Source: Polaribacter sp. ALD11
GTDB taxonomy: Bacteria; Bacteroidota; Bacteroidia; Flavobacteriales; Flavobacteriaceae
Assembly: GCF_002831685.1 (NCBI RefSeq)
Contig: NZ_CP025119.1
Span: 3,496,501-3,560,500, forward strand
Reading direction: 5' to 3'
Length of the DNA stretch: 64,000 bases
Of the stretch, positions 1 through 64,000 are shown one piece after another. Position 1 is the stretch's first letter; each line of letters starts with the position of its first letter. The position numbers and the translations under genes are program-made. Below the pieces are notes generated by a model. It did no database searches. It saw only the letters and a list, made by a program, of their open reading frames with translations, and had not been told where the DNA came from.

Positions 1-36
1 TAGCGAACTAAGAAAAATAAAGTTTTTTTCATATTT

Positions 37-50
37 AGCGAACGTTCGCT
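37..50. promoter_or_regulatory. Palindromic operator candidate upstream of aceB
   Basis: A perfect 14-bp palindrome, AGCGAACGTTCGCT, with an additional half-site (AGCGAAC) at 2-8. Its right end touches the TTG that I assign as the -33 promoter element of aceB, so a bound protein would block RNA polymerase. Glyoxylate-shunt genes are commonly repressed when acetate or fatty acids are absent; the regulator itself is not in this window. Confidence 0.5.
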
Positions 51-80
51 TGTGGAGTTCGAGTATTATTTCTATTATTG
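50..80 (+). promoter_or_regulatory. Predicted aceB promoter
   Basis: TTG at 50-52, a 20-nt spacer, then TATTATTG at 73-80. This fits the Bacteroidota pattern (TTG, 17-23 nt, TAnnTTTG) with one mismatch in the -7 box. The start codon follows 27 nt downstream. Confidence 0.45.
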
Positions 81-107
81 CAGTATAGAAATTAAAATAC
101 TCTAATT

Positions 108-1703
108 ATGCAGGAAAATATTATTACGAAAGAAATTGATTTTGAAGGGTTTAATGTTGAAGGTTATCAAGGTGTTTTAACAAAAGAAGCGAAGGTTTTT
201 TTATTAGAGTTGCATGGTAAATTCAATGAGAGAAGATTAAGATTACTTGCAGATAGAGAGATTGAGCAAGCATATTTCGATGCAGGGAATTCACCCTCTT
301 TTCCGGAAGAGACAAAAAATATTAGAGAATCTGATTGGGTTTGTGCAGAGTTGCCAGACGATTTATTAGACAGGAGAGTAGAAATTACAGGTCCGGTTGA
401 TCGTAAAATGGTGATTAATGCGTTGAATTCTGGTGCCAAGACTTTTATGGCAGATTTTGAAGATAGTAATTCGCCAATTATCGAAAATAATTTGAATGGT
501 CAAATTAACTTACGAGATGCAATTAATAAAACGATTTCATTTTATAATGAGAAAAAAGATAAAACATATTCATTAAATGAAGAGACTGCAACGTTATTGG
601 TGCGTCCTAGAGGTTTGCACTTAAATGAAAAACACTTTTTAGTAGATGGAGAGGAAATGTCGGGTTCTTTGGTAGATTTCGGACTCTACTTTTTTCATAA
701 TATTAGAACATTACAAGAGCAAGGTTCTGCAACGTATTTTTATTTACCAAAATTAGAGCATTACCTAGAGGCGCGTTTTTGGAATGATGTTTTTGTGTTT
801 GCGCAAGACTATTTATCAATTCCACAGAAAACAATAAAAGCGACTGTTTTAGTTGAAACAATTACGGCTAGTTTTCAGTTAGATGAAATTATTTATGAAT
901 TAAGAAACCATATGGCGGGTTTAAATTGTGGTCGTTGGGATTACATTTTTTCTTACATCAAAAAGTTTAGAAATCATACTGGTTTTATGGTTCCGAATAG
1001 AGATCAAGTAACGATGAATTCTCCTTTTATGAAAGCATATTCTTTATTGGTTATTCAAAAATGTCACAAAAGAAATGTACATGCAATGGGAGGAATGGCA
1101 GCTCAAATTCCGATTAAAAATGATGAGGAGGCGAATGCCGTTGCTTTTGCAAAAGTATTTGCAGATAAGGAACAAGAAGTAAAGAACGGACATGACGGGA
1201 CTTGGGTTGCGCATCCAGGATTGGTTTCTGTAGCAATGAATGTTTTTAATGAAAATATGAAAACTAAAAACCAAATTCATGTTGCTAGAAATGATGTACA
1301 TGTTTCTGAATTAGATTTGGTTGAAATGCCAAAAGGAACTATTACAGAAGACGGAATTAGAAAAAATATTAATGTAGGTATTTTGTATATCGAAAGTTGG
1401 TTGCGTGGAAATGGAGCGGCGGCAATATATAATTTAATGGAAGATGCTGCAACGGCAGAAATATCTAGAACACAAGTTTGGCTTTGGTTGCATAATAGTG
1501 TTCAAATTGTAGGTGGTAGAAATTTTAATTTGGCGATGTATCAGTTGTTAAAAAGAGAAGAATTAATAAAAATTAAAAATTTAGTTGGTGAAAGTAATTT
1601 TACAAACGGAAAATTTAAACTAGCAATTGAGTTGTTTGATGAATTGGTTTTGTCAAAAGAATACAAAGAATTCTTAACGCTTTCTGCTTATAAATATATA
1701 TAA
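108..1703 (+). CDS. aceB: Malate synthase A
   Basis: Condenses glyoxylate with acetyl-CoA to malate, the second step of the glyoxylate shunt, in the cytoplasm. The 531-residue length is usual for the A-type enzyme. Family stretches are visible: GPVDRKMVINALNSGA and the following MADFEDS near residues 95-125, ETITASFQLDEI near 250, and MEDAATAEISRTQVW near 445, which carries the catalytic Asp region. The ATG at 108 lies just downstream of a plausible promoter. aceA follows 82 bp later on the same strand, so the pair is likely co-transcribed and co-regulated through the upstream palindrome. Nothing is missing or truncated. Confidence 0.97.
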   Translation: MQENIITKEIDFEGFNVEGYQGVLTKEAKVFLLELHGKFNERRLRLLADREIEQAYFDAGNSPSFPEETKNIRESDWVCAELPDDLLDRRVEITGPVDRKMVINALNSGAKTFMADFEDSNSPIIENNLNGQINLRDAINKTISFYNEKKDKTYSLNEETATLLVRPRGLHLNEKHFLVDGEEMSGSLVDFGLYFFHNIRTLQEQGSATYFYLPKLEHYLEARFWNDVFVFAQDYLSIPQKTIKATVLVETITASFQLDEIIYELRNHMAGLNCGRWDYIFSYIKKFRNHTGFMVPNRDQVTMNSPFMKAYSLLVIQKCHKRNVHAMGGMAAQIPIKNDEEANAVAFAKVFADKEQEVKNGHDGTWVAHPGLVSVAMNVFNENMKTKNQIHVARNDVHVSELDLVEMPKGTITEDGIRKNINVGILYIESWLRGNGAAAIYNLMEDAATAEISRTQVWLWLHNSVQIVGGRNFNLAMYQLLKREELIKIKNLVGESNFTNGKFKLAIELFDELVLSKEYKEFLTLSAYKYI

Positions 1704-1708
1704 AAAGT

Positions 1709-1739
1709 GTCTCGCAACTACGGCAATAGATTGCGAGAC
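1709..1739 (+). other. Stem-loop between aceB and aceA
   Basis: Perfect 9-bp arms (GTCTCGCAA at 1709-1717 and TTGCGAGAC at 1731-1739) around a 13-nt loop, starting 5 nt after the aceB stop. No T-tract follows, so it is not a canonical intrinsic terminator. It could protect or process the aceB-aceA mRNA or act as a weak attenuator. Confidence 0.6.
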
Positions 1740-1785
1740 GTAATTATCAAAATCGAAAAAACCTTAATAATTAAAGATCAAAATT

Positions 1786-3411
1786 ATGAAAAATTTATCA
1801 CAAAGCAATTATAGTTCAGCATTAGAAATGGTAAGAAATTTAAAATCAAAATATGGTACTTCTTGGGATGCTATAAATTCTGAAAGTGCAGCAAGAATGG
1901 TTACTCAAAATCGTTTTAGAACAGGTTTAGATATTGCTAAATATACTGCTGCAATTATGAGGAAAGATATGGCTGAATATGATACAGATTCTTCAAATTA
2001 CACGCAATCTTTAGGTTGCTGGCACGGTTTTGTTGCACAACAAAAAATGATTGCTGTAAAAAAGCATCATAAAACGACTAATAAAAGTTACTTGTATTTA
2101 TCTGGTTGGATGGTTGCTGCTTTGCGTTCAGAATTTGGACCCTTACCAGATCAGTCAATGCACGAAAAAACTGCTGTTCCTAGTCTTATTGCAGAAATTT
2201 ATGATTTCCTTCGTCAAGCAGATGCAATTGAATTAAATGATTTATTCAAAAGAAAAGAAAACGGAGAAGATGTACAAGATGAAATAGATAATTTCGAAAC
2301 GCATATTGTTCCTATTATTGCAGATATTGATGCTGGTTTTGGTAATGAAGAAGCAACCTATTTATTAACTAAAAAAATGATTGAAGCAGGTGCTTGTGCC
2401 ATTCAGATTGAAAATCAGGTTTCTGATGCAAAACAATGTGGTCATCAAGATGGAAAAGTAACAGTGCCGCATGAAGATTTTGTAGCGAAGTTAAATGCAA
2501 TTAGATATGCATTTTTAGAATTAGGTGTAGATGATGGAATAATTGTAGCAAGAACAGATTCTGAAGGTGCTGGTTTAACACAGAAATTACCGGTTAGTCA
2601 AGAAGAAGGAGATTTAGCTTCACAATATTTAGCTTTTGTTGAAGCGGAAGAAATTGCGATTCAGGATGCAAAAGAAGATGATGTTTTGTTAAAAAGGGAT
2701 GGTAAGTTAGTGCGTCCGGTAAGATTGGCGAACGGGTTGTATAAATTTAAAGAGGGTTCTAATATCGATAGAGTTGTTTTAGATTGTGTAACCAGTCTAC
2801 AAAATGGGGCAGATTTATTATGGATTGAAACGCCTACGCCTAATGTAAAACAAATTGCACACATGGTAAATAGAGTAAAAGAAGTTGTGCCAAATGCTAA
2901 ATTGGTGTACAATAATTCGCCATCTTTTAACTGGACGTTGAATTTCCGTAATCAAGTGTTTGAAGAGATGCTTGCGGAAGGAGAAAATATGACAGGATAT
3001 GATAGAAATAATTTAATGGATGCTCAATATGATAGTTCTGAATTATGTCATCGTGCCGATCAAAAAATTAAAACTTTTCAAATTGATGGAGCAAGAGAGG
3101 CAGGTATTTTTCACCATTTAATTACGCTTCCAACGTATCATACAACTGCACTGCACATGAACGATTTAACAGAAGGTTATTTTGGAGAAGAAGGGATGTT
3201 AGCGTATGTAAAAGGAGTTCAAAGACAAGAGATTAGAAAAGGAGTTTCTTGTGTGAGGCATCAAAGAATGGCAGGTTCAGATTTAGGGGACGATCATAAA
3301 ACTTTCTTTGCAGGGGATAAGGCGTTAAAAGCAGGTGGAGAACATAATACTTCTAATCAGTTTGAGGTTAAAAAAAATGAGCCAAATAAAGAGCTTGTTT
3401 CAGGTAGGTGA
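1786..3411 (+). CDS. aceA: Isocitrate lyase
   Basis: Cleaves isocitrate to glyoxylate and succinate, the first step of the glyoxylate shunt. At 541 residues it belongs to the long isocitrate-lyase type (as in Pseudomonas) rather than the ~430-residue E. coli type. The catalytic-loop signature is QCGHQDGK with Cys about residue 218. The Mg/substrate region IIADIDAGFGNEEATY (~176-192) and the NNSPSFNW motif (~380) are present. The ATG at 1786 follows an A-rich leader. It lies downstream of aceB, and monomeric NADP isocitrate dehydrogenase, the competing enzyme, is encoded at the other end of the window. The last ~15 residues are Lys/Glu-rich and look unstructured. Confidence 0.97.
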   Translation: MKNLSQSNYSSALEMVRNLKSKYGTSWDAINSESAARMVTQNRFRTGLDIAKYTAAIMRKDMAEYDTDSSNYTQSLGCWHGFVAQQKMIAVKKHHKTTNKSYLYLSGWMVAALRSEFGPLPDQSMHEKTAVPSLIAEIYDFLRQADAIELNDLFKRKENGEDVQDEIDNFETHIVPIIADIDAGFGNEEATYLLTKKMIEAGACAIQIENQVSDAKQCGHQDGKVTVPHEDFVAKLNAIRYAFLELGVDDGIIVARTDSEGAGLTQKLPVSQEEGDLASQYLAFVEAEEIAIQDAKEDDVLLKRDGKLVRPVRLANGLYKFKEGSNIDRVVLDCVTSLQNGADLLWIETPTPNVKQIAHMVNRVKEVVPNAKLVYNNSPSFNWTLNFRNQVFEEMLAEGENMTGYDRNNLMDAQYDSSELCHRADQKIKTFQIDGAREAGIFHHLITLPTYHTTALHMNDLTEGYFGEEGMLAYVKGVQRQEIRKGVSCVRHQRMAGSDLGDDHKTFFAGDKALKAGGEHNTSNQFEVKKNEPNKELVSGR

Positions 3412-3787
3412 TCTTGTTTCAGTATTAAGTGCATTAGAATGCGGACTATTCGCATTGGGGCATCCTATAGCATTGGGGAGAGGATTGCAAGCTTTTCAGA
3501 ATGAACTTTTAAAAATAAATTAGACCTCTACGTTTAAAAAAGGTCAAAAAGCACGAATAAATACAAGATTGCAGTCAATAATATAAAATGATCAAGTTAG
3601 TTGTTATTTGGAAACCTCTTTGAGAAATCGAAGAGGTTTTTTGTTGTTACAAATAGAAAAAAATAAAAAATATGTAACAAAAAAGAATTCTAAGCTACAT
3701 ATAATTAAAGTAAATGTTCTTTTTTTTGAAAAAAATAACGAAATTGCTGTACTTAAAAAATTGTTCAACTTAAAAACGAAATACAAT
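3412..3787. other. 376-bp gap after aceA: terminator, no gene
   Basis: Between the aceA stop and the chosen start of the next gene I see one clear intrinsic terminator (3612-3645) and a weak GACCT/AGGTC hairpin around 3523-3545. Open frames crossing the gap (to 3523, and an N-terminal extension from 3608) have no start context or recognisable protein features, and I did not annotate them. Confidence 0.6.
3612..3645 (+). terminator. Intrinsic terminator of aceBA
   Basis: Arms AAACCTCTT (3612-3620) and AAGAGGTTT (3631-3639) with a 10-nt loop, running into a T-rich tail. It lies 200 bp after aceA and before the coiled-coil gene, so it separates the two units. Confidence 0.8.
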
Positions 3788-5131
3788 ATGTCTGATGATT
3801 TTGATTTATTAGAAACGAATTCAACCAAAAAAACAGAAAAAGTAGATGTAAACTGGGGGAAAGCCATCGATACGATGAAATCCAAGCTATCACAAGAAGA
3901 AGATCCAGAAAAGCGTCAGAAAATATTAAACGCAACATTAGATGATGTTGTAGATATGGCAAAAGAAGATAGAACTTCTTTGTTAGATGCTATTAAAGAT
4001 TTAACAGATTATCAAGATGAGGTTGGTATTAAATTCGAGGGGTTTTCAGCATTAAACCCTGCAGAGCAAAAAGTAATTGATGATGCTCAAAAAGCATTAG
4101 AAAGAGCAAGAATAGAATTAGAAGACGCACAAAATAAAGAAGATACTTGGTGGAATAACCTTTGGGGGAGAAAGTCTAAAATTAAAAAAGAAGAAATAGA
4201 ATTTGCAGCTGCAGAAAAGACTAGAGCAGGCGCAGATAATAAAGCAAAGGCATTATTTCAGCAACGTATAGAAAGTGCAGATATTCAAACTTTATTAGGT
4301 GAACTTTCTTTTAAGTCTCAAGCAGCGGTTACCCGTTTAAAAAACAGAGAAGTAGAAATTAAAGAAGTAGAAGAAAAGCTGAAAACAGCTATTGTAGAAG
4401 CTTCTAAGAATCATACAAAAGCATTAGAGAAAAAGAAAGAAGTAGAAGATAAGTTAGAAGAACAGTATGCATTGTTAAAGCAAGCACGTCAAGAATTAGA
4501 CGAAATTGCAGACAAACAATCTACAGCATATTCAGAAGCTATTGGTAAAGTAACAACTTTAGAGCAAAAAGTAGAAGAATTAGAAGGGCTTAAAAATGCC
4601 TACACAACTTTAGCTGCAAGTAAAGACAGTTTTGTGCACAAGCACAATTTAACGATTAAAGTACTAACTTCTTTACGTTCTAATTTACAGACTCATAGAG
4701 CAAAATTAAAATCTGATACCGAAGAAAGATTAAAGTATTATGATGGTTATATAGTTGCGTTAAAGGCAAGAACAGATCAAGAGTTTGCGGCGATTTTAGA
4801 ACATTTAGGTGTAAAAACAGATGAGCATATTGGAGAAACTTTAGCATCTATGCATTCAGCAAGTGCAAGAGCACGTCAAGATATGATGAATAATATTCCT
4901 GTTCATGAAAAAGTAATGACAGGTGTTTATAGCACATATGCAGAGGCTTTACATGAAATTAGAGAGAAAGATCAAGATATTCAAAAGAATTTCGCAGACC
5001 GTTACGGCATAGATATGAAAGAGATTTTCGAAGACTATTACAAAGCAGATGTAAATGCACTAAAAGGAGATGATTCAGAACCTTCTGAGACTCCAAAAAC
5101 AGTATCTTCTAATGACGATTTATTAGGTTAA
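3788..5131 (+). CDS. Cytoplasmic coiled-coil protein, first gene of AAA+ cluster
   Basis: A 447-residue acidic, Lys/Glu-rich protein without signal peptide or membrane segment. After a short disordered N-terminus, residues ~95-310 have heptad character typical of long coiled coils. The C-terminal ~100 residues look globular-helical and end in a Ser/Glu-rich tail. I chose the ATG at 3788 because the frame upstream of it runs through the terminator and reads as low-complexity translation of UTR. Homologues in Flavobacteria are, as I recall, often auto-named 'microtubule-binding protein', which is only a coiled-coil resemblance; a distant relation to TelA-type proteins is possible but unproven. 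It leads a same-strand run through 12630 that includes an AAA+ ATPase, suggesting a partner or substrate of that ATPase. Confidence 0.85.
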   Translation: MSDDFDLLETNSTKKTEKVDVNWGKAIDTMKSKLSQEEDPEKRQKILNATLDDVVDMAKEDRTSLLDAIKDLTDYQDEVGIKFEGFSALNPAEQKVIDDAQKALERARIELEDAQNKEDTWWNNLWGRKSKIKKEEIEFAAAEKTRAGADNKAKALFQQRIESADIQTLLGELSFKSQAAVTRLKNREVEIKEVEEKLKTAIVEASKNHTKALEKKKEVEDKLEEQYALLKQARQELDEIADKQSTAYSEAIGKVTTLEQKVEELEGLKNAYTTLAASKDSFVHKHNLTIKVLTSLRSNLQTHRAKLKSDTEERLKYYDGYIVALKARTDQEFAAILEHLGVKTDEHIGETLASMHSASARARQDMMNNIPVHEKVMTGVYSTYAEALHEIREKDQDIQKNFADRYGIDMKEIFEDYYKADVNALKGDDSEPSETPKTVSSNDDLLG

Positions 5132-5139
5132 AATAATTA

Positions 5140-5237
5140 GGGCGTTACCTTCTTTTTTGAAAAACAAAAAGAAGGTCAGGCTTTTCATTGTATCTTTTTC
5201 TGAAAAAGAAAAAGGATGCCATTTCAATCCTTAACGC
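5140..5237. repeat. Dispersed palindromic intergenic element, copy A
   Basis: Begins GGGCGTTACC and ends TTAACGC, so the outer ends are inverted (GCGTTA/TAACGC). Inside are two hairpins: ACCTTC... (5147-5159) with ...GAAGGT (5165-5176), and an imperfect ATCTTTTTC/GAAAAAGGAT pair around 5192-5217, followed by GCCATTTCAATCC. The same plan recurs at 15732-15820 and, diverged, at 12636-12701. It occupies the gap between two genes and has no coding capacity. Confidence 0.75.
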
Positions 5238-5295
5238 AGTCATATTTGCTAAATAAATTCAATTTTAAAAGAGTTAAAAGATTATCAACTAAAAA

Positions 5296-6345
5296 ATGAT
5301 TACAACACCTTTAGATTCTGCACTTTTAGACTCAAAAGAACAATACATTTTTTATCATAAAATGGTAGATTTTGTATTGAAAGAATTAATTGTAAGCGTC
5401 CAACAAGAAAAATTATGTACTCAACAAGAGTTGCTTATTTTTAAGCAATACTCAGATTTACTTTTATATTCTATCGAAGCCATGCGTATTAAATATATGT
5501 ATGACGAAGAAGATAATATGAAAGTCGATTTAACAGATTCTGGGTTTCCAAATTATTTAGAATTTAGATTTTTGTACAACGATTTAGAGTTGAGAAATGA
5601 ATACATAGATAAACTAACAAATGTAGAAGCTTTAAAAGCAGAATTTTTAGAGACCCTTTTAAGAAAAAAGGAACCAATTAGAAGATTAGATTTATTTAAA
5701 GCTGCTTCTATTGTTTATTACACTTCCGTAGATAAAAAATATATTTTTAACAGGTTTGTACAGGGTAAGATTTTAGAAGCTCCAAAAGATGCTAATTATC
5801 AATACTTAACAAGTTGGAGTTTTTATGACGTAAGTCACAACAGACCTTTTATTTGTTATATGTATTTTGATTATGAAGGTAAAAATGCGTTGAAAGACAG
5901 AGATAAAATCTATCAAGCTTTAAAAGAAAGTGCAGATAGAGAAATGTCTTTAGATACTATGGCGTATAATATTGATCGTAAATTACCAGATATTCAACCA
6001 AAACATATTAAAAGAATAGATTTAGGACCGTTTCATAATGTGTTTGCAAAAGACGAAAATGAAATTACGCATGCTATTTTAGGCGGAATTGCAAGAAAAG
6101 AAATTCCTTTAGAAAGTTATGCTTTATCATTGAAAATTGATGAAGTCTTTTCTGGAGACACCTTTTCTGAAGGTGGTTTCTTCTCAAAGCAAACCATGCA
6201 AAAGTGGAGTGATGTAATTCAGCAAAAATATGTTTTAGCACCGCATCGAATTATTCAATTATTGCACAATAGTGCGCCAGAGGTTTTACATAAATTGGCA
6301 AAACCGCCGATTGAGTTAGCGAGTTTAAAAATTGATGTGAAATAG
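5296..6345 (+). CDS. Conserved-looking helical protein of unknown function
   Basis: 349 residues, no signal peptide or membrane segment, rich in Leu, Lys, Glu and Tyr and predicted mostly helical. I do not recognise a catalytic motif or family. It sits between the coiled-coil gene and the AAA+ ATPase on the same strand, so a role as adaptor or structural partner in the same assembly is the best contextual guess. The ATG at 5296 is preceded by an A-rich leader (TAAAAA). Copy A of the palindromic element lies directly upstream and a 33-nt perfect hairpin directly downstream. Confidence 0.8.
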   Translation: MITTPLDSALLDSKEQYIFYHKMVDFVLKELIVSVQQEKLCTQQELLIFKQYSDLLLYSIEAMRIKYMYDEEDNMKVDLTDSGFPNYLEFRFLYNDLELRNEYIDKLTNVEALKAEFLETLLRKKEPIRRLDLFKAASIVYYTSVDKKYIFNRFVQGKILEAPKDANYQYLTSWSFYDVSHNRPFICYMYFDYEGKNALKDRDKIYQALKESADREMSLDTMAYNIDRKLPDIQPKHIKRIDLGPFHNVFAKDENEITHAILGGIARKEIPLESYALSLKIDEVFSGDTFSEGGFFSKQTMQKWSDVIQQKYVLAPHRIIQLLHNSAPEVLHKLAKPPIELASLKIDVK

Positions 6346-6363
6346 AATTTAAGAATAAAGATA

Positions 6364-6396
6364 AGACCTCACAGGTTTTTAAAACCTGTGAGGTCT
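6364..6396. repeat. Perfect 16-bp inverted repeat (intergenic hairpin)
   Basis: AGACCTCACAGGTTTT (6364-6379) and its exact reverse complement (6381-6396) with a single central base. It lies 18 bp after a stop codon and is followed by GAAAAATAAAATTT, so it may act as a terminator or RNA-stability hairpin. The GACCT-C-C-AGG half resembles hairpins I recall as repeated in flavobacterial intergenic regions; that copy number is not checked. Confidence 0.7.
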
Positions 6397-6452
6397 GAAA
6401 AATAAAATTTAGAAATAGAAAAAATAACAGCAGTATAAGAAAAGTAGCGTGA

Positions 6453-6494
6453 ACTGCCAACTGAATACTGCCAACTGAAAAACTGCGAACTGAA
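6453..6494 (+). repeat. Tandem ACTGCCAACTGAA repeats abutting the AAA+ start codon
   Basis: Three 13-bp units, two identical (6453-6465, 6467-6479) and one with a single mismatch (6482-6494), end exactly at the ATG at 6495. They break down further into degenerate ~7-bp units. The shared 10-mer CTGAATACTG (6461-6470) also builds the tandem repeat before the MarR gene at 14261. Confidence 0.8.
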
Positions 6495-8453
6495 ATGCAA
6501 CACAACTCAACTTTTCCAATAAAACAAAATGAATTAGATATGCTTCGAGATGAAGCTTCTGGTTATTTAAAAAGTATTCAATGGGAACAAAGTAATAGAG
6601 CAAAAAATAAGGATAAAGACGCAAAAGACAGTTCAATTTTATTGTATTTGTCTAGAGCAAATAGTGGAAGTAATGTTGAAATCACTTCGATTTCTAAAAC
6701 CATTTTAGCTTTAAAAAAGAGATTGTTGCCAAATTCTATTGCAATTCCTGTGTATTTGAATCAGACTTTATACGCAGTACAAGAAGGAATTACCTTAGGA
6801 ATCTGGATTAAAGATAGTTATTACGATGCTTCAGGATTATCTTCTTTAAATGAACGTAAATCTGCTTTAGATTCAAATGGAAAAAGAGCGTTTGAAAGTA
6901 AAATGCATACAGCAACTGCATTTCAGTTATTTGCAACATCATATAAAATTTTACACGACTTAAAACCACGTGCTTCAGACGATTTGTCTGTAATGAAGCA
7001 AAAATTTGCTGGTATTCCTGAAGTTTCATTTTTATCGCCGTTAAAAGGAATTGCGTGTTCTTTATTTTATTTTGATAAATATTTAGGACATCCAGATATT
7101 GTAAAATCAGACAAAGATGTTATTGATTTTACAGTGGTTTATTATGAAGCATTAATTGATGAAATTCAACTTCGAAAAAGCAGTTTAGAATACACAGAAA
7201 CTATTGTAGATAGAACTTATAAATTAGAAAATTCAGATTTTGCTGTTTCAGGTTGGGAGAATGTTTTTGCAGGAACCGCAAAAAGTATAGCATTTAATAA
7301 AATTAAGTTCGAACAAATTGTAGGGAATAAAGACGCAAAACATTTTGCACGTAGATTAACAGAAAGAATGTTGAGTTACGATTTTGAAGCCAAGAAAAAT
7401 CCGTTTCAAGAATTAGGCGGATTTATGCCAGTTTTTATGGGTTATGGAATTCCAGGAACAGGAAAAAGTATGCTAATTGCGGCAATTGCAACACGTTTAA
7501 AAGAGCATGCAGACAATTTAGAAATTCCGTTTTTATTTCATCCAATGCCAGACACGTTAATTTCTACTTTTCAAGGAGGATCTGCAGAAAAAATGGTAGC
7601 ATGGATGAAGCCAATGCAAGACCCAACAAAATTAATTTTTGCACCAATTGACGATGCAGAAAATAATTTACAAGAAAGAACGGCACAAGGTGTTTCTGCT
7701 GGTGTAAAAGAAGTAATTGGTGTTTTCTTACGCTATACAGAAGGTGCTTATGCTGTAAATTATGGGAATTCTTCAATAGGATTATTTACCAATTTACCAG
7801 AAATGTTAGATAAAGCGGTAATCTCTAGAGTACAAGGAAGATTTAAAATTGATGGAGCAAGAACAGAAAATGACTTTTTAGACCAAGATTATATTTGGTG
7901 GAAGAAGTTTGAAAAAACAATTCCAGATTTTGTGAACATGCAAAATCCTGCTAATTATAAGTTTTTAAAAGACCAAGGATTGGCTAAAAATATGGGAGAT
8001 ATTTTAAACTCTGTAGCAAAACCATCCGAAGAAAGGGTTTTACAAGCGTATGACAAAGCAGAAAAACTACATAAAACAAATCATCATTCATTCTTTGCGA
8101 GCTTGTATCAAGAAATTCAGCAAATATTTCCGTTCTTTTCATCAAGAGATGTTCGCAACATTCAGTCTGCAATTTCATTGCGATTAACAGATTTCGATTT
8201 AGAACAAGATTGGTTCGAAAACCCAGAAACGTATTTCAAAAAAGACTATCAAACGAAGTTTAATATGTTGCAAGAATTAATGAAAAGCAATATGAAAGGT
8301 TTAGATTTTTCCGAAATTAGAAGACAAGAAGTGGTACGTTATTTAGATAATGTTGCCACTATTGCAGATACAGATTTTAAGAGAAAAGTAGATGCAAGAG
8401 TGAATCAATTAAACATCGATTTAGAAGCTAGAAAAACATTTGATAATGAATAA
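6495..8453 (+). CDS. AAA+ ATPase of unknown function
   Basis: 652-residue cytoplasmic protein. Residues 1-300 are helical and unrecognised; the ATPase domain follows: Walker A GYGIPGTGKS (316-325), a Walker-B-like strand LIFAPIDDAEN (~380-390) in which the usual DE pair reads DD-A-E, a sensor-1-like Asn in LFTNLP (~431), and candidate arginine fingers in VISRVQGRF (R445/R449). The C-terminal ~170 residues are helical. AAA+ proteins of this type remodel other proteins as hexamers. The stop codon overlaps the Nudix start by 8 nt, which supports co-translation. Start: the ATG at 6495 directly follows the tandem repeats; there is no good upstream alternative. Confidence 0.9.
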   Translation: MQHNSTFPIKQNELDMLRDEASGYLKSIQWEQSNRAKNKDKDAKDSSILLYLSRANSGSNVEITSISKTILALKKRLLPNSIAIPVYLNQTLYAVQEGITLGIWIKDSYYDASGLSSLNERKSALDSNGKRAFESKMHTATAFQLFATSYKILHDLKPRASDDLSVMKQKFAGIPEVSFLSPLKGIACSLFYFDKYLGHPDIVKSDKDVIDFTVVYYEALIDEIQLRKSSLEYTETIVDRTYKLENSDFAVSGWENVFAGTAKSIAFNKIKFEQIVGNKDAKHFARRLTERMLSYDFEAKKNPFQELGGFMPVFMGYGIPGTGKSMLIAAIATRLKEHADNLEIPFLFHPMPDTLISTFQGGSAEKMVAWMKPMQDPTKLIFAPIDDAENNLQERTAQGVSAGVKEVIGVFLRYTEGAYAVNYGNSSIGLFTNLPEMLDKAVISRVQGRFKIDGARTENDFLDQDYIWWKKFEKTIPDFVNMQNPANYKFLKDQGLAKNMGDILNSVAKPSEERVLQAYDKAEKLHKTNHHSFFASLYQEIQQIFPFFSSRDVRNIQSAISLRLTDFDLEQDWFENPETYFKKDYQTKFNMLQELMKSNMKGLDFSEIRRQEVVRYLDNVATIADTDFKRKVDARVNQLNIDLEARKTFDNE

Positions 8454-9030
8454 AAATCGAATAAAAGATATTGAAAAAACGCTATTGTCTGATAACTATT
8501 ACACACTAAATAAATTCAAATTTAAGTATCAAATGTCTAACGAGAGTTGGGTAAGCCAGATGCGAGAAGTGTATGAACGTGGTCATGGAGCAGGGATTTT
8601 GTTATACAATACCACGAAAAAAACGGTGATTTTAATCAAGCAATTTAGAATGCCTACTTTTTTACATGATAATGAAGATGGGTTTTTAATTGAAATTCCA
8701 GCAGGCTTGTTAGACACAGATAATCCTGAACAATGTATAATTAGAGAAACAGAAGAAGAGGTTGGTATTCGTTTAAAATCGGTTAAGAAAATTTATGAAG
8801 GCTATTCTTCTCCAGGAGTTTTAACAGAGAAAATGCACTTTTTTATTGGCGAATACACAGACGATATGAAAGTAAGTGAAGGTGGAGGTTTAGAAAGTGA
8901 AACAGAAGATATAGAAGTTTTAGAAGTTCCGTTTACAGAAGCTGTAAGAATGCTAAACGAAGGCGAAATAGTAGATACAAGAACCATTGTTTTGTTGCAA
9001 TATGCACAGATTCATAAACTGTTAGATTAA
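8446..9030 (+). CDS. nudK: Nudix hydrolase, GDP-mannose pyrophosphatase NudK-like
   Basis: 194 residues, matching the ~190 of E. coli NudK, and similar to it in the N-terminal LSDNYYTL segment, in LLYNTTKKTVILIKQFR and near the C-terminal EVLEVPF. The Nudix box core RETEEEVGI (REuxEExGu) follows the GLL of the substrate loop. Family members hydrolyse GDP-mannose or other nucleotide-sugar/ADP-ribose diphosphates with Mg. ATG 8446 is preferred over the in-frame TTG at 8440; it overlaps the AAA+ stop by 8 nt. Its conserved position inside this unknown set hints that a nucleotide-derived small molecule may matter to the system, but housekeeping co-transcription is equally possible. Confidence 0.85.
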   Translation: MNKNRIKDIEKTLLSDNYYTLNKFKFKYQMSNESWVSQMREVYERGHGAGILLYNTTKKTVILIKQFRMPTFLHDNEDGFLIEIPAGLLDTDNPEQCIIRETEEEVGIRLKSVKKIYEGYSSPGVLTEKMHFFIGEYTDDMKVSEGGGLESETEDIEVLEVPFTEAVRMLNEGEIVDTRTIVLLQYAQIHKLLD

Positions 9031-9031
9031 A

Positions 9032-10267
9032 ATGCAAAAACTAATAAAAGCCAACTTATATAGAAGTGAGTCCATTTCTATTAATGGGAAATTGGTAGAA
9101 CGTTATAATAAATGTTTAGTAAAACTTGGTTTTACCAAAACGAAGTTAACCTCATTTTCTATAGATGGTGTTGGTTGGAGTCCGGAAATTGCAGAAGAAA
9201 AAAACGAATTATTTTATTTAAATAATGGGGAAGCAAACACACACGCAATTATAATAACTCCGTTACAAAAAGGAGTACCAGTTTACAATCCGTTTCATTC
9301 TTTCGATGCAGAATTAATGAAAGCTGTTTTTAAAAAACATGGCGATTTTATTAATGATATTACAAGAGATGCTGCTGTTTGTTTAGATTTCGATCAGAAA
9401 ATAGACGTCTTTTATGAACCTTTAGATGTTTTAAAATACAAAGATATTGTTATTAAGTTCCATTTGATTAATGATTTAAACAAAGCCAAAGCTGAGCAGT
9501 TAAAATTGATTGAAGAATTTAATAGAGATCAAAACTTTATAGATGAAGGTATTCATCAAAAAATATTAGCATCTGCTAAGAAATACGGAGACTTAAGGAA
9601 ACGAAATCTTCATTTAGAAGAAATTAGTTTCACTACAGATTCATTCTACACCAAAGCTTTTGGAGGTATTTTTGTTTTGAGAGATTTCGTAAAACCTATT
9701 CTAATTTTCGAAAATGAAAAAACGTACAAAGAGGCTATAAATGATACCATTCATGATGTGTTAATGTATCATATCTCTCATCAAGAATTAATAGAAAAAT
9801 TAATCAGTTACAATATTATTGAAGCAGATTTAGAGGAGGAAGTTTCTAAAAAGAGGTATCATAGAATTCAGAAATATACCATGTCTTCTTATTTAAAAGA
9901 GATAATACATCCAATAAAAGATATTTTACAAGACCCTATTTTGTTTAAAAGTTATTTAAATAAAATAGATATAAAAGCCCGTAAAAAAGTGATGGGTTTA
10001 GAATTGTTTTTAGATAAAAAACAGATTTCAAAATCATTAAAAGCAAAAAATGTTATAGATGAAGAGTTGTTTGTTGCTTTGCACAAGCCACATTCGTCTT
10101 TAAAACCAAATCACCAAGATTTAATTTGGTATTTGTTAGTAAATGTTGCGCCTAAAGATATTTTATTTCTCTATTGGTATGATAAAGAACAATTTTACAA
10201 TGTTTTTAAGACGTTAGAAGATTCCACACAAGATTGGGTTATTGAAACAATTTGTAACAATTTTTAG
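9032..10267 (+). CDS. DUF6638-like protein
   Basis: 411 residues, cytoplasmic, no membrane segment. I recognise it only as resembling a Bacteroidota family of unknown function that I recall as DUF6638. The N-terminal ~150 residues are mixed alpha/beta; a Lys/Glu-rich helical region follows (~155-200), and the C-terminal half is helical with several Asp/Glu-Lys pairs. No metal or nucleotide motif stands out. It starts 1 nt after the Nudix stop, so translation is almost certainly coupled and it belongs to the AAA+ operon. Confidence 0.8.
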   Translation: MQKLIKANLYRSESISINGKLVERYNKCLVKLGFTKTKLTSFSIDGVGWSPEIAEEKNELFYLNNGEANTHAIIITPLQKGVPVYNPFHSFDAELMKAVFKKHGDFINDITRDAAVCLDFDQKIDVFYEPLDVLKYKDIVIKFHLINDLNKAKAEQLKLIEEFNRDQNFIDEGIHQKILASAKKYGDLRKRNLHLEEISFTTDSFYTKAFGGIFVLRDFVKPILIFENEKTYKEAINDTIHDVLMYHISHQELIEKLISYNIIEADLEEEVSKKRYHRIQKYTMSSYLKEIIHPIKDILQDPILFKSYLNKIDIKARKKVMGLELFLDKKQISKSLKAKNVIDEELFVALHKPHSSLKPNHQDLIWYLLVNVAPKDILFLYWYDKEQFYNVFKTLEDSTQDWVIETICNNF

Positions 10268-10307
10268 AAAAAATAGACTAATTTTATAACATCAAATCCA
10301 GAAAATT

Positions 10308-10829
10308 ATGACACTAGAACTTATCATATTTATCGCATCAATTTTATTCGGAGTAATTTTATATTGGAGAGAATCTAGAACTAATAAGGTCTATCGATTT
10401 TTTAATAAATTAATGAATTCGAAAGAGTTACAAATGAAAGTAACAGATAAGAAAGGGTTTTTTTATGAACAGAATTTTCTTTTAAGATTGGTTTTTATCG
10501 TCTCTTTTTTCTTACTAGTTATTTTAGTTACGCGTTTTTTAATCCCAATTGATGTAGCAACAATTTCACTTTTTGCTTCTATGATTTTTGGTACTCTAAT
10601 AGGAACTTATTTAGCAGGTTTCATTTTTACATCAACCAAGATTATAGACGAACATTCAGATTCTCTAGAGGATAAGTTTAAGGATGTTTTAGAGAAAGGA
10701 AAAGATTTTGTTGAAGATTTTAAAAACGAAGAACCCGTTGCGATTGAAAAAGCACAAAAAGAAATTGAGAAATCTAAGGTTGAAGGAAAAAGTGCCAGAG
10801 AACGCTTAAAAGAAAAAGGACTTTTATAA
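10308..10829 (+). CDS. Small integral membrane protein with charged C-terminal tail
   Basis: 173 residues with three hydrophobic stretches: an N-terminal one (~3-20), one at ~60-80 and one at ~83-112. The C-terminal ~60 residues are highly charged (EDKFKDVLEKGKDF and a Lys/Glu-rich helix), likely a cytoplasmic coiled tail. Family not recognised. It follows the DUF6638-like gene by 40 bp on the same strand and may anchor the soluble cluster proteins to the membrane; this is inference from order only. Confidence 0.75.
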   Translation: MTLELIIFIASILFGVILYWRESRTNKVYRFFNKLMNSKELQMKVTDKKGFFYEQNFLLRLVFIVSFFLLVILVTRFLIPIDVATISLFASMIFGTLIGTYLAGFIFTSTKIIDEHSDSLEDKFKDVLEKGKDFVEDFKNEEPVAIEKAQKEIEKSKVEGKSARERLKEKGLL

Positions 10830-10938
10830 GTTTCGTGATTTCGAAGGAGAGAGACGAGGTAATCCTTAAAAAAAAGACTATATATAAACAGATTGCTTAA
10901 GCTTTTTTTTAAAAGTACCGCAATAACATATAAATATT

Positions 10939-12630
10939 ATGATTAAAAATTACTGGAGCAAAGGGCCAAGACAAAAGAAGACTGTAGTTATACTAAGTAT
11001 CTTAATTTTAGGATTGTTATTCTTTCTAAGAGATGATTATCAACCAGTGTTATTGTTTGTAAGAAAATTTATTTTCATTATTTTATTGTGCTTTACAATC
11101 TTGTTTTTCGGATTAAGAAGTTTTAGAAAATCGGCAACTACAGGCAGAAGAATAGGAATCTTGGTTTTTCTAACTACATTTTTTGGAATTATATATTATG
11201 TTGGTTGGAATATGAAATTTTACGATTATATGAAAACGTATAATGTTTTTAATAGCTTAAACCGTATTGAAATTGTAGAACTTCCTTTAACGCAAAATGA
11301 AAGAATTCAACCTTTAAGAAATATCTTTTCGATGGCAAATGAATCTGTGGGTGAAACCAAAGATGTTTCACTGCCTCATTTAGTTCGGGTTGATGGAAAT
11401 AACCAATGGACAATGGCGATTCAGCCTACAGAAAAGTATGTTTGGCAAGGAATAAAAGACAATACAGAAGAAGTTTTTTCTGTATCGAGCACAACACCTT
11501 TTCCACGTTTTTCTAGCGAAAATAGAATTCCGGTTACATTTTCTATTGGCGAATCTTTAAAATTCAGTAGAAATACATACAATGCCGTTGTACAACGTTT
11601 AAATCCGTGGATGCTGTTTAATTACGAGCCAAGTGACACCTATTACATGAAAAATGATAAAGGTGCTTGGGTAGAGGTGGTAAGTTTAATAAAATGGAAA
11701 GGGTTCTTTTTTCCATATCCTACTTTTGGAGGTGTAATGGTTATTGAAAACGGTGAGCATAATTTTAAAGATTATTTAGAAAGAATTACAATCGGAATGG
11801 GAACGTATATTTCTCCCGAAGAAATGAAAAATTACGCCTATTTAACCAAGCAGAACACTTTAGCAGAAAAAGTATCTCGCTTGCAAGCCGAAAGCTTAAA
11901 ATTCTTAGCAGGTTTTTCAGATCCTTTACCCTGGAATATGGAAAGTGCAGTTAAAATTCCAACAGCACCAAAAGATCAGAATGCACAACCTTATGTAACA
12001 GATTTCGATTTTTCAGACACAAAGACAGACGCGTTTAGTGGTTTGTATCATTGGTTTGGTTTAGAACCTGTAGGAGACGAAAGAACAAGCTTAAGTTATA
12101 GTGTTTTTATTCCTGCCGATGGTACCGACAAATTATATTTCTACAACCATGCAGCAAAAAAAGAAGGATATGCAGGCGTTTCTGCAATGCCTTTAAAAGT
12201 AAAAGAATCTAAGAAAGAATACGATTGGAGTTCGAATACACCCGTAGAATTTAGACCTTATATTAAAAATATTGCAGGTAGAAAACGCATGTTTTTTCTA
12301 GGTACAGTTTCTACAATTAGTGATGATGATCCAAAACAATTTGACGGTTCTGCAACACCAGATTTAGCTTTGGTAGATAGTGAATATAGGGATGTTGTTT
12401 GGATCAATGCTAAAAAACCAAGTACTTGGAATGAAGAAGTTTACAAGCAATTAAACGAGGCTTGGAGAACAAGTGAAGGGGCAAATGTTTATTTCGAGAA
12501 AGAGAAAACAGTTTTAGAGAAAAATCAGTCGATTTTAGACTCTATAAAGATAATTTCCAAACAAGATAAAAGCATTAAAGAAATTCAACGTCTTCAAAAA
12601 CAAATAGATTCTATTAAAATTAATCAGTAG
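10939..12630 (+). CDS. Membrane protein with large extracytoplasmic domain
   Basis: 563 residues. Three hydrophobic segments near the N-terminus (~16-30, ~41-61, ~72-90) are followed by a large soluble domain (~100-525) rich in Trp, Tyr, Phe and Pro, and a short C-terminal Lys/Gln/Ile coiled coil (~525-563). The charge pattern suggests that the big domain faces the periplasm. I do not recognise the fold. It is the last gene of the run that starts at 3788, 109 bp after the small membrane protein, and may be in the same or a separate transcript. Confidence 0.8.
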   Translation: MIKNYWSKGPRQKKTVVILSILILGLLFFLRDDYQPVLLFVRKFIFIILLCFTILFFGLRSFRKSATTGRRIGILVFLTTFFGIIYYVGWNMKFYDYMKTYNVFNSLNRIEIVELPLTQNERIQPLRNIFSMANESVGETKDVSLPHLVRVDGNNQWTMAIQPTEKYVWQGIKDNTEEVFSVSSTTPFPRFSSENRIPVTFSIGESLKFSRNTYNAVVQRLNPWMLFNYEPSDTYYMKNDKGAWVEVVSLIKWKGFFFPYPTFGGVMVIENGEHNFKDYLERITIGMGTYISPEEMKNYAYLTKQNTLAEKVSRLQAESLKFLAGFSDPLPWNMESAVKIPTAPKDQNAQPYVTDFDFSDTKTDAFSGLYHWFGLEPVGDERTSLSYSVFIPADGTDKLYFYNHAAKKEGYAGVSAMPLKVKESKKEYDWSSNTPVEFRPYIKNIAGRKRMFFLGTVSTISDDDPKQFDGSATPDLALVDSEYRDVVWINAKKPSTWNEEVYKQLNEAWRTSEGANVYFEKEKTVLEKNQSILDSIKIISKQDKSIKEIQRLQKQIDSIKINQ

Positions 12631-12635
12631 TTTTT

Positions 12636-12701
12636 GTAGCTATTTCCTGCTTTCCATTATATCTTTTTGCTTAAAAAAGCAAAAAGGATGTCATTTCAAT
12701 C
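12636..12701. repeat. Dispersed palindromic intergenic element, copy B (variant)
   Basis: Same internal plan as copy A: a ...CCTGCTTTCC... segment, a hairpin ATCTTTTTGCTT (12661-12672) with AAGCAAAAAGGAT (12677-12689), then TGTCATTTCAATC. The outer ends differ (GTAGCTA...GGGCTATAC), so this is a diverged subtype. It sits six bases after a stop codon. Confidence 0.65.
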
Positions 12702-12799
12702 AGGGCTATACTTGTTTGCTAGCTATACGAATCATTACAGTGAAATTTACTTTTATAATAATTAAATTGAAAGCACAAGGTTCCTTGGATTTATTTCCC

Positions 12800-12830
12800 T
12801 TGGTAATTAAAATTTTGTTTTGTAACTTTG
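12800..12830 (+). promoter_or_regulatory. Predicted promoter of osmC-like gene
   Basis: TTG at 12800-12802, 20-nt spacer, TAACTTTG at 12823-12830: an exact match to the Bacteroidota TTG/TAnnTTTG promoter. The start codon is 23 nt further on. This is the best promoter match in the window. Confidence 0.7.
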
Positions 12831-12853
12831 TGGTTCATTAAAATTTCTTTTTT

Positions 12854-13240
12854 ATGGCAAATTCCAAAGTAGTATTAAGTAGTAAAAATTATTTAGCAGA
12901 AGCAAAAATGAGAAAACATTTTGCGGTAATAGACGAACCAGTAAATGATGGTGGCGATGATAATGGGCCAACACCAGTGGAGTATTTATTAACGGCAATT
13001 GGTAGTTGTGTTTCTATTACCTTGAGAATGTATGCGGAGAGGAAAGGTTGGGATGTAGGTAAAATAACAGTAAATGTTTCTCAGGTAAAAGATGAAAATA
13101 GTACACATTTAACCGAAGAAATCTCTTTTGAGAAAGATGTTACAGAAGAACAAAAAAAGCGATTGTTGGTTATTGCCGGTAAATGTCCGGTTGCTAAAAT
13201 GGTAAAAGGAGAAACGGAAATAGCTACCAACATTCTGTAA
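12854..13240 (+). CDS. OsmC family peroxiredoxin-like protein
   Basis: 128 residues, the normal OsmC/Ohr size. The two conserved cysteines are present, C52 in AIGSCVSITLRMYAERKGWDV and C111 in AGKCPVAKMV, so the thiol peroxidase active site is intact. Such proteins reduce organic hydroperoxides or related electrophiles in the cytoplasm. It has its own strong promoter and is followed by an FMN reductase and a glutaredoxin-fold protein, a redox-stress setting. I cannot tell Ohr from OsmC or the YhfA subtype with certainty. Confidence 0.9.
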   Translation: MANSKVVLSSKNYLAEAKMRKHFAVIDEPVNDGGDDNGPTPVEYLLTAIGSCVSITLRMYAERKGWDVGKITVNVSQVKDENSTHLTEEISFEKDVTEEQKKRLLVIAGKCPVAKMVKGETEIATNIL

Positions 13241-13314
13241 AATTAGTTAGTAGTTTTCAGTTTGTCGATTCGAACGCAATAGAGAACTATTTTAGGAATA
13301 CAAAATTTATAAAC

Positions 13315-13848
13315 ATGAAAAAAATATTAGCATTTGCAGGTAGTACAAGTTCTACTTCTATCAATAAAAAACTAGCAATTTTTGCTGCAGAAAATTTAGA
13401 AAATACGTCTTTTGATGTTATTGATTTAAGAAATTTTGAAATGCCCTTGTACAGCGAAGATGAAGAAAAGAAAGGTTTTTCAGAAAACACAAAAAAGTTT
13501 ACTTCATTACTAGATAATTATGACGGGTTCATACTTTCTCTAGCAGAACATAATGGTTCTTATGCTGCAGCTTTCAAAAATATTTTTGATTGGAGTTCTA
13601 GAATTGAAGCAAAAGTTTTTAGAGAGAAGCCACTTTTATTAATGGCTACCTCACCAGGAGCAAGAGGCGGACAATCAGTTTTAGAGGCAGGCGTTTCTAA
13701 GTTTCCAATGATGGGCGTTAAAGAATTGTTTACTTTTTCGTTACCTAGTTTTTCTGATAATTTTAAAGAAGGAAAAATTATAGAAAAAGAGTTAAAAAAT
13801 CAACTAGTAACTGAAGTTCATAATTTTGAAAATTCTGTAAATCAATAA
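13315..13848 (+). CDS. NADPH-dependent FMN reductase family oxidoreductase
   Basis: 177 residues with a flavodoxin-like fold. The FMN-phosphate loop GSTSSTSINKKL is at 9-20, and SPGARGGQSVLEA (~112-125) is the typical second flavin loop. Members reduce quinones, azo dyes, chromate or free FMN with NAD(P)H. It is 3 nt upstream of the glutaredoxin-like gene, so the two are co-translated. Substrate cannot be read from the sequence; the nearby MarR and pirin genes make quinone or electrophile detoxification a reasonable guess. Confidence 0.9.
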   Translation: MKKILAFAGSTSSTSINKKLAIFAAENLENTSFDVIDLRNFEMPLYSEDEEKKGFSENTKKFTSLLDNYDGFILSLAEHNGSYAAAFKNIFDWSSRIEAKVFREKPLLLMATSPGARGGQSVLEAGVSKFPMMGVKELFTFSLPSFSDNFKEGKIIEKELKNQLVTEVHNFENSVNQ

Positions 13849-13851
13849 AAA

Positions 13852-14100
13852 ATGAAAATAGTTTTATACGGTAAACAAGGCCACGCATATACGGTAGCAT
13901 TTAAGAATTTTTTAAATTCAACAGATGTTCCTTACATCTATAAAGACGTTTCTAAAGATGTGGAAGCAAGAGAGCATAGTAAAGAATTATATAACGGGGT
14001 TGTAAAATTTCCTACTTTGTTTGTTGATGATGCAGTTTATTTAACACCAACAACAGAAGAATTTAATAAAATAATGCAAGATTTAAGACTTAGAGCGTAG
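13852..14100 (+). CDS. Glutaredoxin-fold protein lacking cysteines
   Basis: 82 residues reading as a thioredoxin/glutaredoxin fold: the first beta-strand MKIVLYGKQ, then the position where CxxC should be reads QGHAYT, then a helix, and the cis-Pro strand VVKFPTLFVDD (~50-60). There is no cysteine in the protein, so it cannot work as a thiol-disulfide reductant. It may bind a partner, a ligand or a thiol cofactor. It is coupled to the FMN reductase (3-nt gap). Confidence 0.75.
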   Translation: MKIVLYGKQGHAYTVAFKNFLNSTDVPYIYKDVSKDVEAREHSKELYNGVVKFPTLFVDDAVYLTPTTEEFNKIMQDLRLRA

Positions 14101-14260
14101 GTTTTTATTCTTGAGACAATACACAAGAGTAAAAAAACGATGTTTTCTATGTGTTCATTTTTAAACTTTTAGAAACAAAACTAAAGAATAAAGACATAAG
14201 AATTATGGCAAAAAAAAAGAAGATTAAACATTCTTTTTCATAAGCTCTTTTTTAATTTTC

Positions 14261-14299
14261 GAATACTGAATACTGAATACTGAATACTGAATACTGAAT
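14261..14299 (+). repeat. Tandem heptamer (GAATACT)x5 directly before the MarR start
   Basis: Five perfect copies of GAATACT at 14261-14295 plus a partial unit that runs into the ATG at 14300. The array covers the place where a ribosome binding site would be. Such arrays can change length by slippage, so expression of the regulator could vary between cells. Confidence 0.85.
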
Positions 14300-14737
14300 A
14301 TGGGAGATATTTCTAAAGACATACAATCTAAATTTGTTAGCAATAAGGTGAAAGCGCTTATCAATATAAAATACACTGCAAATTGGTTAAATAGTAGAGA
14401 AAATGAATTCTTTAAACCCTACGGAATTTCGCCGCAACAATACAATATCTTAAGAATATTACGAGGTGCAAAAGATAGAATTAAGGTGCAGATTGTTAAA
14501 GATAGAATGATAGAAAGAGCACCAAATGCAACTCGTTTAATGGACAAGTTGTGCGATAAAAGCTTTATTAAAAGAGAACGTTGCGAGCAAGATAGAAGAG
14601 TTGTTTATGTTAAAATAACTAAAACAGGTTTAGAATTATTAACAACGATAGACAACAATAAGAATCTTTCTTTTCTAGAAAATTTAACAGATGAAGAATC
14701 TGCTATTTTAAGTAGTTTATTAGATAAAATTAGATAG
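14300..14737 (+). CDS. MarR family transcriptional regulator
   Basis: 145 residues, normal MarR length. The winged helix is visible: GISPQQYNILRILRG (~45-60), recognition-helix region APNATRLMDKLCDKSFIKRERCEQDRR (~75-102) with the DRR wing, then VYVKITKTGLELL. MarR proteins repress neighbouring genes and release DNA on binding phenols, quinones or oxidants. The pirin genes downstream are typical MarR/MhqR-type targets. Cys84 and Cys94 flank the wing and could be redox-sensing; that is inference. Confidence 0.9.
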   Translation: MGDISKDIQSKFVSNKVKALINIKYTANWLNSRENEFFKPYGISPQQYNILRILRGAKDRIKVQIVKDRMIERAPNATRLMDKLCDKSFIKRERCEQDRRVVYVKITKTGLELLTTIDNNKNLSFLENLTDEESAILSSLLDKIR

Positions 14738-14856
14738 AAAAAATTTGTTTAAATATTTTCCTTGGAAAATAAAAACACATATAAATGTAAGAGATTCGTT
14801 CGAGTGATTCCGCTTTTTTATAGAAACAGTATCAAGAACAACTTAAAAGAAAAATC

Positions 14857-15726
14857 ATGAAAAAACAGAAATCAATTCAATATAAAGTTACAAGTCCGTT
14901 GGTAAATATGGGCGCAATAAAATTGCGTCAACCATTACCAACAGAAGGAATAGAAAATGTAGATCCGTTTTTGTTACTACATCATTATGGCCCTTATGCA
15001 ATTTCAGAATTTAACAACCCGTTCGATTTAGGCCCACATCCGCACAGAGGCTTCGAGCCAATAACGTTACTTTTTAAAGGAGAGCAATTGCACAGAGATT
15101 CATTAGGTAACGAAATGGTTGTAAAAGCTGGTGGCGTACAATGGACAACCGCTGGACGAGGAATTATTCACGCAGAAGCACCAACCAAAGCGTTTGTGAA
15201 AAAAGGAGGCGATTTAGAAGGAATTCAATTGTGGTTAAATCTTCCTGCAAAAAATAAAATGATAACGCCCAATTATCAACATTTAGAAAAAGAACAAATT
15301 CCTTTTATTACTTCTAAAGATAAAAAAGTGCAACTAAATATTATTGCCGGAACGCAACAAAATGAATTTGGATTGATAAAAGCACAAACGGAAGTAAACG
15401 TTTTTACAGCAAATACTCTAGTAGGAGGAAAGCTAGCAATCGACATTCCAGAAAACCATCAATCCTTAATTTATTTATTAGATGGAGAAGTTTTAGTAAA
15501 CGATTTAGAAGTTTTAAAGAAAGGAGAAAATCAAATGGTTACATTCAATCAAGATGGAAACAGCATTAAGTTTGAAGCAAAAAAGGCAAGTACTTTATTA
15601 ATTTTATCAGGAGAACCCATCAAAGAAAAAGTGACCCAATACGGTCCTTATGTGATGAATACGCAAACAGAAATTTTAGAAGCAATGCGCGATTATAACC
15701 AAGGAAAAATGGGGCACTTATATTAA
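14857..15726 (+). CDS. Pirin family protein (long type)
   Basis: 289 residues, two cupin domains. The iron-binding set of pirins is complete: GPHPHRGFEPITLL (two His), QLHRD, and GRGIIHAEAP (His and Glu). Bacterial pirins are quercetinase-like dioxygenases or redox-sensing partners of metabolic enzymes. It follows the MarR gene and precedes a second pirin, separated from it by palindromic element copy C. Start ATG 14857 lies behind AAAAATC. Confidence 0.92.
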   Translation: MKKQKSIQYKVTSPLVNMGAIKLRQPLPTEGIENVDPFLLLHHYGPYAISEFNNPFDLGPHPHRGFEPITLLFKGEQLHRDSLGNEMVVKAGGVQWTTAGRGIIHAEAPTKAFVKKGGDLEGIQLWLNLPAKNKMITPNYQHLEKEQIPFITSKDKKVQLNIIAGTQQNEFGLIKAQTEVNVFTANTLVGGKLAIDIPENHQSLIYLLDGEVLVNDLEVLKKGENQMVTFNQDGNSIKFEAKKASTLLILSGEPIKEKVTQYGPYVMNTQTEILEAMRDYNQGKMGHLY

Positions 15727-15731
15727 TATTT

Positions 15732-15820
15732 GGGCGTTCCCCGAAAAGGGTCGCGCTTTCGGCAGTCGCTATTTTCTGAAAAAGAAAATGAGCTTCAACA
15801 AATGCCTCAATCGCTAACGC
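15732..15820. repeat. Dispersed palindromic intergenic element, copy C
   Basis: Starts GGGCGTTCCCC and ends CTAACGC, the same inverted ends as copy A. Inside are a CCCGAAAAGGG hairpin and an ATTTTCTGAAAAAGAAAAT hairpin. It fills the gap between the two pirin genes almost exactly, 5 nt after one stop codon. Confidence 0.75.
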
Positions 15821-15835
15821 AAAAGAAAAATCAAA

Positions 15836-16546
15836 ATGAAAAAAATAATACATAAATCAGCAATAAGAGGAACAGCAAATCATGGTTGGTTAACATCTCA
15901 TCATACCTTTAGTTTTGCAAATTATCAGAATTCAGAAAGAATGAATTTTGGAATGTTACGTGTTTTAAACGATGATGTTGTGCAGCCCAAAATGGGTTTT
16001 GGTACACATCCTCATAAAAATATGGAAATTATTTCTATTCCAATTTCCGGAGCATTATCTCACAAAGACAATATGGGGAATAAACGTTCAATAGAAGTAG
16101 GAGAAGTACAAGTAATGAGTGCAGGAACTGGTGTAACGCATTCAGAATTTAACGACAGTAAAACAGACGCTGTTAATTTTTTACAACTTTGGATTCTTCC
16201 AGAAATACAAAATGTAACTCCGTATTACAATCAAAAAATGTTTGATGAGGTAGAAAGGAAAAATAAATTTCAAGTTTTAGTGTCACCAAAAGACAAGCAA
16301 GTCGCTGGTTCTTTGCCAATCAATCAGCAAGGGTATTTATCGATGATCGATTTAGATGAAGGTTTAGAAACCGAATATGAATTGAAAAACGGCGCCTATT
16401 TTTTCTTAATCGATGGCGAAGTTTCTATAGAAAATGAGCTACTAGAAAGTAGAGATGCGATAGGGATTTCAGAAGTGAAAAAAGTTACTGTCAAAGCAAA
16501 TAAAGCAAGTAAATTATTGGTTATTGATGTGCCAATGAACTTTTAA
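15836..16546 (+). CDS. Pirin family protein (short, YhhW-like)
   Basis: 236 residues, close to the E. coli quercetinase YhhW (~231). Metal ligands are visible in GTHPHKNMEIISI, ALSHKDNMG and GTGVTHSEFN, so the N-terminal cupin should bind a metal; the C-terminal cupin looks degenerate, as usual. It is on the same strand as the longer pirin. A bidirectional terminator ends it, facing the aldehyde dehydrogenase gene on the other strand. Confidence 0.92.
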   Translation: MKKIIHKSAIRGTANHGWLTSHHTFSFANYQNSERMNFGMLRVLNDDVVQPKMGFGTHPHKNMEIISIPISGALSHKDNMGNKRSIEVGEVQVMSAGTGVTHSEFNDSKTDAVNFLQLWILPEIQNVTPYYNQKMFDEVERKNKFQVLVSPKDKQVAGSLPINQQGYLSMIDLDEGLETEYELKNGAYFFLIDGEVSIENELLESRDAIGISEVKKVTVKANKASKLLVIDVPMNF

Positions 16547-16555
16547 AAGCAAATA

Positions 16556-16589
16556 AAAACCCTATTCCAAAATAAAGGAATAGGGTTTT
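16556..16589. terminator. Bidirectional terminator between pirin and aldehyde dehydrogenase genes
   Basis: 13-bp perfect arms, AAAACCCTATTCC (16556-16568) and GGAATAGGGTTTT (16577-16589), with an 8-nt loop. A/T tracts on both sides let it stop both convergent transcripts. Confidence 0.9.
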
Positions 16590-16611
16590 GTTTTATATAA
16601 AATTAGATTTT

Positions 16612-17997
16612 TTAAGAACCGATAACAATCGATTTTATATTTACAAATTCTTTAATTCCGAAACCACCATGTTCTCTTCCAAAACCAGAATCTTTTACAC
16701 CACCAAAAGGCATTGTAGGATCTGCAATTCCAAAGGTATTTATAAAGACCATTCCCGTATCAAAATGATCTTGAGCTAATTTTTTAGCTTTTTCAATATC
16801 CTTAGAAAAAATTCCGCCACCTAAACCAAATTTACTATCATTGGCAATTCTCATCGCATCTTTCTCATCTTTTGCTTTTATAAGAGATGCAACCGGTCCG
16901 AATAATTCGTCATCATATGCAGGTTGCCCAGGTTTTACATTCCCTAAAACGGTCACAGGATAATAATATCCTTTTCCATCTGGCATTTTTCCACCACATA
17001 AAATTTCAGCACCATTTTTAACACTTTCCTCCACTTGTTTGTGTAAAGTTTCTCTTAAATCTTTTCTTGCAATTGGTCCCATATCAGAAGTATCTTTCAA
17101 TGGATCACCGACTTTTACTGCTTCCATGGCTTTTACAAAACCTTCCTTAAAAGCATCGTACACTTTATCTACAACCACAAATCTTTTTGCAGCAATACAG
17201 GTTTCTCCATTGTTATAGATTCTACCTTTTACGCATTCTTTAATTGCATTTTCTATATCTGCATCTTCAAGCACGATGTACGCATCATTACTACCTAACT
17301 CTAAAACTACTTTTTTAAGTTCGGCAGTTGCTTTTTTTCCAATGTTTCTTCCAGCATCCGAACTACCTGTTAACGTTACACCTCTAACGTTTTTGTTTTT
17401 GATGATGGTATCCGATTGGTCATGAGAAATAATTAATGCTTTAAACAAACCTTTTGGTAAACCAGCAGTAACAAATATTTTTTCTAACAATTGGCCTGTT
17501 CCGGTTACGTTTGAAGCATGTTTTAGTAAAACTCCGTTTCCAGCCATTAAGTTTACAATTGCATATCGCATCACTTGATAAGAAGGATAATTCCAAGGCT
17601 GAATTCCGTATACAATACCAATAGGAGAATAAGCAACAGTCCCTTTGTTTCCATTGCTTAAAGTGCGTTCTTCATTTTGCAGATTTTTTGCACCATTTTT
17701 AGCTGTATAGTTGCAAATTCCGATACATAAGTCTACTTCTTGTTCGCTTTGACTTAAAAGTTTTCCCATTTCTTGAGTCATCAATTTTGCCAATTCGGTT
17801 TTATTTTCCTCTAATTTTTTGCCAATTGAAACCAAAATTTCAGCACGTTTTTCAAAAGAAGTTAACTTCCAATCTAGAAACTCATCTTGACAATTGTCTA
17901 TGTTTTTTTCTAATTCCTTATCAGATAAATAAGTGAAATCGTTTATTTTTTCTTCTGTTGCTGGGTTTATTGTAGTAATATGTTCTTTGCTCATCAT
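16612..17997 (-). CDS. NAD(P)-dependent aldehyde dehydrogenase, succinate-semialdehyde type
   Basis: 461 residues, close to the short SSADH (Sad/GabD) group of ~455-460. Catalytic Cys is in NNGETCIAAKRF, and the general-base Glu in VVLELGSNDAYIVLED; the usual ELGG reads ELGS. The cofactor segment IQPWNYPSYQVMRY is present. Oxidises succinate semialdehyde or a related aldehyde to the acid. Two adjacent Met codons (17997, 17994) are both possible starts. Convergent with the pirin gene and divergent from the FadH-like reductase, with a 250-bp shared upstream region. Confidence 0.92.
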   Translation of the reverse strand: MMSKEHITTINPATEEKINDFTYLSDKELEKNIDNCQDEFLDWKLTSFEKRAEILVSIGKKLEENKTELAKLMTQEMGKLLSQSEQEVDLCIGICNYTAKNGAKNLQNEERTLSNGNKGTVAYSPIGIVYGIQPWNYPSYQVMRYAIVNLMAGNGVLLKHASNVTGTGQLLEKIFVTAGLPKGLFKALIISHDQSDTIIKNKNVRGVTLTGSSDAGRNIGKKATAELKKVVLELGSNDAYIVLEDADIENAIKECVKGRIYNNGETCIAAKRFVVVDKVYDAFKEGFVKAMEAVKVGDPLKDTSDMGPIARKDLRETLHKQVEESVKNGAEILCGGKMPDGKGYYYPVTVLGNVKPGQPAYDDELFGPVASLIKAKDEKDAMRIANDSKFGLGGGIFSKDIEKAKKLAQDHFDTGMVFINTFGIADPTMPFGGVKDSGFGREHGGFGIKEFVNIKSIVIGS

Positions 17998-18187
17998 GAG
18001 TTGTTTTTTATAGGTTCTAATTTATTTCTACTGATTCAAATTGCTTGTAAAAGTGACCTTTTGAGATGTCTTTAAATTTTATTGGTAGCATTGGCTTTTA
18101 CTGTTACACAATCTTCAACAAATCTAAAAGGAAAATAAAGTTTCTATTAGTTCATTTGCTTTTGTATTTAGCTCTTTTACTTTTTAA

Positions 18188-20275
<2,088 letters not shown>

Positions 20276-20284
20276 TTCTTTTTA

Positions 20285-20292
20285 TACTTTTG
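20285..20292 (+). promoter_or_regulatory. Predicted -7 promoter element TACTTTTG
   Basis: Exact TAnnTTTG match 18 nt upstream of the ATG at 20311. A TTG at 20258-20260 is 24 nt away, just outside the usual spacing, so the upstream box is uncertain. Confidence 0.45.
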
Positions 20293-20310
20293 TTTTTCAA
20301 ACAAAAAAAA

Positions 20311-20859
20311 ATGAAAAAAATATTAATTATACTAGTATTATTTATAAGTTATTTATCTTTTGGGCAAGAAGCTCCAGAATTTCCGAAATATAATGCTAGA
20401 AACCAGGCGAACATTTTTTATTATAATTTATCTGAAGTGCCTAAAGAAATAAAGGTAAAGGAAGATATTACTAAAAATAAAACGATAAAAGTACTTCGAG
20501 TTTACAATGATAAAATTAAAAAAATATCATTCTTAAATTCTCCAAAACTTCAAGAGTTAGAATTGACTATAAATACATTAGGGAAGCAATTGTATTCTAA
20601 TAGAGATTTAGCCGAAAAAGTTAGAAAAAAAATAGAAACGACTATTTCACCAATTAGAGATAGTATAGCAGTTCATGAAAAAGGCTTAAATGACGATTTA
20701 AAAAGTTTTTTATCTAAAAGACAATTTAAAAAGTGGTTGAAATATCAAAGAGGAGAAAAAAGAAAACTAATTCCTGAGCAACCTAGAAACAATAGTGCGC
20801 CACCACAAAGTATGAATAGAAGAAGGAATAGACAAGGTATGGGAGGTAGAAGATACTAA
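20311..20859 (+). CDS. Small secreted basic protein, unknown
   Basis: 182 residues from the ATG at 20311 (the open frame reaches a TTG at 20290, but the signal peptide starts here). MKKILIILVLFISYLSFGQ is a classical flavobacterial signal peptide. The mature part is Lys/Arg-rich, has a helical middle (LSKRQFKKWLKYQRG, ~140, resembling the LTxxQxxxW helix of Spy/CpxP-like periplasmic proteins) and a disordered Arg/Gly/Asn tail ending RRY. I cannot assign a function; a Spy-like chaperone is one weak possibility. Confidence 0.75.
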   Translation: MKKILIILVLFISYLSFGQEAPEFPKYNARNQANIFYYNLSEVPKEIKVKEDITKNKTIKVLRVYNDKIKKISFLNSPKLQELELTINTLGKQLYSNRDLAEKVRKKIETTISPIRDSIAVHEKGLNDDLKSFLSKRQFKKWLKYQRGEKRKLIPEQPRNNSAPPQSMNRRRNRQGMGGRRY

Positions 20860-20972
20860 TATTTCTCTTTTTTATATAGATTTCTATATTTTAAAAAATT
20901 ATACTTTTCCACTAGTTTAAGAAACAAAAATAAAATACCGATATTTGTGCCCAAACTAACTATTTACTAATT

Positions 20973-21155
20973 ATGGGAATGAATAAGAATACAGTGCTTG
21001 CTTGGGCAACACTTATAATGATACTAGTAGGCTTAGGTTTAATTGCATTAGGTGCTTTTAGATATAATGAAGTTGCAGGATGGGGGTTTGCAGCTGTAGG
21101 ACTTGGTTTCTTTGCAATCGCTTGGGTTTTTAACGCTCTTAAAGGGAGAGTCTAA
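20973..21155 (+). CDS. Small two-helix membrane protein (CAL67264 family, from memory)
   Basis: 60 residues with two hydrophobic helices (~8-27 and ~34-53), Gly/Ala-rich, ending in a basic LKGRV tail. I recall a Flavobacteriaceae-specific family called CAL67264 with this sequence pattern and neighbourhood. Function unknown. It lies 70 bp upstream of ettA on the same strand and may be co-transcribed with it. Confidence 0.8.
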   Translation: MGMNKNTVLAWATLIMILVGLGLIALGAFRYNEVAGWGFAAVGLGFFAIAWVFNALKGRV

Positions 21156-21225
21156 AGCTAGTTTGTAGTTTACGATTTATAATTTCAGTTATTATCAATA
21201 ATAAATTTTCAAAATAATATATAAA

Positions 21226-22917
21226 ATGAGTGACGATAAGAAAGTAATCTTTTCGATGAATAAGTTGTCTAAAACTTATAAATCAACAGGGAAACAAGTT
21301 TTAAAAGATATTTATTTAAGCTTCTATTACGGAGCAAAAATTGGTATTCTTGGTTTAAATGGATCAGGAAAATCAACTTTACTAAAAATTATTGCAGGTG
21401 TAGAAAAGAATTTTCAAGGTGAAGTTACTTTTGCACCAGGTTATAAGGTTGGGTATTTAGAACAAGAACCACAATTAGATCCAGAAAAAACAGTTTTAGA
21501 AGTTGTAAAAGAAGGAGTTGCAGAAACAGTTGCAATTTTAGAGGAGTACAATAAAATAAACGATATGTTTGGTTTGGAAGAAGTCTATTCTGATGCAGAT
21601 AAGATGGATAAACTAATGGCACAACAAGCAGTATTGCAAGATAAAATTGATGCTGCTAACGCGTGGGAATTAGATACCAAATTAGAAATTGCAATGGATG
21701 CCTTAAGAACACCAGATTCTGATAAAAAAATTGGAATACTTTCTGGTGGAGAGAAACGTAGAGTTGCACTTTGTAGATTGTTATTACAAGAACCAGAAAT
21801 CTTATTATTAGATGAACCTACCAATCACTTAGATGCAGAATCTGTACATTGGTTAGAGCACCATTTAGCACAATACAAGGGAACTGTTATTGCAGTAACG
21901 CATGATAGATACTTTTTAGATAATGTTGCTGGTTGGATTCTTGAATTAGACAGAGGTGAAGGGATTCCTTGGAAAGGAAACTATGCTGCTTGGTTAGATC
22001 AGAAATCTAAAAGAATGGCGCAAGAAAGTAAAACTGCTTCTAAACACCAAAAAACATTAGAAAGAGAATTAGATTGGGTTCGTCAAGGAGCAAAAGGACG
22101 TCAAACAAAGCAAAAAGCACGTTTGAAGAATTATGACAAATTAATGAGTCAAGACCAGAAACAAACTGACGAAAAATTAGAAATATACATTCCTAATGGA
22201 CCACGTTTAGGTACAAATGTGATTGAAGCAACCGGTGTTTCTAAAGCATTTGGAGAAAAATTATTATATGATAATTTAGAGTTTAATCTTCCGCAAGCGG
22301 GAATTGTTGGAATTATTGGTCCCAATGGAGCTGGTAAAACCACTATTTTTAAAATGATTATGGGAGAAGAAACTCCTGATGCAGGAAGTTTTAATGTAGG
22401 TGAAACTGCTAAAATAGCTTATGTAGATCAAGCGCATTCAGATATTGATCCAGAGAAAACAATTTGGGAAAACTTTTCTGATGGACAAGATTTAGTAATG
22501 ATGGGAGGTAAGCAAGTAAATTCTCGTGCTTATTTAAGTCGTTTTAATTTTTCTGGTAGTGAGCAAAACAAGAAAGTAAATACACTTTCTGGTGGAGAGC
22601 GTAACCGTTTGCATTTAGCAATGACTTTAAAGGAGGAAGGAAACGTATTGTTATTAGATGAGCCAACAAATGACTTGGATGTAAATACATTAAGAGCATT
22701 AGAAGAAGGTTTAGATAACTTTGCTGGTTGTGCGGTTGTAATTAGTCACGATAGATGGTTTTTAGATAGAGTTTGTACGCACATTTTAGCTTTTGAAGGG
22801 AATAGTGAAGTGTATTTCTTTGAAGGTGGTTTCTCTGAGTATGAAGAAAATAAAAAGAGTCGTTTAGGTGGAGATTTAATGCCAAAACGAATTAAATATA
22901 GAAAATTAGTTCGATAA
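21226..22917 (+). CDS. ettA: Energy-dependent translational throttle protein EttA (ABC-F ATPase)
   Basis: 563 residues with two ABC domains and no membrane segment, the ABC-F layout. Domain 1: Walker A GLNGSGKST, signature LSGGEKRR, Walker B LLLLDEPTNHLD. The linker (arm/P-site tRNA interaction motif region, ~240-310) is Lys/Arg-rich. Domain 2: GPNGAGKTT, LSGGERNR, VLLLDEPTNDLD. EttA binds the ribosomal E site and gates the first elongation steps according to energy state. A strong terminator follows 21 bp after the stop. Confidence 0.95.
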   Translation: MSDDKKVIFSMNKLSKTYKSTGKQVLKDIYLSFYYGAKIGILGLNGSGKSTLLKIIAGVEKNFQGEVTFAPGYKVGYLEQEPQLDPEKTVLEVVKEGVAETVAILEEYNKINDMFGLEEVYSDADKMDKLMAQQAVLQDKIDAANAWELDTKLEIAMDALRTPDSDKKIGILSGGEKRRVALCRLLLQEPEILLLDEPTNHLDAESVHWLEHHLAQYKGTVIAVTHDRYFLDNVAGWILELDRGEGIPWKGNYAAWLDQKSKRMAQESKTASKHQKTLERELDWVRQGAKGRQTKQKARLKNYDKLMSQDQKQTDEKLEIYIPNGPRLGTNVIEATGVSKAFGEKLLYDNLEFNLPQAGIVGIIGPNGAGKTTIFKMIMGEETPDAGSFNVGETAKIAYVDQAHSDIDPEKTIWENFSDGQDLVMMGGKQVNSRAYLSRFNFSGSEQNKKVNTLSGGERNRLHLAMTLKEEGNVLLLDEPTNDLDVNTLRALEEGLDNFAGCAVVISHDRWFLDRVCTHILAFEGNSEVYFFEGGFSEYEENKKSRLGGDLMPKRIKYRKLVR

Positions 22918-22938
22918 TATTTCGAAATTATATTTTAC

Positions 22939-22973
22939 AAAAAAGCAGTTAATTTTATTAACTGCTTTTTTTT
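22939..22973 (+). terminator. Intrinsic terminator of ettA
   Basis: 14-bp arms AAAAAAGCAGTTAA (22939-22952) and TTAACTGCTTTTTT (22958-22971) with a T-run. Confidence 0.92.
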
Positions 22974-23149
22974 GTTTAGAATAGTTTCGGCAACATTTCC
23001 TCTGGAGATATATGCTGTAATTAGGTCTAATTTTTTTTGATGTTATTGGATGAATTTATACTTGATTTGAGAAAAAATCTAATGCCGAACACAAAACAAA
23101 TATTGCATTTAAAAAGGATTTGAAATTCTTTAAGTTAATGTTTTTGTAA

Positions 23150-23165
23150 TATGATTTATATCATA
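23150..23165. promoter_or_regulatory. Palindrome TATGAT-N4-ATCATA, possible operator
   Basis: 6-bp arms around TTAT, centred 33 bp upstream of the TACTTTTG box. The spacing and symmetry (xxGAT-N4-ATCxx) resemble sites of CRP/FNR-superfamily regulators. No regulator is encoded next to it. Confidence 0.35.
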
Positions 23166-23186
23166 AAATCAAAAACATTCATTTTA

Positions 23187-23194
23187 TACTTTTG
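23187..23194 (+). promoter_or_regulatory. Predicted -7 promoter element TACTTTTG
   Basis: Exact TAnnTTTG match 41 nt upstream of the ATG at 23236. No TTG at the expected distance; the palindrome just upstream may mean activator dependence. Confidence 0.5.
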
Positions 23195-23235
23195 TTTTAA
23201 AATAGAGATATATTAACATTTTAAAATAATATTTA

Positions 23236-23664
23236 ATGGATAATTTAAAGGTAAGTTTAACAGAAGGACAATTAAAAATTACAATAGACAAACCGACTTT
23301 TAGTAAGTTTACATTAAAAGAAGCTGGTTTAAAAGAAGCATATAAAGTAGAAGGAGGAAACTTAAGGGTTAAAGTGGCTTTAGGATATATTCAAGATACT
23401 AACTTCTATAAAATGCCGAAAATTGAATTTGATTATACAGAAAATATTCATGAAAGTAATTGGATTGTTGAGTTTAACGGTGAAAACATTCTAGAGAAGA
23501 ATGACCATTCAGGAAAGGCAACAATACTTCTTTTAAATAGAAAAAAAATGAAGGAGTTGGTACAACGTCATGAAAACAACTTATTAATTCATGGAGATTT
23601 TTCTGAAGAGGTTACAATTAAAAATACTAGTTCTTTACAATTATTTGAGACTTCAGGAGAATAG
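23236..23664 (+). CDS. Small soluble protein of unknown function
   Basis: 142 residues, no signal peptide, charged and beta-rich in appearance (alternating hydrophobic strands such as QLKITID, LRVKVAL, NWIVEFNG). Unrecognised. It has its own promoter-like box with a palindrome upstream and a terminator downstream, so it is a single-gene unit. The next gene converges on it. Confidence 0.75.
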   Translation: MDNLKVSLTEGQLKITIDKPTFSKFTLKEAGLKEAYKVEGGNLRVKVALGYIQDTNFYKMPKIEFDYTENIHESNWIVEFNGENILEKNDHSGKATILLLNRKKMKELVQRHENNLLIHGDFSEEVTIKNTSSLQLFETSGE

Positions 23665-23685
23665 TCCTTTAGGTCTTCATAACAT

Positions 23686-23716
23686 AAAAAAACCTTCATT
23701 TTTTGAAGGTTTTTTT
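23686..23716. terminator. Bidirectional terminator between convergent genes
   Basis: Arms AAAAAAACCTTCA (23686-23698) and TGAAGGTTTTTTT (23704-23716). A- and T-tracts flank both sides. Confidence 0.88.
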
Positions 23717-23733
23717 ATGATAGCACAACTTTC

Positions 23734-24471
23734 TTAATTTAAAAAACCTTCGCTGTAGACATATTTTTTAAGCATGTACTCTGTAATTGGTGCTAGTTCT
23801 TTTAAGGTAGCCGGATGAATTCCTCTGTTTGAAAAAAACTCTATTTTACCTGTAGCAGATTTGCCATACCAAACCTTTGGATTTCCATCTATAAAAAACG
23901 GTGTATCTTCTGTAACTTCTATTTTTTCAAAATTTTCAATATCAATATTAAAAATGGAATTGTCTATTGCAGTTTTGGATGCACATGAACTTTTTTCAAA
24001 ATGATTTTCTGTCCAAATAATACACGTTTCAGTATTAGAATTCGTGTATTTATTTATAAAAAAGAATACAGGAAAAATAAGTAAAACCAAAACACCAATA
24101 ATGTAATTTTTATATTTTCTTAAAGATGTTTTTTCTACCTCTATTTTTTTATAGATAGCTTTTTTTTCGGGTTTAAAAATTTCTTTATTTAATGTCTTAC
24201 TAGACTTATATTTCTCATAACTATTATAGCCCAAGTACAGAGACATAAAGTCTAAAAGATACTTATTAGGTTCTTTAACAATTACATTTTCTTTTTCTTC
24301 AACATATTTATTGTACAAGCGGGTTGCTTTCTTTACACTGATGTAATTTTTATCAATAGACGTAACCTCTTGTAGTTCTTCCACCCAAAATATGGCTTGT
24401 GCATTTTTATTCTTCTTTAGTTCTTTTTTTTCAATCTCATTAAAAAAATCTGTTACGAGTGCTTTAATCAT
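23734..24471 (-). CDS. Single-pass membrane protein of unknown function
   Basis: 245 residues from the ATG whose complement is at 24469-24471; the frame extends to 24522 but that part runs through the operator repeats. The N-terminal ~110 residues are cytoplasmic, charged and helical. One membrane helix follows (YIIGVLVLLIFPVFFFI, ~120-137), then a ~105-residue extracytoplasmic domain with two Cys (in ETCIIW and KSSCAS) and a C-terminal helical end. This layout resembles membrane-tethered regulators or sensors, but I recognise no family. It is divergent from the lipoprotein-kinase operon and shares its long upstream region. Confidence 0.75.
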   Translation of the reverse strand: MIKALVTDFFNEIEKKELKKNKNAQAIFWVEELQEVTSIDKNYISVKKATRLYNKYVEEKENVIVKEPNKYLLDFMSLYLGYNSYEKYKSSKTLNKEIFKPEKKAIYKKIEVEKTSLRKYKNYIIGVLVLLIFPVFFFINKYTNSNTETCIIWTENHFEKSSCASKTAIDNSIFNIDIENFEKIEVTEDTPFFIDGNPKVWYGKSATGKIEFFSNRGIHPATLKELAPITEYMLKKYVYSEGFLN

Positions 24472-24495
24472 AGCTGTTGTTTGGTTGTCCAAAAG

Positions 24496-24567
24496 TAGAC
24501 ATTTTAGACAGACTGTAACCAAAACTGTCTAAAATTAGACAAATTAGAACTGACCATAAACTGTCTA
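24496..24567. promoter_or_regulatory. Cluster of TAGACA/TGTCTA half-sites (operator candidate)
   Basis: An inverted repeat with 11-bp arms, ATTTTAGACAG (24501-24511) and CTGTCTAAAAT (24525-24535), is flanked by further TAGAC copies at 24496-24500 and 24536-24540 and GTCTA at 24563-24567. The 10-mer AAACTGTCTA occurs twice, 36 bp apart. It lies 25-96 bp upstream of the minus-strand gene. Confidence 0.6.
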
Positions 24568-24658
24568 TATCTTGACTATTGTTAGGTCTTAACCACTTCC
24601 GATATTTGCATTAGAATTAATTCTCTAAAAAAATAAAGAGAAATACTTCTAACAAACA

Positions 24659-24716
24659 GTAAGAAATAGCAGTGTTTTTTTGATTGGGAAAACAAAACAA
24701 TAACACTATTTCTTAC
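24659..24716 (+). other. Long imperfect hairpin in leader of the kinase operon
   Basis: GTAAGAAATAG-CA-GTGTT (24659-24676) can pair with AACACTATTTCTTAC (24702-24716), leaving a 2-nt bulge; inner T/A tracts may extend the stem. It lies 122 bp upstream of the lipoprotein start and may be an mRNA leader structure. Confidence 0.5.
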
Positions 24717-24838
24717 GACAACTTCCCGCGAAAGAGGCGCGCGACTCTTTTAAAATTTTATGTGTTGTGAACAGTAAAAAAAACTGAATTCTAAAATTCG
24801 GAGAGCAACACTATTGTTTAATTTTTAAAAGATAAATT

Positions 24839-25012
24839 ATGAAAAAAGTATTTTTAATATTCGCAATATTACTTGCAAACAGCGTTTTTACCTCTTGTAC
24901 AGAATTAGAAGAAAGTCTAGAAAATGAACCTGTAAAAATAGAAACTTTAGCAACAGAGGGTGAAGATGGGCAAGACCCAATTGAAGAAGAAGATCCAGCT
25001 AATGGAGGATAG
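24839..25012 (+). CDS. 57-residue acidic lipoprotein, first gene of kinase operon
   Basis: ATG at 24839, TAG at 25010-25012. MKKVFLIFAILLANSVFTSC is a lipoprotein signal with the lipobox Cys at 20. The mature peptide is ~38 residues, very acidic (runs of Glu/Asp and a GEDGQDP/EEEDP segment) and ends ANGG. It starts behind AAAAGATAAATT. Only 31 nt separate it from the sensor-kinase gene, so they should share a transcript. A role as ligand, modulator or reporter of the kinase is inference. Confidence 0.75.
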   Translation: MKKVFLIFAILLANSVFTSCTELEESLENEPVKIETLATEGEDGQDPIEEEDPANGG

Positions 25013-25043
25013 TCTATTTAAATATTTATAGTATTTTCGAGGA

Positions 25044-26963
25044 ATGAAACAAGTAAAAGTTACATTCCTCTTTTTTATATTAATATTCTATTTACAGTGT
25101 GATAAAAAAGTAATCAAAGAAGCTATAATAAGTGGAGAATCTAAGATCCAATTGTTTTATAAGGGTGACAATTATAAAAAATTAGCTCACAAAAAAAGAC
25201 TTGATATTTCAAAAAAATTGTTAACTGAAGCGAGTTCAAATAGTGTAGATAAATATACAATTTTTAATAATCTGAGTTTTTTATACAGTAGAGAGGGTAA
25301 AATAGATAGTGCAATTCTATATTCAAAAAAAATGCTGAATTTGCCAAATGTTCTTGAGAAAGAAAGTTTACAAGCGAAAGTGTTTTTTAAACTTGGGAAT
25401 TATTTTAATAAAATCAATCAAAAAGACAGTGCTTACTATTATTACTTTAATTCTAATAAACTATTCTTAAAAGACCAGGATAGTATTAATATTATTAAGA
25501 ATTTAGTAAATTTAGCTATTTTAGAATCAGATTTTGGAAGTTATGCGACAAGCGATTCAACTATAGTAGCATCATTAAAATACATCGGTAGAAAAAAAAA
25601 TAAGATTTTGGCTTCTGCTTATAATTGTTTAGCAATCAATTCAAAAAAACAGTTTTTATATGATGATGCAATTTCTTATTATAAAAAAGCGATTGCTATT
25701 TCAAAAATAAAAACATCAAAAAATATTTATAAAAGTAATATTGCTAACGTTTATAAAGAACTTAAAGAGTATTCAAAAGCCATTTTAATTTTAGAAAACT
25801 TATTAAAAGATTCAATAAAAAATCTTAAAACAAAGGCAAGAGTTATTGATAATTTAGCGCATATTAAATGGTTAAATAATTCAAAAGAAAATGTTTTAAA
25901 AGAATTTTTGTTTGCAGAATCAGTTAGAAATAATAAAAATGATAAAAAAGGATTGATTGCAAGTTATTCTCATTTATCTGATTATTATAGGAAAGCGAAT
26001 CAAAAAAAATCTTTAATTTATGCTAAAAAAAAATATAGAATATCTAAAGAGCTAAAAAATGTTACAGGTCAATTAGAAGCAATAAATCAAATTGTAACAC
26101 TTTTAACACCACAAAACTCTATTAAGTATTACAAGAAAAGTATACATTTAAAAGATAGTTTAAAAGAGGCTAATACGAAGATACAACACAAGTTTGCAAA
26201 AATTAAATACAATTTTGAAGAAGAAGAAAAGCAAAAGTTAAAATTTAAAACTTTGGCAACAGAAAATGAATTAATTGCAGAACAAGAGAACAACCAAAAG
26301 AAGAATGTTCTAATTTTAGGGATTATAATAACCTCTAGCTTATTATTCTTATTATATAGAAGAAAGCAACAGCATAAAAAAAGAATTCTACAAGAAAGCT
26401 ATAATACTGAAACAAGAATAGCAAAAAAATTACATGATGAGTTGGGGAATGGTCTTTTTAATACACTTACAAAGATTCAGAATCCTAATTTAAAAATTGA
26501 AGAGATTGTAAAAGATTTAGATAAAATATACATGCAAACACGTTCGATTTCTCATGAGCATGATTCCGTTGAAACAGGTACGAAGTTCGAAGATTATTTT
26601 AGAAATTTACTAGCGAGTTACAACACAGATAGCTGTAAAATTATATTAAAAGACCTTTCTGTTTTATCATTAAATTCTTTAAGTGAAGAAAAACAAATTG
26701 TATTTTATAGGGTTTTTAATGAGCTGTTAGTGAATATGAAGAAGCACAGTAAAGCAAGTTTGGTGGTTTTATCTTGTAAAAAAATAAATAATGTTTTAGA
26801 AATAAAGTATTCAGACAATGGAGTAGGGTTTGAAGGAAATAAAATTATTTTTAAAAATGGACTCAAAAATATGGAAACCCGTATAAAAACAATCAAAGGA
26901 ACTCTTAATTTTGATGAACAAGGTAATAATGGTTTTAAAACAACCATTTGTTTTAAAAAATAG
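25044..26963 (+). CDS. TPR-containing sensor histidine kinase (NarL-type)
   Basis: 639 residues. The N-terminus MKQVKVTFLFFILIFYLQC carries a lipobox-like Cys19. An extracytoplasmic region (~45-375) is helical with tetratricopeptide-like repeats (e.g. DDAISYYKKAIAIS at ~207). A membrane helix lies at ~421-438. The cytoplasmic part has the phosphoacceptor His464 in KKLHDELGNGLFN, the N-box NELLVNMKKHSKA (~559-571) and DNGVGF (591-596), then the G2-type GLKNMETRIKTIKG. It should autophosphorylate and pass phosphate to the response regulator encoded 3 nt downstream. Lipid anchor plus membrane helix in one protein is unusual. Confidence 0.9.
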   Translation: MKQVKVTFLFFILIFYLQCDKKVIKEAIISGESKIQLFYKGDNYKKLAHKKRLDISKKLLTEASSNSVDKYTIFNNLSFLYSREGKIDSAILYSKKMLNLPNVLEKESLQAKVFFKLGNYFNKINQKDSAYYYYFNSNKLFLKDQDSINIIKNLVNLAILESDFGSYATSDSTIVASLKYIGRKKNKILASAYNCLAINSKKQFLYDDAISYYKKAIAISKIKTSKNIYKSNIANVYKELKEYSKAILILENLLKDSIKNLKTKARVIDNLAHIKWLNNSKENVLKEFLFAESVRNNKNDKKGLIASYSHLSDYYRKANQKKSLIYAKKKYRISKELKNVTGQLEAINQIVTLLTPQNSIKYYKKSIHLKDSLKEANTKIQHKFAKIKYNFEEEEKQKLKFKTLATENELIAEQENNQKKNVLILGIIITSSLLFLLYRRKQQHKKRILQESYNTETRIAKKLHDELGNGLFNTLTKIQNPNLKIEEIVKDLDKIYMQTRSISHEHDSVETGTKFEDYFRNLLASYNTDSCKIILKDLSVLSLNSLSEEKQIVFYRVFNELLVNMKKHSKASLVVLSCKKINNVLEIKYSDNGVGFEGNKIIFKNGLKNMETRIKTIKGTLNFDEQGNNGFKTTICFKK

Positions 26964-26966
26964 TAT

Positions 26967-27635
26967 ATGTTTCAAAAAGTTTTAATAGCTGAAGATTTTG
27001 ATATTATTAATAGTGGACTAAAAACTGCTTTAGAAGAAATGAAGGTTTCTGAAATTTCCCATGTTTCTTATTGCGATGAGGCTTTATTAAAACTGAAAAA
27101 GGGAGCATTAGAAGGCAAACCGTATGACTTACTAATTTCAGATTTGTCTTTTTTAGAAGACCATACGCAGCAAGAAATTACTTCTGGTGATGCTTTAATA
27201 GAAAAGGTTAGACATGTATTTCCTAAATTAAAGATTATTGTTTTTTCTGTAGAAGACAAACCATTTAGAATTCAGAATTTACATAAAAACCTAAAAATTA
27301 ATGCTTATGTCTGGAAAAACAGAAACGGACAAAAAGAATTAAAAAAGGCAATACAGCATGTTTTCTCTGAAGGAGATTTCTATATTTCTGAAGACTTAAA
27401 AGAAGCAATTCACCCTAAAAAAGCAATTGAAATTACAGCGTATGATATTTTGTTAATTGAATACCTTTCTAAAGGACTATTACAAGAAGACATCAGTAAA
27501 AAATTAAAAGAAAAAGAAATTTCACCTTCTAGCACTAGTGCAATCGAAAAAAGGTTAAAGTTTTTAAAAGAACATTTTAATGCGAATAATCCGGCACATT
27601 TAGTCGCTATAGCCAAAGATTTCGGATTGATTTAA
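26967..27635 (+). CDS. Response regulator transcription factor
   Basis: 222 residues. Receiver domain (~1-125): acidic pocket E9/D10, phosphoacceptor D59 in LLISDLSF, and a conserved-type Lys near 117 (YVWKN). The C-terminal ~75 residues (TAYDILLIEYLSKGLLQEDISKKLKEK, then SAIEKRLKFLKEHF) fit a LuxR/NarL-like helix-turn-helix, with an unusually long turn (KEKEISPSSTSA). It pairs with the kinase 3 nt upstream. The TAGACA cluster at 24496 is a candidate target (autoregulation), by position only. Confidence 0.9.
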   Translation: MFQKVLIAEDFDIINSGLKTALEEMKVSEISHVSYCDEALLKLKKGALEGKPYDLLISDLSFLEDHTQQEITSGDALIEKVRHVFPKLKIIVFSVEDKPFRIQNLHKNLKINAYVWKNRNGQKELKKAIQHVFSEGDFYISEDLKEAIHPKKAIEITAYDILLIEYLSKGLLQEDISKKLKEKEISPSSTSAIEKRLKFLKEHFNANNPAHLVAIAKDFGLI

Positions 27636-27662
27636 GAACAATTTTTTGCTATAGTTTATTTA

Positions 27663-27688
27663 GATTACGGGTTTCCGTAGTCTTTTTT
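27663..27688 (+). terminator. Intrinsic terminator of the kinase/regulator operon
   Basis: GATTACGG (27663-27670) pairs with CCGTAGTC (27675-27682), one G-U pair, GTTT loop, followed by six T. Confidence 0.8.
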
Positions 27689-27694
27689 AATTAT

Positions 27695-28041
27695 ATGGAC
27701 TTAGATTTTAGCAGATTTATATGGCATTTAGTTGATGAAAATGAATGGATTAGCATGATGACTTCTTATATTAAAGTAGCATCTAGTGAAAAGGATAATG
27801 CAATTATAAGGAATACTCTTATAGAAGGTAAAGTTGTTAATAAGGGAGTTAAGGTAAGAGGTAAACTCGTTTTACCATTTTATAAGCTAAAGGGAGATAT
27901 TATGTCGTGACAGATTATTCAGATATAATGAAAATATTATATAATGAAAAATCACTAGGTATTTATCTTAAAAAAACGAAAAACCTAGTTCAGATAGGAA
28001 GGGGTGATATTATTGAAATACATAATTTCTTAGTTGATTAA
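27695..28041 (+). pseudogene. Small gene apparently broken by one frameshift
   Basis: A frame from ATG 27695 stops at 27908-27910, but the protein appears to continue in the -1 frame from ~27901 to a stop at 28039-28041 (YVVTDYSDIMKILYNEKSLGIYLKK..., ending NFLVD). Joined, the two parts read as one ~115-residue hydrophilic protein with no signal peptide. No slippery heptamer is seen at the junction (GATATTATG), so a mutation or a sequencing error is more likely than programmed shifting. Family unknown. A terminator follows at 28106. Confidence 0.45.
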
Positions 28042-28105
28042 AAGGCATTAGTTTTAAATATTAGAAATTATTAAGTAAAAGCAAGAAAAGAAGAAGTACT
28101 AACTT

Positions 28106-28138
28106 AAAACCTTACGGAAACCCGTAAGGTTTTGTTTT
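28106..28138 (+). terminator. Intrinsic terminator
   Basis: 12-bp arms AAAACCTTACGG (28106-28117) and CCGTAAGGTTTT (28122-28133), 4-nt loop, followed by GTTTTT. It lies between the broken gene and the nuclease gene. Confidence 0.88.
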
Positions 28139-28189
28139 TCAGAGTGTTTACTTTTGTTTAAGTATTAATTTAAGCCTTTGTAAAGAATT

Positions 28190-29251
28190 ATGGAATTTCA
28201 AAATAAAATAAAAGCAATTGCAGACAAAATATCTTTATTAAAAGATAAAATTGAAACGGAAGAATCTACAAAACATGCATTTGTATTACCTCTTATTCAT
28301 GCATTGGGTTATGATTCCTTTAACCCTACTGAGGTTGTACCAGAATTTACAGCAGACTTAGGTCTAAAAAAAGGAGAAAAAGTAGATTATGCAATTTTTC
28401 AGAATGACGTTCCTATTTTAATTATAGAATGTAAAAATTGGAAAGAAACTTTAGATAATCATAATTCTCAATTATTTAGATATTTTCATGTAACAAAAAC
28501 CCGTTTTTCTCTATTAACAAACGGAATTCAATATCGTTTCTATACAGATTTAGAACAGGCTAATAAAATGGATGAAAAACCATTTTTAGAGTTTGATATT
28601 ACAAAAATTAAAGAGAATGAAGTTTATGAGCTCTTAAAGTTTCATAAATCTAATTTCGATGTTAATACAATTGTAAACAATGCAAGCTCTTTAAAATACA
28701 CCAAAGAAATTAAGAAATGTATTTCTGAAGAACTAAATAATCCTTCTTTTGAATTTTCTAAGCTATTTGCCAATAAAGTTTATTCTGGTAGGTTAACAGA
28801 AAAAGTTATGGACGATTTTATTGGTTTAGTTCACAAAGCTTTAAATCAAACAATTAGCGAAAAAGTAAACGATCGGTTGAGTGCTGCTTTAAATAAAGAA
28901 TCAGAAAAACAACAACAAGAAATTATTGAAGTAAAGCCAGAAGAGAATAAGATTATTACTACAGAAGAAGAGTTAGAGGGTTTTAGAATAATCGTTGCTA
29001 TCTTAAGGCGAAAATTAGATGTCAATAGAATAACGCACAGAGATACACAATCTTATTTTGGTGTGCTTTTAGATGATAATAATAGGAAACCTTTGTGTAG
29101 ACTTCATCTAAATACGGTTAATAAATATTTAGGTATTTTTGATGAAAATAAAAAGGAAATTAAGATTTCTATTGAGAGTATAGATGACATTTATAAATAT
29201 GAACAAGAATTACTAAATATGGTAAGCTTCTATATTACAGATTCTAATTAA
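28190..29251 (+). CDS. Stand-alone HsdR-N-type (PD-(D/E)XK) endonuclease-like protein
   Basis: 353 residues. The N-terminal ~150 match the type I restriction HsdR N-terminal fold: TKHAFVLPLIHALGYD, VVPEF, then the catalytic set D in KVDYAIF and ECK in LIIECKNW. Helicase and methylase parts of a type I system are absent. The middle (~150-240) is helical and the C-terminus (~255-353) forms a separate domain (EGFRIIVAILRRKLD... DIYKYEQELL). Such single proteins are widespread in bacteria with unclear roles (defence, DNA processing). It is a single-gene unit between terminators, next to a broken gene, in what looks like an accessory patch. Confidence 0.85.
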   Translation: MEFQNKIKAIADKISLLKDKIETEESTKHAFVLPLIHALGYDSFNPTEVVPEFTADLGLKKGEKVDYAIFQNDVPILIIECKNWKETLDNHNSQLFRYFHVTKTRFSLLTNGIQYRFYTDLEQANKMDEKPFLEFDITKIKENEVYELLKFHKSNFDVNTIVNNASSLKYTKEIKKCISEELNNPSFEFSKLFANKVYSGRLTEKVMDDFIGLVHKALNQTISEKVNDRLSAALNKESEKQQQEIIEVKPEENKIITTEEELEGFRIIVAILRRKLDVNRITHRDTQSYFGVLLDDNNRKPLCRLHLNTVNKYLGIFDENKKEIKISIESIDDIYKYEQELLNMVSFYITDSN

Positions 29252-29315
29252 ATTATTTAATTAGAGTTTTTAGAAACCTCAGGAAATTTTATATTTGAAA
29301 GCAAATAAAGTAAGT

Positions 29316-29543
29316 ATGAAAAAAATATTTTTAGTTATAATAATTTTTGCTTTTTCAACAGCTTTTCAAACCAGGGAAAAAGAAGTTTTTATTTGTACGA
29401 GTAAATCAAGTAAAAAGTATCACTTAAAAAAAGATTGTAAAGGAATTAAGAGGTGTAGATCTAAAATTAAAAAAATTACTAAGATAAAAGCACTAAATGT
29501 TGGCAGAACGAAGTGTAAATTAGAAAAAATAAAAAGACAATAA
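29316..29543 (+). CDS. Small secreted Cys/His-motif protein
   Basis: 75 residues from ATG 29316 (the frame begins at 29295 but the signal peptide starts here). MKKIFLVIIIFAFSTAFQ is a signal peptide. The mature part is very basic and carries the pattern FICTS-SSKKYHLKKDCKGIKRC-x-NVGRTKCKLE: Cys, His and three further Cys. I recall a flavobacterial family with YHL-x-C-G-x-C spacing, possibly metal-binding like the YHxxxC modules attached to some nucleases. Function unknown. It lies 64 bp after the nuclease gene, before a terminator. Confidence 0.7.
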   Translation: MKKIFLVIIIFAFSTAFQTREKEVFICTSKSSKKYHLKKDCKGIKRCRSKIKKITKIKALNVGRTKCKLEKIKRQ

Positions 29544-29574
29544 AAAGTCCCATTTTTTAAAAAACAGGACTTTT
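29543..29574. terminator. Terminator, probably bidirectional
   Basis: AAAAGTCC (29543-29550) pairs with GGACTTTT (29567-29574); the loop contains TTTTTT/AAAAAA that can extend the stem. It directly overlaps the stop codon of the small secreted gene. Confidence 0.75.
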
Positions 29575-29690
29575 AACTTCTACTTTTTCTATCACAACTA
29601 GTTCTTGGTTAAGCAACAATAAATTCAAACTATTGTTACTGCACGAGTATATCAAATTAGAGTTTTGTGTATAGGTATACATACCTGTTT

Positions 29691-30608
29691 TTAATCTCTT
29701 CTTCTGGTAGATATTTTTTTATTATCATTTGTCTTTCTTCTAGCTTTAGCTTTTCTGGTGTTTTCTTTTTTCGTTCTAGAGTTTACTTTTGAACTATTTC
29801 TAGGAAGAGGTTTTTTAATTTCCTCTATTTTTCTTCTAGAACCTGAACGAGTATTTCTTCTTTGAATTTCTGAACTCCTATTTGTTCTGGTATTTGTTTT
29901 TCTTTTAGTATTAGATTTACGATAAGAAATATTAGTACGTTTTTTATATGCATTATTACTTCTATTAGAAGCAACTGGTTTTCTTCTTTTTAAAATGGCA
30001 CTTCTTTTTCCGATTTTAGCATTTCTATTAGACTTGTAATAAAAGTATCTATTGTCTTCTCTAAACTTTGTGTAATTTCTTCTAAAATCACTTTTATAAA
30101 AATAAGCATCATTATAGTTCCATATATTTCCTAAATTTAGATTAATTCTTATTCCGTTATCATAATAAAAATTATCTTTTACATTTCCGTAGAAAACAGG
30201 ATTTCCGAATCTATTATATTGAACATTTAAGTGGCCAACATTGGTAAGTCTATTTCTATAGTATTTCATAAAAACATTTCCAACTCTAGAAACATTGCCT
30301 CTGTAATCATAATTAATAAATACATCCCCTACACGTCTTATTCTACCTCTATAATCTCTATCTATAGTTATACCGCTTCTTCTAGTACGTAAACCATTAT
30401 AATCGTAATAGGTGTCATTGTAATTTGAATTAAAATCAAAATCTCCATTCGTAAAAATAAAGAATTCGACACCTCTTTCTATAAAGTTAACAGAATTCTC
30501 ATAAGAGTAATCAACCCTAATATTGTTTGTTAAATAATTGCCGTTTTTGGCTTCAACAGTAGAAACCATCATGAACATTCCTAATAATATAAGTAAGCCT
30601 TTTTTCAT
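29691..30608 (-). CDS. Secreted repeat protein with highly basic C-terminus
   Basis: 305 residues. Signal peptide MKKGLLILLGMFMMVSTVEA. Residues ~85-150 hold about four degenerate 16-18-residue repeats (DYRGRIRRVGDVFINY, DYRGNVSRVGNVFMKY, YRNRLTNVGHLNVQY, NRFGNPVFYGNV), probably a small beta structure. From ~195 to the end it is almost only Arg, Lys, Ser, Asn and Thr, without acidic residues until the end, like a polyanion-binding tail. Function unknown; such tails could bind nucleic acid, LPS or anionic glycans outside the cell. It converges on the small secreted gene. Confidence 0.8.
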   Translation of the reverse strand: MKKGLLILLGMFMMVSTVEAKNGNYLTNNIRVDYSYENSVNFIERGVEFFIFTNGDFDFNSNYNDTYYDYNGLRTRRSGITIDRDYRGRIRRVGDVFINYDYRGNVSRVGNVFMKYYRNRLTNVGHLNVQYNRFGNPVFYGNVKDNFYYDNGIRINLNLGNIWNYNDAYFYKSDFRRNYTKFREDNRYFYYKSNRNAKIGKRSAILKRRKPVASNRSNNAYKKRTNISYRKSNTKRKTNTRTNRSSEIQRRNTRSGSRRKIEEIKKPLPRNSSKVNSRTKKENTRKAKARRKTNDNKKISTRRRD

Positions 30609-31043
30609 AATATATGGTTTTAAGGGTTTTGCCTACTCTAATAGCTTTTCGGCGTCCGCATTCGATTTAACATTTTCAAAGAACGTGCCAAAAAAAGATA
30701 GATGCATTTATAATACTTTGCTTTTACTGTAAAACATATGATTAATGTGTTGATATTAAATTATTTGTGTTCGTGTGATAAATATTAAGAACTTGACGCT
30801 AAGAAGTGTTGCACTACTCTTAAAATAAAATATATATTAAATAAATTTGCAGAACGTTAGATAATCTTTAACTATTTTTTCTTATATTATTAAAAGCACT
30901 AGATGGTAGCTTTTTAGATTTTCTATAAGAGACAGAAATGAACGTTTATAAAAGTATTATTTTTAGATAACATTAACTTCTTTTGATACGGGCTGGTACA
31001 ACTATTGCACTATTTATAAGGTTATTAATAAAAATAAATAAAT
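30609..31043. other. 435-bp gap between divergent genes
   Basis: No open frame or RNA gene that I can support. A TAAATTTG box at 30842-30849 matches the -7 consensus on the plus strand but lacks a well-spaced TTG and would give a ~190-nt leader for the serine hydrolase gene. Confidence 0.5.
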
Positions 31044-31955
31044 ATGTATTTTAAAAAAATTAAGAAACATTTATTAGCAGTAACACTATTGATATTTTCT
31101 TCAATTACTTATGGCCAAAACACATTGCCGATAAGTCACGTAGAAGAAATAGACCAAATTGCAGAGATCGAAGATTCTGCCTTAAAAGCAATACTAGTAA
31201 AAGAAATAAATTCGAATAAAAAATGGAAGCGTTTAGTTGCAGGTAAGCAGATGTCTATTGGTATAGTCGATTTAAGTGATGCTACTAAGTTTAAGTATGC
31301 AGGTATGAATGACAATTTTATGATGTATGCTGCCAGTTTACCAAAAATAGCGATTCTTTTAGCAGCTATGGATGCTATAGATAAAGGCGAAATGGAGTAT
31401 ACAGATGAAATTAAAAAAGATTTACGATTAATGATTAGCAAATCTAATAATCAGGCATCTACAAGAATGATTGATAGACTTGGTTATAAAAAAATTGAAG
31501 ATGTTTTAAGAGCTCCAAAGAATAAATTATATGACGAGGAAGTTGGTGGTGGTCTTTGGGTTGGTAAAAGATATGCTGCTCAAGGCAAAAGAAATCCAGA
31601 CCCGCTTAAAGGTTTAAGTCATGCAGCCACAACTAGGCAGGTATGTAGTTTTTATTATCAATTAGCTTTAGGGAATTTAATTAATACAGCAAGCTCTAAA
31701 GAAATGTTAGAGATTATGAAAGATCCTAAATTACATCACAAATTTGTAAATACTTTAGACAAAGTGGCACCCAAAGCAACTATTTACAGAAAATCTGGTT
31801 CTTGGAGAAATTACCACTCAGATTCAGCTTTGGTTTGGGGCCCAGAAAGAAAGTATATAATTGTTGCATTAATTGATAATGATTATGGTGAACAAATTAT
31901 AAGAAATTTGGTTAAACCGTTAGAAAAGGTATTGAAAAAAGGACGTTCTTTATAG
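31044..31955 (+). CDS. Exported serine hydrolase, class A beta-lactamase-like
   Basis: 303 residues. Signal peptide ends ...SSITYGQ. The penicillin-recognising motif set is present: SLPK with Ser98/Lys101, SNN at 134-136 (SDN-type), and KSG at 250-252 (KTG-type). The omega-loop Glu of true class A beta-lactamases is not evident, so a peptidase/esterase or regulator role is as likely as drug hydrolysis. It ends 20 bp before the transporter gene on the same strand, and a larger paralogue (34795-36108) lies on the other side of the transporter. Confidence 0.85.
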   Translation: MYFKKIKKHLLAVTLLIFSSITYGQNTLPISHVEEIDQIAEIEDSALKAILVKEINSNKKWKRLVAGKQMSIGIVDLSDATKFKYAGMNDNFMMYAASLPKIAILLAAMDAIDKGEMEYTDEIKKDLRLMISKSNNQASTRMIDRLGYKKIEDVLRAPKNKLYDEEVGGGLWVGKRYAAQGKRNPDPLKGLSHAATTRQVCSFYYQLALGNLINTASSKEMLEIMKDPKLHHKFVNTLDKVAPKATIYRKSGSWRNYHSDSALVWGPERKYIIVALIDNDYGEQIIRNLVKPLEKVLKKGRSL

Positions 31956-31975
31956 TCTATTTTATGAATTAGATT

Positions 31976-34798
31976 GTGAGAAAGATTATAACTAAAACTT
32001 TTGGATTAAGAGATGATGAAATACGCATCTCTTTTTTAATGCTCTTATATATTTTTATAATTATTACCGTTTTACTAATTGTAAAACCAACTGTAAATGC
32101 CCTTTTTGTTTCTAAACTAGGGGCAGATAATTTACCATTTGGTTATCTATTGGTAGCCAGTGTAGCGGTTTTAACTTCTTATTTTTATAATAAAGCAATT
32201 AGAATTTTTTCTCTAGTTAAAGTAACAGTTATCTCTTTGGTTACTTTTAGTTTGTCTTTTATAGTACTAAGTTTGGTTATTAAATACGCTCTTCTAAGCA
32301 ATTGGATTCTCTATTTTTATTATGTTTTTATTTCTCTGTTTGCTGTAGTGGCAACATCACAATTCTGGTTGTTTGCCAATATGGTTTTTAATGCAAGAGA
32401 AGCAAAAAGAAATTTTGGCTTTATTGGAGCAGGTGGTATTGCAGGTGGTATTTTTGGAGGTTATCTAACAAGTATAATAGCGACTAATTTTGGTAACGAA
32501 TTTGCTGTTTTTCTCGCAGCTTTATTAATTTTAATTTGTATTCCTATTTTAAAAAAAATATATAATTCAAAAATTAAGTTTTTAAATTCTTTTAAAAGGA
32601 AACAAGTAATTGCAAACGAAGAAAATTTAGAAAGTTCTTCTTTACGTCTAATTTCAAAATCGAAACACTTAACTTACATTGCTCTAATAACAGGAATAGG
32701 AGTTATTGTAGCAAAGTTAGTAGATTTTCAATTTAGCGATTTTGCTCAAAAAGCAATGCCAGATTCAGATGATTTAGCAGCTTTTTTTGGTTTTTGGTTT
32801 TCAACATTTAATGTTGTTGCATTAGTTATTCAGTTATTTCTTACCAATAAAGTTCTAACAAGATTAGGTGTTTCTTCTACTTTACTAATACTTCCGTTAG
32901 CAATTGCATTTGGTAGTTTGTTGTTTTTAACCTTCCCAGAGTTATGGGTTTTAATAATTATTAAAGCTATTGATGGCAGCGCAAAACAATCTGTAAATAA
33001 GGCAGCAATAGAGTTATCTATAATGCCGATTCCTATTCAAGTTAAAAATCAAGCAAAATCTTATATAGATGTTGTTATAGATAGTTTAGCAACAGGTTTT
33101 GCAGGTTTTTTATTAATATTTTTAATTAAGAGATTAGATTTAGATACCTCTTATATAACCGTAATTATTTTACTTTTCACTTTTGTTTGGATTCTATTTA
33201 TCTATCGTTTAAGAGAGGCTTATTTTTCATCTTTTAAAGAGAATATTCAAAAAACACTCTCGTTAGAATTTAATAAAAATAAGAAGAGCGAAAATACCAT
33301 TATCGATATAAAAAACATCTTTTTAAATGGTGATGAAGAGTCTATTTTAAATGCGTTAGAAAGGTTAAAAGATTACAAACAAACTTCTTTTAACACTTCT
33401 GTAATTAAACTTTTAGAGCATCCTTCAAAAAAAATTAATGCAAGAGCTATCGAATATTTAGATTCTTTTGAAGGAATTGATATCTTAGACAAGGTAGAAA
33501 GTTTAGTGAATGAAAAAGATGATCTTTTAGCATACATGGCTTTAGATTATCTTTTGGCACATTCACCAATTTCAGACGAATCTTTTTTTAATAAATATCT
33601 AAATCATGAAAATGAATACATAGCAAACGGAGCCTTATTATCTTTGGCGAAACAAAGTTTTAATAACGCCAAGTTAGGTGTTAACTATGAGGTTGTTACT
33701 AGGCTAGAGGAGAAGGTTGTTGCGTTAAATACGGGTGAATTGTCTGATAGAAAAGAAGTTTTAGCAGGTTTGTTGATGAGTATTGCATATGCTAGAATGA
33801 CTAGTAACTATCATTTAATTAGTAAATACCTTAAAGACGATAACGCTTATATAGCAAAATTTGCAACAATTTCTGCAGGTATTACTTCTGATGAGGTTTT
33901 TATTAAGGATTTATTAGATTCATTATCAGAAAAAAAACATAGAAAAAGAGCGATAAGAGCGCTGAGCAATTATGGTCCAAAAATTATTGATTTTATCTTT
34001 AAATTGGATAAAAACGGGACACTAAAACCTTCTACTAAAAAATACATTCCGAAAATTGTAGAGTCTTTTAAAAATGAAAAAGCAGTAAGAGTTTTATTAC
34101 GCCTTTTAAGAAATAAAAATGCGATTACACGATTAGCTGCCTCTAATTCTTTAACTAAAATACTAAAGAAGAACACCAATTTATCTGTTAGCGCTAGAGT
34201 TATTAAAAATCAGATTTTAAGGGAAAGTAGTTATTATAAAAATACTTTAGAAATTATAGCTTCTATAGAATATTTAATTAATATTGACTTAGTTGATGAG
34301 GTAAAAGAAAAAAATCAAGAAGTTTATGAGGCTAGAAAAAACATTATTTCTGAGTTAGAAATTTTATTAGATGCGAACATAAAATGTATTTTCAACCTCT
34401 TAAGTTTGGTTTATAATGAAGAGGATATAAAAATGACGTATGTTGGTATACAGAGTGAAATTAAGGAAGCTAAAATAAATTCATTAGAATTTCTAGATAA
34501 TATCTTACAGCGTAAAATAAAAACAATGGTATTGCCAATTATAGAATATTATGTGGTGGATGACAACCATTATAAGTCTTCTATCATAAATTTAAAAATT
34601 ATTAGAGAAAAAAAGTTTTTAAATAGAATAGTAACCTTAGGGAATGTAAAATTAAAATCTCTTGTTATTAAATACATTCAAGCATCTAATAACAAGAGAT
34701 TAATATCGGTATTGCTACCGTTAAATAAATTTAAAAATAAAGAAGTGAAAGAATTAGCTACAAAAACATATCATTTATCTATTTCTAATAATAATTAA
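31976..34798 (+). CDS. ATP/ADP-translocase-like (Npt/TLC) transporter fused to HEAT repeats
   Basis: 940 residues from a GTG start at 31976 (LRDDEIRISFLMLLYIF follows; no nearby ATG). The N-terminal ~410 residues hold about 11-12 hydrophobic helices in major-facilitator style, with features I associate with Npt1/Npt2-type nucleotide transporters (IVKPTVNALFVSKLG, FWLFANMVFNAREAKRNFGFIGAGG). The remaining ~500 residues are helical repeats of HEAT type (e.g. ARAIEYLDSFEGID, LLRLLRNKNAITRLAASNSL), probably a cytoplasmic scaffold. Known relatives exchange ATP/ADP or other nucleotides across membranes. The substrate here is inference. The stop codon overlaps the convergent serine hydrolase by 4 nt. 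Confidence 0.8.
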   Translation: MRKIITKTFGLRDDEIRISFLMLLYIFIIITVLLIVKPTVNALFVSKLGADNLPFGYLLVASVAVLTSYFYNKAIRIFSLVKVTVISLVTFSLSFIVLSLVIKYALLSNWILYFYYVFISLFAVVATSQFWLFANMVFNAREAKRNFGFIGAGGIAGGIFGGYLTSIIATNFGNEFAVFLAALLILICIPILKKIYNSKIKFLNSFKRKQVIANEENLESSSLRLISKSKHLTYIALITGIGVIVAKLVDFQFSDFAQKAMPDSDDLAAFFGFWFSTFNVVALVIQLFLTNKVLTRLGVSSTLLILPLAIAFGSLLFLTFPELWVLIIIKAIDGSAKQSVNKAAIELSIMPIPIQVKNQAKSYIDVVIDSLATGFAGFLLIFLIKRLDLDTSYITVIILLFTFVWILFIYRLREAYFSSFKENIQKTLSLEFNKNKKSENTIIDIKNIFLNGDEESILNALERLKDYKQTSFNTSVIKLLEHPSKKINARAIEYLDSFEGIDILDKVESLVNEKDDLLAYMALDYLLAHSPISDESFFNKYLNHENEYIANGALLSLAKQSFNNAKLGVNYEVVTRLEEKVVALNTGELSDRKEVLAGLLMSIAYARMTSNYHLISKYLKDDNAYIAKFATISAGITSDEVFIKDLLDSLSEKKHRKRAIRALSNYGPKIIDFIFKLDKNGTLKPSTKKYIPKIVESFKNEKAVRVLLRLLRNKNAITRLAASNSLTKILKKNTNLSVSARVIKNQILRESSYYKNTLEIIASIEYLINIDLVDEVKEKNQEVYEARKNIISELEILLDANIKCIFNLLSLVYNEEDIKMTYVGIQSEIKEAKINSLEFLDNILQRKIKTMVLPIIEYYVVDDNHYKSSIINLKIIREKKFLNRIVTLGNVKLKSLVIKYIQASNNKRLISVLLPLNKFKNKEVKELATKTYHLSISNNN

Positions 34799-36108
34799 TT
34801 ATCACTTTCATCGTTATCGCTCTTATATTCTTCTTCTTTAATTATCGATTTTTTAGAAACATTTGCTTCATCAATAATATCATCAATTTTACTAGCCATA
34901 TACATGTGAGCGCCAGCAGAATTTTTATTTAAAACGTTAGACATTAGACAAACAATGTATTTTAAACCATTAGGGTGCTCTACAATAATAACAGAATTCA
35001 TGTAGTTAAAAACGTTACCTGCATAGCTTTTACAGTCAGGGTTTTTTGCTCGATCACATTTATAATAACTACCAGATTTAAAATAAACAGCGGCACTATC
35101 TAATCTTGGTGATCTGGCATATCTAATTCTTCTATCTGTTAAATATAGCAATCTTTTCATCTCTAAACTAGATGCTTTGTCTACAACTTTTCCTTGTTCT
35201 AATTGCACTAAAAACTTCATTAAACCTTTTGGCGTACCAATGCTCCCTCCTTTTCTACCAACATATTTGCCAGCAGGTCTTGTAAACATTCCGCCTAATT
35301 TCCATTCATCTTCTCCAATACCTAATTTTCTCAAAGGTGCGTTAACTACCGTATTTGCTAAGTTTGTAAGAGAATCTCTAGGAGTATCTATAAAATATTT
35401 CTCTGCTTTTTCTGCATCTAAAAAGAAGTAATCTTGTCCGAAGGCAGCCATTAACATCGCTTCTCTATACATAATACTTGCAGCACCATTATTACTTACA
35501 GAAACCATGTGATCTAACCATTCATATAAAGAAAACTCGTCACTAGCAACCACTTTTCTCTTTGTTAATCTATCTTTTTCAATATCATAAACAGGTATTG
35601 TATGATGATCTCCTGTTCCCCAATACCTAGAAGTTACTTTGATGTTTTTTAAATAACCAGCTCTGTCTTCCCAAGAATCTGGACATAGTTTTTGCAGTTG
35701 ATCGAATACAGCTAAAAGAACGGCGATTTTACCAACGCTTCCTGGTTGATAACCAATATTTTCTCTGTGTGCTGCATATCTTAATTTATCAGGGTTGCTC
35801 ATATCCATCACAGACATAGAATAGGCACCAGCCGGAATTATTCGTTTTAATTTACTTTCGAAATCTGTATCAGAAACTAATAAATCTTGAATACTGTCTT
35901 TATTCCTATTCGAGAGGTTTAGTTTAATATCTGCTAATTTTTTATAGGCTCCCGCAGGAATTCTATTGTATTTTACACTATCTAATTGAAACTTTCTAAG
36001 TTGATACAATCTTGCAATTCCGGTAGCTTCATAACCATCTATAGGATACTTAATGAAACCAAGGGAGGCAACAATTAAAACGGCTAATACTATATATTTA
36101 CCTTTCAT
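34795..36108 (-). CDS. Second exported serine hydrolase, beta-lactamase-like, longer paralogue
   Basis: 437 residues. An N-terminal hydrophobic segment (~4-20) works as signal or membrane anchor. Motifs: SVGK with Ser124/Lys127, SNN at 205-207, KSG at 344-346. Ahead of the catalytic domain are ~95 extra residues with two PAGAY boxes (~51-55 and ~92-96). Four or more Cys in the mature part (LCPDSW, KCDRAKNPDCK) may form disulfides. The C-terminal tail is acidic. It starts 2 nt after the dikinase-like gene, so the two are co-translated, which ties hydrolase and dikinase functionally. Confidence 0.85.
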   Translation of the reverse strand: MKGKYIVLAVLIVASLGFIKYPIDGYEATGIARLYQLRKFQLDSVKYNRIPAGAYKKLADIKLNLSNRNKDSIQDLLVSDTDFESKLKRIIPAGAYSMSVMDMSNPDKLRYAAHRENIGYQPGSVGKIAVLLAVFDQLQKLCPDSWEDRAGYLKNIKVTSRYWGTGDHHTIPVYDIEKDRLTKRKVVASDEFSLYEWLDHMVSVSNNGAASIMYREAMLMAAFGQDYFFLDAEKAEKYFIDTPRDSLTNLANTVVNAPLRKLGIGEDEWKLGGMFTRPAGKYVGRKGGSIGTPKGLMKFLVQLEQGKVVDKASSLEMKRLLYLTDRRIRYARSPRLDSAAVYFKSGSYYKCDRAKNPDCKSYAGNVFNYMNSVIIVEHPNGLKYIVCLMSNVLNKNSAGAHMYMASKIDDIIDEANVSKKSIIKEEEYKSDNDESDN

Positions 36109-36110
36109 AA

Positions 36111-39023
36111 TTATATTTTTTCTGTTAACATTATTTCTGTGCTATTTTCTACTTTAGGTGCAATTGAATTTAGATAATCAGAACTTTTGGCTTGTTTATT
36201 TTCTACAAAAGGTCTTATTTGAAACAACCAAAGCTTGTCATCTTTAAAACCAAACTCAACATCATAAGCGTAATTTTCTTCGGAAGATTTCTTCCCAATT
36301 TTAGCTCTAATTTCTGTTGCTAATTCTCTAATTTTATTCACATTACCTGTATTTAAAATAGGCTGATTAAATGTGGTATAATACTTTTTTGTACTTCCTG
36401 TTACTGGTAAACGAATGTAATCTGGTTGTCTAGCAGGACTTAATAAATAGCTGCTTTCTGCAGTAATTAATCTTGTCTCTGCAGATTGCCCATCTACAGC
36501 GCCTCCGGCTCCTCTACTAAAAGCCACTGTTAAATCGTTTTCAGAACCTTCATTAATTCCTTTTGTAATCATAACTCCAGAATAATCTACATCTACACTT
36601 GGTATAATTAAAATTGAAGGATACACATTTTCTGGATTTAATAAATATTTCTGACGCCATTTAAAACTTCTCTCTGTATAAGCAGAAGCCCAAACTTGTT
36701 TTATTCCTTGAATTATTTTTTCTTCTTTTAGAATATTGAAAAGGGTTAAATTTAAACCAGCTCCTGTAAATTCCTTCAAATCTTCCATATTGGTATCACT
36801 TCTTAAAAACACAGGTACGTTTCCAATGTCATTTCCAAAAACAGTTTTAAAATTACTCTTTAAATCGTTTATAAAACGATCATCTAAATTGATGTTTAAA
36901 ATAGCTGCATGTAATTCTTTTAAAGAAGAAATCAAGAACTTTTCTATAGCTTCTTCTGAACTAGCATTGCTTTTTAATTCTTTTGCTTTTAAAAATGTAG
37001 CATTCAAAAACTGCCAATAGGTTTTGTCCTTACCAGGCATTTGTTTGTTCATATGGGTTTTAAAAATTCCAAAAGGAATGATGATTCCCTCAACAACTTT
37101 ATTTGGGAAAAGGTGTTTTAATTCTCCTAAATTGGCTGCTTTTGGTCCGCATAAAATACCAGAATCCGTAGCTTTTACATCTCTCATATTTATAATCTTA
37201 GAAACATCTAACTTTAATTTGTCAGTTGGTACTTCAATCATATTTTTTGTTCTTTCTTTTCTATCGAACAATTTTTGTTCGATAGCTGACATGTCTTTTT
37301 CTAACTTTAGAATAACATTTCCTTTGCTAGATACTGCGTAGAATACATTTCTATTGGTATATTCTTCAAGCGATTTTAAATTTTCACTAGACAAAGCTGC
37401 GTTTGGTATTCCTAAATTTCTTGCTAATAATTGTACATGAGAAACTAAATTCCCTTCAGAAACTGTCATAATTCCTGCAACAGGTTTTAAATCTGAAGGT
37501 GGTTTTTGAAAAATATAAATATTATTTGTGTTCACTTCAACTTCATCAGGGTTTCCATCTACAACAATCAATTTTCCAAAAGCATACCCAGGGTTTAATC
37601 CTCTTATTGTACCTTGGTTGCTAATACTCATTACATTGTTATTCACTTTAGAAACCTTAGCTGCATATTTATTTAGTTGACTAACTGTTTCGCCTAAATT
37701 TAGGGTAATCGAATTCCTAATTCTGTCATCTATAAAACCATAGGCTAAAGACTCAAAAGCAGCATATTCATTTACATCTTCTTGGTAATTTGCTTTCACT
37801 AAAGAAGTACTCCATTCTACAATTCTTCTAGCATTAGTAACCAAAGTGTTTAGTGCTCCTAAGGTAGTTTTGTCCTTTTTTAAAGTACTCGAAAAAATAG
37901 GTTTTACAATATCAAATTCCCATGCTTCTACCAGGCCTGTAGCATACGATGCACACGTAAGTGTTTGTGTTTTTAAAATAGTTTCTTCTAAGGTTTCTGG
38001 AATCCAGTTTTGAGTTTCTATTAATAGAATTTTTTCTAATTGATTTGTTAAGTCTAAAAGATTTAAGCGGTCTCTACTACTTTTAAATAATGCAATATTA
38101 TATCTTAGAAGATCTAAATTATCTGTAATTTTAAGAACGATATCTTTTGCAGTAAAACTTGATTTGTCTTCATTAACAAATTTTTTTAAATTACTTAGAA
38201 CTTTATTTTTATCTGTAATTTTAGCTAATTCTTTAGCAATTGAACTGTAGTTTAAAGGTGCATAAAACGCGTTCATTGTAGCTAAGAGTTTCTCAAATGC
38301 TTTTTTTTCTTTTACAGAGATTTTAGACGCATTTTTCTTTACATAGTTTTGGACTAAATAGATATCAGATTTTTGTGGATTACCATGAATTTTAATTCGG
38401 ATGTCCATAAAATCGGCAATTTCTTCAGCCAATATTTTAGATTCACTACGCATTAATTGCGCAATGTTAGAATCGCCATTATGAGGAATGTCTTTTAAAG
38501 ACTGTCTCACCAAATAATAATTAGAATTTAAAAAATGATCATCTTTTAAAACGGTCTCATAAAACTCTTTTCCCCAAGCTTCTTCATCTTCAGATTGTAT
38601 TGCACCTCTGTAAAACTGCCCTTTTTTTAAAACCCAACCATCATCTACACTCGCTAAATACTGGCCTATTTGATATTGTTTTATTCTGCTAAAATTATTT
38701 TCTGAATCTAAAAAATCTTCCGTTTTTACACTTGCCAAAATTTCGCCAAAAAATAAATGATTGCTTTTCCTTAAGTCTAAAGCAGATTCTTTAAAACTTG
38801 CATGCTGTATTCCACCTCCAATAGAATCTGGACACGGATTTTTTGGATCTCTGATGCTACCGTCTTTACAAAACCATTTAATTCTATAGTAAGGGCCTCT
38901 ACTATCTTCTTTGTAATATTTAATTAGCTGCTTTATGTTCTCTAAGCTTTTCTTTTGTGAGGAACTATTTAAGCTAAAAAAAAATGCTAGAGTAAAAGTA
39001 AGAAGTATTTTTTTTTTCATCAT
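36111..39023 (-). CDS. Exported dikinase-like protein (phosphohistidine + ATP-grasp, PEP/pyruvate-binding)
   Basis: 970 residues. Signal peptide MKKKILLTFTLAFFFSLNSSSQ. Residues ~25-465 are helical and unrecognised. A PEP-utiliser 'swivelling' domain follows (~470-575) with the phospho-acceptor H529 in SEGNLVSHVQLLARNLGIP. Then comes a PPDK_N-type ATP-grasp domain (~605-940): GPKAANLGEL, FLRSDTNMEDLKEFTGAG, DVEFGF and LFQIRP, all key positions kept. There is no PEP-binding TIM barrel, and the order (swivel, then ATP-grasp) is that of glucan, water dikinase rather than PEP synthase. It should phosphorylate something using ATP, yet it is exported. A TAAATTTG box on this strand at 39036-39043 may be its promoter. 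Confidence 0.88.
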   Translation of the reverse strand: MMKKKILLTFTLAFFFSLNSSSQKKSLENIKQLIKYYKEDSRGPYYRIKWFCKDGSIRDPKNPCPDSIGGGIQHASFKESALDLRKSNHLFFGEILASVKTEDFLDSENNFSRIKQYQIGQYLASVDDGWVLKKGQFYRGAIQSEDEEAWGKEFYETVLKDDHFLNSNYYLVRQSLKDIPHNGDSNIAQLMRSESKILAEEIADFMDIRIKIHGNPQKSDIYLVQNYVKKNASKISVKEKKAFEKLLATMNAFYAPLNYSSIAKELAKITDKNKVLSNLKKFVNEDKSSFTAKDIVLKITDNLDLLRYNIALFKSSRDRLNLLDLTNQLEKILLIETQNWIPETLEETILKTQTLTCASYATGLVEAWEFDIVKPIFSSTLKKDKTTLGALNTLVTNARRIVEWSTSLVKANYQEDVNEYAAFESLAYGFIDDRIRNSITLNLGETVSQLNKYAAKVSKVNNNVMSISNQGTIRGLNPGYAFGKLIVVDGNPDEVEVNTNNIYIFQKPPSDLKPVAGIMTVSEGNLVSHVQLLARNLGIPNAALSSENLKSLEEYTNRNVFYAVSSKGNVILKLEKDMSAIEQKLFDRKERTKNMIEVPTDKLKLDVSKIINMRDVKATDSGILCGPKAANLGELKHLFPNKVVEGIIIPFGIFKTHMNKQMPGKDKTYWQFLNATFLKAKELKSNASSEEAIEKFLISSLKELHAAILNINLDDRFINDLKSNFKTVFGNDIGNVPVFLRSDTNMEDLKEFTGAGLNLTLFNILKEEKIIQGIKQVWASAYTERSFKWRQKYLLNPENVYPSILIIPSVDVDYSGVMITKGINEGSENDLTVAFSRGAGGAVDGQSAETRLITAESSYLLSPARQPDYIRLPVTGSTKKYYTTFNQPILNTGNVNKIRELATEIRAKIGKKSSEENYAYDVEFGFKDDKLWLFQIRPFVENKQAKSSDYLNSIAPKVENSTEIMLTEKI

Positions 39024-39167
39024 CTGTTTTTTTTACAAATTTATATTTTAAAAAGTTAATAATAAACTTTATAAATTAATAAGAGTAAGAAAAAAACGGA
39101 ATGAGTTAAAACTTTTTTACTGTAAATAATTTTGAAGAGATAAGACCTTAAAAGCTATTTTTATAGA

Positions 39168-40166
39168 TTAAAATGAACATTTTTTAAACAAGAATTCCTT
39201 CCCATTTTGCAGAATATAAACCTCTTTACAATTTGTAGGATGTTTAAAATGATATTCCTCTAAAAAATTAAAATCGGTTTTATTTATTGAAAATAAACCT
39301 TCAAAATCTTTTTTTCCTCCTGGAGTATATCTTGATATTTTATAAGTTTTAATGTTTATTTTGTCTTCAATTTTAAACCATGCACCACTTCCAATTCCAC
39401 CTAACCAAGTTCCATTTTTTAACTCGAAAATATCTAAATTAGGCTCTTCAGTTCCTTTCAAATTGGGCTCTCCTTCAAATTTATTAAAAAAAGAAGCTTT
39501 GTATTCTTTTACAATAGATCTATTTGTATAATTGGTTATTTTTTGTTCATAAACATTATAAACAGTATCACTGGTATTTGCTTTTAATACATTTCCAATA
39601 GGACTTGGGGTTAACAAATTAGATTTTCTCAATTGAATACCAATCTTTTTGTTTGTAGAAGAAGCAATAATTGTATCTGTTACAAAGCGTGCACAATTGG
39701 TGCCATTTTTTATAAAAGCGCCATAAGGAATTTCTTTTTCGTCAATTAATTGATGAATAAATGTTTTTGCTTTATGAAAGTCTATTTCTTCATGAATACT
39801 AGCTACCAATCTACCATCTCCATGTGTTTTTTCTGGATGATTCTCTATCCAGAGTAAAATTTCTTCTACATTTAATAATTCATCATTTATAAAATTAGCG
39901 CTTGCAGAAACTTCTAACTCAGGGTCGGTCTCTTTAGAACGCACGCGGCCATTGCCGTAGGTTGTAATATACCGACCAAAATCAAAATAATTTATTTCAG
40001 ATTTTCCTTTTTGAAGCAATAATAAAGCAGCATGTCCTGCTTGAACAGCGTGTTGACCGCCAATACCAATTTTAGGCCAAAAATTACTTAAGATTTCCCA
40101 ATAAGCGGGTCTTACGATGGTATCTGGATAAGAAAGTATAATGATGATTCCATCAGAATTTTGCAT
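39168..40166 (-). CDS. DUF6695-like protein, possible permuted papain-fold enzyme
   Basis: 332 residues, no clear signal peptide. I recall Bacteroidota proteins of this type as DUF6695. A His in QAGHAALLLL (~44) followed later by a Cys in NGTNCARFVTDT (~158) has the His-before-Cys order of permuted papain-like folds (YiiX/LRAT type), which act as amidases or acyltransferases. DFGRY and GNGRVRSKETD lie between. The C-terminal ~110 residues form a separate domain (WLGGIGSGAWFKI). It is 4 nt downstream of the DUF6095 gene, in an operon with murQ, suggesting a link to cell-wall recycling; function unproven. Confidence 0.8.
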   Translation of the reverse strand: MQNSDGIIIILSYPDTIVRPAYWEILSNFWPKIGIGGQHAVQAGHAALLLLQKGKSEINYFDFGRYITTYGNGRVRSKETDPELEVSASANFINDELLNVEEILLWIENHPEKTHGDGRLVASIHEEIDFHKAKTFIHQLIDEKEIPYGAFIKNGTNCARFVTDTIIASSTNKKIGIQLRKSNLLTPSPIGNVLKANTSDTVYNVYEQKITNYTNRSIVKEYKASFFNKFEGEPNLKGTEEPNLDIFELKNGTWLGGIGSGAWFKIEDKINIKTYKISRYTPGGKKDFEGLFSINKTDFNFLEEYHFKHPTNCKEVYILQNGKEFLFKKCSF

Positions 40167-40170
40167 TTAA

Positions 40171-40413
40171 TTAATTATTAAAGATGGCTTTTAATAAAAT
40201 CTGAAAGGTTTTAAAAGCGAAGTAAATGGTAAAAATGATTAGAATTCCTGCAGCAATTATAATAACATAAGATAGTATCTCTTTTGGGGTATCTTTAAAC
40301 TTTTTTAAAGCCTTAAACCCCATTGTAAGAGAAACAGGTGAAGCAATAAATAGAAAAATTAAAAGACTTAAGTATTTTAAACCTTTTCCTAATAAATTTA
40401 CATTAGTACTCAT
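40171..40413 (-). CDS. DUF6095-like small membrane protein
   Basis: 80 residues, two hydrophobic helices (~14-34 and ~46-68) joined by a basic loop (KALKKFKDTPKE). I recall the family as DUF6095, next to murQ in Flavobacteriaceae. Its start overlaps the murQ end by 11 nt, showing translational coupling. Function unknown. Confidence 0.85.
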   Translation of the reverse strand: MSTNVNLLGKGLKYLSLLIFLFIASPVSLTMGFKALKKFKDTPKEILSYVIIIAAGILIIFTIYFAFKTFQILLKAIFNN

Positions 40414-41224
40414 TTTTGTAATTTTTTATTGAATTTCTAACATTTCCATACTTTTCGATTAATTCTGCTGCTTCATTTTGGTCGATATTTAATTCATTTG
40501 CTAACATCTTTTGACCTCTTTCGACTAACTTATTGTTAGATAACTGCATATCGACCATTTTATTACCTTTTATGCGTCCTAATTGAACCATTGTTGCAGT
40601 AGAAATCATGTTTAGTACTAGTTTTTGAGCTGTTCCTGCTTTCATTCTAGAACTTCCTGTTATAAATTCTGAACCGACAACTACTTCAATAGGAAATTGA
40701 GCAACATTTGCCAGTGGGCTATCTTTATTGCAGGTAATACAACCTGTAATAATATTGTTATCACTGCATTTTTCTAAAGCAGAAATTACATAAGGTGTTG
40801 TACCAGAGGCAGCAATACCTATAACTGCATCTTTGTCTGAAATTTTGTGTTCTTGTAAATCTAACCAACCCTGTGTTTTAGAGTCTTCTGCATTTTCTAC
40901 AGCTTTTCTAATGGCAATGTCACCACCAGCAATAATACCAACTACAAGTTCATGAGAAACGCCAAAAGTTGGCGGGCATTCGGAAGCGTCTACAACGCCT
41001 AGTCTACCAGAAGTTCCAGCACCAATATAAAATAATCTACCTCCATTTTTAAGTTTTTTAATTATAGAATGGGTTAAGGCTTCTATTTGTGGCAAAGATT
41101 TTTCAACAGCTAAAGGCACTGTTTTATCTTCGTTATTTATGTTGCTTAACAATTCTTTTACAGACATCTTCTCTAGATGGTTGTACTTAGAATCTTGCTC
41201 TGTAGTTTTTATAAAAATCATCAT
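40403..41224 (-). CDS. murQ: N-acetylmuramic acid 6-phosphate etherase
   Basis: 273 residues. A SIS sugar-phosphate domain with FYIGAGTSGRLGVVDASECPPTFG (~65-90) and SSRMKAGTAQKLVLNM (~190-206), both family signatures. It cleaves the lactyl ether of MurNAc-6-phosphate to give GlcNAc-6-phosphate and D-lactate during peptidoglycan recycling. Slightly shorter at the C-terminus than E. coli MurQ (298). Start 41224 or the adjacent Met at 41221. First gene of the murQ-DUF6095-DUF6695 set. Confidence 0.95.
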   Translation of the reverse strand: MMIFIKTTEQDSKYNHLEKMSVKELLSNINNEDKTVPLAVEKSLPQIEALTHSIIKKLKNGGRLFYIGAGTSGRLGVVDASECPPTFGVSHELVVGIIAGGDIAIRKAVENAEDSKTQGWLDLQEHKISDKDAVIGIAASGTTPYVISALEKCSDNNIITGCITCNKDSPLANVAQFPIEVVVGSEFITGSSRMKAGTAQKLVLNMISTATMVQLGRIKGNKMVDMQLSNNKLVERGQKMLANELNIDQNEAAELIEKYGNVRNSIKNYKNEY

Positions 41225-41274
41225 CCAAAAATACTGTTTTTTTGCATGTTTGAATGATGATTTAAACTGAAGTT

Positions 41275-42105
41275 TTATTTTTTATCTATTAAGTCTATGT
41301 CGTAAGTATCTGTTTCAGAAATATGGAAGTAACCTAAAGGAAAATTAGATTCATTTGTTGTGTTTGTTATATTGCCTAATAAAGATGAAGGTGCAGATTG
41401 AAAAGGACCACCACCATTTGTACCACTTTGGTTTATTAAAACTCTAAAATAGGTGTAGTATTCTTTTGTAATACCAAATAACTTTATAGTTATGTTTTTA
41501 GGGAACTCAATATTTTCATCTTCATAATAATAAGAAAAATTATATTCAGATCCGTTAAAATACCTGTCTTCAATAATAACATAATTATAGGTGTCAATAT
41601 TAAAAAGGTAATAATTTTCTACTGCTATATTGTCTGTAAATGAGATTTTTAGCTCAATTTGATCTTCAGAGAATAAGGTGTCGTCACCTTGTTGTATGTT
41701 GTCAATTTTTGTTGATTTTACTTTTGTCGCTTTACCTTTGTACGTTTCATTGTTATGAATTACTGTTAATTGATAGATGATATCATCTTCTGGAATGAAG
41801 GTGTTAATAGGTTTATAGTTACCATCTAAATCTCCATCAACAAAATTAATAACAGCGTTGTCAGATAAATTAGTTAAAAATACAATCGCATTTGTAACGA
41901 CAGGTATTTCTTCTTCAAAATAATCTGCAGACAACCTTAACTTTACAACAGTATTTGCGGTTGCGGGAGTTTCATCAAATAAAACTTCAAAAGAAGCATC
42001 AATTACTAATTTGGGCTCAATTGTAGGCAAATCGACCTCCACTATTTTTTCGCAATTTGCGAAAAAGAGTAAAATTATAAACGGAAATATATATATCTTT
42101 TTCAT
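41275..42105 (-). CDS. DUF4249 lipoprotein, TonB-receptor partner
   Basis: 276 residues. Lipoprotein signal MKKIYIFPFIILLFFANC with the Cys at 18. The body is beta-rich with DUF4249 features (VVEVDLP near the N-terminus, YQLTVIHNNETYKGKA in the middle). These surface lipoproteins are regularly encoded directly after a TonB-dependent receptor and probably help capture its ligand. It starts 4 nt after the receptor gene. Confidence 0.88.
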   Translation of the reverse strand: MKKIYIFPFIILLFFANCEKIVEVDLPTIEPKLVIDASFEVLFDETPATANTVVKLRLSADYFEEEIPVVTNAIVFLTNLSDNAVINFVDGDLDGNYKPINTFIPEDDIIYQLTVIHNNETYKGKATKVKSTKIDNIQQGDDTLFSEDQIELKISFTDNIAVENYYLFNIDTYNYVIIEDRYFNGSEYNFSYYYEDENIEFPKNITIKLFGITKEYYTYFRVLINQSGTNGGGPFQSAPSSLLGNITNTTNESNFPLGYFHISETDTYDIDLIDKK

Positions 42106-42109
42106 AGTA

Positions 42110-44488
42110 TTAAAAGTTGAAATTATAAGTTACAGAAGGAACAATACCAAAAATTGAGGTTTGAACGGCTTCATTTCTTAATGTTTCTTGATTTTGTCTA
42201 AATGCTAAAGAAGCTGCATTTTGTCTTCCATATAAATTATAAATACCAAAAACCCATTCTCCTTGCCATTTTCTGTTTTTATTTTTTTCTGGTGTTAAAG
42301 TTGCAGAAATATCTAACCTATGATAGGTTGGAAGTCTGTCTGCATTTCTTCTATTGTCGTCATAAATTGGCACATTTAAACCTTGCATTTCATATTGCCC
42401 AACAGGGTAATTTGTTGGTTGCCCTGTTTGAAAAATAAAATTAGAGTTGAATTTCCATTTCTCATTTAGTTTATAACTTGCATTGATAGAAAAGTCATGT
42501 GTTTTATCATAAGGTGTACTGTACCACTTGCTATTATTAATTCCTGGTTCATTTGTATTTCTACCTGCTGTTAATTGCTCTGAACGAGATAAGGTATAAG
42601 CAATCCATCCTTGAAAATCTCCTTCATTCTTTTTAAACAAAACTTCTAAACCATAAGCTCTTGCTTTTCCGTTTAAAATAACTGTTTCAATTTCATTGTT
42701 CGCAATTAGGTTTGCGCCATTTATATAGTCGATTCTATTCTGAATGTCTTTGTAGAAAGCTTCCGTTTCTAACGTATATTTTCCTTCTTTAAAAGACTTG
42801 AAATAACCAATGGCATATTGATCTAGTAATTGTGGTTTTATGTATTTACCACTTGGCGTCCAAACATCTAATGGAGTAGGAGATGCAGTGTTAGAAAGCA
42901 AGTGTAAATATTGAACCATTCTGTTGTAACTTGCTTTTATAGACGTATTATCATCTAAAGTGTAAGACATCGAAACCCTTGGTTCAAAATTATAAAAACT
43001 AGAAATTACATCGTTTCTTTTAAAATTTTCTACTCCTATTGCTTCAGCAGATTCGTATTTTTTAAATTCGTCATTATAAGTTACAGCTTGGTTGTTTTCG
43101 TAAACGTTTAATTCCTCTTGACCTAAACGAATAAAATTGCTAAAACGAACGCCATATTGTAGCCTTAAATCATCTGTGATTTTATGTTCTGCATCTATAT
43201 AAGCAGCAAATTCATTGGCATATTTGTCAATTAATTTTTCTGCAACAATACCAGAATCTTCTCTATTTGGTATAATTTCTCCCGGGTTAAATTTGATGTA
43301 AATATTATTAACTCCGTAATTCAATTTTATTTTTTCACTTACATAATGGTTAAAATCATATTTAAGGTTGAAGTTGGTAATACCAGAGTCCCATTCAAAA
43401 CCAACAAAATCTAGCGTCAATCCGTAGAAATAATCAGAATAAATTAAAGATAGATTTGAGAATAATTTGTCAGTAAAAAGATGATTCCAACGTAAATTAC
43501 CCACCTTATTTCCATATGTATTTACAAAGTTATCACTAATTCCAAAAACATCTTTTCCAAAATAACCAGAAAAGAAGACACTATTCCTATCATTTATACG
43601 ATAGTTGATCTTCATATTTAAATCATAAAAATACGCTGTATTATCATTGTCAAAAAGCGGCAAAAAGAGATGTGCATAAGAAGATCTACCACCTATTAAA
43701 AAAGAGATTTTTTCTTTTTTAATAGGGCCTTCAATTAATAATCTAGAAGAAACTAAACCAATACCGCCAGTAACATTAAAATCTTTACTGTTTCCTTCTT
43801 TTTGATAAATGTCTAATACAGAAGACAACCTTCCGCCGTATTTAGCAGGAATACCACCTTTGTATAATTTTACGTTTTTAATTACATCTGGATTAAATAC
43901 AGAGAAAAAACCAAATAAATGAGAAGAATTAAAGACAATTGCTTCATCTAATAAAATTAAATTTTGATCTGCTGCACCACCTCTTACATTAAAACCAGAA
44001 GCACCTTCACCAGCACTTGTAACCCCTGGTAGAAGTATAAGTGATTTTATAATGTCGGCTTCTCCCAGAACCACTGGAATCTGTTTGATAGTGGATGACG
44101 TTAAATTATTAACGCTCATTTGTGGCGTTTTTAAATTCAGTATTTCAATATTACTTTCTATTATAATTTCATCTAAACTTTGTGATTCTTCTTCTAGCTT
44201 AAAGTTTTTTGATATTTTTTCTGAAAGTTCTAATGGTTCTATAATTGTGGTATAGCCTAAATAGCTAATCTGTAATTTATAATTTCCTTTGGGTATTGTA
44301 ATCGAGTAAAAACCATATTCATTTGTGGTTGTACCAGAATTTAATTCAGGAATATAAATGGAAACCCCAATTAAAGTCTCATTATTAGAGTTGTCATAAA
44401 CAGTTCCGCTAAGTGTAATTTTTTCTTGACTGAGCATTGGTAAACTCATCAAAAAAAAGAGTAGCAGCAATTTTTTTAAGTATAACAT
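42110..44488 (-). CDS. TonB-dependent outer-membrane receptor
   Basis: 792 residues. Signal peptide ends ...SLPMLSQ. An N-terminal carboxypeptidase-like regulatory domain (~24-105) precedes the plug (~120-230, with NVRGGAADQNLILLDEA) and a large beta-barrel; the C-terminus VTYNFNF ends in Phe as outer-membrane barrels do. It imports a substrate energised by TonB/ExbBD. The ligand is unknown; there is no SusD gene, so a glycan is less likely than with SusC. Paired with the DUF4249 gene. Confidence 0.93.
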   Translation of the reverse strand: MLYLKKLLLLFFLMSLPMLSQEKITLSGTVYDNSNNETLIGVSIYIPELNSGTTTNEYGFYSITIPKGNYKLQISYLGYTTIIEPLELSEKISKNFKLEEESQSLDEIIIESNIEILNLKTPQMSVNNLTSSTIKQIPVVLGEADIIKSLILLPGVTSAGEGASGFNVRGGAADQNLILLDEAIVFNSSHLFGFFSVFNPDVIKNVKLYKGGIPAKYGGRLSSVLDIYQKEGNSKDFNVTGGIGLVSSRLLIEGPIKKEKISFLIGGRSSYAHLFLPLFDNDNTAYFYDLNMKINYRINDRNSVFFSGYFGKDVFGISDNFVNTYGNKVGNLRWNHLFTDKLFSNLSLIYSDYFYGLTLDFVGFEWDSGITNFNLKYDFNHYVSEKIKLNYGVNNIYIKFNPGEIIPNREDSGIVAEKLIDKYANEFAAYIDAEHKITDDLRLQYGVRFSNFIRLGQEELNVYENNQAVTYNDEFKKYESAEAIGVENFKRNDVISSFYNFEPRVSMSYTLDDNTSIKASYNRMVQYLHLLSNTASPTPLDVWTPSGKYIKPQLLDQYAIGYFKSFKEGKYTLETEAFYKDIQNRIDYINGANLIANNEIETVILNGKARAYGLEVLFKKNEGDFQGWIAYTLSRSEQLTAGRNTNEPGINNSKWYSTPYDKTHDFSINASYKLNEKWKFNSNFIFQTGQPTNYPVGQYEMQGLNVPIYDDNRRNADRLPTYHRLDISATLTPEKNKNRKWQGEWVFGIYNLYGRQNAASLAFRQNQETLRNEAVQTSIFGIVPSVTYNFNF

Positions 44489-44577
44489 TTTTTGTTCAAT
44501 TGTTAGTTAAATATCTTCAACAAAAATACGACTCTTAAGTGATATTAAAATGTTAAAATTAATTTTTTGAAAAGATT

Positions 44578-46050
44578 CTAGTTATATATAATATCATTTA
44601 CTTCTATCTTTTTATTTTTAATGAAATCATACAATGTTAGTCTTCTTAATGTGTAGTAGTCTACCCAAAATTTCTCTAAAGAGTTTAAGTATTGTAAAAC
44701 AGACCGGTCTTTTTCTTGAAGTGCTAAATTTAAATCTGTTATTGTTATTTTTCCTAAAATAAATCTCTTTTTCGTAATATCATACCTTCTAATAGCAATT
44801 TCTTGTGCTTTTCTAGAAGTTTCTAAAAAATTACGTTGATTTTTCCAATTCAAGACATGTAAGTAAATTTCTTGTTCAAACTCTTGTTCATCTTGCTCTA
44901 TATTTGTGTTTACGAGCTCTTTATTTGCTTCCACCAGTTTTCTTCTAGATTTGGAAACACCCCAATCTAAAATTGGTATATTCAAAGAAACTTTTACTAT
45001 TTGTTGTTGATTATAATCCATAAACAAATCATTAAAAACACTTCCTTGTTGCGATACGCCAAAATTAGCATCTAACCTAAGTTTTAATCTATTGTTCCCT
45101 TTTACTTGGGCAACTTCCTTTTCTGCTTGTAAACGTTTTCTTCTAAACTCTATAACAGCTTTTCTATTCGAGTTGGCTTCTTCTAATGCTTTTTCTACTG
45201 TAACAGTAAATATGGTTAACTCTTTAGGTATATTTAATAGTATATTTTCTGTTTCTAAAGCCAAATAACGAGATAAGTTTTGAGAACTTCTCTTCAAAGA
45301 AATTTCATTTGTTGTTACGTTGTTTTTAGAATTCAACACAGATAATTCGATCTGAAGTAAATCGTTTTCTGCAATTTTCCCCATTCTAAATCTTCCTTTA
45401 GCTATTTGAAATAATGTATCTTGATTTGATAAATTAGAAATCGCAATTTTTGTTTGCATTTGAGCTTTTAATAAAGCAAAATACTTTCTAGAAGTATTTA
45501 AAGAGATCTGTTCCATCCTTTCTATAAATTCTCGTTTTGCTTCTTCGTAAATTAAAGGTTCAATTTTTTTATTCCATTTAAATTCATTGTAAAATAAAGA
45601 ATTTTGACTGTAATTTATTGAGAAAGGAATTACTGCAAATCTTTTACTGTTATCAGAAAAACGATCTATTCTTTCTAGTTGAGAACTAAATGATAATGTA
45701 CCACCTGTAAAAGCAATATTTTGATCTAAAGACAATACACCTTCTAGTCTAGATTGGTTTGTTTTTACAAATATATCTTCTCCGTTATCATTTGTAAGTC
45801 TATTAATTGAATTTGAATAAGATGGTAAAGTAGCTTTTAATCCTAATTGAGGTAAAAAGCTGGCTTTATAATTTCTGTAACGCCAATAACTTGCTTGGTT
45901 TTGGTTTAACAATGTTTTATAATCTGGAGATTTTTCTTGCGCAATTGCAATTGCTTGTTCTAATGTAATCGCCTTTTTTACTTGTCCAAAATTGATTCCT
46001 GTTATAAGAAAGCAAAGTAATATAATAATTTTTTTCATAGTTTTATTCAT
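44578..46050 (-). CDS. TolC-family outer-membrane efflux protein
   Basis: 490 residues. Signal peptide MKKIIILLCFLITGINFGQ; the annotated start at 46050 (MNKTMKK...) overlaps the permease stop, and the second ATG at 46038 would avoid the overlap and give a cleaner signal. Two long helical repeats with alpha-hairpins (e.g. AKGRFRMGKIAENDLLQIELSVLNSKN and the matching C-terminal KKRFILGKITITDLNLALQ) are typical of TolC. It completes a tripartite exporter with the two genes upstream. Confidence 0.9.
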   Translation of the reverse strand: MNKTMKKIIILLCFLITGINFGQVKKAITLEQAIAIAQEKSPDYKTLLNQNQASYWRYRNYKASFLPQLGLKATLPSYSNSINRLTNDNGEDIFVKTNQSRLEGVLSLDQNIAFTGGTLSFSSQLERIDRFSDNSKRFAVIPFSINYSQNSLFYNEFKWNKKIEPLIYEEAKREFIERMEQISLNTSRKYFALLKAQMQTKIAISNLSNQDTLFQIAKGRFRMGKIAENDLLQIELSVLNSKNNVTTNEISLKRSSQNLSRYLALETENILLNIPKELTIFTVTVEKALEEANSNRKAVIEFRRKRLQAEKEVAQVKGNNRLKLRLDANFGVSQQGSVFNDLFMDYNQQQIVKVSLNIPILDWGVSKSRRKLVEANKELVNTNIEQDEQEFEQEIYLHVLNWKNQRNFLETSRKAQEIAIRRYDITKKRFILGKITITDLNLALQEKDRSVLQYLNSLEKFWVDYYTLRRLTLYDFIKNKKIEVNDIIYN

Positions 46051-47410
46051 GTCTAATAGCTTCTATAGGACTTTTGTTAGCAGCGGCTTTTGCAGGAGCA
46101 ATTCCGAAAATTAAGCCAACAAGAGTGGCTACAAAAAAGGATAATAAGATGGAACTTAAAGATAAAATGGTTTCAATACCGGTAGTAATTTCGAGAATAT
46201 AGGAGGCAAAAATACCTAAGAATATTCCTACAATTCCGCCACCAACACTTACTAAAACAGATTCTGTTAAGAATTGTAGAATTACATCTTCTTGTGTTGC
46301 CCCAATTGCTCTAATAATTCCAATTTCTTTGGTTCTCTCTAAAACGGATGCTAGCATAATATTCATAATTCCAATACCACCAATTAATAAAGAAATTCCT
46401 GCAATTATACTTAGTACAATATTAAATATTTGTTTGGTTTTTTGTTGTTGCTTTAACAATTGAATAGGAATAGAAATTTCAAAATCTAACATATCATTAT
46501 GCCTTCTTTTTAACATTCTACTCAAAACATCTGCAGTTGCATTTAATTCTGTTGAATTATTAACTTGTACAACTAATTTGTCTATTTGATGATAATTACC
46601 TCTTGGGATTCTCTTCTTAGGGCCTTGTTGATTTCCGATCATAACAACTCCTCCACTAAAATCGATGGGCTCGTCACTAATAATTTTACGATCTTTATAA
46701 CGAACTAAAAAAGTTTTTATAGGGATATAAACATCTTGGTTCATATCTCTAATACCTAAATTTTCTTGTGCATTTTCTGAAATAAATTTTTCTTCAATTA
46801 CACCAATTACCTGTAGCCAAACATCTTTTACTTTAATATGTTTGCCAATAGCACTTTCTCCTGTAAATAATTTTTTTTCTATTTTTTTTCCTATAATACA
46901 AACAGGAAGTGAGTTTTCTGACTGTGCTTTAGAAAAGTTTTTACCACTTTCTATTGCAATGTTGGTCGTTGCAAAATAAGCTTTAGAAACACCAATTAGT
47001 TTTACAGAACTTTGTCTTCCTTTTTTAATTACATAGGTTTCTAAAACTATTTCTGGACTAACTGTTTTAACAGAAGGCACGTTTTTTCGGATGCTCATAA
47101 CATCTAACATGTCTAAACCTTTAGAAAAACGTTTAGCAGATATCAGTCCATTATCATTTCCTTCTTCGTTTTCATTTTCTTTTTTATCAGGGATAGGAGT
47201 GATAACAATATTATTTACCCCAACTAATTCTAATTGTGCTAAAATTTCTTTTTCAGCACCATTACCAATAGCTAGCATTGTAATTACTGCTGCAACACCA
47301 AAAATAATTCCTAAAGATGTAAGCAGTGTTCTAATTTTATTGGCTAAAATGACACGAACAGCTTCACTAAAATTAGATTTTAGTTTTTCAATATAGATTT
47401 TGTCTAACAT
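46043..47410 (-). CDS. MacB-type ABC exporter permease (no ATPase domain)
   Basis: 455 residues. N-terminal membrane helix (IRTLLTSLGIIFGVAAVITMLAIG), a large periplasmic MacB-PCD domain (~60-320), and three C-terminal helices (IAGISLLIGGIGIMNIMLASVLERTKEIGIIRAIGA ...), ending in the typical PIEAIRHE. Unlike E. coli MacB there is no fused nucleotide-binding domain, and no ATPase gene lies next to it. 5 nt downstream of the adaptor gene. Confidence 0.92.
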   Translation of the reverse strand: MLDKIYIEKLKSNFSEAVRVILANKIRTLLTSLGIIFGVAAVITMLAIGNGAEKEILAQLELVGVNNIVITPIPDKKENENEEGNDNGLISAKRFSKGLDMLDVMSIRKNVPSVKTVSPEIVLETYVIKKGRQSSVKLIGVSKAYFATTNIAIESGKNFSKAQSENSLPVCIIGKKIEKKLFTGESAIGKHIKVKDVWLQVIGVIEEKFISENAQENLGIRDMNQDVYIPIKTFLVRYKDRKIISDEPIDFSGGVVMIGNQQGPKKRIPRGNYHQIDKLVVQVNNSTELNATADVLSRMLKRRHNDMLDFEISIPIQLLKQQQKTKQIFNIVLSIIAGISLLIGGIGIMNIMLASVLERTKEIGIIRAIGATQEDVILQFLTESVLVSVGGGIVGIFLGIFASYILEITTGIETILSLSSILLSFFVATLVGLIFGIAPAKAAANKSPIEAIRHE

Positions 47411-47415
47411 AAAAA

Positions 47416-48669
47416 CTAATTTAATTTTGCTATTTGTTCTTTGTCATAACCCTCTGGTTTGTTTAAGTAAATAACATCGTTTTCTGCTAACCCGTCTGTA
47501 ATTATTACAGAATCATTATTAGAATCGCCAATTTTTATTTCTTTTTTTATAATAGAAAATCCAGTTTTTTTATACACATACGTTATAGAATCTTTGGAGA
47601 AAATAGCTTCTAATGGAATACTTAAAACATCTTTTCTTTCGAAAGTTAGTATTTTGTTTGAAGTTGTCATTCCTGGTCTAATATTATCATTGGTGCCATT
47701 TAATTTTATCAAAACCTGAAAAACTTTAATATCAGAGCCTCTTTTCTTTTCACCAACATTTGCAACACTAGTCACAATTCCTTCCATTTCTATGTCAGGA
47801 AAGGCGTCAAATCCAATTTTTACAGGCAGTCCTTTTTTTACTTTTCTAATATCAACTTCATTTGCGTAGGTTTTAGATTCCATTTTAGTTAAATCTGGTA
47901 AACTTGCTATTGTAGTATTCCAAGGATTTATTGAAGAGCCAACTTTCTTTTTTGTACCATCCCAGTCTTTATCATAAGTAATCATTCCGTTACCATCAGA
48001 ATAAATAGTAAAAGATTTTAATAAATCTAATAAGTCGTTTAGGTTTTTATTAATTTTAGATACAGAATTACCAACTTCGACCATTTTTGCATTGGCCTGC
48101 CTTTTTTTTATGGTATAGTTTTCTAGCTTTTCCTTTAAACCTCTTTCTGCTTTTTCTAAACTGATCTCTAATTTTTTTATAGTTGCAGGTGGTTCATATA
48201 TAGATTGTTTTAATTCTAGTTTGGTTTCTTCCATGCTAAAACGTAAATCTCTAATATAATTTCTTTCTTCCTTAAGAGATAATGTAGTGTCTAATTGCTG
48301 TTGCGTGTATTTAGATTGTGATGTTTCTAAGTTTAAACGGGCATCAAGTATTTGTTCATTAACACTACTTGGGTCTAATCTACCAACGTAATCCCCTTTT
48401 TTTACAATGGTTCCTTCTGCAACTAGATCTTGTATCTTTAAGTTGTTTAGCCTAAACTTCCTAAGATTATCAGGGCCGTTAATTTTTTTAGAACTTGTAG
48501 ATTGTGCTTCACCAGAAGTGATTACTTCACTTATAAAATCACCTTTTTTAACTTGTGATGTTAAGTAAATACTGCCATCTGAAGATGGGGTAAAATAACG
48601 ATATCCTACATAGATTAACGTAAGTGTAAGAACACCTATAATAGCAATTTTTTTCTTTTTCATTTTCAT
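47416..48669 (-). CDS. Periplasmic adaptor (MacA/HlyD-like)
   Basis: 417 residues. An N-terminal membrane anchor (IAIIGVLTLTLIYVGYRYF), a first lipoyl half, a coiled coil (~95-215, e.g. RNYIRDLRFSMEETKLELKQ), the second lipoyl half and a beta-barrel domain (MESKTYANEVDIRKVKKGLPV). It links the permease to the TolC protein to export a small molecule or peptide. First gene of the exporter operon; the icd terminator lies directly upstream. Confidence 0.92.
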   Translation of the reverse strand: MKMKKKKIAIIGVLTLTLIYVGYRYFTPSSDGSIYLTSQVKKGDFISEVITSGEAQSTSSKKINGPDNLRKFRLNNLKIQDLVAEGTIVKKGDYVGRLDPSSVNEQILDARLNLETSQSKYTQQQLDTTLSLKEERNYIRDLRFSMEETKLELKQSIYEPPATIKKLEISLEKAERGLKEKLENYTIKKRQANAKMVEVGNSVSKINKNLNDLLDLLKSFTIYSDGNGMITYDKDWDGTKKKVGSSINPWNTTIASLPDLTKMESKTYANEVDIRKVKKGLPVKIGFDAFPDIEMEGIVTSVANVGEKKRGSDIKVFQVLIKLNGTNDNIRPGMTTSNKILTFERKDVLSIPLEAIFSKDSITYVYKKTGFSIIKKEIKIGDSNNDSVIITDGLAENDVIYLNKPEGYDKEQIAKLN

Positions 48670-48693
48670 TTAGTTTGGAAAAACCAAAGCTAA

Positions 48694-48724
48694 ATAAAAA
48701 AGAGTGCTAGTTAGCACTCTTTAT
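48694..48724 (-). terminator. Intrinsic terminator of icd
   Basis: AAGAGTGCTA (48700-48709) and TAGCACTCTT (48712-48721) with a T-run on the minus strand, 19 bp after the icd stop. Confidence 0.85.
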
Positions 48725-48742
48725 GTTAATGTTTTAGATAAA

Positions 48743-51007
<2,265 letters not shown>

Positions 51008-51038
51008 TCAGTAAAAAATAATTAATTAAGAAGGCGAA

Positions 51039-51046
51039 CAAATTTA
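51039..51046 (-). promoter_or_regulatory. Predicted -7 element TAAATTTG for icd
   Basis: Exact TAnnTTTG on the minus strand, 70 bp before the icd start. No clear TTG at the proper distance. Confidence 0.35.
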
Positions 51047-51148
51047 AGAATTTAAGTTGATATTTTTAGTGGTAAAATGCTTTTAATTAGTAGGTTTTGT
51101 TGCATTATTAACAATTTTTGAAATCGATTTCTTAGAAGTTAAAAATAA

Positions 51149-51185
51149 AAGCCATATCAAACAATTTCTTGTTGAGATATGGCTT
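51149..51185 (-). terminator. Orphan hairpin, terminator-like on minus strand
   Basis: AAGCCATATC (51149-51158) pairs perfectly with GATATGGCTT (51176-51185); the inner ACAA/TTGT can extend the stem. On the minus strand it is followed by TTATTTTT. No gene ends nearby on that strand; rplS already has its own terminator 420 bp earlier. Confidence 0.55.
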
Positions 51186-51571
51186 ATTTGAAATAATATT
51201 GAAACTACTTTGCATTGCTACAAAATAAATAAGAGTACACTTATATTTCTATCTCTAAAAAGAAATTATACCTAACTATTTCATTATCGAAACATACTTA
51301 ATTCTAAAGAAGATTGTTGTTTTTTTAGAATTTTAGCAATGTTTCTATTGTTATAGATAAAAAATATTTTCTAAAAAAAAACTTTTTATAGCTATACATC
51401 TTTAGTTTTTTCTAAATAAACAATATATAAAGAACGTTACTTCATAAGTTTACTTTAATTTCTGTTAAGTATTTTAAATATTTAACAAGGTTAATCTATT
51501 TGTAAACTCTGTTATAAATATAGAATTGATTTGTAAGGGAAATTATTTTTTAACTAATTATTAATCAACAC

Positions 51572-51596
51572 AATGTTAACTGTAGTTGTTAACATT
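51572..51596. promoter_or_regulatory. Perfect inverted repeat AATGTTAAC-N7-GTTAACATT
   Basis: 9-bp arms at 51572-51580 and 51588-51596, just beyond the rplS terminator. Without a T-tract, it reads more like a dimeric protein-binding site than a terminator. Target gene unclear. Confidence 0.45.
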
Positions 51597-51603
51597 TGTT
51601 CAT

Positions 51604-51637
51604 TAAAAAAAGCGTTGTAATTAAACAACGCTTTTTA
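51604..51637 (-). terminator. Intrinsic terminator of rplS
   Basis: Arms AAAAAGCGTTG (51607-51617) and CAACGCTTTTT (51626-51636), 8-nt loop, T-run on the minus strand; 22 bp after the rplS stop. Confidence 0.9.
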
Positions 51638-51658
51638 GTTTCTTTATAAATTGAAGAA

Positions 51659-52009
51659 TTATCTTCTTTTTTCAGTAATTCTAGCTTTTTTACCAGTAAG
51701 ACCTCTAAAGTAAAAGATTCTAGCTCTACGAACTTTACCTCTTTTGTTAACTTCAATTTTTTGAATAGAAGGTAAGTTTACAGGAAAAATTCTTTCTACA
51801 CCTACAGTACCAGACATTTTTCTGATTGTAAATGTTTCAGAAGCTGCAATACCTCTTCTTTGGATAACTACACCTCTAAAAAACTGAGTACGTACTTTTT
51901 CCCCTTCCTTAATTTCGTAATAAACAGTGATTGTATCACCAGCACCAAATTCTGCAAATTCTTTTTTTGCTACAAATTCGTCTTGTACAAATTTTACTAA
52001 AGATTCCAT
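51659..52009 (-). CDS. rplS: 50S ribosomal protein L19
   Basis: 116 residues from the Met at 52009 (MESLVKFVQDEF), the standard length. The frame can be extended to 52048 through a GTG, but L19 proteins do not carry such an extension. Family blocks FRGVVIQRRG, SGTVGVERIFPVNLPSI and the basic RGKVRRARIFYFRGLTGKKARI are clear. It sits at the 30S-50S interface. A TACTTTTG promoter box lies 72 bp upstream on the minus strand, leaving a leader of about 65 nt. It is not next to trmD, its usual neighbour, which lies 4.2 kb away. Confidence 0.97.
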   Translation of the reverse strand: MESLVKFVQDEFVAKKEFAEFGAGDTITVYYEIKEGEKVRTQFFRGVVIQRRGIAASETFTIRKMSGTVGVERIFPVNLPSIQKIEVNKRGKVRRARIFYFRGLTGKKARITEKRR

Positions 52010-52496
52010 ATCTTTTAATTTAATTGATTTTTGTAAAACAACGTTCACGATATCTTCGTCAGAGGTTAATTTAGCGTTTGCAAAAGTAATGCTTTTTTTT
52101 TATTTGAAAATCTAAAGTAAGATTTATTTTGTGTTAATATTTCTTCGTTTTTAAATTAAGAAATTACTGTTTTACAGATAATTACCTTCTCAGAGTTTAT
52201 GTTTTCTTAAAGATATATTCATATCTCCTTTTATAATTAGTCTTATTTTTCATTTTATTTATTTAAATATTTATAAAAAGAGTAAAGTACAATTTACCTG
52301 TGTTAAAGTAGTAGTAGACGTTCATTAATAAATACTCAACACTTATAAAATGGTTGTTTTGTTAAACCTTCTATTGCTGTTTATTTGTCGTGTTATTTTT
52401 TGTGAAACATTAAATATGATTGCTAACAAAATATAGATCATTAAAATAAATACCTTATTACAAGAGCAAAATGAGTTGTTCTTAAATTTAAATTAT
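52010..52496. other. 487-bp divergent gap: rplS leader and promoter
   Basis: Contains the rplS leader (52010-52075) and its promoter box (52081-52088, minus). The rest, up to the PAP2 start, is AT-rich without recognisable structure. No gene seen. Confidence 0.5.
52081..52088 (-). promoter_or_regulatory. Predicted -7 element TACTTTTG of rplS
   Basis: Exact consensus on the minus strand. Transcription would start near 52074, giving a ~65-nt leader with possible short helices (ACGA/TCGT around 52050-52062; CAACG/CGTTG-type closing pair), compatible with autoregulation by L19. Confidence 0.5.
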
Positions 52497-53186
52497 ATGG
52501 AATTAATTACAAGTCTTAATAAAAAAACGAATAGAATAAACTTCAGTAGATTATTTAAAATAAGACACAATGCTTTGTCAATTTTAAAGGATATTAAAAA
52601 AGAAATTTTTATAATTTATAGTTCTTTTTTTTTCCTATCGTTAAGTTTTGTCTTGCTTTATAATAAGTTTTCTCTTCATTTAAGAATAAATCAGTTTCAT
52701 ACTTCCTTTTTAGATATTCTTTTTAAATATAGTACTTTCTTAGGAGATGGAGTTGTCTTTGCTGTTTTAGGAGTTGTTTTTTTATTTATTAAAAGAAAGA
52801 TGTTTTTAGTGTTTCTAGTAAGTGGTGTTTTAACACTGTTGGTTACACACTTTTTTAAAAAAATAATTTTTAAAGGAATATTAAGACCTGCAGGTGCTTT
52901 AGGTGAAGAGAACTTGTACTTAATTGATGGAGTTAAAATGGCAATGGTAAATTCTTTTCCTTCTGGACATACAATAACAACATTTGCAGTTTTTACTATT
53001 TTATGCCTTTATTTTACTAAAAGCAAATCTCAATATCTTTGGGTTTCTTTAGCTATAATTGCAGGGTTTTCTAGAGTATATCTATCTCAACATTTTCTTA
53101 TAGATATTTTAGTAGGATCTTTTATTGGTATCTTAATAGGTGTAGTTAGTATGTCTTTTTTTTTTAAACCCAAAAAGATTCATTAA
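52497..53186 (+). CDS. PAP2-family phosphatase (membrane)
   Basis: 229 residues from ATG 52497 (the frame begins at a TTG at 52476). Five to six membrane helices. The three phosphatase blocks are present: K-x-ILRP in KKIIFKGILRPAG, PSGH in SFPSGHTITT, and SRVYLSQHFLID (SR-x5-H-x3-D). It removes phosphate from a lipid pyrophosphate such as undecaprenyl-PP or a lipid A/phosphatidyl group. It overlaps the glycosyltransferase start by 1 nt (TAATG), so the two probably act on the same lipid. Confidence 0.92.
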   Translation: MELITSLNKKTNRINFSRLFKIRHNALSILKDIKKEIFIIYSSFFFLSLSFVLLYNKFSLHLRINQFHTSFLDILFKYSTFLGDGVVFAVLGVVFLFIKRKMFLVFLVSGVLTLLVTHFFKKIIFKGILRPAGALGEENLYLIDGVKMAMVNSFPSGHTITTFAVFTILCLYFTKSKSQYLWVSLAIIAGFSRVYLSQHFLIDILVGSFIGILIGVVSMSFFFKPKKIH

Positions 53187-54682
53187 TGCAAATATCTTAT
53201 GGTAAGGCCACCTATATTTTAATAGCAATAAGTATAATTGTTCGTTTATTTTTAGGAAATCAATTAGAATTTGGTAATGATGAAGTGTATTATTGGCTGT
53301 ATGCAAAATACCCGGATATTAGTCATTTTGATCACCCAGCAATGGTTGGACTTTTTATTCAGTTTTTCACATTAGATCTTTTTTTTGACTCTGAACTAGC
53401 AATTCGATTAGCTGCAATTATTCCTGCAAGTATTTCTATGTATGTGGTTTTTCTAATAGGGCAATATATTAAGGACGATTTTGTAGGTTTTATAAGTGTG
53501 TTGCTTTTTAATATTAGTATTTATGCTTTCATTATTTCTGGCACATTTATTTTACCAGATGCGCCAATGGTTTTGTTTTGGTTGTTGAGTTTTTATTTTT
53601 TGATACAAGTAATTCCCGAACCGCCCCAAAAAAAAAATACATTAAAACTGCTTTTGGGTTTTTTATCTATTGGTTTGGCTATTTATTCTAAATATCAATC
53701 TGTATTTTTACTTTTAGGAGTTGTTTTGTATGTATTGTTTTTTAATAGGTGTTGGTTAAAGAAATGGAAGTTTTACATTGCTTTTGTTTTTCCGATATTA
53801 GCTATAGGTGTTATTATTTATTGGAATTATCAAAACGATTTTATCAGTTACAAGTTTCATAATAATAGAGTTTCATTGTTAAGTCTGTCATTTAATAAGG
53901 ATTCTTTTCTGAGAGAAATTTTAGGGCAATTCGTTTATAACAATCCGTATATTTTTGTTTCTATTGTTTTAATGATGATTGCACTTATTAAAAAGAAGTT
54001 TCTTTTTGATAAAAAAATGATAAGCTTCTTTTTATTGTTCTCATTGCCATTAATAGCAACAACTACCTACTTGTCTTTTTCTAGAAATACTTTGCCTCAT
54101 TGGTCTGGTATTTCTTACGTAACTTTAATTCCGTTATTAGCGGTCTACGTTTCAACAAAGAAAAATATAAGTAGAAAATTAATAATTGGATTTACTTTTT
54201 TAACTGTTTTATTAAGTTTTATAAGCTTAGAAATTAATAATGGATGGTTCTTGCCTACACAAGAATCAGATAAAAATGAAACCTTAGGTAGAAAAGATGC
54301 GTTAATGGATATGTATGGTTGGCAACAAGCATCTAAAAAGATAACAAAAATATTAACAGAAAACGAACTGACACATTTGCCGATAATTTCTGATAATTGG
54401 TATCCAGCAGCTCATATAGATTATTATTTTGCGAGACCCAATAATATGTTGGTTTATGGAGTAGGTGAGCTGTCAAAAATCCATAAGTACTATTGGATTA
54501 ATAAAGAAAATCCTAAATTAAATAATAAGGAAGTCTTATATATTACAGATAGCAGAAATTATAGAGATCCAAAGGAAGTTTATAGCAAACTTTTTAATGA
54601 ATTTAATTTAATTGAAACCATACCGATTATTAGAAACAAAAAAACGGTTAAATATATTTTTATTTATCAGTTGATAAAATAG
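53186..54682 (+). CDS. GT39/ArnT-like glycosyltransferase (membrane)
   Basis: 498 residues, about 11-12 membrane helices. The catalytic first loop is GNDEVYYWLYAKYPDISHFDHPAMVG (~30-55), with the DE pair and the DHP motif, as in polyprenyl-phosphate-sugar transferases such as ArnT. It should move a sugar from a polyprenyl-phosphate carrier to lipid A or another acceptor in the periplasm. Coupled to the PAP2 phosphatase. Its 3' end overlaps the convergent paralogue by 23 bp. Confidence 0.9.
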   Translation: MQISYGKATYILIAISIIVRLFLGNQLEFGNDEVYYWLYAKYPDISHFDHPAMVGLFIQFFTLDLFFDSELAIRLAAIIPASISMYVVFLIGQYIKDDFVGFISVLLFNISIYAFIISGTFILPDAPMVLFWLLSFYFLIQVIPEPPQKKNTLKLLLGFLSIGLAIYSKYQSVFLLLGVVLYVLFFNRCWLKKWKFYIAFVFPILAIGVIIYWNYQNDFISYKFHNNRVSLLSLSFNKDSFLREILGQFVYNNPYIFVSIVLMMIALIKKKFLFDKKMISFFLLFSLPLIATTTYLSFSRNTLPHWSGISYVTLIPLLAVYVSTKKNISRKLIIGFTFLTVLLSFISLEINNGWFLPTQESDKNETLGRKDALMDMYGWQQASKKITKILTENELTHLPIISDNWYPAAHIDYYFARPNNMLVYGVGELSKIHKYYWINKENPKLNNKEVLYITDSRNYRDPKEVYSKLFNEFNLIETIPIIRNKKTVKYIFIYQLIK

Positions 54683-56153
54683 TAGCCCTGTAATCCTCGC
54701 AATAAAAGACCCAGAATTTCCGACGCTCTTTACCATTTATTTTAATGATAATGGGTGTTAATTCAGTTACATTTTTAAAGTGAGAACTTAATAAAGAGTC
54801 AATTTCGCCTAACTTCTCTTTGTTTTTAAAACGTTTATCAGAATCTATAAAAAGTGCATTCTTGCCTCTTAAGGTTGCTAAATTATCGCCTAAATAATCA
54901 AAATGTAACGCAGGCAAACCAATAATGTTTTGTGCATACACTTTGTCATCCATAAAAAAATTTAAGCAAGCAGCTGTTTTATAGCTATCATTAGAAAAGA
55001 TAAAAGTGTCTGTATATTTCTCTTGTAATTTCTCTGTTTCTAAAGCCAATTCTTTCCAACCAACCCAAGTATCATCACTTTTAATTGGCACTAAATAAAA
55101 CAAGATTTGCAAGCTTACAAGTACATGAAATACTATAGATAAGATAAGTTGAATTTTTAATAATTTCTTGTTGATAAACATTCCTGCTAAAATAATACCT
55201 GTAATATAAGAAGGCATCATCCAATTCAATTTTACCCAATAAATAGGGGTAATAAGAAAGAAGCCAACAAAAGTAGGTGCAAAAAAAGCTAATAGAAACA
55301 ACGTTTTAGAACTTGGAAGCTTAAATTTTAACAAAGCTCTTTTTAAATATTTAAAAGTGAAGGTAATAATCACTAAAAATAAAACGGGCAATAATAAAAA
55401 CATTTGATGGCCAATTGCGCCAAAGAAATTTTCAGGAGAAATTTTAAACTCTGAAATAGAACTTGTTCTTTCGGAAGATTGAAAAGCAAACGAAGCAAAT
55501 TCATTTTGATAATTCCAATACCAAACAGGGTATGTTACTGCTACAGAAGTTATAATGGAAAACCATACCCATGGAGATAGCAATAACTTTCTGTATTTAT
55601 TTGAAAAAACCAGAAATAAAATTAAACCAATTTGTAATAATAACGCTGTGTATTTACTATTAAAGGCGAGTCCCATTGCAATTCCGCCTAAAATGAAGAA
55701 CCATTTCTTTTCTTCGAAAATAGCTTTGTAGAGAAATATTAAACTCAAGGTCCAGAACAGTAAAAGTGGTACGTCTGGTGTAGAATTAAAAGATAAAATA
55801 GAAATAAATATGGTAGAAGCCAGTAAAACAAAAGCTCTTTGTAGTTTTTGTTTTGATAGAAAATAGGAAGCTAACTTGTAAAAACTAAGAATTGTAAGTG
55901 AGGTAATAAAAAAATCTGCAAACTTTACAACAAATATTGAAGTGCCAAAAACGTCCGTAAAAAAACGTAATATATACCCAATCATTCCTGGATGATCAAA
56001 ATACGAAAGCGATAAATTTTGTCCGTATAAATAATAATACGCATCTTGAGGCATTAAGCCCATAAAAGGTAGTAAAAGTAGCCTAAATATTTGAAAACCT
56101 AAAACCCAAGAAATGGCTTTGTTGTTTTTTATAAAAGTTTTTATTGTGTCCAA
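54660..56153 (-). CDS. Second GT39/ArnT-like glycosyltransferase
   Basis: 497 residues, same fold and length as the neighbouring convergent gene, including YYYLYGQNLSLSYFDHPGMIG. The first acidic pair is reduced: MPQDAYYY instead of NDEVYY, so one catalytic carboxylate is kept (Asp) and the Glu is lost. It may have a different donor or acceptor. 33 bp downstream of trmD on the same strand. Confidence 0.9.
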   Translation of the reverse strand: MDTIKTFIKNNKAISWVLGFQIFRLLLLPFMGLMPQDAYYYLYGQNLSLSYFDHPGMIGYILRFFTDVFGTSIFVVKFADFFITSLTILSFYKLASYFLSKQKLQRAFVLLASTIFISILSFNSTPDVPLLLFWTLSLIFLYKAIFEEKKWFFILGGIAMGLAFNSKYTALLLQIGLILFLVFSNKYRKLLLSPWVWFSIITSVAVTYPVWYWNYQNEFASFAFQSSERTSSISEFKISPENFFGAIGHQMFLLLPVLFLVIITFTFKYLKRALLKFKLPSSKTLFLLAFFAPTFVGFFLITPIYWVKLNWMMPSYITGIILAGMFINKKLLKIQLILSIVFHVLVSLQILFYLVPIKSDDTWVGWKELALETEKLQEKYTDTFIFSNDSYKTAACLNFFMDDKVYAQNIIGLPALHFDYLGDNLATLRGKNALFIDSDKRFKNKEKLGEIDSLLSSHFKNVTELTPIIIKINGKERRKFWVFYCEDYRATILSTDK

Positions 56154-56186
56154 AATGAATCGTTTAATGCTTCCTATTAAAAACCT

Positions 56187-56870
56187 TTAAGAGGTTTCAT
56201 CTAATAAATCTGGTCTTATTTGTTGTGTTCTTTCGTAGGCTTTATCACTTCTCCAATCATCAATTTTTGGAAAGTTACCCGATAATAATATTTCAGGAAC
56301 TTTCGTTCCTTCAAAATCTGAAGGTCTTGTGTATACTGGTGGCGATAATAAATTATCTTGAAAAGAATCTGTAAGCGCAGATTGTTCATCTCCAATAACA
56401 CCAGGAATTAAACGCACAACAGCATCAACCAATACGGCTGCTGCCAATTCCCCACCTGTTAAAACATAATCTCCAATAGAAATTTCTTTGGTAATAAATA
56501 GTTCTCTAATTCTGTGATCTACACCTTTATAATGCCCTGTTAAAATCAGAATATTTTCTTTTAAAGAAAGTGTGTTTGCAGTAGATTGGTTTAGTGTTTT
56601 TGCATCTGGAGTCATATAAATAACTTCATCATAATCACGTTCAGATTGTAGTTTTCTAATACAATTTGCAATGGGCTCTATCATCATAACCATGCCTGCA
56701 CCACCACCAAACTGTGTGTCGTCTATTTGCTTGTAATTACCTAAACCATAGGCGCGCAAATCGTGAATTATAATTTCTGCCAAACCTTTTTCTTTTGCCC
56801 GCTTGATAATTGAATGGTTAAACGGACTTTCTAATAAATCTGGGGCTACTGAAATAATATCTATTCGCAT
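56187..56870 (-). CDS. trmD: tRNA (guanine-N1)-methyltransferase TrmD
   Basis: 227 residues. Methylates G37 of tRNAs reading CNN codons, preventing +1 frameshifts. SPOUT knot signatures: [18 protein letters not shown] (~52-70), [12 protein letters not shown] (~112) and [24 protein letters not shown] (~133-156). Usually followed by rplS; here a glycosyltransferase gene follows instead. Confidence 0.97.
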
Positions 56871-57060
56871 TTTAAAAGTGTAATTTTTGTTTAGTCTTTA
56901 ATACGTTTTTTGAGAAAATTCGCGAACGATTTTGTATGTAATTTATTAAGCTATTTAAGCACGTAATTTAGTAAATAAAACCCGAATATAAAATCTTAGA
57001 AAATTTTAGTAATTAGGAAATAATGAACGAATTATTTTACAAGTGTTTGCATGCTGTTTT

Positions 57061-57930
57061 TTATTTGTTCGGTTCAATATGAATTAGTACATGTCCTAAA
57101 CTTGGTATTTTTAATCGTAAATAATCTTTTAATTTGTGAGAGATATCATGTCCTGCTTTTACAGAAATTTCACTGTTAACAATGGCGTGTAAATCTACGT
57201 GGAATTTCATTCCAGATTTTCTAATAAAACATTTTTCTGTTCCTAAAACACCTTTTACTTGTGCAGATTTTGTTCTAATTTCAACGATTAAATCATCATA
57301 TAATTGTTCATCCATTACTTCACCTAAAGCTGGTCTTAAAATTAAGTAACTATTATATAATATAAAAGTAGAGGCAAATAAGGCAGCCCAATCATCGGCA
57401 GTTTCATAACCTTTTCCAAAAACAATTGCAATTAAAATACCTATAAAAGCCATTACAGACGTTATTGCATCACTTCTATGATGCCATGCATCTGCTTTAA
57501 GTGAAGAACTATTTGTTTGTTTACTTTTTTTCATAACAATTTGAAAAGAAATTTCTTTCCAAATTATTATTAAACCAAGTACAATTAATGTCCAAGGTTT
57601 AGGAATTTTGTGAGGTATTTGTATGTTTTGAATACTTTCATAAGCGATAATTGTGGCAGAAAAAACAAGAAAAGCAACCACGCCAAATGTAATTAATGGT
57701 TCAATTTTTCCATGTCCGTATGGGTGATTTTCATCTGCTGGTCGTTTGGCATATTTAAAACCTAATAAAACTAAAAATGAGGCGAAAATGTCTGTTGTAG
57801 ATTCTATTGCATCAGCAATTAAAGCGTAAGAATTACCAAAGAATCCTGCAAAGCCTTTTATTAAAGCTAAAGCAGTGTTTCCAATAATACTGAAATAAGT
57901 TGTTCGTATTGCAGTTTGTTCGTTGGTCAT
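57061..57930 (-). CDS. Cation diffusion facilitator transporter
   Basis: 289 residues, six membrane helices and a C-terminal cytoplasmic domain (~205-289) ending LGHVLIHIEPNK. Metal-site motifs: DAIESTTD (~38-45, D-x6-D) and HHRSDA (~150-155, H-x3-D). Exports Zn, Fe, Mn or Co in exchange for protons. PADENHPYGHGKIE is the typical His-rich loop after helix II. Confidence 0.94.
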   Translation of the reverse strand: MTNEQTAIRTTYFSIIGNTALALIKGFAGFFGNSYALIADAIESTTDIFASFLVLLGFKYAKRPADENHPYGHGKIEPLITFGVVAFLVFSATIIAYESIQNIQIPHKIPKPWTLIVLGLIIIWKEISFQIVMKKSKQTNSSSLKADAWHHRSDAITSVMAFIGILIAIVFGKGYETADDWAALFASTFILYNSYLILRPALGEVMDEQLYDDLIVEIRTKSAQVKGVLGTEKCFIRKSGMKFHVDLHAIVNSEISVKAGHDISHKLKDYLRLKIPSLGHVLIHIEPNK

Positions 57931-58009
57931 TCCCTTTTTTTAAAGTCGCAAATAATATTTATAAAGATATTTGTTAATTAATTAAAAAACTTTTTAGTAC
58001 ATCGAAAAA

Positions 58010-58960
58010 TTATTCCTCTACACTTAAATGAAACAAAGCATCCCCTTTATTTACAATAGGAGTTTTGTTAATACAGAAAATATGACAATTAAAAGGAGCG
58101 TACACTTTTTTATTAAACTCACCAAAAGGATCTTGAATAACCCCTAAAATTTCTTTCTTTTTTACAAAACTTCCGTTTGCAACTCTAATTTTAAACATTC
58201 CAGAATCAGATGCTCTTAACCATTTTGCTTTGTGTACAAAAACAGGAGTAGCTCTAACCGTAATTTCTCCTTCAATAAGCCCTAATCGGATTAGCACATT
58301 TTTTGTTCCGTTTACGCCTTCATTAATAATTGTAGGGTTTAGTTCTTTCGATTTTCCACCTTCAAAAAGTAAAACAGTTTTACCCATTTTATGCAAGGTG
58401 TCTCTTAACGATTTGGTAATGTTTTCAGAAAAAACAATCATTGGTGGGTTAAAAACTTTTGCTAATTCCAATGCTTTTTCATCATCTTTACTACACCTAA
58501 TTTGTGCAATATTATCACGTTCGCCACCACCTGTGTGAAAATCGATTACATAATCTACAAAAGGTGCAATTTCTTTTGTAAACTGATATGCAAATTGACT
58601 TGCCAAAGAACCGCTTACGGTTCCTGGAAACATTCTATTTAAATCACGTCCGTCAGGAAATTCTCTAGTCTGAATTAAATACCCAAAAATATTAAAAACA
58701 GGAATACAAATAATGGTTCCGCTTTTTGGTTTATTTAATTTTAAACTAATTATTTCTCTAATAATTCCAACACCATTTGTTTCGTCTCCATGTATACCCG
58801 CTAGTAATAAAACTACGGGGCCAGGGTTGGTAGAGCGCTCTATTATTATAGGAACCTTTACTGTTGTTCTTGTATGTAGTTTTGCAACTTCTAAATCTAA
58901 AACAGTACGTTTTCCTTCAGGAATTTCTTTTCCTAAAAGGATAAAAGGTTTATTCGACAT
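58010..58960 (-). CDS. Succinylglutamate desuccinylase/aspartoacylase family protein
   Basis: 316 residues. Zinc ligands in GIHGDETNG (His, Glu) and VIDFHTGG (His). The C-terminal ~80 residues form a lipoyl-like barrel ([27 protein letters not shown]). M14-type metallo-carboxypeptidase/deacylase. It overlaps the rimK-like gene by 11 nt, so its substrate may be the glutamate tails made by RimK, though amino-acid deacylation is equally in line with the family. Confidence 0.92.
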
Positions 58961-59825
58961 TTAATTCTAAATAACGTATAATTTCTTTTGCAATATTTTT
59001 CTTAGTAGCAATTTCTATTCCTTCTAAACCAGGAGAAGAATTTACTTCTAAAACCAATGGTCCTTTAGAAGATTGTAACATGTCTACACCGGCAACTCCT
59101 AATCCCATTGCTTTGGTAGCTTTTAACGCTGTTCTTTCTTCTTCATCTGTTAATTCAATAACATTTGCGTTTCCACCTCTGTGTAAATTAGAACGAAATT
59201 CACCTTCTTTTCCTTGACGCTTCATGGCACCAATTACTTTACCATCAACTACAAACGCTCTAATATCTGCACCTCCAGCTTCTTTAATAAATTCTTGTGC
59301 AATTACTCTTGCACCTAAACCATTAAAAGCCTCTAGAACAGAAGTAGCTGCATTTTGTGTTTCTGCTAAAACAACACCCAAACCTTGTGTTCCTTCTAAT
59401 AATTTTAAAACTAAAGGAGTTCCGCCAACAGACTCTATAACGTGTTCTACGTCTTTTGTATAGTTGGTGAAAACTGTTTTTGGTAAACCAACACCAGCTC
59501 TCGCTAAAATTTGTAAACTGCTCAATTTATCTCTAGATCTAACCAAGCCAATGGAAGAAACGGCGGTAAAAACTTTCATCATTTCGAATTGTCTAATCAC
59601 TGCTGTACCGTAAAAAGTTACAGAAGCACCAATTCTTGGAATAATTGCATCTATATTCTCTAAATATTCACCTTTGTAAAATATTTTCGGAGCTTTCTTT
59701 TCAATCTCAATATTACACTTTAGGTGATCTACAACCATTACTTCATGCCCTCTTTTTTCTGCGGCTTCAACTAATCTTCTTGTAGAGTACAATTTAGCAT
59801 TTCTAGATAAAATTACAATTCTCAT
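58950..59825 (-). CDS. rimK: RimK-type ATP-grasp ligase (S6 glutamylation)
   Basis: 291 residues, near E. coli RimK (300). N-terminus [26 protein letters not shown] and ATP-grasp elements ([66 protein letters not shown]) match the family. It adds glutamates to the C-terminus of ribosomal protein S6. Encoded between a retropepsin-like protease (0-nt gap upstream) and the desuccinylase-like gene (overlap). Confidence 0.93.
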
Positions 59826-60263
59826 TTATTTTGTGTTTTTTAATTTGTGAGATAGATTTTTCATAGTAGTATCTATCACGAATTTTTTATTTAAAAATTT
59901 TCTTCCTAGTAATATAGGAAATTTCATGTCTTTTCGTTCGCTTAAGGTAAGGTAAATTGGAAAAGTTTGGTTAAAAATGAATATTTCTGTATGAATCATA
60001 AAGCGCTTTTCAGAAATACCATTAGAACTTTTTACAATCTTTGATGCGTAATTTTTAGACGTAAACTCTTTATTATTATAAAAAGGATGTTCCGGGTCTA
60101 ACAGCGTAAACTGAATTATTGAAGCACCGTCTACAGTAATTTCACTAATATTTGAACAATGTATAGAAGAAGTATACGCACCAGAATCTACCTTTAGATC
60201 AATCTCATAAAGTGATAACTCTGGGAAGTCTGCTTTGTCTGAACGACCAATGGTAATTTTCAT
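59826..60263 (-). CDS. RimB-like retropepsin protease ('ATP-dependent zinc protease' family)
   Basis: 145 residues. Aspartic-protease motif DSGAYTSSIHC at ~26-36 (D-S-G), then a flap-like KSSNGISEKRFM region and LGRKFLNKKFVIDT near the end. In Pseudomonas a protein of this type (RimB) works with RimK on S6 glutamate tails. First gene of the three-gene unit; stop and next start are adjacent. Confidence 0.9.
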   Translation of the reverse strand: MKITIGRSDKADFPELSLYEIDLKVDSGAYTSSIHCSNISEITVDGASIIQFTLLDPEHPFYNNKEFTSKNYASKIVKSSNGISEKRFMIHTEIFIFNQTFPIYLTLSERKDMKFPILLGRKFLNKKFVIDTTMKNLSHKLKNTK

Positions 60264-60778
60264 TTTTATTCTTAATAAGTTTGTAAAATTACTAATAGTT
60301 ATTTAAATTTTTGACAAAATGAATTAATTTAATCAATTACAAGGCATTTAAAATATAATATCTCTTTTTACAACTTTTGTTACGTTAAATAATATTTACA
60401 TTTCAACAATAATACCGTCCTAAAAGGATTTTTTTTCTTGTTATTATAGTACTGTTTATTGTTGTTTTATATTGATATCGACTGATCTTTTTTTGATTAA
60501 TTTAGGTAGCTTAAAAATATTTTTAGTCGTTTAGAAAGCTAAAGGTATATCTAACTAGTTTTATATAAATTTACATTGTTTTTCTTTTTTTTGAGATAGT
60601 TTATGTTTTACGTTTAGATGAACTTCTATTGATTTTTTTATTGTATTTTCACAAGTAACTATCATTAAATATAGATTTTTAGTCAACCTATTTCAGTAAA
60701 GTATAGTTTTATACGAGCAGTTAGCGAAGTTAACCGAATTTAAGTATAGAAACAAACGATACTATTTATTAGAGAAGA
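60264..60778. other. 515-bp gap, nothing identified
   Basis: AT-rich region upstream of the RimB-like gene and downstream of the FAD dehydrogenase, both on the minus strand. A very weak TCCT-AAA-AGGA hairpin followed by eight T (60420-60440) is the only structure I see. No coding frame or clear promoter. Confidence 0.5.
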
Positions 60779-62335
60779 TTACAATTGTGCAATTGCAGCT
60801 TCTGCACAGCGTTCACCATCCATGGCAGCAGAAACAATACCGCCAGCATAACCACCACCTTCGCCACAAGGAAATAAACCTTCTATTTCTGTGTGTTCTA
60901 AACTTTCTTTTCTAGGGATATTTACGGGGGATGAAGTTCTAGATTCGACACCAATAATATTTGCTTCATTGGTATAGTAACCGTGCATTTTACTACCAAA
61001 TGCAACAAAACCTTTTCGCAATCTGCTACCAATAATTTTAGGTAAAAGGGAGTGAAGTGGAGCCGATTTTAACCCTGGTTGGTACGAACAATCGTTAAGT
61101 TCGGGCGATAGTTTACCATCAACAAAATCTACCAATCTTTGTGCAGGTGCAGTTTGTGTTCTTCCACCAGCCAAAAAAGCAATTTTTTCTAAATCTTTCT
61201 GAAACTCTAACCCTCTTAATTCTCCAAAATGTTCGTATTTTTTGAAATCTTTATCAATATCTAATTCAACAACAATTCCTGAATTTGCAAACTTGTTATT
61301 TCTTCTACTTGGCGACATTCCGTTTACAACAACTTCTCCATTAGCTGTAGCTGCAGGTACAATAAAGCCACCAGGACACATACAAAAAGAATATACGCCT
61401 CTGTTGTTTACTTGTTGTACTAAACTATAAGCCGCAGCGGGTAAAAGTTCGTCTCTTTCACCAGAACAGTGATACTGAATTTGATCTATTATCTCTTGCG
61501 GATGTTCTACACGAACGCCCATTGCAAAAGACTTTGCTTTAATTCGTATTTCTTTTTTATGCAATAACTCATAAATGTCTCTAGCAGAATGTCCGGTTGC
61601 TAAAATTACAGAATTTACGGTTATTTCTTCTCCGTTTAAAAGTTGAAGTGCTTGTAATTTATTGTTTTTAATTACAAAGTCGGTAACTCTTGTTTCAAAA
61701 CGAATTTCGCCACCAAACTTTAAAATGTTTTCTCGAATATTCTCGATAATTTTTGGCAGTTTATTTGTCCCAATATGTGGGTGTGCATCTACTAAAATTT
61801 GCTCGGTTGCACCATGATAAACTAGATTTTCGAAGATTCTTCTAACGTCTCCACGTTTTAAAGAACGGGTGTATAATTTTCCGTCAGAATAGGTTCCGGC
61901 GCCACCTTCACCAAAACAATAGTTAGAATCTTCGTTTACAATATGATCTTGATTTATAGCTTTTAAATCTCGCCTTCTATCTTGTACATTTTTTCCGCGC
62001 TCTAAAACAACAGGTTTGTAACCTAATTCGATACAACGCAATGCAGCATACATTCCTGCAGGACCAAAACCAATAATATGAATTTCTTTAGCATTAGAAA
62101 CATCTTTGTATTCAAAAGTATAATCAGATTTTTCTGGAACCTGTTCATTGATATAAACAGCTACTTTATAATTAAAGATGACGTCTTTTTTACGAGCATC
62201 AATCGATTTACGCAAGACTTTTACTGCGGAAATCTCACTTTTATCTACGCCTAATTGTTTAGAAGCTTTGTATAACAGCGTATCTCCTTTTCTTTCTTCT
62301 ATTAAATTTACACGAAGTTGAATTTCTTTAACCAT
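60779..62335 (-). CDS. FAD-dependent dehydrogenase (COG2509 type)
   Basis: 518 residues. An N-terminal ~80-residue alpha/beta domain (QLRVNLIEERKGDTLLYKASKQLG) precedes the FAD dinucleotide motif IIGFGPAGMYAALRCIELG (~88-106) and LERGKNVQDRRRD. GEGGAGTYSDGKLYTR, ILATGHSARD and the C-terminal PCGEGGGYAGGIVSAAMDGERCAEA are hallmarks. The substrate is unknown for the whole family. A TACTTTTG box (62340-62347, minus) sits only 5 nt before the start codon, which would give a leaderless or nearly leaderless mRNA. Confidence 0.92.
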   Translation of the reverse strand: MVKEIQLRVNLIEERKGDTLLYKASKQLGVDKSEISAVKVLRKSIDARKKDVIFNYKVAVYINEQVPEKSDYTFEYKDVSNAKEIHIIGFGPAGMYAALRCIELGYKPVVLERGKNVQDRRRDLKAINQDHIVNEDSNYCFGEGGAGTYSDGKLYTRSLKRGDVRRIFENLVYHGATEQILVDAHPHIGTNKLPKIIENIRENILKFGGEIRFETRVTDFVIKNNKLQALQLLNGEEITVNSVILATGHSARDIYELLHKKEIRIKAKSFAMGVRVEHPQEIIDQIQYHCSGERDELLPAAAYSLVQQVNNRGVYSFCMCPGGFIVPAATANGEVVVNGMSPSRRNNKFANSGIVVELDIDKDFKKYEHFGELRGLEFQKDLEKIAFLAGGRTQTAPAQRLVDFVDGKLSPELNDCSYQPGLKSAPLHSLLPKIIGSRLRKGFVAFGSKMHGYYTNEANIIGVESRTSSPVNIPRKESLEHTEIEGLFPCGEGGGYAGGIVSAAMDGERCAEAAIAQL

Positions 62336-62339
62336 GTTG

Positions 62340-62347
62340 CAAAAGTA
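62340..62347 (-). promoter_or_regulatory. TACTTTTG box immediately before start codon
   Basis: Exact TAnnTTTG on the minus strand; the ATG begins 5 nt downstream. No -33 TTG is visible at 17-23 nt, so this may be chance. Confidence 0.3.
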
Positions 62348-62490
62348 ATTAAATTATGATTGATTTTGGTAGCGAAATTTAGAGGTTTTTTTAAAGGAAT
62401 TTGCTACCGTGTAAACTGATATAAAATCGTTTCAATGTTTTAACAGATCAGTCTACAAAGATCTTTTATTTTAAAGTATATTTTTATTGG

Positions 62491-63453
62491 TTAGGTTGTT
62501 TCTATAAATTTATGATAGTAATAATTTGCAGCAGTTAAATCTTCTAGAGCATGTCCCACAGATTTAAAAACGGTGATTTCTTTCGCATTTAATCTTCCTT
62601 TTTTGGTGTTGGAACAAAGTTCGAATAAATCAGCTTTTATGTCGGTTTCTTTAAGAATTCCTTCTTTTAACGGAATTACAATATCTCCACTTTCTTTTAA
62701 TCCACCTTGATACGTGTCTACAAAAACAGTTCCTTTTAAAATCGTTTCATTATCAGCTTCTCTTGTATCTGTCTTATAGGAACCAACCAAATCTACATGT
62801 TGTCCTGGTTTTAAATAGGTGCCTAAGATTAAAGGTGTTTTAGTTAAGGTAGCAGAGGAAATAATGGCTACTTCAGAAATTTTTTCTTCAATAGTTTTAA
62901 TCGCAGTAATTGTAAAGCTTTCATTAGATAACTCCTCACAAATAGCTTGTGCTTTTTTATAATTTCTTCCCCAAATAAAAACATTTTTAATCGGTCTAAC
63001 GGAAGCGTGCGCTTTAATAAGGTTTGTAGACAATGCGCCAGTACCAATCATTAATAGAGAATTTGCGTCTTTTCTAGATAAGAAAGAAGAAGCTAAGGCA
63101 GAAGCTGCGGCTGTGCGTTTTACAGTTAGACTTTTTGCGTCTAAAATGGCTTTTAAAGTTCCGTTAATGGCGTCAAAATAAATATAGGTACCATTAATTG
63201 ATGGTAAATTAAATTGACTGTTTTCTGGACTTACGGTTACTACTTTTACACCTGCATCTTTTCCAGAATTCCAGGCGGGCATTAATAATAATGTAGAGTC
63301 TGTATTTGTTGTAGGGTTTGGAAAATCGTGATGGTGTCTCATTGGAACGATCACATTTTTATCAGAGAAGTTTTCTTGTAATTTTTGAACTAATTCTGTA
63401 AAAACAGTGTTTTTTTCAATAAATTGAGTGTCGATTTGAACAAGTGGATTCAT
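62491..63453 (-). CDS. Ornithine cyclodeaminase / mu-crystallin family protein
   Basis: 320 residues. The Rossmann core LLMIGTGALSTNLIKAHASVRPIKNVFIWGR (~135-165) binds NAD(P), with TVKRTAAASALASSFL before it and DLVGSYKTDTREADNETI (~215) after, all typical. Members deaminate ornithine to proline or act as ketimine or alanine dehydrogenases; the exact substrate cannot be read. 155 bp upstream of the FAD dehydrogenase on the same strand. Confidence 0.9.
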   Translation of the reverse strand: MNPLVQIDTQFIEKNTVFTELVQKLQENFSDKNVIVPMRHHHDFPNPTTNTDSTLLLMPAWNSGKDAGVKVVTVSPENSQFNLPSINGTYIYFDAINGTLKAILDAKSLTVKRTAAASALASSFLSRKDANSLLMIGTGALSTNLIKAHASVRPIKNVFIWGRNYKKAQAICEELSNESFTITAIKTIEEKISEVAIISSATLTKTPLILGTYLKPGQHVDLVGSYKTDTREADNETILKGTVFVDTYQGGLKESGDIVIPLKEGILKETDIKADLFELCSNTKKGRLNAKEITVFKSVGHALEDLTAANYYYHKFIETT

Positions 63454-63518
63454 CTTTTAATTTTTTTATATGTTACGTGTATTAGATAGAAATTCTATTT
63501 TTTATTCTTTGAAACAAA

Positions 63519-64000
63519 TTAAACCAATTCGCACTTTATCATTCGGTCATTTCCGAATAGGTCATTTTTTAATTCAATATTGATAAATCCTTTTTCTCTG
63601 AGCATTGCAACCGTTTCTTTTCCTAAATATTGATTGATTTCAAAAAATAACAATCCATTTTTAGATAGCTGTTGTTTTGCTAAATCTGCTATTTTATTGT
63701 AGAATAATAACGGATTTTCATCAGTTACAAATAATGCCAAATGAGGTTCATTTTCGAGTACATTCTTTCTAATTGCTACTTTTTCTAATTCTCTAACATA
63801 AGGAGGATTAGAAACGATAATGTCAAATTGTTGAGGTAATTTATTTACTTCTAAAATATTCATTTCAATAAAATCAACTTCAATTTTATTTAAAAGGGCA
63901 TTTTGTTTCGCAATTTTTAAAGCTTCCGAAGAAATATCAATAGCAGAAATTTTTACATTATGTAAGTTTTTTGCCAAAGAAATAGGAATGCAGCCTGTTC
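63519..64000 (-). CDS. prmC: Release-factor glutamine methyltransferase PrmC, cut by window edge
   Basis: The frame is open to the right end of the window. The visible part starts ...GCIPISLAKNL (SAM-binding motif I region), then ISAIDISSEALKIAKQNA and the catalytic VSNPPYVRE (NPPY). It methylates the GGQ glutamine of RF1/RF2. About 160 C-terminal residues are seen; the N-terminal domain lies outside. C-terminus GNDRMIKCELV fits the family. Confidence 0.93.
   Translation of the reverse strand, partial: TGCIPISLAKNLHNVKISAIDISSEALKIAKQNALLNKIEVDFIEMNILEVNKLPQQFDIIVSNPPYVRELEKVAIRKNVLENEPHLALFVTDENPLLFYNKIADLAKQQLSKNGLLFFEINQYLGKETVAMLREKGFINIELKNDLFGNDRMIKCELV

Follow-up and report, generated by a model that had tools for sequence, protein, structure and literature searches.

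A four-gene set in many marine and other Bacteroidota suggests ATP-powered chemistry outside the cytoplasm

In the lumen of the endoplasmic reticulum, the ATP/ADP carrier AXER/SLC35B1 is found alongside Fam20-type secretory kinases. Rifampin phosphotransferase (RPH) is built in the order ATP-grasp, acceptor domain and His domain, and in glucan, water dikinase (GWD) the His domain precedes a C-terminal ATP-grasp domain. An essential histidine has been reported for the phosphohistidine domain of GWD (PMC12892837), and NTT-HEAT fusions have been described as widely conserved proteins of unknown function (Major, Embley and Williams 2017, PMC5381601).

We analyzed a window of 64,000 nt from Polaribacter sp. 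ALD11 (NZ_CP025119.1, 3,496,501-3,560,500; feature positions are counted from the window start), which contains the genes hyd1, ntt, hyd2 and dik (Table 1). We propose, with a probability of about one half, that these four genes form a single co-inherited extracytoplasmic system in which an NTT carrier would supply ATP to dik and the hydrolases would act on the same material. Occurring in many marine and other Bacteroidota, the set suggests ATP-powered chemistry outside the cytoplasm, because a predicted exported ATP-using phosphotransfer enzyme and two exported hydrolases that resemble cell-wall enzymes are paired in it with a relative of ATP/ADP carriers. No described counterpart of the whole system turned up in the searches made; its parts belong to known families. 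The ORF coordinates agreed with the earlier note in that the two gene pairs meet tail to tail with a 4-nt overlap, leaving 2 nt between the dik stop codon and the ATG of hyd2 and 20 nt between hyd1 and ntt. The flanking murQ, TonB and TseH-like genes were placed outside the cassette, since, among 80 loci scanned, they accompanied it in 8, all from Polaribacter, with a single further TseH-like match in locus L060.

Table 1. Positions of the cassette genes and their parts within the window
Feature	Position	Strand	Description
hyd1	31044..31955	+	ORF; Beta-lactamase2 family; S98xxK101, S134NN, K250SG; predicted exported serine hydrolase
ntt	31976-34798	+	ORF with GTG start
ntt membrane part, aa 1-429	31976..33262	+	Carrier of TLC/NTT-like type with some 12 TM
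ntt HEAT-repeat part, aa 430-940	33263..34798	+	HEAT_2 Pfam match
ntt/hyd2 overlap	34795..34798	.	4 nt, tail to tail, two convergent operons
hyd2	34795..36108	-	Predicted exported or membrane-anchored serine hydrolase; S124xxK127, S205-x-N207, K344SG
dik	36111..39023	-	970 aa; 'X,water dikinase'-type enzyme with ATP-grasp and phosphohistidine domains, predicted to be exported
dik signal peptide, aa 1-22	38958..39023	-	Predicted; conserved cleavage pattern
dik N-terminal domain, mostly helical, aa 27-460	37644..38945	-	Invariant C52/C64
dik swivelling phosphohistidine domain, aa 463-578	37290..37637	-	H529 at 37437-37439
dik ATP-grasp domain, aa 606-945	36189..37208	-	Closest: rifampin phosphotransferase, PEP synthase

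The dik protein belongs to the PPDK/PEP synthase superfamily, as it combines a PPDK_N ATP-grasp domain having the conserved K, R, D/E, Q and R with a phosphohistidine swivelling domain. Both PPDK_N and PEP-utilizers matches had been anticipated; the former was obtained with 93.9 bits (Pfam cut-off 27), whereas the latter, over the His domain, remained below threshold (12.8 vs 23.1 bits). The motifs were located at H529, K628, R741 (RSDTNMED), D921/E923 (DVEFGF) and Q935/R937 (LFQIRP), and all seven residues were invariant in 104 of 104 alignment rows. The model and the motifs gave the domain order helical, His, ATP-grasp. The N-terminal part is helical and the sequence stops after the ATP-grasp domain, lacking the C-terminal PEP/pyruvate TIM barrel of PEP synthase and PPDK; no PEP barrel family was among the Pfam matches at E 0.1. 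The claim of a phosphohistidine ahead of the ATP-grasp domain and no PEP barrel was thus upheld. Residues 27-460 are presumed to be the acceptor-binding domain. Sequence and model together indicate that dik carries an export signal as well as an intact phosphohistidine/ATP-grasp active site, and that it shares an operon with hyd2, a hydrolase of the acyl-enzyme type.

Hydropathy and sequence conservation served to judge export. A strict hydropathy test for an N-terminal export signal was passed by 117/133 dik, 88/101 hyd1 and 123/127 hyd2 sequences, compared with 248/781 other ORFs of the same loci; a looser test, which 544 of these 781 controls also passed, says little. Residue 22 of dik is A, S or G in 99/104 rows and residue 23 is Q in 100/104, so that an A/S/G-Q cleavage pattern is conserved at its N-terminus. 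The strict counts and this pattern bear out, as a prediction, the export of dik and both hydrolases. The invariance of C52 and C64 in dik is also compatible with an oxidising compartment.

The ntt product is an NTT-then-HEAT fusion, matching the Pfam profiles TLC (48 bits, cut-off 21) and HEAT_2 (44.1 vs 27.7 bits) and the plant NTT1 chain 9j3j (E 1.7e-8). The TLC match had been expected, and the contrary outcome, hits to ordinary MFS or peptide carriers only, did not occur, since MFS_1 scored lower and just over its cut-off (35.6 vs 33.4 bits). Charged residues K37, K247, K337, E346, K361, D365 and D369 of the membrane part are kept in 97/97 sequences, and the cassette NTTs form their own clade on the tree, apart from 8 other Bacteroidota NTT rows. 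The HEAT part is predicted by the positive-inside rule to be cytoplasmic and hence should not dock the exported enzymes.

Both hydrolases matched Beta-lactamase2 (Pfam cut-off 22; hyd1 72.9 bits, hyd2 35.9 bits). The best solved structure for the hyd1 profile was PBP-A 2j9o (E 0.0022), and the score of hyd1 against the class A beta-lactamase NCBIfam family (24.6 bits) fell short of the cut-off of 200. The predicted fold of hyd2, with SxxK, SxN and KSG present, is that of PBP-A/class A beta-lactamases; no NCBIfam match was obtained at E 0.1, and its candidate omega-loop acid E268 is not invariant (E in 38/44 rows, D in 4). By sequence and model, hyd1 and hyd2 are paralogues, and hyd1 mostly shares an operon with an NTT-family carrier that belongs to a separate clade. 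Because of the fold of hyd2 and the PBP-A match of hyd1, we lean towards a substrate of peptidoglycan/D-amino-acid type.

Among 296 genomes, dik was present in 11, and hyd1 and hyd2 in the same 11 (Fisher 3e-20, not corrected for phylogeny). Long NTT-HEAT proteins (at least 440 bits) occurred in 10/11 genomes with dik and 5/285 without it (Fisher 2.7e-14); nine of these ten were of the cassette type (at least 669 bits), and the tenth, from G199, grouped on the tree with those of dik-negative genomes. Synteny was kept in 83/105 loci, the median dik-hyd2 gap was 2 nt (125 loci), and where ntt or hyd1 did not directly adjoin hyd2 an NTT was found in 15/15 genomes, with hyd1 adjoining it in 14. 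The cassette genes also co-diverged (r 0.82-0.89; 0/200 permutations for each pair), though kinship among genomes inflates such mirror-tree and profile statistics. Co-occurrence and synteny show that the gene association exceeds chance, and the predicted co-occurrence of the four families was thereby confirmed. The further proposal that the transporter supplies the dikinase is favored by the profile, synteny, co-divergence and separate carrier clade; one dik clade (G183, G199, G519 and G572) without a cassette-type NTT-HEAT speaks against it. Three of these four keep both hydrolases next to dik; in G519, the contig ends before the hydrolases could show, and no NTT match was found at E 1e-15 in this 85% complete genome.

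In the proposed mechanism, the NTT carrier would take ATP out of the cytoplasm through the inner membrane and bring spent nucleotide back in exchange, and periplasmic dik would bind ATP in its ATP-grasp domain and phosphorylate H529. The His domain would then swivel to the N-terminal helical domain holding the acceptor, which would receive the beta-phosphate (ATP + X + H2O -> X-P + AMP + Pi) or undergo an ATP-driven condensation. By way of a Ser acyl-enzyme, hyd1 and hyd2 might process this envelope material as well; their PBP-A fold hints that it could be peptidoglycan- or D-amino-acid-like. This specific form, a periplasmic ATP economy with an inner-membrane ATP translocator feeding an exported dikinase that phosphorylates or ligates an envelope component, coupled to two PBP-A-like acyl hydrolases, is proposed tentatively, at slightly less than even odds.

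The same genes could serve scavenging, with the carrier importing periplasmic nucleotides and dik and the hydrolases processing extracellular phosphorylated or acylated material; the dikinase reaction might even run toward ATP, carrier and enzyme sharing one nucleotide pool with net flow inward. All 11 dik-positive genomes of the 296 have TLC-family carriers, and the functionally characterised NTTs, from parasites and plastids, take up ATP and nucleotides (PMC5381601). We nevertheless consider this unlikely, as dik retains the full forward ATP-grasp/phosphohistidine machinery and scavenging has no obvious need for a carrier that is fused to HEAT repeats, belongs to a clade of its own and is linked to the enzyme. 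About equally improbable is that dik is no kinase but, like the prodigiosin ligases PigC and RedH according to their annotation, an ATP-dependent ligase or condensing enzyme that builds or joins an exported product for hyd1 and hyd2 to tailor. Kinase and ligase are not separable by the dik fold, and PigC (63.2 bits) and RedH (45.4 bits) were among its NCBIfam matches, with scores that stay well short of the respective cut-offs (1300 and 1350); however, the top score was PEP synthase (94.5 bits, below its cut-off of 598) and the best match of the predicted fold was RPH, both phosphotransferases.

That fold, together with the class A beta-lactamase fold neighbors, could also be read as a xenobiotic defence island, in which an RPH-like periplasmic enzyme, beta-lactamase-like hydrolases and an MFS-like carrier inactivate antibiotics. 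A weak Tet(65) MFS match (19.4 bits) and the MFS_1 match agree with this, but the former is set against a cut-off of 800, dik reached 47 bits against the RPH family cut-off of 999, and other scores were likewise far under resistance-family cut-offs. Moreover, the carrier scores higher with TLC than with MFS, the sole PADLOC match was a weak HEAT one, and the linkage extends from Flavobacteriaceae to distant orders while the neighbors change, which makes this reading very improbable. Least credible of all is that dik survives as a relic, catalytically inactive or cytoplasmic, in a linkage that is historical: its PEP-utilizers match is below threshold and its export is a prediction, yet the catalytic residues and signal-peptide pattern are conserved, and dispersed cassette genes are still retained together.

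The ATP-supplied extracytoplasmic system, if real, means that phosphoryl chemistry thought limited to the cytoplasm runs outside it, and that a new envelope component, phosphorylated or ligated, is to be expected. A candidate carrier, linked in cultured marine Flavobacteriaceae to an enzyme with predicted export and an expected need for ATP, makes bacterial ATP use outside the cytoplasm directly testable and provides a functional lead for NTT-HEAT fusions.

Compared with RPH, PEP synthase and pyruvate phosphate dikinase, dik differs in its predicted export, its domain order and the absence of a detected PEP/pyruvate barrel family. It resembles plant GWD/PWD in having a His domain followed by a C-terminal ATP-grasp domain; however, GWD is plastidic, whereas dik is predicted to be exported, is linked to hydrolases and a carrier, and gave no match to the GWD family or starch-binding modules in Pfam or NCBIfam profile searches. 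The hydrolases share 12-17% identity with PBP-A (Tll2115) and class A beta-lactamases, from which hyd2 differs by an extra N-terminal YPIDGY/F element, present in 124/127 ORFs. The ntt protein has the same TLC domain and HEAT repeats as the NTT-HEAT fusions described in the accessible part of PMC5381601, where no dikinase link was found; the cassette proteins stand apart in their clade and in their linkage to a predicted exported dikinase. With AXER and the Fam20 kinases, the proposed system would share the principle that a nucleotide carrier gives ATP to kinases outside the cytosol, but the protein families are unrelated, and a bacterial periplasm takes the place of a eukaryotic organelle.

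The genes for a predicted exported dikinase-type protein with a phosphohistidine domain (dik), a serine hydrolase (hyd2), a TLC/NTT-like carrier with HEAT repeats (ntt) and a second serine hydrolase (hyd1) form a conserved, co-inherited unit, which we call the cassette. The earlier note had described these four ORFs as a possible exported dikinase supplied with nucleotide by a TLC-like transporter, plus two hydrolases, and our ORF check reproduced its strands, gaps and motifs; the Pfam searches also returned PPDK_N for dik and TLC for ntt, as it had anticipated (cf. the table below). The catalytic residues are intact, the carrier family is assigned and the export signals are predicted from sequence. 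The Polaribacter genome (3.57 Mb, one contig) holds a single TLC match and, besides dik, one further PPDK_N protein of different architecture.

Genes of the cassette and other features discussed (window positions, unless a locus is named)
Feature	Position	Strand	Length (aa)	Assignment
hyd1	31044-31955	+		Beta-lactamase2; PBP-A-like
ntt	31976-34798	+	940	TLC, 48 bits; HEAT_2, 44.1 bits; MFS_1, 35.6 bits
hyd2	34795-36108	-		Beta-lactamase2; PBP-A/class A beta-lactamase-like
dik	36111-39023	-	970	PPDK_N, 93.9 bits
Polaribacter neighbour genes	39168-44488			TseH-like/DUF6695, murQ, DUF4249-like, TonB-dependent-receptor-like
Further PPDK_N protein	L001:172-3228		1018	PPDK_N; no obvious signal peptide
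Putative exported lipoprotein (G064)	L112:15073-15585	-		Histidine phosphatase superfamily (PF00300, 59.3 bits)

Co-occurrence was analyzed in an even draw of 296 Bacteroidota genomes at a threshold of E 1e-20. The dik alignment (A1) matched 11/296 genomes, and those for hyd2 (A3) and hyd1 (A4) each matched exactly the same 11; the lack of genomic co-occurrence that the earlier note had named as refuting its proposal was not observed. These genomes are spread over six families of the search tool's grouping (f1, f5, f16, f23, f29 and f35), three of which (f1, f23 and f35) also include dik-negative genomes of the draw. The alignment for NTT-HEAT fusion proteins (A2) matched 22/296 genomes, namely 10/11 with dik and 12/285 without it; seven of the latter matches were weak (78-118 bits) and five were long (443-512 bits). 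Nine of the ten matches in dik-positive genomes scored at least 669 bits and were counted as cassette type, including that of G062, which is cut by contig ends, while the NTT-HEAT of G199 (463 bits) groups on the tree with those of dik-negative genomes. G183 gave no A2 match at 1e-20 and has a single-domain TLC carrier instead (E 2.4e-18; Pfam TLC, 38.7 bits); counting it via this looser search, any TLC (by A2 or PF03219) is present in 11/11 dik-positive vs 14/285 dik-negative genomes. With relatedness ignored, Fisher's test over the 296 genomes gave 3e-20 for hyd2 with dik and, for dik, 5.6e-12 with any A2 match, 1.4e-13 with any TLC and 2.7e-14 with a long NTT-HEAT (10/11 vs 5/285).

Gene order was compared in two sets of loci. 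The first comprised the best 80 of 125 relatives' loci and eleven short loci from the 296 genomes (flanks were only 1.5 kb in eleven of the 91), and all-against-all ORF clustering found dik in 91/91, hyd2 in 89, ntt in 67 and hyd1 in 65, the next family reaching 16. Wider draws contained dik in 33/199, 10/114 and 4/146 genomes; 36 plus five of these 47 were compared, and six with partial matches were omitted. In the distant set of 47 loci, five of which (L116, L118-L121) are stretches taken for other NTT or cassette genes, the corresponding counts were 42, 38, 34 and 35, followed by 6 for the next family. Among loci with at least 6.5 kb after dik, a co-directional hyd2 together with ntt and hyd1 in the reverse orientation lay within 7.5 kb in 61/75 and 22/30 cases; the overlap of an over-long ORF start with dik is the sole reason why L041 and L131 are absent from this scripted count. 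Of 137 loci, a set that includes short and repeated ones, 88 show the exact order dik>hyd2> <ntt<hyd1; with automatic starts, hyd2 is separated from dik by a median of 2 nt (125 loci) and ntt from hyd1 by a median of 21 nt (91 loci). In eight Polaribacter loci the cassette lies beside the neighbour genes of the table (the DUF4249-like and TonB-dependent-receptor-like names being assigned by eye), a set not seen in the remaining loci compared. In this one locus, L112, the gene adjoining hyd1 encodes the putative exported lipoprotein of the table, which as a member of the histidine phosphatase superfamily might serve as counter-enzyme to a phosphohistidine protein.

Fifteen genomes, mainly of Leeuwenhoekiella and Maribacter, in which ntt or hyd1 does not directly adjoin hyd2 in the stretch compared were searched whole. 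An NTT was found in 15/15, and a hyd1 adjoins an NTT in 14; in the fifteenth (L103), hyd1 sits in the dik locus (L076). All four genes are also present, though dispersed, in G178. Nine dik-positive genomes lack an NTT in the dik stretch. Five of them (G380, G422, G463, G517 and G580) carry a close NTT on another contig, several of these at contig ends, so that adjacency is possible; G183 and G572 have a single-domain TLC, G199 has other NTTs, and the genome search found no NTT in G519 (85% complete), nor in 11 dik-negative genomes. Since the dik proteins of these last four dik-positive genomes (L113, L114, L154 and L155) form one clade (SH-aLRT 99, quick tree), one event in which the cassette NTT was lost or replaced accounts for all of them.

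Pairwise comparison of the distance matrices for the four proteins (89 loci) gave correlations of 0.82-0.89, to which common species ancestry contributes, and 0/200 permutations reached the observed value for any pair. In two loci of family f5 (L128 and L133) all four genes are nearest to Flavobacteriaceae among the loci compared, as if the cassette had moved as a unit. The mixed cassette of L012 (dik 64%, hyd2 75%, hyd1 60% and ntt 38% identical to the window) looks as if the two operons could be re-paired. One branch with support 99 separates the cassette NTT-HEATs (49 rows) from 8 other NTTs, in a quick tree with some long branches. Tenacibaculum adriaticum (L095, L110) has two NTT-HEAT genes in one genome with a hyd2 copy beside each, hyd1 adjoining only that of L110 within the stretches compared. 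A second NTT-HEAT clade (L158-L161), from genomes without dik, is followed by what by eye are exported-protein- and lipoprotein-like genes, possibly another uncharacterised NTT-HEAT system. A third NTT type (L163 and L164; 1053 and 1011 aa) adjoins large proteins, and both loci carry a look-alike 1039/1068-aa gene near the NTT, as judged by eye.

As to mechanism, ntt would carry ATP outward and spent nucleotide inward, the beta-phosphate would pass via H529 of dik to an acceptor held in its helical domain, and both hydrolases may act on dik's own substrate. Mainly because the hydrolases have a PBP-A fold, a peptidoglycan- or D-amino-acid-like substrate is favoured.

Among the matches listed, limited to open-licence papers, none dealt with this cassette or described an exported dikinase. 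NTT-HEAT fusions are reported as widely conserved proteins without a known function (PMC5381601), and an essential His is reported for glucan, water dikinase (GWD; PMC12892837). By family-average hydropathy ntt has 10 hydrophobic segments, of which two have the length to hold two helices each, and its sequence fits a predicted topology of 12 TM in which the positive loops face inward and the HEAT repeats are cytoplasmic. Seven charged residues are conserved in 97/97: K37 and K247 within hydrophobic segments, K337, E346, K361 and D365 within the stretch 331-367 between two such segments, and D369 at the border of the final one. K361 and D365 align with a Lys and an Asp of plant NTT1, and D250 (93% conserved) aligns with a Glu of that carrier.
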